DNA of 64,000 nucleotides from Rivularia sp. T60_A2020_040 (GTDB taxonomy: Bacteria > Cyanobacteriota > Cyanobacteriia > Cyanobacteriales > Nostocaceae), in NCBI GenBank assembly GCA_015272215.1, contig JACYMD010000128.1, positions 86,287 to 150,286 of the forward strand, given 5' to 3'. The notes below the pieces were generated by a model. It searched no databases. It saw only the letters and a list, made by a program, of their open reading frames with translations, and was not told the DNA's origin. Shown here piece by piece: positions 1 through 64,000 of this stretch (the stretch's first letter is position 1; each line of letters opens with the position of its first letter). The position numbers and the translations under genes were made by a program.

Positions 1-1239
1 AGTCCAAGTTGAAATATTGGGAAGAGTATCGGAAGTTTTTCTGGTTGTTAAAGTTCCACCAGCAATTTCCACAATCAAGGATAAAGCACGACGACAAGCA
101 ATTTCTAATTCTGCATGATTCACTCCTCGTTCGTATCTAGTAGAAGATTCACTCCTCAAACCAACGCTACGAGATGAACGACGAATTGCGACTGTATCAA
201 ACAACGCTGCCTCTAAAACTAAGTTTTCGGTTCCATCATGGACTTCGCTTTCTTCCCCACCCATGACTCCCGCTAAAGCTACGGGTTTGTTGTTAACTGT
301 AATCAATAAATTTTGAGTTGATAATTTACGGGTTTTTCCATCCAGGGTTTTGAAAGATTCCCCGTTACTCGCAAACCTTACCCCAATCTTAATATTTTCA
401 CTACCAGCAATTGCTTGGAGTCGATCGCGGTCAAATGCGTGTAGCGGTTGTCCCCATTCCAACATGACATAGTTAGTAATATCAACTATGTTGCTAATCG
501 GTCTGACTCCCGCAGCTAATAACCGTTGCTGCAACCAGTCGGGAGATGGAGCGATTTTTACTTGTTCTATAACCGTTCCAATGTATGCAGGACAAGCTTG
601 AGTCTCGTCAATTTCTATACTTAAATTTCCTGCACCTTCAGGAACCGAAATTTCTTCTGGTTGAGAAATTTTCAGTTTTCCACCAGTTATGGCTGCAACT
701 TCCCGCGCTATTCCTACCATACACAAAGCATCGGCACGGTTTGCTGTTGCGGTGACATCCAAAATTACATCATCCAACCCCAACAACGGACGTACATCCG
801 AACCTAATTGTAGGTTTTCCCCAGTAAAAATATGAATTCCGTCTACATCGGTAGGTAAACCAAGTTCTTCCAAAGAACAAATCATTCCTTGAGAAGGTAC
901 CCCCCGGAGTTTCGCGGGTTTAATCTTTAAATCTTTATTGGGGAGGTAAGTACCGACAGTCGCAACTGGCACATAGATATCTGCACATACATTAGCAGCA
1001 CCGCAGACAATATTTAAAATTTCGCCTTTACCCACATCAACTTGACAAACGCTGAGTTTATCAGCATTTGGATGCTGTTCGCGTTCGATAACTTTCCCGA
1101 TTACAACCCCGTCAGCCCAAGTCCGACGGTCTTCGATATCTTCGACTTCAAACCCGGCTAATGTCAGTGTTTCTGCTAGGTCTTCGGGACTTAATTTTAA
1201 CTCTACAAGTTCTTGTAGCCAATTTAAAGAAATACGCAT
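1..1239 (-). CDS. pheT: Phenylalanyl-tRNA synthetase beta subunit, N-terminal part (C-terminus outside the window)
   Basis: My reverse-strand translation begins [50 protein letters not shown] and continues with tRNA-binding domain and B3/B5 PheT motifs to position 1. It is absent from the ORF track because it runs off the edge. Confidence 0.93.
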
Positions 1240-1736
1240 GGAATATATTTGCTTATGCGATTAAAAATAGCGATTGAATCAACACGCACAAACTATTTTA
1301 AATGGGAATGGGTTATTAGCAATAGCAAATTGGATAATGGACATATCAGCACTCAAGAAAGCACTTAATCCATCTTCCGATTTTTATACCATTACCATGA
1401 GTATATTGCAATATTGATTATCTGATATTTATTAATATATATAATAACAATCCTATTTCACTTTTTACTTGTTTACTGTTAATAGTCAACTTTAGAAAGT
1501 GCGGAATAGTTCACAAATTAGCTATATATGAGTTTTAAATATTTTCAATCACTCAAAGGGTTAAATTTTTATTTTAATAACACTAAAACGTAAAAAACAT
1601 GATATTTTTTGATTTGCAACCTGTTAACTGAAAATGAACTTATAATGCTTGAGCCAAAAAAATAAAAGCACTCTGATGAAAATATTGTATTTAAGTAGAT
1701 ACACTACTATTAGATTAAAATAGTTAGATAAAATAA

Positions 1737-2099
1737 TTAAACAACAACAGATTTCACCGCATGAATTAATTGCTGTTTGGTAAAAGGTTTTGTTACATAA
1801 GCATCAGCACCTTGTCTCATTCCCCAAATACGATCAATATCTTTATTTTTAGAACTACAAAAAATAATCGGTATTTTTTGTGTAGTTAAATCTTTTTTCA
1901 GTTTACGACAAAATTCAAACCCACTCATTCCCGGCATTACTACATCTGTAATAATTGCATCTGGTTGATGTAATCGTGCTTTTTCTAATCCATCTTTAGC
2001 ATCAATTGCTCTAATTACTGTATACCCACCTTCCTGCAAAAAAATGTTCATTAACTCCAACTGAGAAGGAGTATCTTCAACAACCAAAATTGTAGCCAT
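1737..2099 (-). CDS. CheY-like response regulator (PilH/PixH type)
   Basis: MATILVVEDTPSQLELMNIFLQEGGY...DAIITDVVMPGMSGFEFCRKLK...YVTKPF: receiver domain with D, T/S and K residues. The internal ATG at 2099 is the likely start. Confidence 0.88.
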   Translation of the reverse strand: MATILVVEDTPSQLELMNIFLQEGGYTVIRAIDAKDGLEKARLHQPDAIITDVVMPGMSGFEFCRKLKKDLTTQKIPIIFCSSKNKDIDRIWGMRQGADAYVTKPFTKQQLIHAVKSVVV

Positions 2100-2210
2100 T
2101 TTTATCCTCACTATCCACATTTACTAGTAATTTACTCGAATCCAACCCCGCAGCAAAAATAATCCTTAACTTATATTTGAGAAATTTATAACTGATATTG
2201 ATGTAACTAA

Positions 2211-3638
2211 TCAAGTCAAATGCATAAACACCATTTTGAGTAAATCAGCACGAGTAAAAGGTTTAGTCAAATATCCACTAGCTCCAACTAGTCTCGCTTT
2301 TACCTTGTCTACAAATCCCTTACTTCCCGTTACCATCACAATCGGAGTATTTTTGAACTTTGAGTTATTGCGGATAATCCGACATAATTCATAACCATCA
2401 ATTCCTTCCATATTTAAATCTAATAAAATTAAATCTGGCTGATGTCGAATAATTGACATTACAGCTTTCAAGGGATTATCAATGGTAACAACAGAAAAAC
2501 TCTCATCTTCCAAAAAGCGACTAATTTCTTTGAGCATTACCGGACTATCATCTACCGAAACAATTTTGTAAACTTTTCTTGGTGGTAAACTTGAGTCAGG
2601 AGGAGTAGCTTTAATATTATCTGGTTTTGCTACTTGTTCAACTTTTTCTGCGGTTGGAGAAGAAAGTTGAGTAACAGGCTTAATAGTTACTTTATTGACA
2701 GGTATTACTTGCTTTTGTGGAGGAATACTCGGCTGTGGTTTGATAGTTGCTTGTGATGCTGTTTCTATTGTGCCAGTTACTTCTTTAGTGATAAATTGCG
2801 TTATTTTACTATTAGTATGGGATACCTGAATATCAGTTTTAGGTAGTTTGTCAAATGGTGGATCTGGTTCATGGAGTAAAATCGCTCCACTTTGGATATG
2901 AGGATATAAACTACGTGCTAACTGGAGTTCATCTTGATTCATAATTACAGCAAGATGACGCAAACTAAATCCCTTCATCCAGTTAACTAAATTTGGCTGA
3001 ATTTCGGAAATTTTTTGTATATGAGTTTTTGTATTAATCCATAAATAAGGACGTTGAAATGGAGAAGTAATCCGTGGTGCAAAATCTTGCCACGATTGCA
3101 ATCTCTCCTGAGAAACTATTAATAATTTTTCGGCATCTAATCGACAAATCTTTGGAGATAAAATTAAATTTTGATGAAATTCATATGTACCTTTTTTTAT
3201 CAGTAAAAATGATTCAACAACTTCTTTTACTAACTCTTGAATTAATATAGCTGCTTGTGTTGGACTCAAATATCTTTGAGTTATTAACCAGCAAATTGCT
3301 TGATAATCTGGAGGTTGTTGAGAAGATAATGATTCTGGGAGATTTTCTGTAGTTTGGACTGACTTTCGCTGCGAATCCGGCTCAAACATCATCCGTAACT
3401 GCACGCGAATTTCGCTGGTTAAAGTAGGGATTTGAACTGATAACCGACGCAAATGACGCTCAAGTCGATCAAAAGGTTCTATAGAATGAGTAGCATAAGC
3501 AATTTTACCCTCTTCCAAGTAAATCCACCAGTTAACAGAATTACTTTGAACTTGCAAACAAGTATTCTCAAAGCAACTAGATAAATGTCTTAATAAACTC
3601 AGGGGAGGCAATTTTGTGAAAGTTGCAAAATTATTCAT
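2211..3638 (-). CDS. PatA/PixG-type response regulator (N-terminal PATAN domain, C-terminal receiver)
   Basis: N-terminal LLRHLSSCFENTCLQVQSNSVNWWIYLEEGKIAYATHS is PATAN-like; C-terminal VSVDDSPVMLKEISRFL...LILLDLNMEGIDGYELCR...YLTKPF is a receiver. Confidence 0.85.
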   Translation of the reverse strand: MNNFATFTKLPPLSLLRHLSSCFENTCLQVQSNSVNWWIYLEEGKIAYATHSIEPFDRLERHLRRLSVQIPTLTSEIRVQLRMMFEPDSQRKSVQTTENLPESLSSQQPPDYQAICWLITQRYLSPTQAAILIQELVKEVVESFLLIKKGTYEFHQNLILSPKICRLDAEKLLIVSQERLQSWQDFAPRITSPFQRPYLWINTKTHIQKISEIQPNLVNWMKGFSLRHLAVIMNQDELQLARSLYPHIQSGAILLHEPDPPFDKLPKTDIQVSHTNSKITQFITKEVTGTIETASQATIKPQPSIPPQKQVIPVNKVTIKPVTQLSSPTAEKVEQVAKPDNIKATPPDSSLPPRKVYKIVSVDDSPVMLKEISRFLEDESFSVVTIDNPLKAVMSIIRHQPDLILLDLNMEGIDGYELCRIIRNNSKFKNTPIVMVTGSKGFVDKVKARLVGASGYLTKPFTRADLLKMVFMHLT

Positions 3639-4258
3639 ATAGTATGGAAAATTACAGTAAATAAGACAAAATATTTGTAAACATCAATTGAATCTAGTTA
3701 AGCATTAAAGAATAAATATTCTACATGAATTAATTTGTTATTTTTTAACATAAATATATTACCAGTTAAAAATGTTACATTACAGTTTGATTGCTACATT
3801 TGTTTTTACAATATATTAGTCAACAATACATAACGGAACCTTTAAGAAAACTTCGTATTTATTCTTGATTTGAGTGAATTAACTCTCTTTTTAATCAGAA
3901 ATAATTTCCAGTCCGTCAGTATTTCATCTAATCTAGGTTTTTTCTACACATAATCTTTAATATTGTGCGTATAGATAGCACCGATTTATTGTATTCTAGA
4001 TTTATTCTGTATATAATATAAACCCTTACATTTCAAAGCCATCCTCGCTCGAAGTCTTAGAAAAATACCTATGATTTATCAAATAACAGTAAAGATATGT
4101 TGGATAATATAAGCAATAATGCATTAGTAAGAAAGTGAACCATAAAAGAATTATCAATCGTCTCAAGTGCCACAGCTAGAATTTATTTGCGGCATTAAAC
4201 TATATAGTTTGACAAACCCAAAATCCAATCTTAGAACTTCCATATAGCAGCGAAAGTT

Positions 4259-4933
4259 ATGTCCGATACCTTAAGACTAGACGAAGTAGTTGATTTCGCG
4301 GAGAACCCCGAACCTCGTTGTCCTTGCGTATTGTTGTTAGATACATCTGGGTCGATGCAAGGAGCGCCAATAGATGCTTTAAATCAAGGCTTGCTTAGTT
4401 TTAAGGATGAATTAACAAAAAATTCCTTAGCATCAAGAAGAGTTGAAGTATCTATAGTTACTTTTGATAGCAATATAAATGTAGTACAAGATTTTGTGAC
4501 TGCCGACCAATTTACTCCGCCCATATTAACAGCACAAGGGTTAACTACCATGGGTGCTGGGATTCACAAATCTTTAGACTTAATTCAAGAACGTAAAGGT
4601 CAGTATCGTTCTAATGGTGTTGCTTACTATCGTCCTTGGATATTTATGATTACCGATGGTGAACCACAAGGAGAACCCGAAGAATTGATCGAGCAAGCAT
4701 CCCAGCGTTTACAAAGCGACGAATCAAACAAACGTGTAGCCTTTTTCTCTGTGGGAGTGGAAAATGCCAACATGACGCGGTTGAGTCAGTTAACCGTGCG
4801 TACTCCTTTAAAACTGAATGGATTAAATTTTGTGGAGATGTTTGTATGGTTATCTGCTAGTATGTCAGCAGTCTCTCATTCCAAAGTAGACGAACAAGTA
4901 GCTCTACCGCCAATTGGTTGGGGTTCTGTTTAA
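4259..4933 (+). CDS. von Willebrand factor A domain protein, TerY-like
   Basis: MIDAS motif LLLDTSGSMQGAPIDALNQGL; WIFMITDGEPQGEP; first gene of a vWA-PP2C-kinase triad. Confidence 0.9.
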   Translation: MSDTLRLDEVVDFAENPEPRCPCVLLLDTSGSMQGAPIDALNQGLLSFKDELTKNSLASRRVEVSIVTFDSNINVVQDFVTADQFTPPILTAQGLTTMGAGIHKSLDLIQERKGQYRSNGVAYYRPWIFMITDGEPQGEPEELIEQASQRLQSDESNKRVAFFSVGVENANMTRLSQLTVRTPLKLNGLNFVEMFVWLSASMSAVSHSKVDEQVALPPIGWGSV

Positions 4934-4984
4934 TATAGTTCAAGTACAACAATAATTAAACAGCCCTAGAATAAAGGTAAGTTT

Positions 4985-5764
4985 ATGAACAGTTCAAGAC
5001 AAAAGCTTCACTGGCGGGTAGTGGGTGCATCAGTATGTGGGACTAGCCACGTCAAAAACTCCCTGCTTTGTCAGGATGCCCATCACTGGCAGATGTTGCC
5101 AGATAATATTTTAGTGGCAGCCGCAGCAGATGGTGCGGGGAGTGCAAGTCTTGGCAAGGTAGGAGCAATGGTAGCTGTGGAAGCCGCAATTGAAAATATA
5201 TGTCTTAAGCAGATTAACCAAAGTACCCTAGCTGCGGATAGCTCTGCAAAAGCCCTATTGAGCGAAGCGATTTTAGCTGCAAAAACAGCAGTTGAAGAAG
5301 AAGCAATCGCTTCAAATAGACCACCCAAAGATTTATCAACAACTTTAATTATTGTTGTAGCGACACCTGATGTCGCTGTGGTGGCTCAAATCGGGGATGG
5401 TGTTGCAGTTGTTAAAGATAGCCTAGGTAATTTAACAGCTTTAACCGTTCCCGACAGTGGGGAATACATCAACGAAACCAGCTTTTTGACATCACCCACT
5501 GCTTTGGATTCAGTGCAGGTAAATGTATGGCGGCAGGGTATTACCAATATTGCGATTCTTACCGATGGGCTGCAAATGCTAGCAATCAATATGGCTATAG
5601 GTTTACCCCACAAGCCGTTCTTTTTACCTTTGTTTGACTTTGTAGCCAATGCTGAAGAGTTAAAAGGGGCTAAGGAACAATTAGTTAAATTTTTACGTTC
5701 CGAAAAAATCACCCAACGTACTGATGATGACTTGACTTTAATCATCGCAGCATTAAGCGATTAA
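4985..5764 (+). CDS. PP2C-family serine/threonine phosphatase
   Basis: VAAAADGAGSASLGKVGA, IGDGVAVV, DDDLTLIIAAL typical of PP2C; adjacent to the vWA and kinase genes. Confidence 0.87.
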   Translation: MNSSRQKLHWRVVGASVCGTSHVKNSLLCQDAHHWQMLPDNILVAAAADGAGSASLGKVGAMVAVEAAIENICLKQINQSTLAADSSAKALLSEAILAAKTAVEEEAIASNRPPKDLSTTLIIVVATPDVAVVAQIGDGVAVVKDSLGNLTALTVPDSGEYINETSFLTSPTALDSVQVNVWRQGITNIAILTDGLQMLAINMAIGLPHKPFFLPLFDFVANAEELKGAKEQLVKFLRSEKITQRTDDDLTLIIAALSD

Positions 5765-5819
5765 CAATACTGTTGAACGGCAGTCAAATTTAAACAATAA
5801 AGTGTAATTTTAAATTAAA

Positions 5820-8015
5820 ATGCAGGTACTACGCTCTGTTGGCAATCAAAAAAATCTTCCCATCGACCTTAACATCAGTTTGGGGCGTGGTGGTGAAGCG
5901 TGCATCTACACAATAGATTCAGATGCCGAACTTGTCGCCAAAGTTTACCACAAGCCTACTCTGGAAAAAGCTCGTAAGCTAGAAGCGATGGTGCTTCATC
6001 CACCAGAAAATCCCACGGCATCTTTAGGACATATCTCGATTGCTTGGCCTTCCGAATTGATCAGAGCCGCAGACGGTAGCAACCAAATTATTGGTTTTAC
6101 AATGCCGCGTATTCGGGGAATGCGTCCCATCATCGATTTTTATAATCCGAGAACTCGCCGTCAACATTGTCCCTTATTCAACTATCAGTACCTGCTTCGC
6201 ACTGCTCGTAATTTGGCTGCGGCTTTCGCTGCTTTACACGCAAGTGGGTATTGCGTCGGTGATGTCAATGAATCGAATATTTTAGTCAGCGATACGGCAT
6301 TGGTAACGGTGGTAGACACGGATTCGTTTCAAGTGCGAGACCCTCAAACCAATATAGTTTATCGCACTCCCGTAGGTAAACCAGAATTTACCCCACCAGA
6401 ACTACAGAATAAAACATTTTCCGAATGCGATCGCGCTATTCCTCACGATTTATTTGGCTTAGGAGTACTAATATTTCAACTTTTGATGGAAGGTACCCAT
6501 CCATTTTCGGGAATTTTTCAAAGTGTAGGCGAACCACCACCTTATGAAGCACGCATAGCCAAAGGGCATTTTACCTACAGTGTGAATCGTCACGTACCTT
6601 ATAGCCCTACACCCATTGCACCATCTTGGAATGTTCTTCACCCTACCTTACAACAACTTTTCGTCCGTTGTTTTGAAGATGGTCATAATAACCCCCAAAT
6701 TCGTCCGAATGCTCAAACCTGGCTGTTGGCATTAACTGAAGCCGAAAATTCTTTGGTACGATGCCACAAAAACCCCCAACATCTCCACAGCAACCACCAG
6801 CATAAATGTCCTTGGTGCGAGCGTAGTGCAAAATTAGGCGGAAGAGATCCTTTTCCATCAATTCAAGCTGTCGAAGCCAAACAACATTTGAAGCCTCGTC
6901 CCAAGGCTAAACGGAGGCGTACAGCTACAACTCCCAGAAGACGCACTGCTACTACTGTAACTGCAACTGCACCAAAACCAACAACTGTTACTTATCGTCG
7001 CAGCCCGCAAGTTATTCAGAATATTTCTTACTATCAACCGAATAAGAAATCAAGATTTTACCCGGTGATTTTGTGCCTGCTGGGATTTTTGACATTGGGC
7101 TATTTAGATATAGTTACAAAGTTTACAAGTTCTCCAGTTGAGGAAAATAAATACGCTCAACAAACTTTGGTTAGTTCCAAAGAAATCGATCATAATAACA
7201 GCTTCACAGATTATTATAAGCAGGGTCGTGCTGCCTATAAACTACAGAAATACGAAGAAGCTATTGCTAATTTTGCCCAAGAAATTCAAAAAAATCCTGA
7301 GAATTCCAAGGCTTACGTCAATCGTGGTAATTCCCATTACAACTTAAAAGAATATGAAGCAGCCCTTACAGACTACACTCATGCTGTAAAATTAAATCCA
7401 AACGAAGTCAAAGCTTTTGTCAATCGTGGTAACGTCCGCTATATGCTTGCTGAATATAGTAGCGACCCAGACAAAGAATATAGATTGGCAATTCAAGACT
7501 ACAATCATGCGCTCTCCATTGACAGTGACGAGATAGAAGCTTACATCAGAAGAGGTATCGTCCGTTCTCAAATCGCTAAATTCAGTGGTGATTCCCAGAA
7601 AGATTATTTACGAGCAATTGACGATTTTAACCGAGCCTTACAAATTGAATCCTCAAGACCGGAAGCTTTTTATCAAAGAGGTTTAGTTCGCTATCAATTA
7701 GCCCAATATAGCAGCAACTTTGACCAAGAATATAAAAAAGCTCTGGAAGATTTTAATCAAGCATTGCAGCTTAATTCTAAATTGCCAAAAGTCTATCTCA
7801 AACGAGGTTTAGTTCGTTACGAACTAGCACAGTATGGCGGAGGAGAATCTAATCTGTATCGTCAACAAGCGATTGAAGATTTACAAAAAGCTGCTAAAAT
7901 CTCTCTGGAGCAAGATGACATGGATAATTATCAGCAAGCCCTCAGTAGCATTTGCGTTGTTGTTGACAACAAATGCGATACTTTATTTCAAAGGACAAGT
8001 GTAACCGCACAATAA
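5820..8015 (+). CDS. TerY-P-type protein kinase with Cys/His cluster, transmembrane segment and C-terminal TPRs
   Basis: Kinase signatures SLGRGGEACIYTI, GDVNESNILV, VVDTDSF; CHKNPQHLHSNHQHKCPWCERS; hydrophobic FYPVILCLLGFLTLGYL; followed by several TPR units. Confidence 0.87.
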   Translation: MQVLRSVGNQKNLPIDLNISLGRGGEACIYTIDSDAELVAKVYHKPTLEKARKLEAMVLHPPENPTASLGHISIAWPSELIRAADGSNQIIGFTMPRIRGMRPIIDFYNPRTRRQHCPLFNYQYLLRTARNLAAAFAALHASGYCVGDVNESNILVSDTALVTVVDTDSFQVRDPQTNIVYRTPVGKPEFTPPELQNKTFSECDRAIPHDLFGLGVLIFQLLMEGTHPFSGIFQSVGEPPPYEARIAKGHFTYSVNRHVPYSPTPIAPSWNVLHPTLQQLFVRCFEDGHNNPQIRPNAQTWLLALTEAENSLVRCHKNPQHLHSNHQHKCPWCERSAKLGGRDPFPSIQAVEAKQHLKPRPKAKRRRTATTPRRRTATTVTATAPKPTTVTYRRSPQVIQNISYYQPNKKSRFYPVILCLLGFLTLGYLDIVTKFTSSPVEENKYAQQTLVSSKEIDHNNSFTDYYKQGRAAYKLQKYEEAIANFAQEIQKNPENSKAYVNRGNSHYNLKEYEAALTDYTHAVKLNPNEVKAFVNRGNVRYMLAEYSSDPDKEYRLAIQDYNHALSIDSDEIEAYIRRGIVRSQIAKFSGDSQKDYLRAIDDFNRALQIESSRPEAFYQRGLVRYQLAQYSSNFDQEYKKALEDFNQALQLNSKLPKVYLKRGLVRYELAQYGGGESNLYRQQAIEDLQKAAKISLEQDDMDNYQQALSSICVVVDNKCDTLFQRTSVTAQ

Positions 8016-8096
8016 AAATAGTTCGGATATCAAATTTTTATTTGCTGTTGTTAGCTGCTACAAGTATAGTCGTAGCTAATAATTTGTACTGCGTAA

Positions 8097-8205
8097 TTAC
8101 TCCCATTCCGCTTTAAGATTACCTATCTCTTTTTACCTCTTTCCTCTGCGCTCTCTGCGTCTCTGCGGTTTTTTAATCGGTAATCTTCTACTGGAAAGGG
8201 AGTAA
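8097..8205. mobile_element. MITE-like element with about 27-bp imperfect TIRs
   Basis: TTACTCCCATTCCGCTTTAAGATTACC at the left; the right end, reverse-complemented, is TTACTCCCTTTCCAGTAGAAGATTACC; core CCTCTGCGCTCTCTGCGTCTCTGCGGTTTTTT. Confidence 0.85.
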
Positions 8206-8256
8206 GATTAAGTAAGTAATATTTTAATTTGATTTCAAAAAAAAATTAAATTAAAC

Positions 8257-8283
8257 AATTAAATTAAATTAAATTAAATTAAT
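8257..8283. repeat. Pentanucleotide microsatellite (AAATT)n
   Basis: attaaattaaattaaattaaattaa. Confidence 0.85.
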
Positions 8284-8333
8284 CAGCGCGGATGGGAAAT
8301 ATAGCAAATTTCAGCTGAGTCCAATACACTAAA

Positions 8334-8391
8334 ACCTCACCCCCTTCCCCTCTCCTTGCTAAGGAGAGGGGTTAAGAGGGCGGGGTGAGGT
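8334..8391. repeat. Large GC-rich hairpin element
   Basis: ACCTCACCCC...CCCCTCTCCTT-gct-AAGGAGAGGGG...GGGGTGAGGT; 10-bp outer and 11-bp inner perfect arms. Confidence 0.88.
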
Positions 8392-9374
8392 AAAGTTTGC
8401 AAGTGAAAATCGCTCCAGACGCTCTTAACACCTAGCAAAGAGCATCCCAAACACCAAAGTAGCGATCCCTTCGGGCAAGGCTCCGCCTATCGCCATTTTC
8501 AACTCAAACTTTTGCTTATTCGTCACCACAAAAATACTGATACAAATATCTAACAATTAATAGATATTTTTATAGTTAAGCAGTTATATTACTGATGTCA
8601 GTTAACTAGATATATTTACTATATTCTTCGATTTATGATCATTTATTACTTGTGATGTTGTTTGTAATCGCATCGCAATTATGTAAGAATGGCATATTGT
8701 CTACCGTATCTTTTAGACCTAATAATTACTCATCAAAGCTGTAAAATTTGCAATATCAAATAAAGCTAAAGTACGAGTAGTTGAGAGTAACTGATATCAA
8801 CATTTTAGAGGGAGATTGTGAGGAATAAAAACGGTAATTAAAACAGGCTTGGCTTGATTTTTGTAATTATTCTTTGATTTTGCGAGCAAAAGTACAATAA
8901 ATGAGGTTAATTAACGATAAAATGCCCTTAAAGGTAAGGTTAAGCAGAAAGAAAGGATTTAATTTTTAATTTTTACCAGATAAAAATACGTAATTATCAG
9001 CAATTGATATGATAACTGATCGGGCAAGCATCGGGTAACAATTCTGAGCAATTAATCAATAACATTTCTGTATTTTGTCATATTAGTTTTTGATGAAAAT
9101 AAATTTATTTAGTCTTAACTTAATTAAACTAAACAAAGTAATTTTACAGGCTTTATTCTGGTAAAATTATCTATTTTTGACACCTAACTTTTAATTTAAC
9201 CAAGCTTTTTGATTTTTTCATAGAGAAAACAGCTATATTTATCTCGTCTTTATAATTTACAGTAAAAATACGGTTAGATTATGTACTGAGAAAATAAAAT
9301 AAATAGATTTTCTCTATATGAATCATTAAAAAAACCTATTCAATCATCTACCGAAAAAATTAGAGGCAGTTTTT

Positions 9375-10148
9375 ATGAAAGCAGTGATTTTGGCCGGAGG
9401 TCTTGGTACACGTTTAAGTGAAGAAACCAGCGTTAGACCGAAGCCAATGGTAGAAATTGGTGGTAAGCCGATTCTTTGGCACATCATGAAAATCTATTCC
9501 GCTCACGGTATTAATGACTTCATTATCTGCTGTGGTTATAAAGGGTACGTAATCAAGGAGTATTTTGCTAACTACTTCTTACATATGTCTGACGTGACCT
9601 TTGATATGCGGTTTAATCAGATGAACGTACATTCAGGCTATGCAGAACCTTGGCGCGTCACCTTGGTAGATACAGGAGATAATACATTAACGGGTGGACG
9701 ATTGAAACGAGTTAAAGAGCATATTGGAAACGAGACTTTTTGCTTTACCTACGGTGATGGAGTTAGTAACGTTAATGTCACCAACCTGATAAAATTTCAT
9801 AAAGAACAAGAATCTTTAGCAACTTTAAGCGCAGTACAGCCACCAGGACGTTTTGGTGCAATTGTTCTAGGACAAGAACAAACTAAAATTACCAGCTTCC
9901 GAGAAAAACCAGAAGGAGACAACGCTTGGATTAATGGTGGTTTCTTTATATTAGAACCCCAAGTTATTGATTTTATTGAAGGAGATTCCACAGTTTGGGA
10001 AAAAGAACCATTAGAAAAGCTGGCTGAAATGGAACAGCTATCAGCTTATAAACATGATGGCTTTTGGCAACCAATGGATACCTTAAGGGATAAAAATTAT
10101 TTAGAAAACTTGTGGAAAAGTAACGAAGCTCCTTGGAAGGTCTGGTAA
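9375..10148 (+). CDS. rfbF: Glucose-1-phosphate cytidylyltransferase
   Basis: [67 protein letters not shown] is characteristic of RfbF. Confidence 0.95.
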
Positions 10149-10282
10149 ATGACAAGGTAAATAACTATGAGTTATGAGTTTTTAATTATTAAGTATCATA
10201 ATTGTAACTTTTAACTTCTAAACTCAGATTGATTATTGTAAATTGCTTGATTATTTTAGTTAGAGGGGAGCAGATTTGACGA

Positions 10283-11500
10283 ATGTATGATTTCATTATT
10301 GTTGGTGGGGGTATAGTCGGTCTTTCTACCAGTATGGCTTTAGGTAAACGCTATCCAAAAGCAAGAATTTTAGTTTTGGAAAAAGAGTTGGAAGTAGCGT
10401 TTCACCAAACTGGTAATAATAGCGGCGTTATTCATTCAGGTATTTACTATAAACCTGGTAGTTTCAAAGCTAAATTTTCCCGCGAAGGTTGTCGTTCGAT
10501 GGTACAGTTTTGCCAAGAACACGGTATCGACCATGAAGTATGCGGTAAAGTGATTGTGGCAACTTCTCCTCAAGAACTTCCTCGTTTAGAAAACCTCTAC
10601 AAGCGAGGTTTAGAAAATGGTATAGAAGTTAAAAGAATTACCAGTGAACAAGTCAAAGAAATTGAACCCCATGTAAGTAGTGTCGCCGGAATTTGGGTAG
10701 CATCAACTGGGATTGTAAATTATAAGCAAGTTTGCCAGAAATACGCCCAAATCATTCTGGAACAGGGCGGTGAAATCAAATTTAACACCAAAGTTCAGAA
10801 AATAGTTAATCGCGGTGAAAACCAGGTTTTAGAAACCAATAATGGTAGCTTTGAAACTCGTTTTGTAATTAACTGCGCTGGACTGTATTCTGACCGTGTA
10901 GCTAAATTAGGTAAGGTCGATCCCCAAGCCAAAATTGTACCTTTCCGGGGAGAATATTACGAATTAATTCCAGAAAAACGTCATTTAGTCAAGGGCTTAA
11001 TTTATCCCGTACCTAATCCAGATTTTCCCTTTCTTGGTGTTCATTTTACCCGGATGATAGACGGTACAGTTCACGCCGGACCGAACGCTGTACTTAGTTT
11101 GAAGCGTGAAGGTTATAAAAAAACAGATTTTGACTTAGGTGATTTTGCGGAAGTCATGAGTTATCCAGGCTTTTGGAAATTAGCAGCAAAGCACTCCGAT
11201 GAAGGGATCAAAGAAATTATTCGATCCTTTAGTAAAGCAGCCTTTGTCAAAAGCTTGCAAAACTTGATTCCCGAAGTGCGATCGCAAGATGTGGTTCCGA
11301 CTCATGCGGGTGTCCGCGCTCAAGCTTTGATGAACGACGGTAAATTAGTAGACGACTTTTTGATTGTCAAAGGTCAAAACTCCGTTCATGTGTGCAATGC
11401 TCCTTCTCCAGCAGCTACTTCTTCCATCGAAATTGGTAAAGCTGTAGTCGCAGAAATTCCCGAACAAACACATCTCAAATCAGTAGCAGTTAATTGCTAA
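10283..11500 (+). CDS. lhgO: L-2-hydroxyglutarate oxidase (LhgO-like FAD-dependent oxidoreductase)
   Basis: MYDFIIVGGGIVGLSTSMALGKRYP...QTGNNSGVIHSGIYYKPGSFKAKFSREG; LhgO family hallmarks. Confidence 0.88.
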   Translation: MYDFIIVGGGIVGLSTSMALGKRYPKARILVLEKELEVAFHQTGNNSGVIHSGIYYKPGSFKAKFSREGCRSMVQFCQEHGIDHEVCGKVIVATSPQELPRLENLYKRGLENGIEVKRITSEQVKEIEPHVSSVAGIWVASTGIVNYKQVCQKYAQIILEQGGEIKFNTKVQKIVNRGENQVLETNNGSFETRFVINCAGLYSDRVAKLGKVDPQAKIVPFRGEYYELIPEKRHLVKGLIYPVPNPDFPFLGVHFTRMIDGTVHAGPNAVLSLKREGYKKTDFDLGDFAEVMSYPGFWKLAAKHSDEGIKEIIRSFSKAAFVKSLQNLIPEVRSQDVVPTHAGVRAQALMNDGKLVDDFLIVKGQNSVHVCNAPSPAATSSIEIGKAVVAEIPEQTHLKSVAVNC

Positions 11501-11546
11501 TAGATTTAAAACTTAATCATTAAATAGTTAATAGGTATTGAAATCA

Positions 11547-12575
11547 ATGAAAATTCTTGTTACTGGTACTGAAGGTTATCTTGGTTGTTTGCTAGCTCCT
11601 TTGTTAATTGAAAAAGGACATGAAGTTATTGGTGTAGACACTGGTTATTACAAAGTTGGTTGGTTGTACAACGGTACCCAAACTACCGCTAAAACTTTAA
11701 ATAAAGATATTCGGCATATTACTGTAGAAGATTTACAAGGTGTCGAAGCAATAGTTCACATGGCTGAATTATCAAACGACCCTACCGGACAATTATCACC
11801 AAATATTACCTACGATATCAACCATGCTGGTTCGGTTCGTCTTGCCAAACTAGCGAAACAAGCGGGTGTCCGTCGCTTCGTATATATGTCTTCTTGTAGC
11901 GTTTATGGTGTTGCGACAGAAGGTGATGTTACAGAGGAATCCCCGGTTAATCCGCAAACTGCTTATGCAGAATGTAAAACCTTTGTAGAACGAGATGTCA
12001 AACCACTTGCTAGCGATGATTTTTCCCCTACCTTCATGCGGAATGCGACAGCATTTGGTGCTTCTCCAAGAATGCGGTTTGATATTGTTTTAAATAATTT
12101 AGCTGGTTTAGCCTGGACTACCAAAGAAATCAAAATGATTAGCGATGGTACTCCTTGGAGACCATTAGTTCATGCCTTGGATATTTCAAAAGCGATTATT
12201 TGTGCCATAGAAGCTCCTCGCGATATTGTCCACAACCAAATATTCAACGTCGGAGATACTGCAAATAATTATCGAGTTAAGGAAATAGCTGAATTTGTTG
12301 CCCAAGCCTTTCCTGGATGTAAATTGAGCTTTGGTGATAGTGGTTCAGATAATCGTAGCTATCGAGTTTCTTTTGAAAAAATCAATACTACTTTACCTGG
12401 CTTTAAATGCGATTGGGATGCATCTTCGGGAGCTAAACAATTATTTGATGTGTTTAGTCAAATTGATCTGACAGAGGAAATATTTTTCTCTAGAGGTTTT
12501 ACTCGTTTAAAACAGTTAGAGTATTTGATTCGTACCCAACAAATTGATAAAGATTTCTTCTGGGCTAAGAAATAA
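11547..12575 (+). CDS. NAD-dependent epimerase/dehydratase (extended SDR)
   Basis: MKILVTGTEGYLGCLLAPLL; YMSSCSVYGVA; nucleotide-sugar SDR. The ATG at 11547 is preferred over the TTG at 11538. Confidence 0.88.
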   Translation: MKILVTGTEGYLGCLLAPLLIEKGHEVIGVDTGYYKVGWLYNGTQTTAKTLNKDIRHITVEDLQGVEAIVHMAELSNDPTGQLSPNITYDINHAGSVRLAKLAKQAGVRRFVYMSSCSVYGVATEGDVTEESPVNPQTAYAECKTFVERDVKPLASDDFSPTFMRNATAFGASPRMRFDIVLNNLAGLAWTTKEIKMISDGTPWRPLVHALDISKAIICAIEAPRDIVHNQIFNVGDTANNYRVKEIAEFVAQAFPGCKLSFGDSGSDNRSYRVSFEKINTTLPGFKCDWDASSGAKQLFDVFSQIDLTEEIFFSRGFTRLKQLEYLIRTQQIDKDFFWAKK

Positions 12576-12673
12576 TCAAACTATATTTTATCCAAATCAA
12601 AAACAAATCAAACAAATATTGGGGTGTTTATTTACCCCTATTCAAAAATTAAATTATTCTTTCAGAGGTTGCC

Positions 12674-13225
12674 ATGATTTTTACCGAAACTGAACTGCAA
12701 GGAGCTTACATTATCGACTTAGAAGAAAAACACGATACTCGTGGCTTCTTCGCTCGTACTTTCTGCGCTCAAGAACTCGAAGCACATGGTTTAAAGTCAA
12801 CGGTTGCCCAATGTAATTTATCCTTTAACCATAAGAAGGGTACTTTACGGGGAATGCACTATCAAGTAGCTCCAGCAGCAGAAACAAAGTTAATTCGCTG
12901 CACAAAAGGTGCTATCTATGACGTAATTATTGATATGCGTCCCGAATCTCCTACTTATTTACAGCATTTCGGTGTGGAATTAACAGCAGACAATCATCGT
13001 GCTTTGTATGTACCTGAAATGTTTGCTCACGGCTACCAAGCACTAACTGATGGCTGTGAAGTTATGTATATGGTAGGTGAATTTTATACCCCCGGATACG
13101 AAAAGGGTTTACGCTATGATGACCCATTTTTTAACATTCAATGGCCTCTCGAAGCAACTGAAATGTCTGAAAAAGATCAAAATTGGCCTTTGATGAGAAT
13201 GATCAGTGTTGGTGGTGCTTCCTAA
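12674..13225 (+). CDS. rfbC: dTDP-4-dehydrorhamnose 3,5-epimerase family protein
   Basis: DTRGFFARTFCAQELEAHGL...QCNLSFNHKKGTLRGMHYQ...LIRCTKGAIYDVIIDMRPESPTY. Confidence 0.93.
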   Translation: MIFTETELQGAYIIDLEEKHDTRGFFARTFCAQELEAHGLKSTVAQCNLSFNHKKGTLRGMHYQVAPAAETKLIRCTKGAIYDVIIDMRPESPTYLQHFGVELTADNHRALYVPEMFAHGYQALTDGCEVMYMVGEFYTPGYEKGLRYDDPFFNIQWPLEATEMSEKDQNWPLMRMISVGGAS

Positions 13226-13345
13226 TTGCTCGCTTTCTGTGGAAGATTACTGATAAAAAAAACCCTTCTAGACGCAGAGAAGGCAGAGGAATGAGAAGAA
13301 GAGAGATGAATCGCACCAACAAGGGTGAAAGGTAGATCGGGGATT
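13226..13345. mobile_element. MITE-like element, reverse orientation, degenerate
   Basis: TTGCTCGCTTTCTGTGGAAGATTACTGATAAAAAAAACCC...GACGCAGAGAAGGCAGAGGAATGAGAAG...GGATTACC aligns with the reverse complement of 8097-8205; begins at the rfbC stop codon. Right boundary approximate. Confidence 0.68.
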
Positions 13346-13422
13346 ACCTAAGTATTAATGACTAGTACAGAAGTTGATTGAAGTACACATTTAGAACATA
13401 ATATCTCACAGGAGTTAAATTA

Positions 13423-14736
13423 ATGATTATTGTAGACCGCGCTTTACAAGCACGCGCTGAAGCAGGAAATCCGGTAAAAGTCGCAATGATTGGCGCGGGT
13501 TTTATGGGTCGGGGAATTGCTAATCAAATTGCTAATTCGGTTCCTGGAATGGAATTGGTGGCGATTTCTAACCGGAATATAGATGCTGCGAAACGGGCTT
13601 ATACTGAAGCGGGAATTGAAACTGTTAAAGAAATTTCCCATGTTACGGATTTAGAAGATGTCATCAGACAAGGTGGATATGCAGTAACTGAAGATGCAAT
13701 GTTACTGTGCCGTGCTGAAGGTATTGATGCCATTATCGAAGTAACTGGAGCAATCGAGTTTGGCGCTCATGTTGTGATGGAAGCTATTGCTCATCACAAG
13801 CATATTATTATGATGAATGCCGAGCTTGACGGTACTATCGGTTCTATTTTGAAAGTGTATGCCGATAAAGCCGGGGTTATCCTCTCAGCTTGTGACGGAG
13901 ACCAACCGGGGGTGGAAATGAACCTTTATCGGTTTGTTAAGAGTATTGGTTTAACTCCACTACTGTGCGGAAACATCAAGGGATTACAAGACCCTTATCG
14001 TAATCCTACCACTCAAGAAGCATTTGCTAAACGTTGGGGACAAAAGCCTCATATGGTGACTAGCTTCGCTGATGGAAGCAAAATTTCCTTTGAGCAAGCG
14101 ATTGTTGCTAACGCTACGGGAATGAAAGTTGCTCAACGGGGAATGCTGGGATACGACTTCAAAGGTCATGTTGATGAAATGACCTCGATGTATGATGTGG
14201 AACAATTAAAGCAACTTGGTGGTATTGTTGATTACGTTGTCGGTGCGAAACCCGGTCCCGGAGTATTCGTTTTTGCAACTCACGACGACCCCAAACAACA
14301 GCATTATCTGAATCTATATAAGTTAGGTGAAGGACCTCTTTACAGCTTTTATACCCCTTATCATTTGTGCCATTTTGAAGTACCTTTATCAGTAGCCAGA
14401 GCGGTACTATTTAAAGACGCTGTGATGTCTCCCTTGGGAGCGCCCCTAGTCGATGTGGTAACTACTGCCAAAATTGACCTTAAAGCCGGGGATACCCTTG
14501 ATGGTATTGGCTACTACATGACCTATGGACAATGCGAAAATTCCGAAATAGTTCGCGAACAAAATCTACTTCCAATGGGTCTAGCAGAAGGATGTCGTTT
14601 AAAGCAAGATATTATTAAAGACCAAGTTCTTACCTACGATGACGTAGAACTACCACAAGGTAGACTTTGCGACAAGTTGCGGGAAGAACAAAATGCAACA
14701 TTTGCGAGCTTAAAGACCTTGGCAGTAGCTAGATAA
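13423..14736 (+). CDS. Rossmann-fold oxidoreductase with C-terminal SAF domain (homoserine-dehydrogenase-like)
   Basis: VKVAMIGAGFMGRGIANQI; C-terminal TTAKIDLKAGDTLDGIGYYMTYG...LPMGLAEGCRLKQDI is SAF-like. Confidence 0.8.
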   Translation: MIIVDRALQARAEAGNPVKVAMIGAGFMGRGIANQIANSVPGMELVAISNRNIDAAKRAYTEAGIETVKEISHVTDLEDVIRQGGYAVTEDAMLLCRAEGIDAIIEVTGAIEFGAHVVMEAIAHHKHIIMMNAELDGTIGSILKVYADKAGVILSACDGDQPGVEMNLYRFVKSIGLTPLLCGNIKGLQDPYRNPTTQEAFAKRWGQKPHMVTSFADGSKISFEQAIVANATGMKVAQRGMLGYDFKGHVDEMTSMYDVEQLKQLGGIVDYVVGAKPGPGVFVFATHDDPKQQHYLNLYKLGEGPLYSFYTPYHLCHFEVPLSVARAVLFKDAVMSPLGAPLVDVVTTAKIDLKAGDTLDGIGYYMTYGQCENSEIVREQNLLPMGLAEGCRLKQDIIKDQVLTYDDVELPQGRLCDKLREEQNATFASLKTLAVAR

Positions 14737-14806
14737 AATAACCACAACAGATATCATGCATTGTTTCATAAATTGACCGAAGTAGTACAGAATAAATAAT
14801 TAGGGT

Positions 14807-14849
14807 AGTGAAGGATTTTTGTTAATTAAAATATTCAATATCCTTCACT
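14807..14849 (+). terminator. Hairpin/possible terminator between the SAF-protein gene and the downstream GT gene
   Basis: AGTGAAGGAT...ATCCTTCACT 10-bp perfect arms followed by ccatttttctt; loop is long (23 nt). Confidence 0.45.
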
Positions 14850-14898
14850 CCATTTTTCTTAGTTAGTTAAAATTTAATAGAGTTTTCCCAGGGTATTT

Positions 14899-16107
14899 AT
14901 GCAAACCAATTTAGTTAAGCGCGTAGCAGATAATATTACTGTAGTCGCGGATAAAATCCAAGGTCGTCTCGAAAGACGGCGCATAGTTTCAATTCAACCA
15001 GATAAACCAGCAATTGGAAACGTACTTATTTCTTACGTTGTCAATCCATTCACTTTGAAACCAGGTGAATCCTTGCCAACTTCCCATACTCAACATTGGG
15101 AATGTTTGCAAATGGCTAAAACTTTTTTAGACTTCGGCTACAACGTTGATGTTATATGGTTTTATAACGATGTATTTATTCCAAAAAAACATTATGCCTT
15201 TTTTATTGAAACACGTTGGAACTTACAAAGATGTGTACCGTTTCTGAACAAAGATTGTGTAAAAATATTTCATTCTGATACAGCGCATATTTTATTCCAC
15301 AATGCTGCTGAAGCAAATAGATTATTAAAATTACAGCAACGACGCGGTATTACTTTAAGTCCGAAAAGATTCGAGCAACCAAACAAAGCTATAGAATACG
15401 CCGATTGTGCGACAGTTCTTGGTAACGAGTTTACGATCAACACATTTAAATACGCCAATAAACCGTTGTATCGAGTTCCTATTTCTGCTCCCAGGCTTTA
15501 TCCTTTTCCTGAAGATAAAGATTTTGCAGCTTGCCGTAAAAACTTTCTGTGGTTTGGTAGTGGTGGTTTGGTTCATAAAGGATTAGACTTACTTTTAGAT
15601 GCCTTTTCCCAAATGCCAGATTATAATTTAACTATTTGCGGACCAATTGAGAAAGAAGACGATTTTAAAACAGCTTTTTATCAAGAACTTTATCAAACTC
15701 CGAATATTCATACAATTGGGTGGGTTGATGTGACATCTCAAAAGTTTTTAGACATTGTTAATAGTTGTTTAGGAATTGTTTATCCAACATGCTCCGAAGG
15801 TGGTGGCGGATGCGTTATAAATTGTATGCATACAGGACTGATTCCCATTGTTAGTTATGAATCAAGTGTCGATGTTAGCGATGATTATGGAGTTATTTTA
15901 AAAGAAAATACTGTAGCACAAATTAAACAGAGTATTCAGAATATTTCTAAATTAAATCCATCGCAACTCCAACAAATGGCCAGGAAATCTTGGGAATTTG
16001 TCAGAAAAAATCATACGAGAGAAAGATTTGCTCAAGTTTATCGAGAAACGATTGAAAAAATCATGTTACAACAAGGTATAAAACAAGATTTATTAACATA
16101 TGTTTAA
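14899..16107 (+). CDS. Glycosyltransferase (GT-B, GT4-like)
   Basis: FLWFGSGGLVHKGLDLLLDAFSQMPDYNLTICGP...YPTCSEGGGGCVINCMHTGLIPI. Confidence 0.78.
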   Translation: MQTNLVKRVADNITVVADKIQGRLERRRIVSIQPDKPAIGNVLISYVVNPFTLKPGESLPTSHTQHWECLQMAKTFLDFGYNVDVIWFYNDVFIPKKHYAFFIETRWNLQRCVPFLNKDCVKIFHSDTAHILFHNAAEANRLLKLQQRRGITLSPKRFEQPNKAIEYADCATVLGNEFTINTFKYANKPLYRVPISAPRLYPFPEDKDFAACRKNFLWFGSGGLVHKGLDLLLDAFSQMPDYNLTICGPIEKEDDFKTAFYQELYQTPNIHTIGWVDVTSQKFLDIVNSCLGIVYPTCSEGGGGCVINCMHTGLIPIVSYESSVDVSDDYGVILKENTVAQIKQSIQNISKLNPSQLQQMARKSWEFVRKNHTRERFAQVYRETIEKIMLQQGIKQDLLTYV

Positions 16108-16816
16108 ACTATCTTTAAATCAATTGCGAATTAGTTTAGGAGCCGCCGTCAGAGATACTAATTACAATGTACATTACAATTGGCTTTTACGTTTTAAAAG
16201 CAAACCTGTTGAGGTAAGTAACAAGCGAGCCATAGTTTTTTCTCCCCACCAAGATGATGAAACTATCGGTTGTGGAGGAGCGATCGCCCTTAAGCGTTCC
16301 CAAGGAATACCAGTCAAAGTAGTGTTCCTCACCGATGGACGTTATGGTAGACCAAATTGGATTGAACCGGAGAATATTATTGAATATCGTCAACAAGAAG
16401 CATCAAGCGCTTTGAATATTTTGGGAATTGAACCATCACAAACGCAATTCCTCGGTGAAGCCGATGGAAGTCTAGCTCAATTATCTCCCGAACAACGCAA
16501 CTTATTAATTGATAAATTAGTTGAAATTATTCAATCTTTTGCACCGCAAGAAGTTTACGTTCCTCATCATTACGATGGACATCCAGGTCATGAAGCAACT
16601 TACTCTTTAGTTGACAGTGCGATTAAAGCTTCTAAAATGCCCATAGAACTTTTACAATATCCGATTTGGATGTTGTGGCGGAGTCCCTTATCTTCTCATA
16701 AATATTTGCCGAAAAAAGTCAAGCTTATCGCTTGTTTATCGGCAATTTTAAAGAAACAAAACACCAAGCAATTGCAGTCTACAATTCACAAACCCCAAAT
16801 TTACCTTCTAGCTTGA
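16100..16816 (+). CDS. PIG-L family deacetylase
   Basis: AIVFSPHQDDETIGCGGAIALKRSQG...HHYDGHPGHEAT; overlaps the upstream glycosyltransferase by 8 nt. Confidence 0.88.
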   Translation: MFKLSLNQLRISLGAAVRDTNYNVHYNWLLRFKSKPVEVSNKRAIVFSPHQDDETIGCGGAIALKRSQGIPVKVVFLTDGRYGRPNWIEPENIIEYRQQEASSALNILGIEPSQTQFLGEADGSLAQLSPEQRNLLIDKLVEIIQSFAPQEVYVPHHYDGHPGHEATYSLVDSAIKASKMPIELLQYPIWMLWRSPLSSHKYLPKKVKLIACLSAILKKQNTKQLQSTIHKPQIYLLA

Positions 16817-16973
16817 AGCAAGCAATGTTTTCTAATCACGAAATATTTTTTAAAGACTAAATTTATCTATTACCATTGGTCGTAAAAATCATTTATAAAA
16901 TAAACAAAAAATAGTATTATTATTCAGTATTTAAATGTCATAAAACTTCCTTAATTAATCTTTTTTAAATTGT

Positions 16974-18116
16974 TTGCGGTCGAAGTGTAATTTTATAGGG
17001 AACAACATGAAAGTTGCTTTAGTCCATGATTATTTAACCCAAAAAGGTGGCGCAGAACGAGTCTTTGAATTGCTTTGTAAACGTTTTCCTGAAGCTGATA
17101 TTTTTACATCTTTATACGATGCTCAAAAAACTATTGATCTAGGTGAACGCATAGTCAACACAACTTATTTGCAAAATATTCCTGGTGCTGCAAAATACTT
17201 TCGCCTGATGGCTCCTTTGTATTTTCCTGCTTTTCGGGCTTTAGATTTACAAGAATATGATTTAATTATCAGTAGTAGTACTAGCTTTGCCAAAGCTGTA
17301 CGAAAAAACCCCAAAGCACAGCACATTTGCTTTTGTCATAATGTGACTCGTTTCCTTTGGGATACAGAAACTTATTTAAGAGAATATGCTGACTATCAGT
17401 ATTTTTCTCCATTAATTGAAAAAGTTTTTCAGTTAATGAGAAATGTAGACTTAACTTATGCACAAGAACCAGACCTGTACATTGCGAATTCTAGTGTTGT
17501 TGCACGACGGATCAAAAGTACTTATGGTAAAAAAGCAATAGTTATTAACTACCCGATTGATACGAGTAAATTTGTTTATTCAGATTCCAAAGACGATTAT
17601 TTTCTTGCATCTGCAAGAATGATCGGTTACAAACGACTTGATATAATAGTAGAAGCTTTTAACTGGCTGGGATGGCATCTCAAAATATCAGGTGACGGTC
17701 CAGAAAAAGAACGCTTACAATCAAAAGCTTTGAAAAATATCGAATTTGTCGGTCACGTATCTGATGTAGAACGTACCCAATTGTTTTCTAAGGCAAAATC
17801 AGTAATAGTTGCAGCCTTAGAAGATTATGGATTGGTTCCGGTAGAAGCAAATGCTAGTGGAACACCAGTAGTAGCTTTCGGAGCCGGAGGAGTTTTAGAT
17901 ACTCAGGTACCTGGTAAAACAGGAGTCTTTTTCAAAAGGCAAACACCTGATTCTCTACAAACCGCATTATTAGAAGCCAGGGAAATCTATTGGAATTACG
18001 ATAACATCCGCAATCATGCTGTAGCCAATTTTTCGGAAGAGGCATTTTTTAGTAAAGTCGAACAAGTCATCGACCAAACTAGTCAAATACAGCGATCGCA
18101 GTCTCTGATTTGTTAG
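16974..18116 (+). CDS. Glycosyltransferase, GT4 mannosyltransferase-like
   Basis: MKVALVHDYLTQKGGAERVFELLCKRFPEADIFTSLYD...GHVSDVERTQLFSKAKSVIVAALEDYGLVPVEANASGTPV. Confidence 0.9.
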   Translation: MRSKCNFIGNNMKVALVHDYLTQKGGAERVFELLCKRFPEADIFTSLYDAQKTIDLGERIVNTTYLQNIPGAAKYFRLMAPLYFPAFRALDLQEYDLIISSSTSFAKAVRKNPKAQHICFCHNVTRFLWDTETYLREYADYQYFSPLIEKVFQLMRNVDLTYAQEPDLYIANSSVVARRIKSTYGKKAIVINYPIDTSKFVYSDSKDDYFLASARMIGYKRLDIIVEAFNWLGWHLKISGDGPEKERLQSKALKNIEFVGHVSDVERTQLFSKAKSVIVAALEDYGLVPVEANASGTPVVAFGAGGVLDTQVPGKTGVFFKRQTPDSLQTALLEAREIYWNYDNIRNHAVANFSEEAFFSKVEQVIDQTSQIQRSQSLIC

Positions 18117-20368
18117 CTGAGGAAATTAATAAAGTGAATCAAGCCAGCCTAAGTCCCCATGTAAATCCAGCTGCTGATACAGAACCGGGTTACGGACAAC
18201 TGTTTGCGGTATTAATCCGGCGATTTCCTTGGTTTTTGATCGTATTTCTGGCTTCCGTAGGAGCGGGTTATTATATATACAAAAAAACACCGCCTACATA
18301 CAACAGTTCAATGGAACTGCTAGTAGAGCCAAATTATCAAGCAAAAGCAGAAGGAACGGAAATAGGCAAAAATCAGTTTACGGACTCGAATGTGAAGATA
18401 GATACTGCTACTCAGTTGAATTTAATGGGTAGTTCTTCACTTCTAAAACAAGCAGTTGATAAACTAAAGCCTGAATATCCGGAGATCACCGTAAATAATA
18501 TCAAAAGTGCTTTATCTTTACAGCAACTAAGGTCAAAAGAAGATAATACTGCAACTAAAATATTCCGCATTGAGTATACAGGTCAAGACCCAGCAAAAAC
18601 TCAAAGAGTATTAGAAGCTATACGGCAAGTTTATCTCGATTACAACAAAGAGCAGCAGAGAAAGCGTTTAGGAAATGGTCTGAAAGTTGTCAGGGAACAG
18701 AAAAAAAATGTCGCAGACGAGTTAAATAAAGCTGAAGCACAATTATTAAGGTTTCGCAAAACTGAGAATTTAACAGATCCTTCTACACAAGCAAAAGCTT
18801 ATGAAGACGCTTTAAATAATATTCAGCAAGAACGAACCACAACTCGTAATCAATATAGAGAAGCTCAAGCTCGTCTCAACTCTTTACAACAACAGTTAAA
18901 ACAAACTCCTCAAAATGCACTGGTTTCTTCTCGTTTGAGTCAGTCAACTCGTTATCAATCCTTGCTCAACGAAATCCAAAAAACCGAACTGGCGATCGCC
19001 CAAGCCAATTTGCGGTTTACAGAAAGTCATCCGGACGTTTTAAAGCTCAAGGAACAGCTTGTAGAACAAAAACAGTTATTACAACAAGAAGTCGGAAGAG
19101 CTTTAGGAGGAAGTAACGCGGATGCCAGCGCCATCGATTCCGGTGAAATACTTAACCAAGGACAGCTTTCTCAAACAGACCTCAACCTTGCTAGTAATTT
19201 AGCAGAAACCCAAACAAATCTGTTTGCTTTAGCTGCTCGCGACCAAAGTTTAGCACAAAGAGAAGAACAGCTTAACCAAGAATTGAGAAAATTTCCTCTC
19301 CTCTTAGCTCAGTATAATCGCTTACAACCCCAGGTAGACTTGACCCGTCAACGCTTGCAACAGCTTTTGAAAGTAGAGCAAGAATTAGAGCAAGAACTCA
19401 ACAAAGGTGGATTTAACTGGGAAGTAGTGGAAGAACCCCAAGAAGGAAACTACTTAGGTCCAAATCTGCAACAAAACCTGATGTTGGGTGGAGTAGTGGG
19501 TTTGATGTTAGGAGGGATAGCAGCTTTTGCTCGTGAAGCCGGAGATGATGCGGTTCGGACTACTGCTGAACTAGAAAAACAAGTTGCTATCCCCTTGTTA
19601 GGGACAACTCCGAAATTACCTTCTGCAAAAGCCAAAGAGCCGGTGTTTAGATTACCGTTCGGCAAGCCAGAAGTTCTTGCTCCTTGGACAGTTCAGGTGT
19701 TACAATCACCACCACGTTGGGAATCCCTAGACCTAATTTATAAAAATATAGAATTGCTCAATTCTGTTTCTACCTTCAAATCTTTGATGATAACTTCAGC
19801 ATTACCTGATGAAGGTAAATCAGCTTTAGCTTTAGGTTTAGCGATGAGTGCGGCTCGCTTGCATAAAAAGGTATTATTAATTGATGCCAATTTACGCGAC
19901 CCTAGCGTACATAAAAATCTCAATCTTCCCAACGAACAAGGTCTTTCTACTTTGTTGACAAGCGATGTCGCTCTACCTAACCAGATAACTCTCCAATCTT
20001 CAGGCTCATCTTATATAGATATCTTAACCGCAGGACCAATTCCCGACGACCCAGCGAATCTATTAAGCTCTCCTCGTATGGAAGAATTGATGAGTGCATT
20101 TGAAGAAAACTACGATTTAGTCATCTTGGATGGCTCTTCTGTACTTGGTTTGGTGGATGCTTTACTCACAGCATCAACTTGTCGCGGCGTAATCATGGTA
20201 GCAAGTATTGGCAAGGTAACTCGTACCCAAGTTGCACAAGCGACTGCCATGCTCGGTAAGTTGAATTTACTTGGGGTTGTGGCAAATGGAGTCTCAAACT
20301 CTAGTTTTAGTTATGTTCCCCATGTTAAACAACAGCAACTTGCACTCAAAGGAGCCGTGGAAGAGTAG
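18110..20368 (+). CDS. Wzc-like polysaccharide co-polymerase / tyrosine-kinase-like ATPase
   Basis: Wzz-type N-terminus FAVLIRRFPWFLIVFLASVGAGYYIYKKTPPTYNSSMELLVEPNY; coiled coil; ITSALPDEGKSALALGLAMSAARLHKKVLLIDANLRDPSVH. Start codon uncertain (TTG 18110). Confidence 0.88.
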   Translation: MLAEEINKVNQASLSPHVNPAADTEPGYGQLFAVLIRRFPWFLIVFLASVGAGYYIYKKTPPTYNSSMELLVEPNYQAKAEGTEIGKNQFTDSNVKIDTATQLNLMGSSSLLKQAVDKLKPEYPEITVNNIKSALSLQQLRSKEDNTATKIFRIEYTGQDPAKTQRVLEAIRQVYLDYNKEQQRKRLGNGLKVVREQKKNVADELNKAEAQLLRFRKTENLTDPSTQAKAYEDALNNIQQERTTTRNQYREAQARLNSLQQQLKQTPQNALVSSRLSQSTRYQSLLNEIQKTELAIAQANLRFTESHPDVLKLKEQLVEQKQLLQQEVGRALGGSNADASAIDSGEILNQGQLSQTDLNLASNLAETQTNLFALAARDQSLAQREEQLNQELRKFPLLLAQYNRLQPQVDLTRQRLQQLLKVEQELEQELNKGGFNWEVVEEPQEGNYLGPNLQQNLMLGGVVGLMLGGIAAFAREAGDDAVRTTAELEKQVAIPLLGTTPKLPSAKAKEPVFRLPFGKPEVLAPWTVQVLQSPPRWESLDLIYKNIELLNSVSTFKSLMITSALPDEGKSALALGLAMSAARLHKKVLLIDANLRDPSVHKNLNLPNEQGLSTLLTSDVALPNQITLQSSGSSYIDILTAGPIPDDPANLLSSPRMEELMSAFEENYDLVILDGSSVLGLVDALLTASTCRGVIMVASIGKVTRTQVAQATAMLGKLNLLGVVANGVSNSSFSYVPHVKQQQLALKGAVEE

Positions 20369-20415
20369 ATATTTAATCGGAGTATCCCTACGGAACCCAC
20401 AGAGCAATCTAAGAT

Positions 20416-20480
20416 AGTCGAGTTTATATTTTTATCAGGGTGTTTACAGATACTGATTTCAAAAACCCGACTTATCAACT
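20416..20480. repeat. Degenerate copy of the AAGTCGGGTTTTT hairpin repeat
   Basis: agtcgagtttatatttttatcagggtgtttacagatactgatttcaaaaacccgactta. Confidence 0.65.
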
Positions 20481-21290
20481 CTTAGAAGTAGGTGTGACAG
20501 TAGATAGTTAATAATATTTGATTTATTCAGGCAACGTTTTCATTTAATCGTATGCCTTTTATATTGTCAATTAGACTTGGTTATGCAAGCTATATTTACT
20601 TAAGATAGTTGTTGAATTCAAACTATTACCCAATATAAATAGCCCTCTCGAAAATAAGAAGCGCAGGAATATCTATTCTCTTTCGTAACTGCGTTCCACT
20701 CAGGGGTACTCAGGTTAACATAATGTCAAAGGGTATTTGAGGTTAAACGAAATGACAGCAGTTCAAACGAAGTATATATGAATTTTACGTGAATTCTTTA
20801 GTAGATTTGTTTTTTTTAGGTAAAGCTCTGCAAATCAAAAAACTTTATTAAGTTGCGAAAAATATTTATGTTACAATTACTTAGAAATTGACAATAATAT
20901 AGTTATTAAGTGTTACGCAAATTTAATTCATCGTACCTTGATAATAAGTGTAATAAATCAGTTACTATTTAAAGAATAAATAAAGAATCTATTTTAAATT
21001 AGCGTTATTCATATAGTTTCCTATATCCTGTTTATTGAATACCGTTACAAAAAAAAGGTAATAGCACAATTTAGTCGTTTTCTTGGTAGTCTCGCATCTT
21101 TTCTTAAGATAGTTTTCCCGTGGAATTGGTCAAAATTATGTAATTACCGTAACGGAAATTTTATAAGTTATTATTTGCCTGGATTATTTATTTTGATGCA
21201 AGTGAAGCCAAAAATTACGGAGAATATAGGTGTTTCTCCGGTATTTTATGATTAAACAAGCTGTCTACCACCACACAATTTAAAATTCAT

Positions 21291-22064
21291 ATGACAATTT
21301 CAATAGCTCCAACTTTATACAATAGCCGCAGTGGAGTTGAATCTAAGAGTTCGATCTACTGCACCCTTCAATGGCGACGCAATCAATTATTAGTTAAATC
21401 TTCGGGTACAATCAAGCAGCCTTATATGCCTTCATTAGATAATCATGAATCTTTGAAGGAATGCTTAAAACATTCTGCCGTTAAGTTAGTTCGCATAGAT
21501 CCCAAATTGGGTGAAGAAAAAGTCAGACTTTGGGCAGATGCTTGTGCGTCCATTTCCAAACCAATATATTTGTCTATAAGTGCCGACAAAAAGCAGCCCA
21601 AGCCAAATAGTTTATTTTTGTGGGGTTTCAAACGGCTAATTGAGTGGGCGATCGCCAGCGTTTTTCTACTAGTATTAAGTCCGCTGATGTTACTATTAGC
21701 ATTATTCATGAAAGTAGATGCTCAAGCACCAATATTTGAACGTACTTGGCACGTTGGTGAAAGAGGTAAATTATTCAAGATAATCAAATATCGGACAAAA
21801 TCTGCGAATATAGAAGCAATCAACCAAAACACCACACAAATAGGTAAGTGGATGCATAAATCCGGTTTAGAAAACTTACCACAGTTGTTAAATGTGCTTC
21901 GAGGTGAAATAGGCTTATTTGGTTCTCGTTGCTGGACTTTGGAAGATGCGATTAAGTTAACTCCGGAGGCACAAAAACAACTAAATCATCTACCAGGAAT
22001 CATCAGTTCGTGGGAAGTAGAGTCTGAATCGAGCACATTACATCTAGATAGCCAAATATCCTAA
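21291..22064 (+). CDS. hepC: Bacterial sugar transferase, HepC-like
   Basis: FKRLIEWAIASVFLLVLSPLMLLLALFMKVDAQAPIFERTWHVGERGKLFKIIKYRTKS...LENLPQLLNVLRGEIGLFGSR; atypical N-terminal extension; directly upstream of a hepA-like ABC gene. Confidence 0.75.
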   Translation: MTISIAPTLYNSRSGVESKSSIYCTLQWRRNQLLVKSSGTIKQPYMPSLDNHESLKECLKHSAVKLVRIDPKLGEEKVRLWADACASISKPIYLSISADKKQPKPNSLFLWGFKRLIEWAIASVFLLVLSPLMLLLALFMKVDAQAPIFERTWHVGERGKLFKIIKYRTKSANIEAINQNTTQIGKWMHKSGLENLPQLLNVLRGEIGLFGSRCWTLEDAIKLTPEAQKQLNHLPGIISSWEVESESSTLHLDSQIS

Positions 22065-22128
22065 TTTGTCTATAAATGTTAATAAATATTATTCATAGTT
22101 TACTTTGGGAATTCAACAAAATCATTAC

Positions 22129-22171
22129 TGCCAACACTTGTAAAAACTATATTTTACCTTTGGTGTTGGCA
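22129..22171. other. Structured inverted repeat between hepC-like and hepA-like genes
   Basis: TGCCAACAC-tt-GTAAAA-actata-TTTTAC-cttt-GTGTTGGCA approximate nested stems; 9-bp outer perfect arms and 6-bp inner arms; no T-run. Confidence 0.7.
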
Positions 22172-22451
22172 TTGTATCCTGGGAGAATAATCATAAAAAT
22201 GCTGGTAAATAGTCGTGCAAAATAAATTATTTAGTTAGAGGAGGTAACAGGGATACGACTCCGGGACTAGCCAGGTTGCAAGAAAAATTCCTAAAATATC
22301 GCAATTTTATTCCTGTTCAAAAATAGCTAAATATTTCTGCTTAACTATTTAGTAAAAGGGATGATTGTTAATGTCACACTACTATCCTGTTAAAAAAGAA
22401 TCAATACTTGATGAGCCACTACTCTAACAGTAAAAAAAATAAATAATATAT

Positions 22452-24293
22452 ATGCAGAGAAAAATATACCAGCCATTGAGCAATTTACTAAAAGCAACTA
22501 ACTTCTGGAAGGATAACTATTTAATATTACGAGAATTTAAACATTTCCGTAAGGTTACTATATTTGCTTTAGTTTTTTCTATACTAGCAGCGGCTTTTGA
22601 AGGTTTTAGTATTGGTTTTTTGTTAACTTTTTTACAAAGTCTGACAGCCGGGAGCAACGCAGAACCGATTCACACAGGTATTACTTGGTTTGATATCTGG
22701 ATATTAGGAGTCAAAACTTCGGCAACAAGTCGTTTATATAGAATATCAATATTAATTTTATTAAGTACTTGGCTGCGTTCTGCATTCAATTATTTTGGTG
22801 CAATCTACACCGAATCGGCACAGTTACATCTAGCAGACCGTTTGCGTAAGCGGATGTTTGAACATTTACAAGCATTACCCTTAAGCTATTTTGTTAAAAC
22901 TCGTTCCGGTGAACTGATAAACACGATAACCACTGAAATAGAAAGATTGAAGCAAGGTTTTGGTGGTGCTGCTTTCCTGATTACTAGGGGAATGGCAGTT
23001 TCTGTTTATTTTATCTCCATGTTTTTGATATCATGGGAACTTTCGATAGTTTCAGTGTTGCTGTTTACACTTTTAGGAGTAGGACTTTCAACCCTTAATG
23101 CTCGTGTTCGAGAATCAAGCTTTGGAATTTCTAATGCTAACGGTCTTTTTCATTCAACAGCCACAGAGTTTATTAATGGTATCCGCACAGTTCAAGCATC
23201 AGGTACCCAAGATTTTGAACGGGAGCGTTTTTATGACGTTAGCGGTAAATTACTTCATGCTTCAATAAAAGTTGCAAGAGCTTGGACTTTGGTAAAACCC
23301 ATAGCTGAAGCAATTGCAACTACCGCGCTGATTGGTTTAATTATTCTTTCCTTTGCGAAATTTACCTTACCAGTTGAGTCTTTATTAACATTTTTCTTTG
23401 TGATGACTCGTCTTGTACCCAGTATTCAAGACATCAATGGAACGGTAGCATTCATGAGTACCTTAAATGGTTCCTTAGATAATGTCACAAAACTACTTGA
23501 AAGTGATAACCAAGAGTACTTCCAAAATGGCGATACTGAATTTAAGCAGTTGAATCGTTCTATTGACATAGTATCTGTTGATTTTGGTTACGAACCCAGT
23601 AATTTAGTATTGCAAAATATTACCCTGACCATTGAAAAGGGAAAAACAACTGCTTTGGTAGGAGCATCTGGTGCTGGAAAAACCACCCTTGCAGATTTGA
23701 TTCCTCGATTTTACGATCCAACAGAAGGGCATATTTTTGTTGATGGAGTCGATTTAACAGATTTTGACATCTACTCGTTGCGAAAAAACATGGCTGTTGT
23801 CAGTCAAGATACATTTATTTTCAATACTTCAGTTTGGAATAATATTGCTTACGGTACACTCAGCGCTTCCGAAGCTGAAATCAAAGAAGCTGCTAGACTT
23901 GCCAATGCATTAGAATTTATTGAAGATATGCCTGAAGGTTTTGATACCCAACTTGGCGATCGCGGTGTTAGACTATCCGGGGGACAAAGACAGCGAATCG
24001 CCATCGCACGTGCATTACTTCGCGATCCCCAAATTTTGATTTTGGATGAAGCCACCAGTGCTTTGGATTCTGTATCAGAACGGTTGATTCAAGATTCTTT
24101 GGAAAAGCTTTCTGTTGGTAGAACAGTGATTGCGATCGCTCATCGACTTTCTACAATTGCTAAAGCCGATAAGGTAGTTGTATTAGAAGCAGGAAATATT
24201 GTCGAACAAGGAAAATACCAAGACTTACTACAACAACGTGGCAAGTTATGGAAATATCATCAAATGCAAAATGAAGTCGGTCAAACAAATTAA
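22452..24293 (+). CDS. hepA: ABC transporter, fused permease and ATPase (HepA-like, MsbA type)
   Basis: Walker A VGASGAGKTTLADLIPRFYDPTEG; signature LSGGQRQRIAIARALLRDPQILILDEATSALD; synteny with hepC and a GT cluster. Confidence 0.85.
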   Translation: MQRKIYQPLSNLLKATNFWKDNYLILREFKHFRKVTIFALVFSILAAAFEGFSIGFLLTFLQSLTAGSNAEPIHTGITWFDIWILGVKTSATSRLYRISILILLSTWLRSAFNYFGAIYTESAQLHLADRLRKRMFEHLQALPLSYFVKTRSGELINTITTEIERLKQGFGGAAFLITRGMAVSVYFISMFLISWELSIVSVLLFTLLGVGLSTLNARVRESSFGISNANGLFHSTATEFINGIRTVQASGTQDFERERFYDVSGKLLHASIKVARAWTLVKPIAEAIATTALIGLIILSFAKFTLPVESLLTFFFVMTRLVPSIQDINGTVAFMSTLNGSLDNVTKLLESDNQEYFQNGDTEFKQLNRSIDIVSVDFGYEPSNLVLQNITLTIEKGKTTALVGASGAGKTTLADLIPRFYDPTEGHIFVDGVDLTDFDIYSLRKNMAVVSQDTFIFNTSVWNNIAYGTLSASEAEIKEAARLANALEFIEDMPEGFDTQLGDRGVRLSGGQRQRIAIARALLRDPQILILDEATSALDSVSERLIQDSLEKLSVGRTVIAIAHRLSTIAKADKVVVLEAGNIVEQGKYQDLLQQRGKLWKYHQMQNEVGQTN

Positions 24294-24359
24294 AGAGTAG
24301 GAATAGCTGGTTAATTTACAAAAATTATACTTAATAATTAGTCAAAATATTAATCATAG

Positions 24360-24388
24360 GGTTTGCTAATGGCAAGCCTTTTTTTTTA
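24360..24388 (+). terminator. Rho-independent terminator downstream of hepA-like gene
   Basis: GGTTTGC-taatg-GCAAGCC stem (one G-T wobble) followed by an 8-9 T run. Confidence 0.7.
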
Positions 24389-24819
24389 GGTTAGTTCCCT
24401 TAGAAGTGCAATTCATACAAAAACGGTATTAATATTTTGAATACTTAAAGTGCTTTTAAGGGGGTATCGTTTGTAATTACCGAACCTTAATTTAAAGTTT
24501 TTATAAAGAAGATTATCTCTAAGATTTTGATTCCAAAAAATAACGCAAAACCTCTCGCTTAATATACATATATTTTGGTATAACCAATTCAAAAGATACA
24601 CATGACAACTATCTGTAAACAACTTGCTTACGGGATAGTCGCAATTTATCAATGACCGTAATACTACATACACTACTTCAAATCGTGTATTTTTATGTAT
24701 TTACGCTTTGACAACTTGTAATCTTTAAAACAGAAATGAGAGTATTAACTTAGATAAATACTCAGGATTACAAATCTATAAAACTTTTTCCCTAAAGCAA
24801 AATCCTTGTTAAATAAGCT

Positions 24820-25857
24820 ATGAGTCAGTTAAATCCTTATCGTCCGAGCATTTTGCCAGTTTCCCCAGAAGTAAAACGTCCTCTGTGGTCTGTAATGATT
24901 CCTACTTATAATTGTGCAGAATATTTACGGTATACACTCAAGAGTATTTTGGCACAAGACCCTGGAGTAGATCAGATGCAAATCGTAGTTGTTGACAACC
25001 ACTCTACGGAAGATAATCCAGAAGCAGTTGTGAAAGAGTTGGGGGCAGACCGTATAGAATTTTACCGTCAAACCAGTAATGTCGGTATGATGAATAATTT
25101 TCAAACCTGTTTTGAGTTATCTAGGGGGAAGTTGATTCATTTAATGTGCAGTGACGATGGTGTCAGAGAGGGATTTTATCAAAAGATGGCACAACCTTTT
25201 GAAAAACATCCAGAACTAGGTGCTGCTTTTTGCCGAAGTATTGCGATCGATCAATACAATCAATGGCAAGGTTTATCAGATTTTGAGATGCCCACCAGTG
25301 GTATCTTACCTAAAAAATGGTTGCATAGAATTGCCGAACTTTGCTGTATTTCCGTACCTTCTCTGGCTGTGGTGCGGCGTGAAGTTTATGAAAATCTGGG
25401 AGGATTTGACCGACGCTGTGGTATCAGTGGAGATTGGGAGATGTGGGTGAGAATTTTTAGTCATTATCCAATGTGGTTTGAAGCAGAACCTTTGGCTATG
25501 TGGCGAGTACATTTAAATTCTGCAAACAATGTTAACGCCAAAAGTAATGTTTTCATCCAGGAAAATTATCATACCGTAGAAACTATCTTAAATTCTTATT
25601 TTTCTCAAGAGAATAATCATAAACTTGCTAGAACTGCGAAACAGAATTGTGCTTTTTTGGCTTTAGAATCAGCAGATTTTTTAATCATAAAGGGCGATAT
25701 ACCTGGAGCTATGCTTCAATTGAAAACAGCACTAAAATATAGTAAGTCGTATAAAGTAGTGCGGTCAGCAAGTCGTATATTATTGTGGAATAGAACGATT
25801 AGTATTCTACAAAAAGTGGTAAAATCGGACGGATATAACACAAGTATTGAGATTTAA
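24820..25857 (+). CDS. GT2 family glycosyltransferase
   Basis: WSVMIPTYNCAEYLRYTLKSILAQDPG...HLMCSDDGVREGFY. Confidence 0.9.
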   Translation: MSQLNPYRPSILPVSPEVKRPLWSVMIPTYNCAEYLRYTLKSILAQDPGVDQMQIVVVDNHSTEDNPEAVVKELGADRIEFYRQTSNVGMMNNFQTCFELSRGKLIHLMCSDDGVREGFYQKMAQPFEKHPELGAAFCRSIAIDQYNQWQGLSDFEMPTSGILPKKWLHRIAELCCISVPSLAVVRREVYENLGGFDRRCGISGDWEMWVRIFSHYPMWFEAEPLAMWRVHLNSANNVNAKSNVFIQENYHTVETILNSYFSQENNHKLARTAKQNCAFLALESADFLIIKGDIPGAMLQLKTALKYSKSYKVVRSASRILLWNRTISILQKVVKSDGYNTSIEI

Positions 25858-26833
25858 AGAGATGACCGAAAATTATCAAGACCAACCTTTAGTCAGCGTT
25901 ATTATTCCTACTTACAATCGTCCAGAATATCTCAAAGTAGCTCTCACAAGTGCCGTTCAACAAACATATCAAAATATCGAAATTATTGTTTCTGATAATT
26001 GTAGTCCTGAAAATCCGCAATCGATCATTGAGGATTTTAAAGATTCTAGAATTCGCTTTTTTCGTAATGAAAGCAATCTAGGAATGTTTGTGAATACAAT
26101 GAATGCTTTTAAAAAAGCGCGAGGCAAATATGTTGCCAGCTTATTAGACGATGATATGTGGGAAAAAGACTTTTTAGCTAAGCTTGTACCCGCATTAGAA
26201 GCCAATTCCGATTTAGCTTTAGCTTTCTGTGATCACTACGTAATCAAAGCAGATGGCACAATTGATATTGCTGCAACACAAAAGTGTTCTCAATTCTATA
26301 AACGTGTAGATTTAAAAGAAGGAATTTACAAACCTTTTTATAAATTAAGCTTAGTTGATAGAGCAGTTTCCAGCGCGACTGCGGCTGTAATTCGTCGAGA
26401 AATCATAGATTGGGATAGCATACCACCAGAAGTCGGTGGTTCGTGGGATATTTATCTGAATTATCTGTGCTGTCGTTCTGGTTCGGGTGCTTATTATTAT
26501 CCTGCTAAATTGACCAGATATCGCGAACATGAACAAACAGAGACAATGCTAAGTGGAAGACGCAATTTTCAAGCTAAAATCCGCAAAGCAAAAGCTGACC
26601 TTTTCTGTTACGAGCAGTTTATCAAAGATGACAGATTAAAAGAATTACATCCTTATTTTCAGAAACAATGGGGATATATTAGTACGAATTTAGGAATTGG
26701 CTTGATGCGAGGTGAAAACTTAAGAGAAGCACGTATTAGTTTTTGGCATTCTTTACGTCGAAACTTTAGTTTACGAACAATAGCCGCACTAATACTCAGT
26801 TTTATTCCCCCGAAAATCGCAGCTAAATTTTAG
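25847..26833 (+). CDS. GT2 family glycosyltransferase (paralogue of preceding gene)
   Basis: PLVSVIIPTYNRPEYLKVALTSAVQQTYQNIEIIVSDN...SLLDDDMWEKDFL; overlaps the previous ORF by 11 nt. Confidence 0.9.
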   Translation: MRFKEMTENYQDQPLVSVIIPTYNRPEYLKVALTSAVQQTYQNIEIIVSDNCSPENPQSIIEDFKDSRIRFFRNESNLGMFVNTMNAFKKARGKYVASLLDDDMWEKDFLAKLVPALEANSDLALAFCDHYVIKADGTIDIAATQKCSQFYKRVDLKEGIYKPFYKLSLVDRAVSSATAAVIRREIIDWDSIPPEVGGSWDIYLNYLCCRSGSGAYYYPAKLTRYREHEQTETMLSGRRNFQAKIRKAKADLFCYEQFIKDDRLKELHPYFQKQWGYISTNLGIGLMRGENLREARISFWHSLRRNFSLRTIAALILSFIPPKIAAKF

Positions 26834-26881
26834 TTGTAACTGACAACACATATATTTCGTAATCAATATTAGCCTAATTAT

Positions 26882-27820
26882 TTGAAAATCAAGGAAGGTT
26901 TTACACAAATGCGAATTGCAGCTTGTATTACAACTAGAAATCGTTCCCTAGAGCTTGATAATTGTTTAAAAGCTTTGTGGAATTCTACAGTTAAACCTCA
27001 TAGAGTTATTGTTTCGGATGACTCCCAAGATATTGAAGTTCAGCAAACAAATTTAGAAGTTGTGCAACAATATCCAGGAACAACTTATATTACAGGTCCC
27101 AAACGTGGTGTTTGTGCTAACCGTAATAACGCAGTCAATGCAACTTCTGTTTTAGACACTGATTTTGTGGCTTTTGTTGATGATGATATTTGTGTAGAAC
27201 CAGACTTTATTGCTAATGCAACCGAGAGATATTCTCAAATGTCAAACGAGCAAAGAAAGTATACTATTATTACAGGTGTTAGTACAGGTACTAAAGGAGA
27301 GAAATTACTCCCATCAAAATTAACTTTTCGAGGATATTTTTGTGCCACCGAAGAGACTCCCGAAACAGTCGTAATTCACGCAGCATTATTCCCCAGACAG
27401 TTTTTTATTCAAGAACAGTGGGATGAAGATATATATTTCGGTTATGAAGATGCAGAACTTTGCTTGCGAGCGATTAAGTTTGGTTACAAAATAATCTCTT
27501 GTCCAGAGTTACAAGTAAATGTTAAAAGTACCGAAAGCGTACTTGACGCGCCGGGTATTAGTGGTATTAGTAATTATGAATTACACATAGAAGCTGCTAG
27601 ACTTTATGTAGGCATTAAACGCTATAAAAATCTATTCCCAAATCCGATTAAGTTACTAGCCTTTTTAACTATATATTTTATTCATATGAGCGGATATTTA
27701 CTAAAAAGAGGAGCAATCCAAGCTTGGCCAGAAATTATTCGTCGTTCTCGGATTCAACTATTATGGCAGCAGGAAAATATTTCTCAACCAGAAGCTGCTT
27801 CTTCGGTGATTGGTTCTTGA
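26882..27820 (+). CDS. GT2 family glycosyltransferase
   Basis: MRIAACITTRNRSLELDNCLKALWNSTVKPHRVIVSDDS...DFVAFVDDDICVEPDFI. Likely start at internal ATG 26909. Confidence 0.87.
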   Translation: MKIKEGFTQMRIAACITTRNRSLELDNCLKALWNSTVKPHRVIVSDDSQDIEVQQTNLEVVQQYPGTTYITGPKRGVCANRNNAVNATSVLDTDFVAFVDDDICVEPDFIANATERYSQMSNEQRKYTIITGVSTGTKGEKLLPSKLTFRGYFCATEETPETVVIHAALFPRQFFIQEQWDEDIYFGYEDAELCLRAIKFGYKIISCPELQVNVKSTESVLDAPGISGISNYELHIEAARLYVGIKRYKNLFPNPIKLLAFLTIYFIHMSGYLLKRGAIQAWPEIIRRSRIQLLWQQENISQPEAASSVIGS

Positions 27821-27854
27821 AATTCGTACCTAATTTTTACAGCAGGCTGATATC

Positions 27855-29003
27855 GTGAAGCTTTGCATTATTACTCACAGTTTAATTAAAGGTGATGGTC
27901 AAGGAAGGGTCAATTATGAGGTTGCTTGGGAAGCAATTAAGCGCGGTCATCATTTGACTGTATTAGCAAGTAAGATTGCTCCAGAGTTAGAAAAACATCA
28001 TCAGGTTGATTGGGTTCCGATTTCTGTGGCAGGTTTACCAACAGAATTAATCAGGAACATTAAGTTTGCTTTTGCAAGCAATAATTGGTTAAAAAAACAT
28101 CGGGATCAACTCGATTTAATTAAAACAAATGGTGCGATTACCTGGGCAAATTCAGATGTGAATGCAGTACATTTTGTACATAATTCCTGGCTGAAGTTTT
28201 CTACTTTACAAGTTAAACCTGCTCCCAACAAAAATAACCTTAATCCACGCCTTTTTTTATATAATTTTTATCAGTGGTTGTATACAACACTCAACGCTCG
28301 TTGGGAAAAATCAGCGTTTGATAACACAAAAATAGTAGTTGCAGTTTCTGAGCAAGTTGCTGAAGATTTACGAGAAATTGGCGTACCTCAAGATGCAATT
28401 CGAGTCATTAGTAATGGGGTAGATATCGAAGAATTTTCACCCGGTAGCGGTGGTAATCGTGAAACATGGAATTTACCCACCAAAGTTCCCTTGGCAATGT
28501 TTGCTGGGGATATTAGACTGGCCAGGAAAAATTTAGACACAGTGTTACGGGCTTTGGTGCAAGTTCCCGAATTGCATTTAGCAGTGGTAGGTGTCATTGA
28601 TGGTAGTCCTTATCCACAGCTAGCAGCATCTTTAGGATTAACTGAAAGAGTACATTTTTTAGGATTCCGACGTGATGTCCCTTCGATTATGAAAGTTGTG
28701 GATTTCTTTGTGTTTCCTTCACGCTACGAACCTTTTGGTTTAGTAGTTACAGAAGCAATGGCTACAGGAATACCAGTAATTACCGCGAAATGTACCGGAG
28801 CCGCTTTCTTAGTCACTCCCGAAGCCGGAATCGTTTTACCAGATCCAGATGATAGCAAAGCTTTAGCTTTATCGATGCAAAAATTAAGCACCAATCCGGA
28901 TTTAAGAATTAAAATGGGTCAAACGGCAAGAGCGATCGCCATCCAACATACTTGGAAAAATATGGCAAAAAAATATGTAGATTTATTTGAGGAGATCAAT
29001 TAG
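27855..29003 (+). CDS. GT4 family glycosyltransferase
   Basis: MKLCIITHSLIKGDGQGRVNYEVAWEAIKRGH...FFVFPSRYEPFGLVVTEAMATGIPVITA. Confidence 0.92.
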   Translation: MKLCIITHSLIKGDGQGRVNYEVAWEAIKRGHHLTVLASKIAPELEKHHQVDWVPISVAGLPTELIRNIKFAFASNNWLKKHRDQLDLIKTNGAITWANSDVNAVHFVHNSWLKFSTLQVKPAPNKNNLNPRLFLYNFYQWLYTTLNARWEKSAFDNTKIVVAVSEQVAEDLREIGVPQDAIRVISNGVDIEEFSPGSGGNRETWNLPTKVPLAMFAGDIRLARKNLDTVLRALVQVPELHLAVVGVIDGSPYPQLAASLGLTERVHFLGFRRDVPSIMKVVDFFVFPSRYEPFGLVVTEAMATGIPVITAKCTGAAFLVTPEAGIVLPDPDDSKALALSMQKLSTNPDLRIKMGQTARAIAIQHTWKNMAKKYVDLFEEIN

Positions 29004-29005
29004 TC

Positions 29006-29968
29006 ATGTCGATCGCGGTTATCGTACCAACTTACCGACGCAGCCAAGACTTGGCTCGCTGTTTGCAAGCACTGCAAAATCAAACTCGCTCGGCTGATGA
29101 GGTGATAGTAGTAGTTCGCGATACGGATACTGAAACTTGGTCATTCCTTGCAGCCTTTGACTCTAAAAGTTTACCATTACGCACTGCAAAGGTCAGCGTT
29201 ACCGGAGTAGTTGCAGCCATGAATACTGGTCTTGATACAGCAACAACTGATATTGTGGCTTTTACGGATGATGATGCAGCCCCTCATACTGATTGGTTAT
29301 TGCGTATTGAAAGTCATTATCTGGCAGATGAACGTGTCGGTGGTGTAGGTGGACGCGATTGGGTATATCATGGCACTGACTTAGAAGATGGAAATTCGGT
29401 AACAGTTGGACAAGTACGTTGGTTTGGTAAAGTTATTGGTAATCATCATATAGGTAGTGGTGAAGCACGGGAAGTTGATGTACTCAAAGGAGTAAACATG
29501 AGCTTTCGACGGGCTGCGATTGAGGGATGGCATTTTGACGAAAGAATGCGAGGTACCGGCGCTCAAGTTCACTTTGAATTAGCTTTTTCCCTAAAATTAA
29601 AACGGGCTGGTTGGAAATTAATTTATGACCCCAAAATAGCAGTTAATCATTATCCTGCGAAACGATTTGACGAAGATCAACGTCAAAGTTTCAATCAAAT
29701 TGCCTTTGCAAATGCTGTACATAATGAAACTTTAGCTTTATTAGAATATTTTTCACCATTGCAAAAACTAGCATTTTTATTCTGGGCTATAACAGTAGGA
29801 ACCAGAGAAGCGGTGGGTTTTATGCAGTGGTTACGATTTGTGCCTTCTCAAGGTTTATTAGCAGGTGAAAAGTTATTTGCATCTTTACGCGGTCGTTGGC
29901 AAGGTTTACAAACTTGGCAAGCTTCTAAATCTATTATTAATAAAGCATTAATAAATTATAACTCCTAA
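29006..29968 (+). CDS. GT2 family glycosyltransferase
   Basis: MSIAVIVPTYRRSQDLARCLQALQNQTRSADEVIVVVRDTD...DIVAFTDDDAAPHTDWL. Confidence 0.9.
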   Translation: MSIAVIVPTYRRSQDLARCLQALQNQTRSADEVIVVVRDTDTETWSFLAAFDSKSLPLRTAKVSVTGVVAAMNTGLDTATTDIVAFTDDDAAPHTDWLLRIESHYLADERVGGVGGRDWVYHGTDLEDGNSVTVGQVRWFGKVIGNHHIGSGEAREVDVLKGVNMSFRRAAIEGWHFDERMRGTGAQVHFELAFSLKLKRAGWKLIYDPKIAVNHYPAKRFDEDQRQSFNQIAFANAVHNETLALLEYFSPLQKLAFLFWAITVGTREAVGFMQWLRFVPSQGLLAGEKLFASLRGRWQGLQTWQASKSIINKALINYNS

Positions 29969-29973
29969 TTCCG

Positions 29974-30002
29974 GTAGAGACGTAGCATTGCTACGTCTCT
30001 AC
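29974..30002. repeat. Palindromic repeat, GTAGAGACGTAGCA-T-TGCTACGTCTCTAC
   Basis: Perfect 14-bp arms with a 1-bp centre; near-identical copy at 48519-48547. Confidence 0.92.
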
Positions 30003-30106
30003 AACTCCTAACTCCTAATTCCTAACTCCTAATTCCTAACTCCTAACTCTTAACTCCTAACTCCTAACTCTTAACTCCTAACTCCTAACTCCTAACTCCT
30101 AACTTT
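30003..30106. repeat. STRR-type heptanucleotide repeat tract (AACTCCT)n
   Basis: About 14 consecutive heptamers aactcct/aattcct/aactctt fill the gap before the next CDS. Confidence 0.93.
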
Positions 30107-30112
30107 TTAACA

Positions 30113-31543
30113 GTGAATTATATACAAACGCAAAATAACACTCCTAAAAAAGGATTTTCCTTTGGTTTAGAACCACCTTTGGGTTGGACGGCAATACTTG
30201 CACTGGTATTGTTCACAACACTATGTATTCTTTCAGGGGCTACAGCTATTCTTCGCAATAGCTATATAGCACTCTCCCTTGCAGTAGGTCTTTTTTTGTA
30301 TCTGCGATATCCTATCCTCTATATCGGGTTTACATGGTGGATGTGGTTCGTTACACCATTTGTGACTCGCTTAGTTGATTTAAAAAGCGGTTTCGATCCC
30401 AGTCGTCTGATGCTGATATCGCCATATTTAATCACTTTATTTACTTTACATACCTTTTTAAAATATCTTCCCAAGTCGTTAAGTCAAGGTGGTTTACCTT
30501 TTATTTTGGCATTTTTAGGTGTGTTTTACGGTTCTTTAATCGGACTAATTAAAACTACGCCAATGACTGCCGTTAGGGGAGTTTTCGACTGGCTACCCCC
30601 AATTGTGTTTGCTTTCTTTTTGTTTATCAAATGGCGGGAATATCCTCAGTATCGCCAGGTGATTCAGCGCACTTTCATTTGGGGTGTGTTGGTGATGGGT
30701 GCTTATGGTGTTTGGCAGTTTATAGTAGCACCTGAATGGGATGTATTTTGGCTGTTAGAAACCGATTTGAAAAGCATGGGAGATCCCGAACCTTTAGGAT
30801 TGCGGGTATGGAGTACAATGGCTTCTCCTGCACCTTTTGGGGCTGTAATGATGGCTGGTTTATTATTGTTATTAACTCACGCTCACTATCTGAATATTCC
30901 TGCCACGGCTGCCGGTTATTTGGCATTTTTGCTCACATCAGTACGGACATTATGGGGTGCTTGGTTAGTAGGATTAGTAACTTTATTTGGTTCTCTTAAA
31001 GCACGCTCTCAAATGCGCTTGGTTGTGGTTATTCTGTTGATGGTACTTTTTGTTGTACCTTTAACAACGATTGAGCCATTTTCGGAAACAATTTCACAAC
31101 GTTTTGAAACTTTTTCTAATCTGGAAAAAGACGATAGCGCTCAAGTTCGACAAAAAATTTACGAGGAAGGTTTGAATCAAGCCCTTACCAACGGTTTAGG
31201 TAATGGAGTCGGAAATACTTTTGTTGTAAATGAAAAAGGTGTCTTAGAACCAATTGTAATTGATAGTGGATTTCTCGATACATTTTTCACTTTAGGTTGG
31301 TTTGGAGCAGTGTTTTATTTAGGTGGAATGCTGCTACTAGTTTTTCAAATATTTCAATTTAATGAATGTCGTTTTGATTCTTTTATGGCTGCATCGCGGG
31401 GTATTGGTATCGGTATGATATCAACTTTAGCCGGTAACAGTGGGATGTTAGGTGTTGCTGGTATGGTGTTATGGGGCTTCTTGGGTATTGCTTTAGCCGG
31501 ACATAATTATCATGTACACGAGCAGAATAAATTTAGGAGTTAG
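30113..31543 (+). CDS. O-antigen ligase/polymerase-like polytopic membrane protein
   Basis: Many hydrophobic segments (ALVLFTTLCILSGATAILRNSYIALSLAVGLFLYL...; SVRTLWGAWLVGLVTLFGSL); GTG start; at the end of an exopolysaccharide cluster. Confidence 0.78.
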   Translation: MNYIQTQNNTPKKGFSFGLEPPLGWTAILALVLFTTLCILSGATAILRNSYIALSLAVGLFLYLRYPILYIGFTWWMWFVTPFVTRLVDLKSGFDPSRLMLISPYLITLFTLHTFLKYLPKSLSQGGLPFILAFLGVFYGSLIGLIKTTPMTAVRGVFDWLPPIVFAFFLFIKWREYPQYRQVIQRTFIWGVLVMGAYGVWQFIVAPEWDVFWLLETDLKSMGDPEPLGLRVWSTMASPAPFGAVMMAGLLLLLTHAHYLNIPATAAGYLAFLLTSVRTLWGAWLVGLVTLFGSLKARSQMRLVVVILLMVLFVVPLTTIEPFSETISQRFETFSNLEKDDSAQVRQKIYEEGLNQALTNGLGNGVGNTFVVNEKGVLEPIVIDSGFLDTFFTLGWFGAVFYLGGMLLLVFQIFQFNECRFDSFMAASRGIGIGMISTLAGNSGMLGVAGMVLWGFLGIALAGHNYHVHEQNKFRS

Positions 31544-31586
31544 GAACTTGGAGTTAGGAGTGAGGAGTTAAGAGTTAAGAGTTAGA
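31532..31586. repeat. STRR-type heptamer tract in inverted orientation (AGGAGTT)n
   Basis: aggagttaggaacttggagttaggagtgaggagttaagagttaagagttag; overlaps the stop codon of the upstream CDS. Confidence 0.87.
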
Positions 31587-31709
31587 ATTATTTATAATTA
31601 TAAAAACAATTATAAATAGACCTTTGAAATCATATAAATTAATTTATAAATTGAGTAAAATAAATATTTTGATCAATATTCTTTAACTGAATTTACAGAA
31701 TATAAAACT

Positions 31710-31766
31710 TTAACTCAAAACTCAAAACTCAAAACTCAAAACTCCTAACTGTTAACTCCTAACTAT
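31710..31766. repeat. STRR-type heptamer tract (AACTCAA)n/(AACTCCT)n
   Basis: taactcaaaactcaaaactcaaaactcaaaactcctaactgttaactcctaact. Confidence 0.87.
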
Positions 31767-31772
31767 TTAAAA

Positions 31773-32714
31773 TTACCCAATCAATTTCTGCCAAGTAATA
31801 TTTCCGATAATTCCATCAGCAGACAAACCATTTGCTCGTTGAAATTGCTTAATTGCAGTTTCTGTGTTAGAACCATATATACCATCAGGTTCAGCACCTA
31901 AACGGTATTGTAAATATTTCATGACGATACCGGCAGCATGGTTCTTCCTAATTACTGGTTTTGCTAAAATTTGATTAATCGCACCCCATGTAGTATTACC
32001 TGCGATTCCTGTTTGTTGAATACCAACTATTTCTTGAAATTTTGTGATTGCAGATACAGTTGCTGGACCAATTATATTATCTTCATCTAAAGGATTACCA
32101 TTTGAGTCGGTAATTCTGAGACGATTTAAAGATTTTTGCAATCTCAATAAAGATACATCAGGATTTAATGATTCATCAGGTACCGAGATAACCGGAGCAG
32201 TAGGTAATTTACCTGTTAATCCTTTGACAATCGCATTTGCCATTGCTTCCGAATCAAACAATTTCATATCTTTTGCTGAATCAAGAAAGCAACATTCAAT
32301 TAAAATTCCAGGCATATTTGTATTTCTCAAAACGTAGAGATGAGAACCATTTTTAATCCCACGATTAAAAAACCCCATTTGCAGAATTTCATCTAATACT
32401 GGTTTAGCAATTTTTTTACTTGTATCGCTGATAGCAAATATTTCTGTACCGTTGGCAAATCCATTAAAAGCATTAAAATGTATTGACACAAAAATATCAA
32501 CTTTACTTGCATTGGCTCGCGAGCATCTTTGTCGCAAGGAATTTCCCACACTATTAGATTTTCCTGGTTTACAATCTATAACTTGGTGTCCCAAATCTTT
32601 AAGTTTACCCATAACTCTATTGCCCACATCCAAAGTCAAATTATCTTCAAATTTTATTCCATTTGCTCCTGTATCTGGAGGACAATTATGTCCAATATCA
32701 ATTCCAAATCTCAT
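31773..32714 (-). CDS. N-acetylmuramoyl-L-alanine amidase (Amidase_3) with two peptidoglycan-binding domains
   Basis: MRFGIDIGHNCPPDTGANG...VDIFVSIHFNAFNG...GILIECCFLDS; two C-terminal PG_binding_1-like units (GPATVSAITKFQ; GSNTETAIKQFQRANGLSADGIIG). Confidence 0.88.
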   Translation of the reverse strand: MRFGIDIGHNCPPDTGANGIKFEDNLTLDVGNRVMGKLKDLGHQVIDCKPGKSNSVGNSLRQRCSRANASKVDIFVSIHFNAFNGFANGTEIFAISDTSKKIAKPVLDEILQMGFFNRGIKNGSHLYVLRNTNMPGILIECCFLDSAKDMKLFDSEAMANAIVKGLTGKLPTAPVISVPDESLNPDVSLLRLQKSLNRLRITDSNGNPLDEDNIIGPATVSAITKFQEIVGIQQTGIAGNTTWGAINQILAKPVIRKNHAAGIVMKYLQYRLGAEPDGIYGSNTETAIKQFQRANGLSADGIIGNITWQKLIG

Positions 32715-33016
32715 TGACTTACCTCAAGCATTAAATATTACTTTTAAAACATTCAATATAATCATTGTCAAGATAATTCGATAACATTATCTTCAATAAT
32801 ATTTATTTGTTAAAATAATATTTATATCCATATTTTTGTATTTTAAATATTAATTATTAATCTAAAAGAACAACTATATTATTAATTATTTATTTGGCAT
32901 AAGCAAGTATAAAATAGTTTTTAAATAACCGAAATTGAGAATAGATAAATATTGAATTTAAATCTATTTTCATAGACATAAGCATTAATATCTCTATTTT
33001 TAAACAGTTATTATTC

Positions 33017-33122
33017 CCCACCCAATTTATAAGTACTTTTCTCTCCTAATCTCTTCCTTCTGTGTACGAGCGCCTCTGGAAGCTTTTTTAATCAGTAATC
33101 TTTTACTGAAAACCGAGTAATC
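33017..33122. mobile_element. Degenerate MITE-like copy upstream of bchH
   Basis: ctcctaatctcttccttctgtgtacgagcgcctctggaagcttttttaatcagtaatcttttactgaaaaccgagtaa. Boundaries approximate. Confidence 0.5.
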
Positions 33123-33185
33123 GAGGTTGCTTGAGTCTTGAACTTCGCTAAAGTTATAGAATGAAGCATTTTATGGGTTTAGGAT

Positions 33186-36100
33186 ATGAAGCGCATTGTC
33201 TTGATTGCAGGATTTGAATCTTTCAATGCTGGTTTGTACCGCAAAGCTGCTGATATGGCTGTATCTTGCTGTTCCGATTTGGATATTCGGATATTGTGCG
33301 ATAGCGATATCAACAGCAAACCAAGTACAGTGGAAACAGCACTTGAAGATGCTGATGTGTTTTTTGGTAGTTTGCTATTCGATTACGACCAAGTTGTATG
33401 GTTAAAGCAACGAGTCAGCAAGATTCCCATTCGTTTGGTGTTCGAGTCAGCTTTGGAATTGATGAGTTGTAATCAAATTGGTGCATTTGCAATTGGTGAC
33501 AAACCCAAAGGAATGCCTAAACCAGTAAAATTTATCTTAGATAAATTCAGCAATGGAAGGGAAGAAGATAAACTTGCTGGTTATATTAGTTTTTTAAAAA
33601 TTGGTCCGAAATTATTAAAATATATCCCAGTACAAAAGGTTCAAGATTTACGCAACTGGTTGATTATTTACGGTTATTGGAATGCTGGTGGTTGCGAAAA
33701 TGTCGCTGCACTATTTTGGACTTTAGCAGAAAAATATTTAGATTTAAAAGTTGGTGATATTCCCCCACCTTTGGAAACTCCAAATATGGGATTGCTTCAT
33801 CCTGATTACAATGGTTATTTTGAATCACCGAAAGCTTATTTAGATTGGTACAAAAAAAGAATTGAACATATTTATAATCCAGTAATTGGAATTCTTTTGT
33901 ATCGAAAACACGTTATTACTAAACAACCTTATATTCCTCAATTAATTAAACACTTTGAAAAAGCTGGTTTAATTCCCTTACCCATATTTATCAATGGTGT
34001 AGAAGCACACGTTGCTGTTCGTGATTGGATGACTACAGATTACGAAACCCAACAACGTCAACAAGGTAATTTGCAAACTGTTTCTCTTTCCCCAGAAGCA
34101 GTTCAAGTTGATGCAATTGTTTCTACTATTGGATTTCCTTTGGTAGGAGGGCCAGCGGGTTCTATGGAAGCAGGAAGACAAGTTGATGTTGCAAAAACCA
34201 TTCTCGCTGCTAAAAATGTACCTTATATTGTTGCCGCACCGCTGTTAATTCAAGATATTCACTCTTGGACTCGTCAAGGTATTGGCGGTTTACAAAGTGT
34301 TGTTTTATATGCATTACCGGAACTTGATGGGGCTATCGATACAGTTGCTTTGGGTGGTTTGGTAGGAGAAGATATTTACTTGGTTCCCGAAAGGGTACAG
34401 CGATTAATTGGTAGGGTAAAAAGTTGGGTAAATTTACGAGAAAAACCTGTATCCGAGCGCAAAATTGCTGTTATTCTCTACGGTTTTCCACCGGGATACG
34501 GTGCAACGGGAACTGCTGCTTTATTGAATGTTCCCCGCAGTTTATTGAAGTTTCTCCAGGCTTTAAAAGAGCAAGGTTATAACGTGGGAGAATTGCCCGC
34601 AGATGGGGAAGAATTAATTCGTTTAGTCAAAGAAGCCGATGAATTATTCCCCCAAAAAAATGTAGAGACGCAAGGGTTCGCGTCTGTAAATAAGGAAAAC
34701 ACGGTTAATGTGAGAACGTTGCAAAAATGGTTAGGATATCTCCAAACAACCCGCGTTGAAAAACAGTGGAAATCTCTGACGGGTTCTGGTATCAAAACTT
34801 ATGGTGATAATTTTCAGATTGGCGGGATTCAATTAGGTAATGTTTGGATAGGAGTTCAGCCACCGTTAGGGATTCAAGGAGATCCGATGCGGTTGATGTT
34901 TGAACGAGATTTAACGCCACATCCTCAGTATGTAGCTTATTATAAGTGGTTGCAAAATGAGTTTGCTGCTGATGCACTAGTTCATTTTGGAATGCACGGT
35001 ACTGTGGAATGGTTGCCCGGTTCTCCCTTGGGTAATACTGGTTATTCTTGGTCTGATATTTTACTCGGAGATTTACCGAATCTGTATATATATGCAGCGA
35101 ATAATCCTTCGGAGTCGATTTTGGCAAAGCGTCGCGGTTATGGAGTGTTGATTTCTCATAATGTACCTCCTTACGGTCGTGCGGGTTTGTATAAGCAGTT
35201 AATGGCTTTGCGGGATTTAATCTCGGAGTATCGGGAAGATCCCCAGAAGAATTATTTGCTTAAGGAAGGGATTTGTAAACAGATTATTGATGCTGGTTTG
35301 GATGCTGATTGTCCGTTTGCGGAAGCGAGGAAGTTGGGAATTGAGTTTACCGTTGAGAATATCGCAATGTTTAGCGATCGCGCTTTTAATGATTATTTGG
35401 TGAAGTTGTATGAGTATTTACAGGTTTTGGAGAATCGGTTGTTTTCTTCGGGGTTACATATTTTGGGGCAGGCTCCGGATGAGGAGGAGATGAGGTGTTA
35501 TTTGGATGCTTATTTTGGCAAGGAGGAGCAAGAAAATCAACCGCAGAGGCGCGGAGAACGCAGAGAAGGAGAGGAGGAGGAAGTTAGGGGTTTGTTGGCA
35601 CAGAGTACGGATGAGTTGAGTAGTTTGTTACGGGGTTTGAATGGTGAGTATATTTTACCTGCACCAGGGGGAGATTTGTTACGGGATGGTGCTGGTGTGT
35701 TACCTACGGGTAGGAATATTCATGCTTTAGATCCCTATCGAATGCCTTCTCCTGCTGCTTATGAACGGGGAAGGGAGGTTGGAAGGAAGATTATTCAGCA
35801 GCATTTGCAAGATAATGGGAGTTATCCGGAGACGGTGGCTGTAATGTTATGGGGCTTGGATGCAATTAAGACTAAGGGTGAATCTTTGGGTATTTTGTTG
35901 GAGTTAGTAGGTGCGGAACCTTTGAAGGAAGGAACGGGTAGAATTGTTCGTTATCAATTGAAAGCTTTAGGGGAAGTTGGACATCCCCGCATTGATATTT
36001 TGGGTAATCTTTCAGGAATTTTTCGCGATAGTTTTGTGAATATTATTGAGTTATTGGATGATTTATTTCAACGTGCTGCGGAATTGGATGAACCTTTAGA

Positions 36101-36878
36101 TCAAAATTTTATTCGCAAGCACGCTTTGGAGTTGAAGCAACAAGGTGTGGAGAATATTTCTGCCAGATTGTTTTCTAATCCGGCGGGTGATTTTGGTTCG
36201 TTGGTGAATGATCAAGTTGTTGATGGTAATTGGGAATCTGGGGAGGAGTTAGCAAATACTTGGAAAAGTCGCAATGTATTCAGTTACGGTAGACAAGATA
36301 AGGGAGAAGCACGCCCGGAGGTGTTAAATCAGCTTTTGGGAAGTACTAGTCGGATTGTTCAAGAAATCGATTCAGTAGAGTACGGTTTAACTGATATTCA
36401 AGAATATTACGGTAATACAGGTGGTTTGAAAAAAGCTGCGGAAAAATCCCAAGGGAAGAAGGTTAAAGCTAGCTTTGTCGAAAGTTTTTCTCAAGATACT
36501 ACTCCCCGTGAGTTGGATGATTTACTAAGAATGGAGTATCGTACTAAGTTACTTAATCCCAAATGGGCTGAAGCGATGGTAAATCAAGGTAGCGGTGGTG
36601 CATTTGAAGTATCGCAACGGATGACGGCTTTGATTGGTTGGGGTGGCACTGCGGATTTTACGGATGAATGGGTGTACAACCAAGCAGCAGATACTTATGC
36701 TTTGGATGCCGAAATGGCGGATAAATTGAGGAAAGCTAATCCCGAAGCCTTTAAAAATATTGTGGGAAGAATGTTGGAAGCTCACGGAAGAGGTTTTTGG
36801 GATGCTACTGATGATAAATTACAGAAGTTGCGGCAGCTGTATGAGTTGACAGATGAGGAGTTGGAAGGAGTGATATGA
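33186..36878 (+). CDS. bchH: Magnesium chelatase subunit H, divergent paralogue (cobaltochelatase CobN/BchH family)
   Basis: Family motifs VHFGMHGTVEWLPGSPLGNTGYSW, LRGLNGEYILPAPGGDLLRDGAGVLPTGRNIHALDPYRMPSPAAYERG, GWGGTADFTDEWVY. The N-terminus differs from the canonical cyanobacterial ChlH start (MFTxVKSTIR...). Confidence 0.88.
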   Translation: MKRIVLIAGFESFNAGLYRKAADMAVSCCSDLDIRILCDSDINSKPSTVETALEDADVFFGSLLFDYDQVVWLKQRVSKIPIRLVFESALELMSCNQIGAFAIGDKPKGMPKPVKFILDKFSNGREEDKLAGYISFLKIGPKLLKYIPVQKVQDLRNWLIIYGYWNAGGCENVAALFWTLAEKYLDLKVGDIPPPLETPNMGLLHPDYNGYFESPKAYLDWYKKRIEHIYNPVIGILLYRKHVITKQPYIPQLIKHFEKAGLIPLPIFINGVEAHVAVRDWMTTDYETQQRQQGNLQTVSLSPEAVQVDAIVSTIGFPLVGGPAGSMEAGRQVDVAKTILAAKNVPYIVAAPLLIQDIHSWTRQGIGGLQSVVLYALPELDGAIDTVALGGLVGEDIYLVPERVQRLIGRVKSWVNLREKPVSERKIAVILYGFPPGYGATGTAALLNVPRSLLKFLQALKEQGYNVGELPADGEELIRLVKEADELFPQKNVETQGFASVNKENTVNVRTLQKWLGYLQTTRVEKQWKSLTGSGIKTYGDNFQIGGIQLGNVWIGVQPPLGIQGDPMRLMFERDLTPHPQYVAYYKWLQNEFAADALVHFGMHGTVEWLPGSPLGNTGYSWSDILLGDLPNLYIYAANNPSESILAKRRGYGVLISHNVPPYGRAGLYKQLMALRDLISEYREDPQKNYLLKEGICKQIIDAGLDADCPFAEARKLGIEFTVENIAMFSDRAFNDYLVKLYEYLQVLENRLFSSGLHILGQAPDEEEMRCYLDAYFGKEEQENQPQRRGERREGEEEEVRGLLAQSTDELSSLLRGLNGEYILPAPGGDLLRDGAGVLPTGRNIHALDPYRMPSPAAYERGREVGRKIIQQHLQDNGSYPETVAVMLWGLDAIKTKGESLGILLELVGAEPLKEGTGRIVRYQLKALGEVGHPRIDILGNLSGIFRDSFVNIIELLDDLFQRAAELDEPLDQNFIRKHALELKQQGVENISARLFSNPAGDFGSLVNDQVVDGNWESGEELANTWKSRNVFSYGRQDKGEARPEVLNQLLGSTSRIVQEIDSVEYGLTDIQEYYGNTGGLKKAAEKSQGKKVKASFVESFSQDTTPRELDDLLRMEYRTKLLNPKWAEAMVNQGSGGAFEVSQRMTALIGWGGTADFTDEWVYNQAADTYALDAEMADKLRKANPEAFKNIVGRMLEAHGRGFWDATDDKLQKLRQLYELTDEELEGVI
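35539..35580. repeat. Core of the MITE-like repeat translated within bchH
   Basis: aaccgcagaggcgcggagaacgcagagaaggagaggaggagg encodes NQPQRRGERREGEEEE; reverse complement matches the CTCTGCG...CTCTGCGGTT core. Confidence 0.78.
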
Positions 36879-37059
36879 TGTCCGGATGATTAGTTATTAT
36901 TTTCATTTGAGAAATTTCTCTACTTTAGACTCCCTTCTACTCCAAACTATCAAATAATTCCGCCAGCAAACCTGCCTATCTGCTGTTCAAAGAATTCTCC
37001 CCTCTAAAAACAACAATAAATCCTTCAATTAGTAAAGTATTTGAAGAAAGTCAAAACTT

Positions 37060-37530
37060 TTAACTGATTCGCAAAGTACATTCCAAAATCAATTTTTGGT
37101 TGATTAAAGAATAAGGCTGAATCTCCAAAGCACGTTGGAAACAATTTATTGCTCTAGCATACTCTCCTAAAGCTGCATAACATAAACCCATGCCGTGAAG
37201 TGCGCCAAAATGTAGTGGATTGAGTTCCACTGCGACTTGAGTATCAGCTAAAGACTTTTCGTACTGATGATTAGTGTAATAAAGAAAAGCGCGACGATTC
37301 CAAGCTTCAGCAAAATCCGGCTGGTTTTCAATCAACTGCGTCAACATTTTTTCGGCTTCGGCGATTTTACCTGCATCCAATAGTTTTTGGCTAGTTTCTA
37401 TTTTTTCTAACCCATAAACTCCCTTCTGCTGAAACCATAAACGCCATAATTTGCGAGTCGCTTCTTCGCGCACTACCTCCGAGGGATTTTTCAAGTCTTC
37501 AAGTAATGAGTTAATAAATAAAGAATCCAT
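37060..37530 (-). CDS. TPR-containing protein
   Basis: AEAWNRRAFLYYTNHQYEKSLADTQVAVELNPLHFGALHGMGLCYAALGEYARAINCFQRALEIQP. Confidence 0.85.
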   Translation of the reverse strand: MDSLFINSLLEDLKNPSEVVREEATRKLWRLWFQQKGVYGLEKIETSQKLLDAGKIAEAEKMLTQLIENQPDFAEAWNRRAFLYYTNHQYEKSLADTQVAVELNPLHFGALHGMGLCYAALGEYARAINCFQRALEIQPYSLINQKLILECTLRIS

Positions 37531-37913
37531 GAAGTTTTTCTTTTGAGTATCAGAGTATATATTTAAATTTAATCTCGCACAAAATCACATTAAAATACAG
37601 TAATTTACTCATTTTTAATCTTTTACTTTAAATTACATCTTTAAAAATATTTATCTACTTATGTAACTTTTAATACTGTTTTTTCTCCTTGAATTATAAT
37701 TGATCATATTTGAAGTAAAAATTCATCTTTACCTTACATTATCTACAACAAAAATAGACTATTAATAGTTGAAAACTTAATCTTTATTGATAGTTAAACA
37801 AAACAGCACAAAAAAATCATCACTATCTCATATTGACTGGTTGCCAACCAAAGAGCTAGGAATACATTACTTAGAGGCTCTTTCTTCATAGATAGAGGTA
37901 CACTTCCTAATTC

Positions 37914-38552
37914 CTAACTGATAACTCTTGTAAACACAGCACGATAAACTGGTTCATTTTTTTCTAAAGTAAATAATTCCCGTTCCGTGGCAACTTTTAA
38001 GGGATTTTCTGCTAACCATTCTTTGCTTTCTCTGTGAAAAGCAGAGTTTTGATCAAAACGTTCGCACATCTCTACTGCTACAAATTTAACATCCGATTGT
38101 AAAAATACCGTTCCCCCAGGTGTTAGATAATCTGCTAATTCTACAACTAATTGCGGTTGTGCGACACGCCTTTTTGCATGACGATGCTTAAACCAAGGGT
38201 CGGGAAATTGGATTGTTACTCGTTGTAAAATTCCTTTTGGTAAAGAAGATAAAAGCGGTTTTAACGAGTTATTCGCATTACAAAATATATAATGTAAGTT
38301 TGTTAATCCTAACTCTGAGCGGATTTTGTTCGCTGCTTCCACCAAAGGTTCACGAATTTCTAAACCCAGAAAATTCCAATTGGGTTCTAATTGAGCCATT
38401 TCGATTAAAAATTGACCCCTAGCACAACCAATATCCAAAAGTAAAGGTTGATTCCTATCTACATAAATTTTTTCCCAATCAATCGGATTGATAGGTGTTT
38501 GATATTTTATTCCTAATGGATTAACGTGCTGACGAACTCGAACGCGATTCAA
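37914..38552 (-). CDS. trmB: tRNA (guanine-N7-)-methyltransferase
   Basis: [37 protein letters not shown]...[25 protein letters not shown]. Confidence 0.95.
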
Positions 38553-38567
38553 TAATTTTCTCCTTGT

Positions 38568-38664
38568 TTAAAGGTTATAGGTCAAAGGTTATAGGTACTA
38601 ACTCCTAACTCAGGTGGTACTAACTCATAACTCCGGTGGTACTAACTCATAACTCCTAACTCAT
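38568..38664. repeat. STRR-type tract with duplicated longer unit (ggtggtactaactcataactcc)
   Basis: Heptamers plus repeats of ggtggtactaactcataactc between trmB and the next CDS. Confidence 0.75.
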
Positions 38665-38760
38665 AGTTTTTTCCCATTCCCACACTGTAGGATTGAGCAA
38701 GCGTTATACTCTATTTAAAAAGCGCTTTTTTACACCCTATATAATATTTTATTTACTTCA

Positions 38761-39861
38761 ATGAGTCTAAACTTTCGTTTTGCGATCGCTAGTGATTTAC
38801 ACGTTGCGCTTCCCCATACTATCTGGGATCATCCGAGTCGCTTTCATCTGGTGGAAGTTAGTATCCCGGCTTTTGATAGTGTATTGGAACATTTGACGCA
38901 ATTAGATTTAGATTTTCTTTTACTACCGGGAGATTTAACTCAACACGGGGAACCAGAAAATCATACCTGGTTACAAGAACGTTTGGCAAAACTGCCTTTT
39001 CCAACTTATGTGATACCGGGTAATCATGATGTTCCTGTTCTCAATGCCAATGAGCAATCCATCGCTTTTAGAGAATTTCCCCAGTTCTACCGTAAATTTG
39101 GTTATGAATATACACAAGAGCTTTACTATACTTGTGAATTACTACCGTCAGTTAGGTTAATTGCGCTTAATTCTAATAACTTTGATGACGAAGCTAAGCA
39201 GATAGGACGTTTAGATGATATTCAGTTGCGCTGGTTAGAAAATGTTTTAGCAGCAGCTAGAGAGGAATTAATTTTAGTCATGGTTCATCATAACGTAGTC
39301 GAGCATTTGCCCAATCAAGCTCGTCACGCCATGGCACACCGCTATATGTTAGATAATGCAGCGGAACTTTTACAAATTCTCCGACGTTACAACGTTCAGT
39401 TAGTCTTTACCGGACACTTACATATCCAAGATATTGCTTACAACAATAATGTCTATGACATTACTACAGGTTCTTTAGTAAGTTATCCTCATCCTTATCG
39501 ATTATTGGAGTATCATCAGGATAAACACGGTCAAGGTAGGTTACAAATCTCATCTTGCAAAGTAGAATCAGTTACTAATTTTCCCCACTTACAACAAACT
39601 TCCCGACAATGGATGGGCGATCGCAGTTCTCCGTTTATCGTCAAATTACTAACTTTACCCCCACTAAATCTCACTCAAGAAACAGCCGAAGAATTAGCCC
39701 CTACATTACGAGACTTTTGGGCGAATATTGCTGCTGGAGATGCCTTATTTGAATATCCCGAATTTCCCGAAAAAGTACGTCTTCATTTCGAGAAATACGG
39801 TGCAGTTACTTCTGATGGTTATCATACGTTTATTGATAATCATGCCACCTTACTGCTTTAA
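38761..39861 (+). CDS. Calcineurin-like metallophosphoesterase
   Basis: FAIASDLHVALP...LLPGDLTQHGEPENH...VIPGNHDVP...VFTGHLHIQ. Confidence 0.92.
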   Translation: MSLNFRFAIASDLHVALPHTIWDHPSRFHLVEVSIPAFDSVLEHLTQLDLDFLLLPGDLTQHGEPENHTWLQERLAKLPFPTYVIPGNHDVPVLNANEQSIAFREFPQFYRKFGYEYTQELYYTCELLPSVRLIALNSNNFDDEAKQIGRLDDIQLRWLENVLAAAREELILVMVHHNVVEHLPNQARHAMAHRYMLDNAAELLQILRRYNVQLVFTGHLHIQDIAYNNNVYDITTGSLVSYPHPYRLLEYHQDKHGQGRLQISSCKVESVTNFPHLQQTSRQWMGDRSSPFIVKLLTLPPLNLTQETAEELAPTLRDFWANIAAGDALFEYPEFPEKVRLHFEKYGAVTSDGYHTFIDNHATLLL

Positions 39862-40034
39862 AGAAGAGATGCAGGGGGATGGAGGACACCGATTGAAAGG
39901 GATTCCACGGATTTCACGGATTCAATTACTCATTACCCCGCTCTCAATTTCCAATGGACAAAGGTGTATAATAATACTGCTAATCAATCCGTACTATGAT
40001 AAAATTTTTAATCAGTAATATTTAGAATATACTA

Positions 40035-40595
40035 ATGTTAAAAAAAATAGTACCTGGTATTTGTTTGGGAATAATACTCGCTGTAAGTTCTAGCGCTATC
40101 GGTGAAAATAATAGTTTCAAGAATAATATTAATTCCCTTAGACATAAGTCCAATAAAAAAGAGATTGATATCACTAAAATATCTATAGGTGGTATCAAAC
40201 TGGGAATGCAGGAAAAGGAACTGATTCAAAGATTAGGTAAACCCAAAAGCCGAACTATCCAATATGACGATGGTTGTTATAATTCATATGTTACAACCTG
40301 GAAATATGATGGATTAGAGATTACAGGACTTTCTGATACTAATAATCCCAGTCAAAGTCGAGTAGAGTCAATGTTTACTTTTAGTTCGCGTTATTCTACT
40401 GAAAAAGGGATAAAAGTTGGCGATAATATTAGTAAAGCTCAAAAGGCATATTCTAATTTATTATCACAATTTAATCGAGGAAAAGATTTAGATTATTTAG
40501 GATATTACACTAATGAATTTCATGGCGGTTTATCATTTTCTAGTGATAAACAAAAAATCATTAAACAAATTAGCTTGGTGGCAGCATCTTGTTAA
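40035..40595 (+). CDS. Hypothetical secreted protein
   Basis: Signal-peptide-like MLKKIVPGICLGIILAVSSSAIG; GIKLGMQEKELIQRLGKPKSR resembles short SmpA/OmlA-like repeats. Confidence 0.65.
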   Translation: MLKKIVPGICLGIILAVSSSAIGENNSFKNNINSLRHKSNKKEIDITKISIGGIKLGMQEKELIQRLGKPKSRTIQYDDGCYNSYVTTWKYDGLEITGLSDTNNPSQSRVESMFTFSSRYSTEKGIKVGDNISKAQKAYSNLLSQFNRGKDLDYLGYYTNEFHGGLSFSSDKQKIIKQISLVAASC

Positions 40596-40763
40596 AATTA
40601 AGTTGTGATAGTCTACGGTTGTGAAACGCGAAAATTTTATCAGAGGATATTTCTCAAGTCTAAGATGGTATAAAAGTCATTCTGTACCTTGATTCCTCCA
40701 AGGAGTTCCATCGATAAATTAATACTCAGCGTTGATTGTATAAGCTAAAAATATCATTGTAGT

Positions 40764-40804
40764 GCGGGCATCCCTTCACGGAGTTCGAGGGCAAGCCTGC
40801 CCGC
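40764..40804. repeat. GCGGGCA...TGCCCGC hairpin repeat
   Basis: 7-bp perfect arms with a GC-rich interior, in an AT-rich spacer. Confidence 0.65.
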
Positions 40805-40950
40805 TTTGTATATACAATTTAGAGGTATTAAATTCTTACAAGTCAATGGCAAGATTTGTAATTTTAGCGAATTAGAACATAACATTATTTAATATTGAAT
40901 TTTGTCGCAGTTACCATATAACAGCGATAATTTATTAATTAGAATTAATC

Positions 40951-42354
40951 ATGAAATCAGTAAATACTACATTTTCCAACAAAAAATTACCAATGACCAC
41001 CAAACGCCAATACCACATTATTACCTTCGGTTGCCAAATGAACAAAGCCGATTCAGAACGCATGGCTGGCATCTTAGAAGACATGGGTTTTGAGTGGTCG
41101 GAAGACCAATATGATGCAGATGTAGTAATTTGCAATACTTGCTCTATACGCGATAACGCTGAACAAAAAGTATATTCTTATTTGGGCAGACAAGCAAGAC
41201 GGAAAAGGCAAAAGCCAGATTTAACTTTGGTGATAGCGGGTTGTGTAGCTCAGCAGGAAGGAGAAACTTTATTACGACGGGTTCCAGAATTGGATTTGGT
41301 AATGGGACCACAACACGCTAACCGTTTGCAGGATTTGCTGCATCAAGTGTTTGATGGTAATCAAGTTGTGGCAACCGAGCCGGTGCATATTATGGAAGAT
41401 ATTACTAAGCCGCGTCGGGATAGTAAAGTCACCGCTTGGGTGAATGTAATTTACGGCTGCAACGAACGCTGTACTTACTGTGTAGTTCCCAGTGTGCGTG
41501 GTGTGGAACAGTCACGGACACCACAAGCCATTCGCACTGAAATGGAAGAATTGGCAAGACTCGGTTACAAGGAAGTTACTTTACTCGGTCAAAATATTGA
41601 TGCTTACGGACGAGATTTACCGGGAATCACTTCAGAAGGTCGTCGTCAGCATACTTTGACGGATTTGCTTTATTTCGTTCACGATGTACCGGGTATTGAA
41701 AGAATTCGATTTGCTACTTCTCACCCCCGTTATTTTACTGAGCGGTTAATTAAAGCTTGTGCGGAGTTACCCAAAGTTTGCGAGCATTTTCATATACCCT
41801 TCCAATCGGGAGATAATGAAGTTTTGAAACGGATGGCACGGGGTTATACCCATGAGAAATACCGGAGAATTATTGCTCAAATTCGCGAGTATATGCCAGA
41901 TGCGTCACTGAGTGCGGATGCGATTGTTGCTTTTCCCGGAGAGACGGAAGAGCAGTTTCAAAAAACAATGCAACTAACAGAAGATATCGGTTTCGATTTA
42001 TTAAATACAGCCGCATATTCACCCCGTCCCAATACACCAGCAGCGGAATGGTCAGAACAATTGAGCGAAGAAGTCAAAAGCGATAGATTGCAGCGGTTAA
42101 ATCAGCTTGTGAATATCAAAGCTGCCGAACGATCGCAACGTTATATGGGACGTATCGAAGAAGTGTTGGTAGAAGATGAGAACCCTAAAGATCAAAATCA
42201 AGTAATGGGGCGTACAAGAGGAAATCGTCTTACTTTCTTTACCGGAGATATCAATGAACTCAAAGGTAAATTAGTCAAGGTGAAAATCACTGTAGTGCGT
42301 CCGTTTAGTTTGACAGGGGAAGTGGTGGAAGTTCGAGAAATTTTGAAGGTTTGA
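40951..42354 (+). CDS. miaB: tRNA-2-methylthio-N6-dimethylallyladenosine synthase
   Basis: [21 protein letters not shown]...[26 protein letters not shown]: radical SAM CxxxCxxC and MiaB motifs. The start may be the ATG at 40993. Confidence 0.96.
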
Positions 42355-42485
42355 TTATGGGATAAATTTGTGTTTCTCATGATATGAAAATAGTATCTCC
42401 CTAATTCCTACTCCCTTTGCATCAAGCTAGATTTATACGCAAAGGGACGCAGAGTTTTTTTCATTCTATATATAATTTCAAACTA

Positions 42486-42989
42486 ATGCTGAAAAAATTA
42501 TTATGGCGCTGTTTTGTAATTATAATTTTATTATTCATTGGCATAGGATTAAATATTCAAGAATCCACTGCTATGCTTCGGCAGCATCACGATGCACCGG
42601 GAGTATTACGCTATCATTCTCAGGTGTCCATCAAGGATAAACAAGAATATAGTTGGCAAGTATTACTTTTTAAAAAGATTAATCCCGGTGCAAAACAAGA
42701 TTTGATTTTAAGGTTAGTTGGTTTTCCTGGTGTGTTTGAATTTGCTCATCCTCATTCATTAGAAATCATTACAGCCAGTGGTAAATTATTCAGTGCAGAT
42801 GATGTTTTCGCTGACTCATCCCCAGCACCAAATGTTGGAGAATTTAATTTAACTAATGTTTTACCGAAATTAACTACAATCGAATCATTGCAATTAAATT
42901 TACCATTATTAGGCAAACAAAAGAAGATTTTACAAATTCCTCAAGCTGTTGTAATTGAGTGGCAATTATTAGTCACTGAAGTTGATTAA
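42486..42989 (+). CDS. DUF3122-like cyanobacterial protein
   Basis: N-terminal hydrophobic segment then MLRQHHDAPGVLRYHSQVSIKDKQEYSWQVLLFKKI...FEFAHPHSLEI. Start moved to the internal ATG. Confidence 0.65.
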   Translation: MLKKLLWRCFVIIILLFIGIGLNIQESTAMLRQHHDAPGVLRYHSQVSIKDKQEYSWQVLLFKKINPGAKQDLILRLVGFPGVFEFAHPHSLEIITASGKLFSADDVFADSSPAPNVGEFNLTNVLPKLTTIESLQLNLPLLGKQKKILQIPQAVVIEWQLLVTEVD

Positions 42990-43040
42990 TAATGGATAAT
43001 TCTTAATTTGTTGCTAACAGTGCCTCTCGTTTCAAGGAGA

Positions 43041-43782
43041 AAAAACTATTGCGCTCTCACAATTATTAGATTTTCATCAAATTTCATCAAATTTCAAAGT
43101 TAAAATTCTTTAAATAATCAAGCTGTGTGAGTGATAGGTTTGAACCTCTATTCCCTGTTGTAACTGCTGCCAAAAAAACTATTGCGCTGAGATAATCATT
43201 AAAATTTGACAAAATTTCCAAATTAAAATTCTTTAAATAATCAAGCTGTGTGAGTGATAGGTTTGAACCTCTATTCCCTGTTGTAACTGCTGCCAAAAAA
43301 ACTATTGCGCTGAGATAATCATTAAAATTTGACAAAATTTCCAAATTAAAATTCTTTAAATAATCAAGCTGTGTGAGTGATAGGTTTGAACCTCTATTCC
43401 CTGTTGTAACTGCTGCCAAAAAAACTATTGCGCTGAGATAATCATTAAAATTTGACAAAATTTCCAAATTAAAATTCTTTAAATAATCAAGCTGTGTGAG
43501 TGATAGGTTTGAACCTCTATTCCCTGTTGTAACTGCTGCCAAAAAAACTATTGCGCTGAGATAATCATTAAAATTTGACAAAATTTCCAAATTAAAATTC
43601 TTTAAATAATCAAGCTGTGTGAGTGATAGGTTTGAACCTCTATTCCCTGTTGTTAACTGCTGCCAAAAAAAACTATTGCGCTCGAATAATAATTAAAATT
43701 TCAAAATTAAAATTCCTTAACTAATTAAGGCGTTTGGCTGATACACTTGAACTTCAATCCCCTTTATTAACCAGCGCCTATG
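43041..43782. repeat. Tandem array of 123-bp repeats with degenerate edge copies
   Basis: The marker 'ttctttaaataatcaagctg' recurs at exact 123-bp spacing (c at 43108, 43231, 43354, 43477, 43600); partial copy from about 43041; degenerate copy from about 43713 ending at the smc ATG. Confidence 0.97.
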
Positions 43783-46700
43783 GTTCATATAAAGCGCGTA
43801 GAACTCACCAACTTTAAATCTTTCGGTGGTACTACTTCCGTACCGTTACTGCCGGAATTTACGGTGATTTCTGGTCCAAACGGTTCGGGTAAGTCAAATA
43901 TTCTTGATGCATTACTGTTTTGTTTGGGACTTTCTAGTTCCAAGGGAATGCGTGCAGATAGACTCCCGGATTTGGTGAATACCAATCAGGTGAGTAAATC
44001 TCGTGCGACTGTAGAAGCTAGCGTTACGGTGACATTTGACTTGTCCGATTATGATGCTAATGCCTTTGATGATCAGCCGATTGTTTCTACAGTTGTGGAT
44101 GATGATGAATCCGACGAAAATCAGCAAGATTGTGTAGAAGAAGAACAAGAAGTAACAACCGCAGTAGAACAAGAGGAAGAAATTAGAAACCGTCGTGAAC
44201 AAATCCGGGCTAAACCTGGTGAAGAATGGAGCGTTACCCGCAGGTTAAGGGTGACAAAACAAGGGACTTATTCATCAAGTTATTACATTAATGGCATTGC
44301 TTGTAACTTAAATGAGTTACATGAAGAGTTAAGCAGTATTCGGATTAACCCGGAAGGATATAACGTTGTTCTACAAGGGGATGTAACCAGCATTATTTCG
44401 ATGAAATCTCGCGAAAGAAGAGAAATTATCGATGAATTAGCTGGTGTTGCAGCCTTTGACAGAAAAATTATTCAAGCCAGAAAAACTTTAGAGGAAGTTA
44501 AGGAGAAAGAAGATAGCTGTCGGATTATTGAAACGGAATTAACAGCTCAGTGCGAAAGGCTTTCCCAGGATAAAGCCAAAGCCGAGAAATATCAACGATT
44601 GCGAACCGAGTTTTTAGAAAAGCAGAAATGGGAAGTTGTGCTGTCGTGGAGAACTTTACAAGGACATCAAGAAAGATTATCTCAACAAATTCAAGATAGC
44701 GATCGCCAACTCTCAGAAAATTCTCAGCAGTTGGGTGTGGTAAACAGCAATATTCAAGAAAAAAATCAGCAACTTCAGGAGTTAAATGCTCATGTCAAAG
44801 CTTTAGGAGAGGAAGAGCTTTTAGCAGTACAGTCGCAGCTAGCAACTCAAGATGCAGAATACAAGCAAATTCAGCGTCGTCAACGGGAATTACAAACGTC
44901 TCTTACGGAAGCTGTTGTCAAAACAACCCACACTCAGCAGGAAATTCAGCAATATCAGAATTCTTTGACACAATTCGTGGAGCAGAAGGATGCAGAAACC
45001 CAAAATACCACATCCTTACAACAAGAGCGCGAGTCAATAAGTCAAAATCTAGAAAAATCTCGCGAAGCAGCGACAAATATTGCTTCTGCATCCGAAGCTT
45101 GGGTGGTACAGCAGACAAATTTAAACCGTCAAATTGAAACTGTACTGCAAACTTTAGAACCCCAACGCTCAGAGAGAGCGCAGTTACGGGAAAGGAATAG
45201 TCAGTTACTCGCTCAAATTCAAGAACAAACCGAGTTAGTGGAAAGTTTAGAGCCGCAATTAGCTGAAAAACAAACTCAGTTAAATCAACTTGAAGCCGAT
45301 TCAAATTCCAACATTACACCAATTCAAAATTTAGCGGAAAATTTAGCTGCAACCGAACAGGAATTACAAATTCAGCAGCAAACTCAAAAGCGGTTATTAC
45401 AGGAACTCAGAGACAAACAGCGAACTCTTGATAAATTAGAAGCCCAAGCTCAAGCACAGCAGGAAGCCCAAGGAACCCATGCGAGTAAGATTATTCTGCA
45501 ATCGGGTTTACCTGGAGTTTGCGGTTTGGTGGCGCAATTAGGAAGGGTAGAACCGAATTTTCAGTTAGCTTTAGAAATTGCCGCCGGTGGACGTTTGGGA
45601 CATCTTGTCGTAGAAGATGACAGCGTTGGTGCAGCTGGAATTCAATTACTCAAGCAAAAACGCGCCGGGAGAGCGACTTTTCTACCTTTGAATAAAATTC
45701 GTTCACCGCGTATTTTTGAAGATAGTAAGCTGCGTCATGCCAACGGTTTTATTGATTATGCGGTGAATTTAATTGATTGCGAATCCCGTTACGATGATGT
45801 ATTTGCTTATGTTTTTGGAAATACAGTTGTCTTTGAAACCGTCAATCAAGCTAGAAATCATTTGGGACAATTTCGGATTGTAACTTTAGAAGGAGAATTA
45901 TTAGAAACCAGCGGTGCCATGACTGGTGGTAGCGTTACCCAGCGTTCAACCTTACGTTTTGGTACTGTAGAGACGACGGAATCTGAGGAAGTAAAAGCTT
46001 TAAAAAACCGTTTGCTAGAAATCGAGCGAGTTTTGCAACGTTGTACCGAAGCGATAAATTCTCTTGAAGAAAGAACAAAAGAATTATCTACCCAACTTAC
46101 GGAAACGCGACAAGGAAAAAGAGAACAGCAATTGCGACGAGAACAGTTAAAAACAGAAGTCAATAATTTAACTAAAAGAGTAGAAGATGCCAAAAAACAA
46201 CTATCACAGAATACAGAACGTTTAAATACCGCTCAATCACGTTTGGAAATATTAGAAGGGGAATTACCGAATCAAGAGCAACAATTACAACAATTACGTC
46301 ATGAATTAGCCCAGTTAGAAGAATCCCAAACACCGAGTGAATGGCAGCAAATTCAAGCCACAATTAAAAGTCAAGAAATTCTCTTACAGCAGCAAGACGT
46401 AGCTTTGAGAGAACAAACAGAAAAATTAAAGAATATCGAAGTTCAACAGCAAGTATTGCAAGAAAAAATTACTGATGCAACACGACGAGTTGAAGAATAT
46501 CAGCAACAACAAGTAAATCAGCAAAATCAAATTAATAGTCTTAAACAACAAGAAACAACATTAATCGCAGTACTAGCCGAAACTCGTCAACGCATCCAGG
46601 AAATGGAAGCTAATTTAGGTGAAGAAAAACAAAAACGCGATGCAGTAGAAGCACAATTGCGACAGTTATTGTTACGTCAACAACAGTTGGAATGGGAAGT

Positions 46701-47481
46701 GCAAAAACTGCAAGAAAGCCAACAAAACCGCCGCGAAGAATTAGATAGAGTGTTAGCAGAATTACAAACAATTTCCGGAGAATTACCACAACCTTTACCA
46801 TCCGTTCCCGAAAAAGTTGATTTAGAAGAACTCCAAAAAGAATTAAAATCCCTTTCCAAACGTCTACAAGCCATGGAACCAGTCAATATGTTGGCTTTAG
46901 AACAATACGATCGCACTCAACAACGTTTAGAAGAACTCAGCGAAAAATTAGAAACATTAGAAGCAGAACGCACCGAATTATTATTAAGAATTGAAAACTT
47001 TACCACCTTAAGACAAAGAGCTTTTAAAGAAGCATTTGACGCAGTAAATGAAAACTTTCAGTCAATTTTCGCCGTTCTTTCCGATGGTGACGGTTACTTA
47101 CAATTAGATAATCCCGAAGATCCATTTAACAGCGGCTTAAACTTAGTCGCACACCCCAAAGGAAAGCCCGTACAGCGCTTAGCATCCATGTCCGGGGGAG
47201 AAAAATCATTAACAGCATTAAGCTTTATTTTCGCCCTGCAAAGGTATCGTCCATCGCCATTTTACGCATTTGATGAAGTAGATATGTTTTTAGATGGGGC
47301 AAACGTAGAACGATTAGCTAAAATGATTAAGCAACAGGCACAACAAGCACAATTTATAGTTGTAAGCTTGCGCCGTCCAATGATAGAATCAGCCGAACGT
47401 ACAATCGGAGTAACTCAAGCCCGTGGAGCTTATACACAAGTTTTAGGGATTAAGTTAAAAACCGACAATACATCTGCTTGA
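43780..47481 (+). CDS. smc: Chromosome segregation protein SMC
   Basis: VHIKRVELTNFKSFGGTTSVPLLPEFTVISGPNGSGKSNILDALLFCLGLSS...LASMSGGEKSLTALSFIFALQRYRPSPFYAFDEVDMFLDGANVERL; hinge and coiled coils. Confidence 0.97.
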   Translation: MVHIKRVELTNFKSFGGTTSVPLLPEFTVISGPNGSGKSNILDALLFCLGLSSSKGMRADRLPDLVNTNQVSKSRATVEASVTVTFDLSDYDANAFDDQPIVSTVVDDDESDENQQDCVEEEQEVTTAVEQEEEIRNRREQIRAKPGEEWSVTRRLRVTKQGTYSSSYYINGIACNLNELHEELSSIRINPEGYNVVLQGDVTSIISMKSRERREIIDELAGVAAFDRKIIQARKTLEEVKEKEDSCRIIETELTAQCERLSQDKAKAEKYQRLRTEFLEKQKWEVVLSWRTLQGHQERLSQQIQDSDRQLSENSQQLGVVNSNIQEKNQQLQELNAHVKALGEEELLAVQSQLATQDAEYKQIQRRQRELQTSLTEAVVKTTHTQQEIQQYQNSLTQFVEQKDAETQNTTSLQQERESISQNLEKSREAATNIASASEAWVVQQTNLNRQIETVLQTLEPQRSERAQLRERNSQLLAQIQEQTELVESLEPQLAEKQTQLNQLEADSNSNITPIQNLAENLAATEQELQIQQQTQKRLLQELRDKQRTLDKLEAQAQAQQEAQGTHASKIILQSGLPGVCGLVAQLGRVEPNFQLALEIAAGGRLGHLVVEDDSVGAAGIQLLKQKRAGRATFLPLNKIRSPRIFEDSKLRHANGFIDYAVNLIDCESRYDDVFAYVFGNTVVFETVNQARNHLGQFRIVTLEGELLETSGAMTGGSVTQRSTLRFGTVETTESEEVKALKNRLLEIERVLQRCTEAINSLEERTKELSTQLTETRQGKREQQLRREQLKTEVNNLTKRVEDAKKQLSQNTERLNTAQSRLEILEGELPNQEQQLQQLRHELAQLEESQTPSEWQQIQATIKSQEILLQQQDVALREQTEKLKNIEVQQQVLQEKITDATRRVEEYQQQQVNQQNQINSLKQQETTLIAVLAETRQRIQEMEANLGEEKQKRDAVEAQLRQLLLRQQQLEWEVQKLQESQQNRREELDRVLAELQTISGELPQPLPSVPEKVDLEELQKELKSLSKRLQAMEPVNMLALEQYDRTQQRLEELSEKLETLEAERTELLLRIENFTTLRQRAFKEAFDAVNENFQSIFAVLSDGDGYLQLDNPEDPFNSGLNLVAHPKGKPVQRLASMSGGEKSLTALSFIFALQRYRPSPFYAFDEVDMFLDGANVERLAKMIKQQAQQAQFIVVSLRRPMIESAERTIGVTQARGAYTQVLGIKLKTDNTSA

Positions 47482-47539
47482 GTATCTGTTAATAATAGTG
47501 TATAGATAAACCGGATTCGAGATCGGGACTCGGTATAAA

Positions 47540-48517
47540 ATGACCTCTGAACAAATTATAAGACGCTCGGACATTTTAAACACTCAAGTGATCACCCGCG
47601 ACAACGGGAGAAGACTTGGTATTGTCAATCAATTGTGGGTTGATATTGATAGACGAGAGGTTGTGGCACTTGGTTTACGAGACAGCCTGATCTCCGTTTC
47701 TGGAATACCACGCTATATGTATTTAAGCAGCGTTGACCAAATCGGTGACGTGATTTTGGTTGGCAACGAAGACGTAATCGAAGATATAGACACCCAACTT
47801 TACAGTAATCTTGTGAATTGGGAAGTAATTACCGAAGCCGGAGAAGTATTAGGTAGAGTACGCGGCTTTAAATTTGACGGGCTTAACGGTAGTATCAAAT
47901 CCATCGTCATTGCTTCTTTAGGACTACCCCAAATACCCGATCAAGTTCTCAGCACCTACGAACTATCAATGGACGAAGTAGTCAGCGTCGGTCCCAATCG
48001 ACTGATAGTATTTGAAGGAGCAGAAGAACGAGTAACTCAATTGAGTGTTGGTATACTAGAACGTTTGGGTATCGGCAAAGCACCTTGGGAACGTGAAGAA
48101 GAAGGTTACAACGTTACTCCCCGTACCGTAGCACCATCCAATCAACTACCATCGGGAGTACCTTTAGAAGCTCCCCAAGCGAGAGTTCGTCGTCCAGAAC
48201 CCGTAGCAGAAGAAGTTTGGACGGAAGACGACGCTTACGAGGAAGCTCCCCGTCGTCGCGCAATGGAAGCACGTCCCTACGAAGAAACCGTTCGCTACGA
48301 AGAAGAGCCAGACGACAACTGGAGCGAAGCAACGGGTAAAGATGCTTATCAAACACCCCAGCCTTATAGTACAAAAGCATACGCGGAAGACTACGAAACC
48401 TACGACGACGACTTAGAAAAAGATGCTTGGGAAGAAGAGGAAGCACCAAAACCAATCGTTATTCCTAAGAAAGTCAAAGAAAAACAACCAGAATATGAAG
48501 AAGAAGGCGGATATTAA
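47540..48517 (+). CDS. PRC-barrel domain protein with acidic C-terminal region
   Basis: RRSDILNTQVITRDNGRRLGIVNQLWVDIDRREVVALGL and a second unit NWEVITEAGEVLGRVRGFKFDGLNGSIKSIVIASLG; low-complexity E/Y/D-rich tail. Confidence 0.85.
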   Translation: MTSEQIIRRSDILNTQVITRDNGRRLGIVNQLWVDIDRREVVALGLRDSLISVSGIPRYMYLSSVDQIGDVILVGNEDVIEDIDTQLYSNLVNWEVITEAGEVLGRVRGFKFDGLNGSIKSIVIASLGLPQIPDQVLSTYELSMDEVVSVGPNRLIVFEGAEERVTQLSVGILERLGIGKAPWEREEEGYNVTPRTVAPSNQLPSGVPLEAPQARVRRPEPVAEEVWTEDDAYEEAPRRRAMEARPYEETVRYEEEPDDNWSEATGKDAYQTPQPYSTKAYAEDYETYDDDLEKDAWEEEEAPKPIVIPKKVKEKQPEYEEEGGY

Positions 48518-48518
48518 T

Positions 48519-48547
48519 GTAGAGACGTAGCAGTGCTACGTCTGTAC
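48519..48547. repeat. Palindromic repeat GTAGAGACGTAGCA-G-TGCTACGTCTGTAC
   Basis: Same family as 29974-30002, one arm mismatch. Confidence 0.9.
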
Positions 48548-48605
48548 GGGAGTTAGGAGTTATTTCTGGCTCCTATTTTTTTGGGAATTGGTGATTATTG
48601 CAGCC

Positions 48606-48669
48606 AGAAGTCGGGTTTTTACGATGATTGTCTTGTCTGACAGATACTTAACCTAAAAACCCGACTTCT
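48606..48669. repeat. Hairpin repeat AGAAGTCGGGTTTTTA...TAAAAACCCGACTTCT
   Basis: 16-bp perfect inverted arms separated by about 32 nt; family also at 20416-20480 and triplicated at 57078-57322. Confidence 0.92.
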
Positions 48670-48702
48670 CACCTCACTTAAGAATTAACCACTAACCACT
48701 AA

Positions 48703-50376
48703 TCAAAAATCCAAAACATCAAGAGATTCTTCAATTTCCAAATCTAAAATTCTTTCTCTAGTATTTTTATGTTCTTGTACTTTACCATGACTTTGATATA
48801 AATCGGCTGCTATACGAAAATCAGCAATTGCACCTGGGATATCTCCTAATTCATCACGTATTTTACCGCGATTAATATAAACATCTGCATCCTGAGAATT
48901 TATTTTAATTGCTTGAGTATAATCTTTGATTGCTTCAGGTTTATTTCCTAATTGATAAAAAGCATTTCCCCTTTCAACATAAACATCCGCATCATCAGGA
49001 TTAATCTGAATAGAAGAAGTAAAATCTTCAATTGCTTTCAAATAATCTCCCAAATCACAATGTGCGTTACCGCGTTTTTTATAACCAACTGCATCCGAAG
49101 GACTAATTTCAATTACTTGAGTAAAAACTTCAATAGCTCGTTGGTAATTTTCCCACTCATCTGTTGTAGAATTAGCCTTGAGATTAGAATTACTCCTATC
49201 CCCATCTAAAATTACCAATCTCTCTTTAGCTCTTTCCTCAGCGTTCTTTGCGTCTCTGCGGTTTTTATTTCCGCAATCTTCTACCGAAAGGGGATTAATT
49301 TTTCTGGCTTGAGTATAATCTTCAATTGCACCTTGACTATCACCAATTATAGAACGTACATCACCACGGTTTTTAAAAACTAGGGCATTATAAGAATTAA
49401 TTCTAATTGCTTGGGTATAATCTTCAATAGCTCCATAATAATCTGCTAATTGATATCGCGCTAATCCACTTTTTATATAAGCATTGGCAAAATTGGGATT
49501 GATATTGATTGCTTGAATATAATCTATGATTGCTTGAGTATAATCCTTTAAATAATAATAAACATTAGCGCGTTTATAATAAGTATTAGCATCGCTATCG
49601 CAAATTTTTAAGGCTTGACTATAATTCTCAATCGCAGCATTATAAAGTTGTTTTTCAACAGATTCATCACCCTGTTGAATGTAAAGTTGATTTGAATTAT
49701 CTTCAATTTTTACTTGAGGTTTATTAAATAATTGTTGCTGAGGATAAATATTCGGAGAAAGATAATTAGTAGAAGCCTTTAATTGTTCCAAATAATAGCG
49801 CAATCCACCACCATAAAACAACTGTTCAATCCCAAAAGAGATTTTCCCAGTCTTCAATTTAATCATTTCAGTTGGTAAAAATCCAGCCAAAACCAAATGA
49901 TATTCAGATTGCGCTTCATTTACCTCTTCTTGAATCAAAACGCAAACAATAACCGCATTTTTTTGCACCTCATCAACAGAAACCGACCATAAAACCCGAT
50001 TAAAATTACCGTGACGAGATTTAACTTCAATCCCAATTAAAGGATTATTAGTTAAGGTAAAATCAATATTACCATCACCACCAAAGCGTTTTTCATAATC
50101 GACTTCAGTAATAAAATCAGCCAACCTTTCCTTAACAACTTCCTCACCCAACTTTCCCTTGAGATAGCTAATAAAAACATCGCGCACTGAAGAAACGCGC
50201 TTGTATTTTTCAGCCATCACCCAGCAAAAGTCTCGTAATTGTTTTAACCTTTCTCCAGAGATCACACTTAATTCACTGTATTGACCAACACGTTCACAAT
50301 GCAGCAAACAACCATCAGCCAAACGCTTGATAAAATCAGATTGTAAATTTCGCAGTACGTTACTCCAATCCATCAA
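48703..50376 (-). CDS. PD-(D/E)XK-like nuclease domain fused to TPR repeats
   Basis: N-terminal GKLGEEVVKERL...GGDGNIDFTLTNNPLIGIEVKSRHG (D...ExK core); C-terminal multiple TPRs. Confidence 0.78.
   Translation of the reverse strand: MMDWSNVLRNLQSDFIKRLADGCLLHCERVGQYSELSVISGERLKQLRDFCWVMAEKYKRVSSVRDVFISYLKGKLGEEVVKERLADFITEVDYEKRFGGDGNIDFTLTNNPLIGIEVKSRHGNFNRVLWSVSVDEVQKNAVIVCVLIQEEVNEAQSEYHLVLAGFLPTEMIKLKTGKISFGIEQLFYGGGLRYYLEQLKASTNYLSPNIYPQQQLFNKPQVKIEDNSNQLYIQQGDESVEKQLYNAAIENYSQALKICDSDANTYYKRANVYYYLKDYTQAIIDYIQAININPNFANAYIKSGLARYQLADYYGAIEDYTQAIRINSYNALVFKNRGDVRSIIGDSQGAIEDYTQARKINPLSVEDCGNKNRRDAKNAEERAKERLVILDGDRSNSNLKANSTTDEWENYQRAIEVFTQVIEISPSDAVGYKKRGNAHCDLGDYLKAIEDFTSSIQINPDDADVYVERGNAFYQLGNKPEAIKDYTQAIKINSQDADVYINRGKIRDELGDIPGAIADFRIAADLYQSHGKVQEHKNTRERILDLEIEESLDVLDF
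49189..49299. mobile_element. MITE-like element inserted in frame within the TPR gene
   Basis: TIR-like ends ATTACTCCTATCCCCATCTAAAATTACC / (rc) ATTAATCCCCTTTCGGTAGAAGATTGC around the core CTCTTTCCTCAGCGTTCTTTGCGTCTCTGCGGTTTTT; same architecture as 8097-8205 and 52285-52393. Confidence 0.82.
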
Positions 50377-50533
50377 TAGTTCTGCGAATTTTGGGATTTA
50401 TCTATTTTACTTTAGTATTAACTATTAGTAAATTACCAAGTAATTATACTTAAAAGAGAGTAGTTGACAGTGGACAGTTGACAGTTGTTAGTAATTATAT
50501 TACCAATTACCTATTACCAATTACCAATTTTTA

Positions 50534-52069
50534 TTATTGCATTCTATCTATAGTACGATACTGAACAGCTTCTGCAACATGATGGGGCTGCAAATTTTCA
50601 TCACCGGCTAAATCTGCAATTGTTCGCGCTACTTTTAAAATGCGATCGCTAGCTCTTGCTGATAAATTTAATTTTCTAATTGCCATTTCTAATAAATTGC
50701 GAGATGCATCATCTAATTTGCACCATTTCTGAAGATGACGACTTTGCATTTGAGCATTACAACGGATATCTTTTTCTTTTAAAAATCGCTCGGATGCTCG
50801 TTCCCGTGCAATTAAAACTCTTTCCCTAACGACTTCCGATGATTCTCCGTTGGGTTGCTGGGTAATTTCTTCGGGTTTTAAACGATTCACCGCTACTTGT
50901 AAATCGATTCTATCCATTAACGGACCTGATAATTTTCCCCAATATTGTTCTCTTTTATTCGGGGAACAGGTACATTGTTCAATTGTATCGCCGTAGAAAC
51001 CGCAAGGACAAGGATTGGTACTTGCTACCAAGGTAAACTGTGCCGGAAACATTACAGATTGTTTAGTACGGGAAATAGTTACATAACCATCTTCTAAAGG
51101 TTGACGGAGAAATTCTAATACATCTCTTTTAAATTCTGTTAACTCATCTAGAAAAAGTACCCCTCTATGTGATAAAGAAATTTCACCGGGACGAGGATAA
51201 CTACCACCACCCACTAAAGAAGGACCACTTGCCGAATGATGGGGACTGCGAAAAGGGCGATCGCGAATTAATTTACCGCGATTTTTTAATAATCCAGCAA
51301 CGGAATAGATGCGGGTGACTTCTAAGGATTCATCGAAACCCAAGGGAGGTAAAATATCGGGTAAACGTCTTGCTAACATTGTTTTACCGCTTCCGGGAGG
51401 TCCAACGAAGATTAAATTATGTCCCCCAGCAGCAGCTATTTCTAAAGCCCGACGTGCGTGTGCTTGTCCTTTGACATCTTTTAAATCTAAACGATGAAGA
51501 AATGTGATATCAGGTGACATTTCTATAGTTTGATCAAGTTGTACGGGTTGATGACGGGTAGGATTATTTAAAAAATTAGCGACATCAGAGATATTCTCAA
51601 AACCATAAACCTCTAATCCCTTGACAACTGCTGCTTCTTGTGCATTATCAGTTGGTACTACTAAACCCGTAATTCCCATTTTTTGCGCCGCAGCAGCAAT
51701 AGATAATACACCAGCTACTGGACGTAAACTACCATCAAGTGAAACTTCCCCTAAGAATAAATAATCACCTAATAAATCCGGATTAACTTGGTCGGAAGCA
51801 GCTAAAATACCTACACTGATAGGTAAATCAAAACAAGGACCTTCCTTACGCAAATCGGCGGGAGTCAAGTTAATTACAATCTTTCGCATCGGGAAAGCAA
51901 AACCGGCATTTTTTAAAGTTGCTTTGACTCTTTCTTTGGATTCTTGTACCGCACTATCAGGCAAACCCAACATGACAATTGCTGGTAAACCCCCCGATAC
52001 ATCGACTTCTACACCAACTTTTACAGCATCGATACCGACAATTGATGCACTCCACACCCTTGCTAACAT
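50534..52069 (-). CDS. YifB/ComM family magnesium chelatase-like AAA+ ATPase
   Basis: MLARVWSASIVGIDAVKVGVEVDVSGGLPAIVMLGLPDSAVQESKERVKATLKNAGF...GPPGSGKTMLARRLPDILPP. Confidence 0.94.
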   Translation of the reverse strand: MLARVWSASIVGIDAVKVGVEVDVSGGLPAIVMLGLPDSAVQESKERVKATLKNAGFAFPMRKIVINLTPADLRKEGPCFDLPISVGILAASDQVNPDLLGDYLFLGEVSLDGSLRPVAGVLSIAAAAQKMGITGLVVPTDNAQEAAVVKGLEVYGFENISDVANFLNNPTRHQPVQLDQTIEMSPDITFLHRLDLKDVKGQAHARRALEIAAAGGHNLIFVGPPGSGKTMLARRLPDILPPLGFDESLEVTRIYSVAGLLKNRGKLIRDRPFRSPHHSASGPSLVGGGSYPRPGEISLSHRGVLFLDELTEFKRDVLEFLRQPLEDGYVTISRTKQSVMFPAQFTLVASTNPCPCGFYGDTIEQCTCSPNKREQYWGKLSGPLMDRIDLQVAVNRLKPEEITQQPNGESSEVVRERVLIARERASERFLKEKDIRCNAQMQSRHLQKWCKLDDASRNLLEMAIRKLNLSARASDRILKVARTIADLAGDENLQPHHVAEAVQYRTIDRMQ

Positions 52070-52180
52070 TTTGATATAAAACCTGAAATATAAAACGTTT
52101 ATTCATCAGTTATAACCAGAAATACCGAAAATATTAGATAAAAAACGAAAAAGATCATAGCTAAACTTGGAGTAATCGGG

Positions 52181-52216
52181 ATACACATAAATCTTTTTGT
52201 AGAGATTTATGTGTAT
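52181..52216. repeat. Long perfect hairpin ATACACATAAATCT-ttttgtag-AGATTTATGTGTAT
   Basis: 14-bp perfect inverted arms upstream of the comM/yifB-like gene. Confidence 0.88.
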
Positions 52217-52284
52217 TTGTATGAGAATTTTTGTGAAATGGTATTAAATGCATATTCCTCGACACGAGCATTCACTATGTGAGC

Positions 52285-52393
52285 TACTCCTATCCCGCTG
52301 GAAAATTACCTATTTCGATGAAACCTCTTTCCTCTGCGTACTCTGCGTCTCTGCGGTTTTTTTAACCAGTAATCTTCTGCCGGGAAGGGAGTA
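52285..52393. mobile_element. MITE-like element (TIR-bearing, CTCTGCGTCTCTGCGG core)
   Basis: TACTCCTATCCCGCTGGAAAATTACC...CCTCTTTCCTCTGCGTACTCTGCGTCTCTGCGG...AGTAATCTTCTGCCGGGAAGGGAGTA. Confidence 0.83.
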
Positions 52394-52394
52394 A

Positions 52395-53387
52395 TTAAGC
52401 TAGAAGAGCATTAAAAAGATAGCCAACTCCCACAATTCCTATAGTTGTTAAACCCACAAATACAGCTAACAATTGAGGACGTAATACCCGTTTGAGGATG
52501 ATCATTTGGGGTAATGACAACGCTGTCACTGCCATTGTAAAGGAAAGAACAGTTCCCAGGGGCATTCCTTTGCTAACTAAGGCTTCAGCGATTGGTAAAA
52601 CGCCTGCGATATTCGTGTATAAAGGTACTCCCATGAACGTAGCGATAATTACGGCAAAGGGGTTACTTCTTCCCGCCCATTGACTGATTAAATCCGTGGG
52701 TGCATAGCCATGAATACCCGCGCCAATGGCAATCCCAATTACCACATATATCCAAACCGATTTCAGGATTTCAATTGCTTGATATTTTGCCTCTTGCGAA
52801 CGCTGTTTCCATGTTAAAACAGGTGCTTCTGAATCCGTACCTCGATTCTGCTCGTCATAGTTTTGTCGCATCTTCAAAACAAAAGGTTCGACCCATTTTT
52901 CCAGTTTTAACTTGCCGATTGCATAGCCCGTAATGATTGCCAAACTTACCCCAAAGGTGATGTATAGCAGCGTTGCTTGTAAACCAAACAAACTCCATAG
53001 CAGAAATATGGCGATCGCATCTACCATTGGCGCAGAAATCAAATAGGAAAAGGTCACACCAAGGGGAACTCCTGCCTCTAAAAAGCCGATAAACAGAGGT
53101 ACCGCTGAGCAGGAACAAAAGGGTGTTACTGCTCCTAACATCGCTGCCAGAATGTTAGCAGCGAAGGTACGTTTGCCTTCAAGATAATAGCGAATTTTTT
53201 CGGGGGAAAGGAAACTTTGCAAAAAGCCAACCGCGTAGCTAATTAGCACCAACAAAGTTAAGACTTTAGGCACATCATAAAAGAAAAAATGCAGACTAGA
53301 CCCCAGCGATGATTCGATCGATAGACCAAATATATTTGTAACAATCTGGGTTGATAACCAGTCAAATGGATAAAACGGGTCGAACAT
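52395..53387 (-). CDS. Permease (DUF318/ArsP-like family)
   Basis: LGAVTPFCSCSAVPLFIGFLEAGVPLGVTFSYLISAPMVD, polytopic, conserved CSC motif. Confidence 0.88.
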   Translation of the reverse strand: MFDPFYPFDWLSTQIVTNIFGLSIESSLGSSLHFFFYDVPKVLTLLVLISYAVGFLQSFLSPEKIRYYLEGKRTFAANILAAMLGAVTPFCSCSAVPLFIGFLEAGVPLGVTFSYLISAPMVDAIAIFLLWSLFGLQATLLYITFGVSLAIITGYAIGKLKLEKWVEPFVLKMRQNYDEQNRGTDSEAPVLTWKQRSQEAKYQAIEILKSVWIYVVIGIAIGAGIHGYAPTDLISQWAGRSNPFAVIIATFMGVPLYTNIAGVLPIAEALVSKGMPLGTVLSFTMAVTALSLPQMIILKRVLRPQLLAVFVGLTTIGIVGVGYLFNALLA

Positions 53388-53404
53388 ATAATCTCCCTTT
53401 AGTA

Positions 53405-53647
53405 CTAGGCTTGTAAAAGCGATTCAATTTCGGCACTGGGAATTACTTTGCCCTTGCTCACAACTTTGCCATTGATTGCCAAAGCAGGAGTGGACATCAC
53501 CCCACGCTGAGCAATAGTGATTGGATCGGTGATGTGCAAAATTTCAGCCTGCAAATTCAAGCTGGCGATCGCTTCCTTTGCATTAGCTTCCAGTTGCTGG
53601 CATTTTTTGCAACCCGTTCCCAAAACTTCAATTTTGATCGTATTCAT
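53405..53647 (-). CDS. Small thioredoxin-fold (glutaredoxin-like) protein
   Basis: MNTIKIEVLGTGCKKCQQLEANAKEAI...GVMSTPALAINGKVVSKG; CxxC motif. Confidence 0.92.
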   Translation of the reverse strand: MNTIKIEVLGTGCKKCQQLEANAKEAIASLNLQAEILHITDPITIAQRGVMSTPALAINGKVVSKGKVIPSAEIESLLQA

Positions 53648-53676
53648 AGTCTGACTCCTTAGTAAATTTACCGTCG

Positions 53677-54114
53677 TTAATTCAATTCACCGTCTTCATT
53701 TGGGGATTGAAGGTAAGAAAGCGCAAAATTATTGATCGGGCAAGTAGGCTGAGGTTGAATCCCCCAAGTTTGGAGTTTTTCCAAATAGTTAATCTCTTCT
53801 TTTTCCATCAATGCAAGAAGTGTAAAAATTCCGGCACGAGTTCCAGAGGAACAGTAAACATAAAGTGGTTGTTTTGATGCGTTAAATACTTCCACAAAGG
53901 AATTCAAGGTTTCAGTGTTGAGATTTGCAGGAGTAACAGGAATGCTTGTGTAAGACAACCCTAATGCTTGTATGGCATCAGCATCCAATCGCTTTGCTTC
54001 TGCGGGGCCGCAAAGATCAATCACGGCTTTATAGCCTTTTTGGGCAATTGAGTGCAAGGTGGCTTGCTCATTTTCCGAACCAATTGCCACAGAATTATTA
54101 ACTACTTGAAACAT
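53677..54114 (-). CDS. DUF442 / beta-lactamase-hydrolase-like phosphatase-fold protein
   Basis: KAVIDLCGPAEAKRLDADAIQALGLSYTSIPV...LYVYCSSGTRAGIFTLLA (CX5R-like loop). Confidence 0.82.
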   Translation of the reverse strand: MFQVVNNSVAIGSENEQATLHSIAQKGYKAVIDLCGPAEAKRLDADAIQALGLSYTSIPVTPANLNTETLNSFVEVFNASKQPLYVYCSSGTRAGIFTLLALMEKEEINYLEKLQTWGIQPQPTCPINNFALSYLQSPNEDGELN

Positions 54115-54144
54115 AAATCCCTCCTAATCGAGTGCTTGATTGAT

Positions 54145-54176
54145 AGCATAAACCTTATACCTGGGTATAAGGTCAA
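54145..54176 (-). promoter_or_regulatory. MerR-type operator/promoter: 22-bp palindrome within a 20-bp spacer
   Basis: ACCTTATACC-TG-GGTATAAGGT (54152-54173) is a perfect palindrome. On the minus strand: TTGACC-N20-TATGCT, upstream of the DUF442 gene. Confidence 0.9.
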
Positions 54177-54200
54177 GGGGGAAACTAAATTTTTTTTTGC

Positions 54201-54599
54201 TCACTTTGGCTCAAGCACAATACATTGGTGAGTGCGATCGGGATTTTCAAGGTTAGTAGAGCATTGTTCTAGCAAGGGAGCCAACTCATCATGTAAAGCT
54301 TGCAACTGTTTGATATGCTCTTGAATCGCTTGGGCTTTGCGGCTGATGCGTTCATAGACTGCTTGGCAGGTGAGAGACTTTCCATCCTTTAACGCCAGAA
54401 TGTCCTTAATCTCATCTAAACTAAGACCCAAAGATTTAGCTCGTACAATAAAGGCAAGCCGTTCTACATCTTGTTCGCTAAAAAGCCGATAACCTGCTTG
54501 ACTGCGCTGGGGTGGTGGAATTAAGCCAATTCGTTCATAAAAATAAAGCGTTTGTGAATTAAGGTCTAATCGACGTGCGACTTCACTCACCTGAAACAT
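54201..54599 (-). CDS. MerR-family metal(loid)/thiol-responsive transcriptional regulator
   Basis: FQVSEVARRLDLNSQTLYFYERIGLIPPPQRSQAGYRLFSEQDVERLAFI; cysteines 78, 113 and 126. Confidence 0.93.
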   Translation of the reverse strand: MFQVSEVARRLDLNSQTLYFYERIGLIPPPQRSQAGYRLFSEQDVERLAFIVRAKSLGLSLDEIKDILALKDGKSLTCQAVYERISRKAQAIQEHIKQLQALHDELAPLLEQCSTNLENPDRTHQCIVLEPK

Positions 54600-55235
54600 T
54601 GATACGCCTCCATTGCAACTTCATAAGCCAATTAATCCCATACCTTGCAGTTTCCTTACAAGTCAAATTTAATTTTTATCAATCCCATCTGCACGAACTA
54701 CTTGTGTTAATAGTCTTTATAAACTAAGGTTTAATTAAGTAAAAATACGTAAAAATTTTGCATCAATTATAATTGTTTTGGGGTGGAGAGAAAAGCCTAG
54801 GGAGATTTATAGGCAGAGTTTCAGAGCATCCTTGTCCGCTCTAATATATGATAAGAATGGTTTTTAGCTTAATCTCGTAATTTGTATCCAGATAATACCG
54901 TAGAGTCGCTGCAAAAATTTGATTTTAACGGTAATTTGAATTCTTAAAAAGTTTTTATTTTTAATTAATTTGTAAAAAAGCAGTTCTTTGCGAAATTGAG
55001 AAGTCTGTTAATGTAGTTGACAAATAGAACTCTATCTAAGATGCTGCGGTGATGAGGATTATTAATTGCATAATTTTCTGAGTTCTTGCTGTGTATGTAT
55101 TAGTCAACCGTTAACAGTTAACAATCAACAGTTAATAAAAATGTGAACAGAAAATAATTTTTGAATACAATTCGAGCTTTTGAGTCGGAAAAAGATGAAA
55201 TACTTGATTAGCTTGTTCAAATCGAGTTAGTTTGC

Positions 55236-55571
55236 ATGAACTTTCAAATAATACTTATTGCCCTAATTGCGATCGCGATTGGGGTTGCTGTGGGATTCTT
55301 AATTGTCTCCTTAATTGCTCTGAGGCGACAGCGTGAAATAGTGGATAGTATGGTGTCAACCAATACCTTGATTGGACGTTTGGCGGTAGTCGAAGTTCCT
55401 TTTAGCTCGACCGAAAAAGGAAAAGTACGATTAGCTATTCACGGCTCAACCATAGATTTCACCGCTATTACCGAAGAATCCGGATTTTTTAACAAAGGCG
55501 ATCGCGTTTTGATTGTCGAAGCCAGGAGAAATTTAGTGTTGGTAGTGTCAGAAGATTCCCTTAACAGTTAA
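55236..55571 (+). CDS. NfeD-like/OB-fold membrane protein
   Basis: N-terminal TM then STEKGKVRLAIHGSTIDFTAITEESGFFNKGDRVLIVEARRNLVLVV (OB-fold-like), upstream of flotillin genes. Confidence 0.68.
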   Translation: MNFQIILIALIAIAIGVAVGFLIVSLIALRRQREIVDSMVSTNTLIGRLAVVEVPFSSTEKGKVRLAIHGSTIDFTAITEESGFFNKGDRVLIVEARRNLVLVVSEDSLNS

Positions 55572-55676
55572 TACTAAAGGAGTTGGTGAGGGTTATTGCT
55601 AAGGAAAGCCGAACAGTTTTCTTACTCCAACTCCCTAATCCAAAATCTAAAATCCAAAATTCTCTTAATTCTCTTT

Positions 55677-57062
55677 ATGAATTCCTATTTTGAAAATAAT
55701 CATGTCGCTGTAGTACAAATTGCTCAAGTTCCAGTCAGTACCTCCAATAGGGTACAAATGTCTAGACTTGATGGACTTTTAGCTACCAGTATTCCCATTG
55801 CTTTGGCTATTTTTGCTGGTGTCACAGCAGTTTTGTTTTTGAAATCTTTTTTGTGTATTTGCAAACCGAATGAGGTGATGATTATATCCGGACGCAAATA
55901 TAAAGCTAAGGATGGTCATGACATTGGTTATCGCGTTTTACCGGGAGGAAGGGCGATTAGAATCCCGATTCTGGAAACGATAAAACGGATGGATGTGACA
56001 ACTATGCCGGTACGGGTAGAGGTCACAAATGCCTATTCTAGAGGAGGAACCCCCTTAAATATTCAGGCGATCGCTAATGTGAAAATTTCCGGTGATCCGA
56101 ATATTGTTGGTAATGCCATCGAACGCTTTTTGGATTGCGATCGTTCGACGATTGCTCGTGTTGCTCAGGAAACCTTAGAAGGTAATTTACGCGGTGTCGT
56201 AGCGACTTTAACACCGGAACAGGTAAATGAAGATAGGTTGCAATTTGCTGAACGTATTGCTTCGGATGTCAGTCGTGATTTGATGAAACTGGGTTTACAA
56301 ATCGATACACTGAAAATTCAAAGTGTTTCCGATGATGTAGATTACTTACGTTCTATTGGTCGTAAATCTATTGCTCATGTGATTAGAGATGCGGAAATTG
56401 CGGAATCGGATGCCATTGGAGAAGCTGAACGGATCGAAGCTGAATGTCAACAAGAAGCGGAAGTTGCCAAAACCCAACATCGCATCATAGTTGTGGAAAA
56501 GGAAAACGAATTACGTCAAATCAAAGCCAAACTGGAACAGCAAGCTAAATCGGAAGAAGAAATTACTATCGCTGCGGCAAACGAAAAACGGGCTAAATTT
56601 GAACAAACTTTACAAAAGATTCGTGTCGAATTAGAAAGATTGCGTCTAGAAGCCGACACCGTATTACCAGCAGAAGCCAAACGTCAAGCTCAAGAATTGT
56701 TAGCACGGGGACAAGCCGCAGCCTTATCTGAAAATGCTTTAGCTGCTGCCCAAGTCAATGAAATATTTGCTCAAGTATGGAATCATACTGGTGTTGATGC
56801 GGGTGAATTATTCATGATTCAACAGTTAGAAATGATTCTCAACCAAGCAACCCAAATTCCTGGAAGATTGCAACTAGAACATATCAATGTGGTTGATAAC
56901 GGTGATGGCAAATCTCTCGCTAGCTTAATGAAAGTTTATCCAGAAATTCTTACTCAGTTCCTAGAAATGATGAATCAAACCTTGGGAATTGATGTGATGG
57001 GAACTTTGAACCGCAGTCAAGAAAGACGTTTATTAGCCTCAACTGAAACATTGGATTTATAA
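55677..57062 (+). CDS. Flotillin-like SPFH protein 1
   Basis: FLCICKPNEVMIISGRKYKAKDGHDIGYRVLPGGRAIRIPILETIKRMDVTTMPV...; coiled coil; start at internal ATG 55677. Confidence 0.9.
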   Translation: MNSYFENNHVAVVQIAQVPVSTSNRVQMSRLDGLLATSIPIALAIFAGVTAVLFLKSFLCICKPNEVMIISGRKYKAKDGHDIGYRVLPGGRAIRIPILETIKRMDVTTMPVRVEVTNAYSRGGTPLNIQAIANVKISGDPNIVGNAIERFLDCDRSTIARVAQETLEGNLRGVVATLTPEQVNEDRLQFAERIASDVSRDLMKLGLQIDTLKIQSVSDDVDYLRSIGRKSIAHVIRDAEIAESDAIGEAERIEAECQQEAEVAKTQHRIIVVEKENELRQIKAKLEQQAKSEEEITIAAANEKRAKFEQTLQKIRVELERLRLEADTVLPAEAKRQAQELLARGQAAALSENALAAAQVNEIFAQVWNHTGVDAGELFMIQQLEMILNQATQIPGRLQLEHINVVDNGDGKSLASLMKVYPEILTQFLEMMNQTLGIDVMGTLNRSQERRLLASTETLDL

Positions 57063-57077
57063 CAAGTCGATTTATGA

Positions 57078-57322
57078 GAAGTTGGATTTTTATAAAGATT
57101 ATTTGGTGTTAAAAATACCTATCTGAAAAACTTGACTTCTTACCCAACGAAAAATTTCGGACTTATCATAAGTTGGGTTTTCAAAAAATTACCTGGTGTT
57201 AAAGATACCTATCTGAAAAACTTGACTTCTTACCCAACGAAAAATCTCGGACTTATCAAAAATCGGGTTTTTAAAAAGATTATCTGGTGTTAAGGATACC
57301 TATCTGAAAAATCCGACTTCTT
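57078..57322. repeat. Three tandem hairpin repeat units (about 90 bp each)
   Basis: 'tacctatctgaaaa' recurs at 57116, 57206, 57297; each unit pairs a (g)aagt..ggattttt arm with aaaaactTgactTctt. Confidence 0.9.
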
Positions 57323-57361
57323 AAACAAATAACAAACTGCGATATACGGAGATAATAAATA

Positions 57362-58645
57362 ATGATTGAACTAATTGGGTTACTATTAGGAATTTTTGGT
57401 GCAGGGGCTGGTGCAAGTTTTTTAGTAATTAAAAATTTGTACCATATTTGTCCACCTAGTGAAGTATTGATTTTCGCTGGCGGAAAACGTCGTCTTGCTG
57501 ATGGTCGGGAAGTTGGTTATCGTTTAGTCAAAGGTGGTAGTAGTATCCAAACTCCCTTGTTGGAACAGACTTATCGAATGAATCTGACCAATATGATTAT
57601 TGATTTAAAGGTAGTTAATGCCTATTCTAAAGGTGGAATTCCCTTAAATGTTGAAGGTGTTGCTAATATCAAAATTGCTGGAGAAGAACCAACAATTCAT
57701 AATGCTATTGAACGGTTGCTTGGTAAAAGTCGTAAAGATATCGAAAAATTAGCCCAAGAAACATTAGAAGGAAATTTACGCGGAGTTCTCGCTAGTTTAA
57801 CACCAGAACAAGTTAATGCCGATAAAATTACTTTTGCTAAAACATTACTAGAAGAAGCCGAAGACGATTTAGAAAAACTCGGTTTAGTTTTAGATAGTTT
57901 ACAAATTCAAAATATTTCTGATGATGTCCTTTATTTAGATTCTATCGGTCGTAAACAACAAGCCGAATTATTACGAGATGCACGCATCGCTGAAGCTAAA
58001 GCTCAAGCCGAATCGATAATTCGTTCCTCCGAAAACCAACGAATTACCGCCCTCCGTCGTATCCAACGCGACTTAGAAATTGCCAAAGCCGATGCCGAAA
58101 GACGTGTTCGTGATGCTTTAACTAAACGAGTAGCACTCATCGCTGAAGCTGAATCTTTAGTCGGAGCCGAAATCGCCCGCACCCAAGCCGAAGTAGCCGT
58201 ACAAACCGAACGAATCAAACAAATCGAACAACAACTCCAAGCCGACACCATTGCTCCCGCAGAAGCAGAAAGTAAACGCGCCATCGCGATCGCCAAAGCC
58301 AACGCCGCTCAAATTATCGAAGACGGTAAAGCTCAAGCCGAAGGTATCCGCAAACTCGCCGAATCTTGGAAGAGTGCTGGAGATAGCGCTAGAGAAATTT
58401 TCTTACTGCAAAAACTTGATGTTCTGCTCAAAGCAATGGCATCCAGTATTCCCGAAGTCAATGTTAAAAATATCACTTTTGTTGATGCCAACAGTGGTAG
58501 TCCCGCTACCCGTATGGCTGCCTTCATCGAACAACTGCGGCAAACCACAGGTTTAGATGTAACAGAAATACTCAAACGTCTCGGAGAAGGTCAAGCCATC
58601 ACAGCCAACCCCCACGTGAATTTAAATGCGATCGCCAATAAGTAG
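57362..58645 (+). CDS. Flotillin-like SPFH protein 2
   Basis: NLYHICPPSEVLIFAGGKRRLADGREVGYRLVKGGSSIQTPLLEQTYRMNLTNM...; clearly paralogous to flotillin 1. Confidence 0.9.
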   Translation: MIELIGLLLGIFGAGAGASFLVIKNLYHICPPSEVLIFAGGKRRLADGREVGYRLVKGGSSIQTPLLEQTYRMNLTNMIIDLKVVNAYSKGGIPLNVEGVANIKIAGEEPTIHNAIERLLGKSRKDIEKLAQETLEGNLRGVLASLTPEQVNADKITFAKTLLEEAEDDLEKLGLVLDSLQIQNISDDVLYLDSIGRKQQAELLRDARIAEAKAQAESIIRSSENQRITALRRIQRDLEIAKADAERRVRDALTKRVALIAEAESLVGAEIARTQAEVAVQTERIKQIEQQLQADTIAPAEAESKRAIAIAKANAAQIIEDGKAQAEGIRKLAESWKSAGDSAREIFLLQKLDVLLKAMASSIPEVNVKNITFVDANSGSPATRMAAFIEQLRQTTGLDVTEILKRLGEGQAITANPHVNLNAIANK

Positions 58646-59017
58646 GGCTTTCTCAAAACTTAAGCTGCTACCCAGCTAAATTGAATTTTAATCTTGTGGT
58701 CTCATTATTATTATATTAAATGAGACCTCTTTGATTTAATCTTTTATATTGCTTTTATATTGCGTTCAGCGATGCTGCTTAAGAATCGTGATGTTGTAGA
58801 TATAGAATAATTAGTTTTTTAAAATACAAAAATTATTGTGAGCGATAGTCTTTCTATATCTTTAAAAGACTATTTTTTCAAAAGGGTATTTTGATGATTT
58901 ATAGATAATTTATTCTGTATACAAATAAAAAAAAATAGATATATATTTTTTATCCAACGGTGAAAATGGGTAATAAGTGCTATTTTAAACGAGTGATTAT
59001 ATATATTTGATTTATTA

Positions 59018-59998
59018 ATGGTAATGAAGTTTTCTACATTTACTTTCGTTCTCGGATGGGTTTATCTTCTTTTGTTTTCTCTGTGGATTTTACTCCGGAT
59101 TATTTTCTTTGATAGTTTATGGTGGTTAGCCTTAATTAATACTGTAGCGCTATATATATTTGTGCCATTAATTATATTTTTGCCGCTTGCAGTTTTATTA
59201 CGTAGATGGCGCTTATTTTTGGGACTTTGTTTCCCTTTAGGTATATTTATTGGTTTGTATAGTTCCTTTTTTGTACCGTCTTTATCGGCTCCTATTTCCC
59301 AAAATCAACAAACTATCAAAGCAATGACATTCAATATGCTTTTTAATAACGATGATTATGATTCAATAAATAAAATGGTAGCTGAAAATAATCCTGATAT
59401 TATCGGTTTACAAGAAGTAGCCCCGCAAACAGTACCTATTTTAATTGAACGCTTTAGTAAAGATTACCCTTATCATGCTTTCCATCCTATTGAACTCGAT
59501 CATAATGTAGGTATTTTGAGTCGCTTTCCCATTGATAAATTTATCACTTTACCTGCACCACCGATAAAACGAGCAATTCAAGTAACACTCCGCTTAAATA
59601 ATGGAGAACCTCTAGAAGCAATTGTTGCACATTTGACTCCAAATTATCCTCATTACAAATTTTTCAAGTTAGCTAAATATTGGTATACCAGTCGCGCAGC
59701 GGAAGTATCTTATTTAACTAATATGATCAAACAGTATAATCAGCCGGTAATATTCATGTGTGATTGTAATTTTACAGATACATCAGAAAATTATTCTCAA
59801 ATGCATCATGTAATGAGGGATAGTTTTCATGAAGCGGGATGGGGTTTTGGACATACATACTTAAGTCCACTCTTTCCTATAGTAAGAATTGATTACATAT
59901 GGCATACAAAACAACTTCAAGCAATAGATGCTTATGTGGGGAAAGAAGCAGGTTCAGATCATCTTCCAGTAGTTGCTAAATTGCAGTTAATTAAATAA
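59018..59998 (+). CDS. Endonuclease/exonuclease/phosphatase family membrane protein
   Basis: N-terminal TM helices; KAMTFNMLFNNDDYDSINKMVAENNPDIIGLQEVAPQ...VGILSRFPI...GSDHLPVVAKL. Confidence 0.9.
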   Translation: MVMKFSTFTFVLGWVYLLLFSLWILLRIIFFDSLWWLALINTVALYIFVPLIIFLPLAVLLRRWRLFLGLCFPLGIFIGLYSSFFVPSLSAPISQNQQTIKAMTFNMLFNNDDYDSINKMVAENNPDIIGLQEVAPQTVPILIERFSKDYPYHAFHPIELDHNVGILSRFPIDKFITLPAPPIKRAIQVTLRLNNGEPLEAIVAHLTPNYPHYKFFKLAKYWYTSRAAEVSYLTNMIKQYNQPVIFMCDCNFTDTSENYSQMHHVMRDSFHEAGWGFGHTYLSPLFPIVRIDYIWHTKQLQAIDAYVGKEAGSDHLPVVAKLQLIK

Positions 59999-60092
59999 AC
60001 CTCCTCCATGTTAAAATTTGGAGTTTTGGGTAATTTCAGCAGTGGAAGAATCTTTAATAACATACACTGTTGTTTTTGTCAATACCTAAGTC

Positions 60093-61919
60093 CTATATTG
60101 GTTGATAAGAATCAATAACTTGTTTTAGCCTATTAATATCCGTGTCGTTTAGACTATCAAGTTTTTCTCTAAAAGATAACCAATAAGGTTGTACATTACC
60201 ATGCATCTCTACAGATTTCTTAAACATAGATATAAAGATATCTGGACAACCGAATGAATTATATATTTGATTATTTGAGCAAAAAGCTTTTAAGATATAA
60301 TCCCACTGTACAGGAGTCAGAAAATCCACAATTTTAGATAATAGGGAAGCATTAGACTTTGCAGTTGCAAAAGTGCCAGATTTCATAAAGGCATCTATTA
60401 TATTTGAAACATTTGTTTTAAGTAAAAAATTGATATGTTCATCAATATTTATATCGGGGTACTGTGATTTTAGTTCCCACAGCTGATCAATCTCTTCAAA
60501 TGTACATTCTTTTACTAGTTTATATAGATAAGTCTCTATTACTTTATGCAATTCAATTATGTCTTTATCTTGTTCTTCAAATTCGTCATCAAAGTATTCA
60601 AAGTATTCTTTGATTAAAATTAATTCATCTAATGATGCATCTTTAATTTTTGATTTTAAAAAATCTTTACTCAATTTATTTATTTTCTCATTTTCACATC
60701 TTTGTAAAGAAGAAATTATATTTTTTACAGGAGATTCTTTGATTTTATCCTTAAAATAAGATTCTATTTCTTCATTAAATACTTGATCATCATTCGTTAA
60801 AATTGTAATTAATTCAGTAAAAGATGCTTGTGGAATGAACTTTCTTAAAAGAGGGTTAATAATTTTTGCATTAAACTGTTTGTCGTAGCAGTGTTTTTTT
60901 ACGAACAACAAATCTTTAAAAGGTATTTGAAATTTATTTATTACTGTAGATGTTAGAAAATCTATGCGAGATGCCTTTACTAATAAATCAACTTTTTGAA
61001 TTGACAATTTCTGGGTAAAATAGCTTGATTTTTCTTCATATATATCTAACCTTTCAATAAATGTTCTTGCTTTTATTTGACATGGTTCACTGGTGCTTTC
61101 CCAAGCTTTTACAGTATCTAGATAAATAATTACTTTATCCCAACCTGTATCAACAACTCTGAGAATAATTGTGGATAACTGAGCATTTAATGTTTCGTTT
61201 GTTTCCTTGGGATACATTTTCGAGACAGCATTAAGTGCGGCAAATTGGCGCTCTCTTTCATCTTCTGGTAATTCTTCATTCAAGAGACTTTTAGTTAATC
61301 CAATCACAACATTTTTTATTAAGCTACAACGCGCACGAGCCAATGGTCCCTTACTAAGAGAACTTACTGCATTTTCTATATCCGTAGGGAAATACTCAGA
61401 TTTTATAGCTTGCCAAATTTGATTAAGAGCAGAACGACCTTGAACAGGTGGACGCTGTAAGAGGTGCATAACAGCACTTCTTAAATGGTAGCGAGCAAGT
61501 TCTGCTGTAGCCTCAAATGGTTCCTCTAAAGATACCATAGATGGATGGGCACATCTACTTCTATCTTCAAAAAGTCTTTCAATATCTGACTTTTCCATAG
61601 GTGAAATAAGTTCAAATGTTGAGAGCGCTTTGTTCGGAATTTCTGACTCGAATTTCCACAATTCTCTAACTTTTAAATCTGAAGCCAAACTTAAATTTTC
61701 AAAATCTTTTAATAATTTTGATGCTTCAGTATTTTCTAACAGTTCTAGCTCTCTTAATTTATGAAGAAAATCAAATACAACGGCATTCCAAGTTGAAACA
61801 ATGCAAGAGCGAAATGCTCCAGTTCTATAACAAGCAACTGCCTCTTGAATAATTTTTTTTGCTTGCTTATCGCGACAGCGCACAACTAATTCATCAAGGT
61901 CAATAAAAGTTTCATACAT
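60093..61919 (-). CDS. Large protein with HEPN-like N-terminal domain, function unknown
   Basis: AVACYRTGAFRSCIVSTWNAVVFDFLHKL...FEDRSRCAHPSM contains an Rx4H motif in a helical context; long helical C-terminal part. Confidence 0.55.
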   Translation of the reverse strand: MYETFIDLDELVVRCRDKQAKKIIQEAVACYRTGAFRSCIVSTWNAVVFDFLHKLRELELLENTEASKLLKDFENLSLASDLKVRELWKFESEIPNKALSTFELISPMEKSDIERLFEDRSRCAHPSMVSLEEPFEATAELARYHLRSAVMHLLQRPPVQGRSALNQIWQAIKSEYFPTDIENAVSSLSKGPLARARCSLIKNVVIGLTKSLLNEELPEDERERQFAALNAVSKMYPKETNETLNAQLSTIILRVVDTGWDKVIIYLDTVKAWESTSEPCQIKARTFIERLDIYEEKSSYFTQKLSIQKVDLLVKASRIDFLTSTVINKFQIPFKDLLFVKKHCYDKQFNAKIINPLLRKFIPQASFTELITILTNDDQVFNEEIESYFKDKIKESPVKNIISSLQRCENEKINKLSKDFLKSKIKDASLDELILIKEYFEYFDDEFEEQDKDIIELHKVIETYLYKLVKECTFEEIDQLWELKSQYPDINIDEHINFLLKTNVSNIIDAFMKSGTFATAKSNASLLSKIVDFLTPVQWDYILKAFCSNNQIYNSFGCPDIFISMFKKSVEMHGNVQPYWLSFREKLDSLNDTDINRLKQVIDSYQPI

Positions 61920-62048
61920 AGAATCTTAGAAGTATTGACAATATAATAAATGATCATAACGAAGGATTTACTCAAGATTGGTGATATTAAGTTTTTTCTC
62001 TAATTGTCCGATAGCTATTCATAGACGACATCTGTATTTAATTACACT

Positions 62049-62246
62049 ATTTTACCACTCTATCAATGCGTAAGTCCTAAAATTATTGAATATTGGGTGG
62101 TAAATCTCAAAAAAAGACAGTTGATTATATTTCGACAGCCATCAGATGGAGAATATGCTTCAAAATCTACCGTAACGGAAGGGACGATTTACCTGTTAGC
62201 ATTTCCGGATGTTGCTGTATCGGTAGATATGATTGTGAGTAATTGA
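62049..62246 (+). pseudogene. C-terminal remnant of a Uma2 (DUF820) family endonuclease-like gene
   Basis: Translation ...PKIIEYWVVNLKKRQLIIFRQPSDGEYASKSTVTEGTIYLLAFPDVAVSVDMIVSN* with no upstream catalytic portion; not in the ORF track. Confidence 0.75.
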
Positions 62247-62298
62247 CTGATAATTTGAATTTTTAATCCAAAAAAATCTCAAATCTCAAATCTAAAAT

Positions 62299-63165
62299 TT
62301 AATTGATTTTCATACTCAAATCCAACCACTTTGACTGAGTAATTGGCGCACTACTGGAAATATAATCAACTCCAGTTTCGGCTATAGCGCGAATTGTTTC
62401 GAGGGTGACGTTACCGGAAGCCTCAATTTTCACTCTATTATTATGCTGACGAATAACTTGCACAGCTTGACGCATCATATCCGGCTTCATGTTATCCAGC
62501 ATAATAATATCGGCTTTATATTCCAAAGCTTCTTTTACCTGTTCTAAATTTTCCGTTTCTACTTCTATAGTCAAAGGATAAGGAATCCGAGAGCGAATTT
62601 TATCTACTGCTTTTCCAATTCCACCAGCAGCAGCAATATGGTTATCTTTAATCATCACCGCATCATCCAAACCCATCCGATGATTGATAGCACCACCAAC
62701 TTGAGTCGCGTATTTTTCTAAAATTCTCAAACCTGGTGTAGTCTTGCGAGTATCTACAAATAAAGTCGGTAAATCCGTAATTTTTTCAACATACTTCCGA
62801 GTTAGCGTTGCAATGCCGCTCAAACGCATTGCTAAATTCAAAGCAACTCTCTCCCCCGTTAATAAAGCATCAAGGGAACCTTGTATTTGAGCTATAACTT
62901 TTCCCCGCTCGCAAAATTCCCCTTCCTTTACCAACGCATTAAAATCGACTTTTTCATTCAAAAGTTTAAATACTCTACCAGCAACGGGTAATCCAGCAAC
63001 TACTCCGTCAGCTTTAGCTACCCACAGTGCTTTACCTTCCGCTTCATCCTGAGTAAGCAGAGATTGCGTAGTGCGATCGCCTCTACCAATATCTTCTCGC
63101 AACCAATCTTTAAGATGATTATCCAAAATAATAGATTGAGGTAATACAGCCGTTGTGGTTTCCAT
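62299..63165 (-). CDS. nadC: Nicotinate-nucleotide pyrophosphorylase (carboxylating)
   Basis: LREDIGRGDRTTQSLL...ERVALNLAMRLSGIATLTRKYVEKI...FVDTRKTTPGLRILEKYATQVGGAINHRMGLDDAVMIKDNHI. Confidence 0.97.
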   Translation of the reverse strand: METTTAVLPQSIILDNHLKDWLREDIGRGDRTTQSLLTQDEAEGKALWVAKADGVVAGLPVAGRVFKLLNEKVDFNALVKEGEFCERGKVIAQIQGSLDALLTGERVALNLAMRLSGIATLTRKYVEKITDLPTLFVDTRKTTPGLRILEKYATQVGGAINHRMGLDDAVMIKDNHIAAAGGIGKAVDKIRSRIPYPLTIEVETENLEQVKEALEYKADIIMLDNMKPDMMRQAVQVIRQHNNRVKIEASGNVTLETIRAIAETGVDYISSSAPITQSKWLDLSMKIN

Positions 63166-63203
63166 GAATTGTTTTGCTAAATATAAATTCGAGTTTCTTA
63201 TTT

Positions 63204-63542
63204 TTAAGGTAGTACGAGATTGTCCGACTCATCAAACTCAAAAAACGGATTCCAGGCAACTTCCCATAAATGCTCGTCAAAATCCGCAAAATATCCGCTA
63301 TAACCACCCCAAAAAACTTTTTCAGCTTTTTTGACAATAGTTGCTCCTAAATCTTCAACCGTTTTGAGTACTTCGTCTACCTCTGCTTCTCCTTTCGCGT
63401 TGTAAGCAAGAGTGATTCCTGAAAATCCGTTTCCACCGGAATTAGTTTTTGCATCTTCAGCTAACTTCTCTCGTGGATAAAATCTCAAAGAGCGTTTTAA
63501 ATCTTTAACTCCCAAAGTCACTATATTTAATTTCTGTCTCAT
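63204..63542 (-). CDS. VOC-family (glyoxalase-like) protein, probably internally deleted
   Basis: LNIVTLGVKDLKRSLRFY then directly PREKLAEDA...FSGITLAYNAKGEAEVDEVLKTVEDLGATIVKKAEKVFWGGYSGYFADFDEHLWEVAWNPFF. Confidence 0.72.
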   Translation of the reverse strand: MRQKLNIVTLGVKDLKRSLRFYPREKLAEDAKTNSGGNGFSGITLAYNAKGEAEVDEVLKTVEDLGATIVKKAEKVFWGGYSGYFADFDEHLWEVAWNPFFEFDESDNLVLP

Positions 63543-63965
63543 AAGGCAGCGCCCGTTGATTTATTAGTTCATCAATACTACATCATTCCACCTCAAGCAC
63601 TATATATAGTCTCAAAAACGATTTCTAGCGTCATAAATCCGGTTTCTTCTCGTGAAAGCCTTATTCTTTGGTTATCCAACCAGTAAGAAACCCACTTCTT
63701 CGGTAATTCTTATATATATAGTCCGCGACGAACAACTTTGCTTGCTTAAAAAACAGTTAAACCTAAATTTCGCCGCTGCGATCGCGCTCCTCAAAATCGA
63801 AATCCGATCTTGAGATTGCCCTCGATGGCTGCTAAATCAATAAATTCCATTCCCACCAAGGGAATTTTTTAAAAAATTTCAAAAAAAATATCGCTTAAAA
63901 GCATTGATGCGTAAGGCTTATAGCGACAGTAAAAAAAGTTTTTTCAAAAAACTTTGAAAAAAGAG

Positions 63966-63994
63966 TTGACACAAACAAATTCTCTCGGTACTAT
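63966..63994 (+). promoter_or_regulatory. Strong sigma70-like promoter for a gene beyond the window end
   Basis: TTGACA-N17-TACTAT, immediately downstream of the perfect palindrome AAAGTTTTTT-C-AAAAAACTTT (63935-63955). Confidence 0.6.
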
Positions 63995-64000
63995 GTATAA

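What the first reader, a model, noticed from the sequence alone, without database searches (positions are those of the whole stretch)
49189..49299. Full-length MITE-like element translated in frame inside a nuclease-TPR gene
An approximately 111-bp element with both TIR-like ends and the CTCTGCGTCTCTGCGG core lies inside the TPR array of the 48703-50376 gene. Its length is divisible by three and it is stop-free in that frame, adding about 37 residues (INPLSVEDCGNKNRRDAKNAEERAKERLVILDGDRSN) between TPR units. The same element occurs in several intergenic sites in this window, so this is a direct example of a mobile repeat being domesticated as protein sequence.
Basis: seen in the sequence. Interest (0 to 1): 0.72.

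Follow-up and report, generated by a model that had tools for sequence, protein, structure and literature searches.

The report
Mobile DNA repeat translated inside genes
In one group of filamentous cyanobacteria, a 111-base mobile DNA repeat has jumped many times into genes, including an essential one, without breaking them, because it can be read through as 37 extra amino acids; similar elements are known mainly from Rickettsia, but here the insertion footprints can be seen directly.

Summary
In detail: window 49189-49299 (minus strand) is a 111-bp MITE copy read in frame inside the TPR array of a 557-aa gene. It is not unique. About 65 well-preserved copies exist in this 6.0-Mb Nostocales genome. 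Eighteen clear ones lie inside long ORFs, all in the same orientation and reading frame (…EDY.NKNRRDAENAEERGKERLVILDRDRSN). Hosts include glyS (single copy), menE, menF, cobN, sfsA and an Ntn-type acylase. Close relatives supply empty sites for eight insertions. All fit insertion at a TA (six keep the TA exactly), adding 105 bp, or 132 bp with a nested in-frame repeat. Coding copies form one subfamily: 37 of 42 copies on one side of a three-genome tree are coding, against 2 of 78 on the other, where the consensus carries stops. Inserts evolve under relaxed constraint (dN/dS 0.57 versus 0.22 in flanks). In the window protein the insert is the only low-confidence stretch inside the modelled TPR domain. 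Best reading: a TA-targeting MITE subfamily with a built-in, stop-free hydrophilic ORF that proteins tolerate, comparable to Rickettsia palindromic elements; tolerated rather than shown to be functionally domesticated. No transposase partner was found and translation was not tested.

The parts
48703..50376 (-). Host gene: 557-aa protein, N-terminal nuclease-like region plus C-terminal TPR array; the likely start is the ATG at 50371-50373 (invariant Met2 in orthologues)
   Evidence: TPR families E to 8e-47; 31 orthologues
49189..49299 (-). In-frame MITE copy, 37 codons, coding subfamily
   Evidence: tree
49272..49299 (-). 5' (in gene sense) terminal repeat, worn (ATTAATCCCCTTTCGGTAGAAGATTGCG)
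   Evidence: 16 of 28 positions match the other end
49189..49216 (-). 3' (in gene sense) terminal repeat (GGTAATTTTAGATGGGGATAGGAGTAAT)
49246..49261 (+). Core CTTTGCGTCTCTGCGG, one mismatch from the 16-bp core; read on the minus strand as codons for ..NRRDA..
8095..8205 (-). Copy of the intergenic subfamily (carries a frame-0 TAG)
52283..52394 (-). Copy of the intergenic subfamily
33011..33120 (-). Diverged copy (E 1.6e-10)
13227..13308 (+). Diverged partial copy (E 5.6e-10)
35537..35565 (+). Core fragment only (E 5e-4)

Best explanation
The feature is a copy of a small non-autonomous transposon (MITE) that inserts at TA dinucleotides. One subfamily has no stop codon in one sense frame; that frame encodes a 37-residue, charged, helix- or coil-forming peptide. 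With the TA duplication it adds a multiple of three bases, so when it lands in the right orientation on a TA split across two codons (xxT-Axx) the host gene stays open and gains a hydrophilic loop. Copies landing otherwise break the gene and are lost. Shown: repeat family, empty sites with TA, frame and orientation uniformity, presence in single-copy glyS, retention across related genomes, relaxed constraint. Inferred: translation of the insert, normal function of host proteins, movement by an IS630/mariner-type transposase supplied in trans.
For: About 65 copies of at least 70 nt, 18 clear ones in long ORFs, all in one sense frame. Empty sites in close relatives: acylase, cobN, menE, DsbA-like, menF and a G001-only gene keep the TA; sfsA and a G001 VIT-domain gene read AA instead. 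Frames +1 and +2 of the consensus carry stops. Hosts are recognisable families: GlyS (E 1e-236), SfsA, MenE, isochorismate synthase, CobN, penicillin amidase, DUF1800, DUF1822, OprB, OmpA. glyS has one full copy in the genome and it carries the insert. The ten orthologous insert pairs used for dN/dS stay open. AlphaFold model of the window protein: residues 365-405 below pLDDT 50, between TPR repeats mostly above 90.
Against: No autonomous transposase with these ends was found: the DDE_3 loci lack the TIR, though two are cut short, apparently by contig ends. Pure survivorship predicts at most about 35% of the stop-free subfamily in genes (window TA counts), yet 17 of 19 are, so chance landing plus selection is not the whole story. 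One orthologue in the SL_2_1 MAG (L280) has gained a one-base change of length and a stop inside the insert. No transcript or proteome data.
Confidence: 0.88

Rival explanations
1. The inserts are functionally domesticated: the peptide now does something useful (linker, interaction or regulatory site) and is kept by selection on its sequence.
For: Conserved centre NKNRRDAENAEERGKERLVIL across unrelated hosts; dN/dS below 1 among orthologous inserts (0.57) and pN/pS 0.65 among paralogous copies; retained in the window gene in two other genomes.
Against: Constraint much weaker than in flanks (0.22); hosts share no function; inserts carry further insertions; recent shared origin explains similarity; dN/dS below 1 rests on few differences (20.5 synonymous, 48.5 nonsynonymous).
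Confidence: 0.12
2. The coding subfamily moves preferentially into genes (for example transcription-coupled or strand-oriented targeting) rather than merely surviving there. (This refines, and does not exclude, the best explanation.)
For: 37 of 42 copies on the stop-free side are coding, 2 of 78 on the other side; 17 of 19 in own genome against an upper expectation of 35%, binomial p about 1e-6; four own-genome insertions with the nested repeat, all empty in relatives, are all in genes.
Against: No mechanism known; the five non-coding copies on that side show it can sit elsewhere; intergenic copies may erode faster or be overwritten by exchange with the abundant other subfamily; the expectation assumes equal target use and independence.
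Confidence: 0.2
3. The repeat is an RNA-level or translational intervening sequence (spliced out or bypassed), not protein.
For: Terminal inverted repeats could pair; the intergenic form folds well (z -4.9).
Against: Coding copies fold weakly (z -1.6 to -1.8), and they keep an open frame and a multiple-of-three length, which an excised sequence would not need; no splicing signature is known for such an element.
Confidence: 0.02
4. Assembly or gene-calling artefact.
For: Genomes are drafts and one is a MAG.
Against: Same junctions in independent assemblies of different organisms, clean empty sites elsewhere, open frames of up to about 1,500 codons through the insert.
Confidence: 0.01

Closest known systems
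Rickettsia palindromic elements (RPE; Ogata et al. 2000, 2002, as summarised in PMC2229807 and PMC10969869)
   Same: About 105-150 bp repeats with terminal inverted repeats, found both between genes and in frame inside many unrelated, often conserved genes; each encodes a recurring peptide; one host protein (Gmk) is translated and active.
   Different: Different phylum, and sequence homology was not tested; target-site duplication is listed as unknown for RPE (PMC2229807, Table 1) while here TA empty sites are seen; coding and intergenic copies here fall into separate subfamilies; nested in-frame repeats occur within the inserts.
Neisseria Correia/NEMIS elements, 107-bp versus 155-bp forms (PMC2229807)
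   Same: One related form has open frames and is found fused to ORFs, the other has stops and is almost only intergenic, which is the same split as seen here; TA at the ends.
   Different: Different organism and sequence; forms differ by length, here mainly by point differences.
RUP of Streptococcus pneumoniae (PMC2229807)
   Same: 107-bp MITE, TA-type ends, IS630-type mobilisation proposed.
   Different: Stops in all six frames and intergenic only; a matching IS is known there, none found here.
Cyanobacterial small repeats and MITEs (Nezha; small dispersed repeats of Elhai et al. 2008; MITEs of Anabaena PCC 7120, Wolk et al. 2010)
   Same: Small dispersed elements in cyanobacterial genomes; the review PMC10969869 lists Anabaena MITEb and MITEe among MITEs carrying ORFs.
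   Different: The primary papers of Elhai and Wolk were not held and Nezha was not compared, so sequence identity with any of those families was not tested.

Membership tests
MITE (TA-type) | Short, without its own transposase gene, many dispersed copies | tested here: met
   111 bp (138 with nested repeat), about 65 copies of at least 70 nt
MITE (TA-type) | Terminal inverted repeats | tested here: met
   21-23 of 28 terminal positions match in subfamily consensuses; only 16 of 28 in the window copy
MITE (TA-type) | Target-site duplication shown by empty sites | tested here: met
   eight empty sites, six with exact TA, two with AA; not demonstrable for the window copy
MITE (TA-type) | Autonomous relative with the same ends | tested here: inconclusive
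   three DDE_3 (IS630-type) loci over the cut-off lack the TIR, two of them truncated loci
RPE-like protein-coding repeat | In-frame insertion into several unrelated genes | tested here: met
   18 clear in own genome, further ones in G001
RPE-like protein-coding repeat | One favoured reading frame | tested here: met
   all sense copies in frame 0; one antisense exception in a ModB-ModC fusion
RPE-like protein-coding repeat | Host protein translated with insert and active | not testable with these tools
   only indirect: single-copy glyS carries it
RPE proper (Rickettsia families) | Sequence homology to the RPE families | not tested
   RPE sequences were not at hand; no Pfam family matches the peptide

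The most novel reading that the evidence does not exclude
The coding subfamily is an element adapted to live inside proteins: selection on the element itself has favoured a stop-free, hydrophilic frame and a multiple-of-three length, so that it accumulates in genes as its main habitat while its stop-carrying sister accumulates between genes.
Probability: 0.35. Interest if true: 0.8.

Novelty: new member of a known kind. Interest (0 to 1): 0.62.

Why it matters
How protein-coding repeats such as RPE get into genes without breaking them has been hard to study because their mobility footprint was unknown. Here several insertions have empty sites at around 90% flank identity, the footprint (TA) is visible, coding and intergenic subfamilies sit side by side in one genome, and hosts include a single-copy aminoacyl-tRNA synthetase and enzymes with simple assays. 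This makes a ready system for asking how proteins gain insertions of 35-45 residues.

Tried and rejected
Transposase partner: DDE_3 loci and the exact TIR pattern gave no autonomous element. Structure of SfsA with the insert: the alignment was too shallow, model unusable (pLDDT 32). RNA hairpin as the selected feature of coding copies: z only -1.6 to -1.8. A strictly gene-only subfamily: rejected, five non-coding copies fall on that side of the three-genome tree. Clean empty site for the window gene: NIES-267 and Rivularia MS3 carry an unrelated or eroded linker of similar length, other Nostocales a shorter one. Primary papers of Ogata, Elhai and Wolk were not held, so prior description in cyanobacteria cannot be excluded.

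Full report
Observation. The 48703-50376 ORF (minus strand) encodes 557 residues with a TPR array. Residues at window 49189-49299 are a copy of a dispersed repeat. The core recurs in the window four times against 0.01 expected. The stated coordinates, length and reading frame are correct; the terminal repeats of this copy are worn.

Genome-wide picture. The window lies in a 6.02-Mb draft genome (139 contigs). A DNA search found over 40 copies, and a profile search over fetched loci raised this to about 65 copies of at least 70 nt. A search with the 37-residue peptide showed many copies inside long open frames. I count 18 clear in-frame cases: the window TPR protein, glyS, menE, menF, cobN, sfsA, an Ntn/penicillin-amidase-type acylase, a DsbA-like protein, DUF1800, DUF1822, an OprB-type porin, an OmpA/beta-helix protein, a large membrane protein and five proteins without a clear family. 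Two more look like eroded insertions, in a nuclease-like and a mannosidase-like protein (these two names are my reading of the sequence, not a search result). One copy is read antisense, in the linker of a ModB-ModC fusion (name likewise by reading). All sense copies use the same frame. In the coding consensus the other two sense frames contain stops. The antisense frames are hydrophobic, and one of them is open in the B1 intergenic consensus, yet only one antisense case was found, which fits tolerance of a hydrophilic rather than a hydrophobic insert (inference).

Insertion footprint. The filled sites read TA-CTCCC...GGAG-TA and the empty ones TA in six cases (acylase, cobN, menE, DsbA-like, menF, and a gene filled only in G001). 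In sfsA and a VIT-domain gene the empty allele has AA. Net gain is 105 bp, or 132 bp when a 27-bp repeat (RSRSVSLQGE-type) is nested in frame. Other nested repeats occur in LEGE 06105 (SEKCGLG...), in own L052 and in the G001 sfsA. Some insertions are shared between genomes and some are private, so in-frame insertion has happened repeatedly and in part recently.

Subfamilies. In the own genome, 17 of 18 coding copies lie on one side of a branch. Over three genomes one side has 37 coding and 5 non-coding copies, the other 76 non-coding (counting the antisense case) and 2 coding. Support on single branches is modest because only 111 columns exist, but shuffled labels never come close. The other side carries frame-0 stops in consensus (AGATAGG where the coding form has AGATTGG), while other differences (VILDRDR versus VIFQRDR or VILKRNR) are not needed for an open frame, so this is a lineage difference and not only removal of stops (inference). 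Window TA counts give a 35% upper expectation for the coding share if every in-phase coding insertion survived; 17 of 19 were found. This excess is not explained. Targeting, faster loss between genes, and exchange with the other subfamily are all open.

Selection and structure. Pooled over ten orthologous insert pairs, dN/dS is 0.57 in inserts and 0.22 in the rest of the proteins. The sample is small and block changes inside inserts may distort it. The AlphaFold model of the window protein gives confident TPR repeats (mostly above 90) and a single low-confidence gap at 365-405, which is the insert; the N-terminal half was also modelled poorly. Single-copy glyS with the insert implies that at least this host must work with it, if translated.

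Distribution. Within a 31-genome set of relatives, matches at E below 1e-7 occur only in four genomes of the same genus: three carry open-frame copies, the fourth a single stop-containing copy. Of 293 genomes across the order, none but the own genome matched the peptide at 1e-6; two genomes of another family have 77-79% similar DNA, one copy each reported. Sampling was even but not complete. Among named records, Richelia sp. SL_2_1 and Plectonema cf. radiosum LEGE 06105 carry the insert in the orthologue of the window gene; of the 16 other orthologues aligned, 14 lack it and NIES-267 and Rivularia MS3 carry an unrelated or eroded linker of similar length.

Known kinds. The behaviour matches Rickettsia palindromic elements and the open-frame form of Neisseria Correia elements (PMC2229807, PMC10969869). 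I file it as a new member of that kind. What is additional here is the visible TA footprint, the clear split of coding and non-coding subfamilies in one genome, and nested in-frame repeats. The key cyanobacterial repeat papers could not be read, so priority is uncertain.

Noticed in passing
L003, L005, L010, L018, L020, L025, L029 (and others): A second small repeat (CGTTCGCGCAGCGTCTCCCTCCAGGGAGAA) is nested at the same point of many element copies; coding copies keep a length that preserves the frame, several intergenic ones (CTCCCCCAGGGAG) do not.
   Followed up: partly
L033 versus L137; L034 versus L280; copies such as L210, L215: Inside otherwise similar copies, short blocks are swapped (CGCAGAGACGC / CCCTTCTAGACGC / CCTTACTAGACGC; GCAGAG / GCTCTT), also between orthologous inserts; perhaps exchange between copies.
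   Followed up: no
L194 (own genome C40:14486-14615): An element copy in antisense orientation is read in frame in the linker between the ModB and ModC parts of what looks like a fused molybdate transporter protein.
   Followed up: partly
L201 (C16:21489) and L202 (C53:101195): Short, eroded in-frame remnants (EKNRRDAEGAEERNEE; EINRRGAEYAEEEGKER) in a nuclease-like and a mannosidase-like protein, suggesting older insertions.
   Followed up: partly
L183:329-1273 (-): The sfsA insert of G001 holds a further in-frame palindromic repeat of about 45 bp.
   Followed up: no
window 48703-50376: N-terminal half of the host protein (GGDGNIDF...GIEVKSR) looks like a PD-(D/E)XK nuclease but has no significant Pfam match; conserved across Nostocales.
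   Followed up: no
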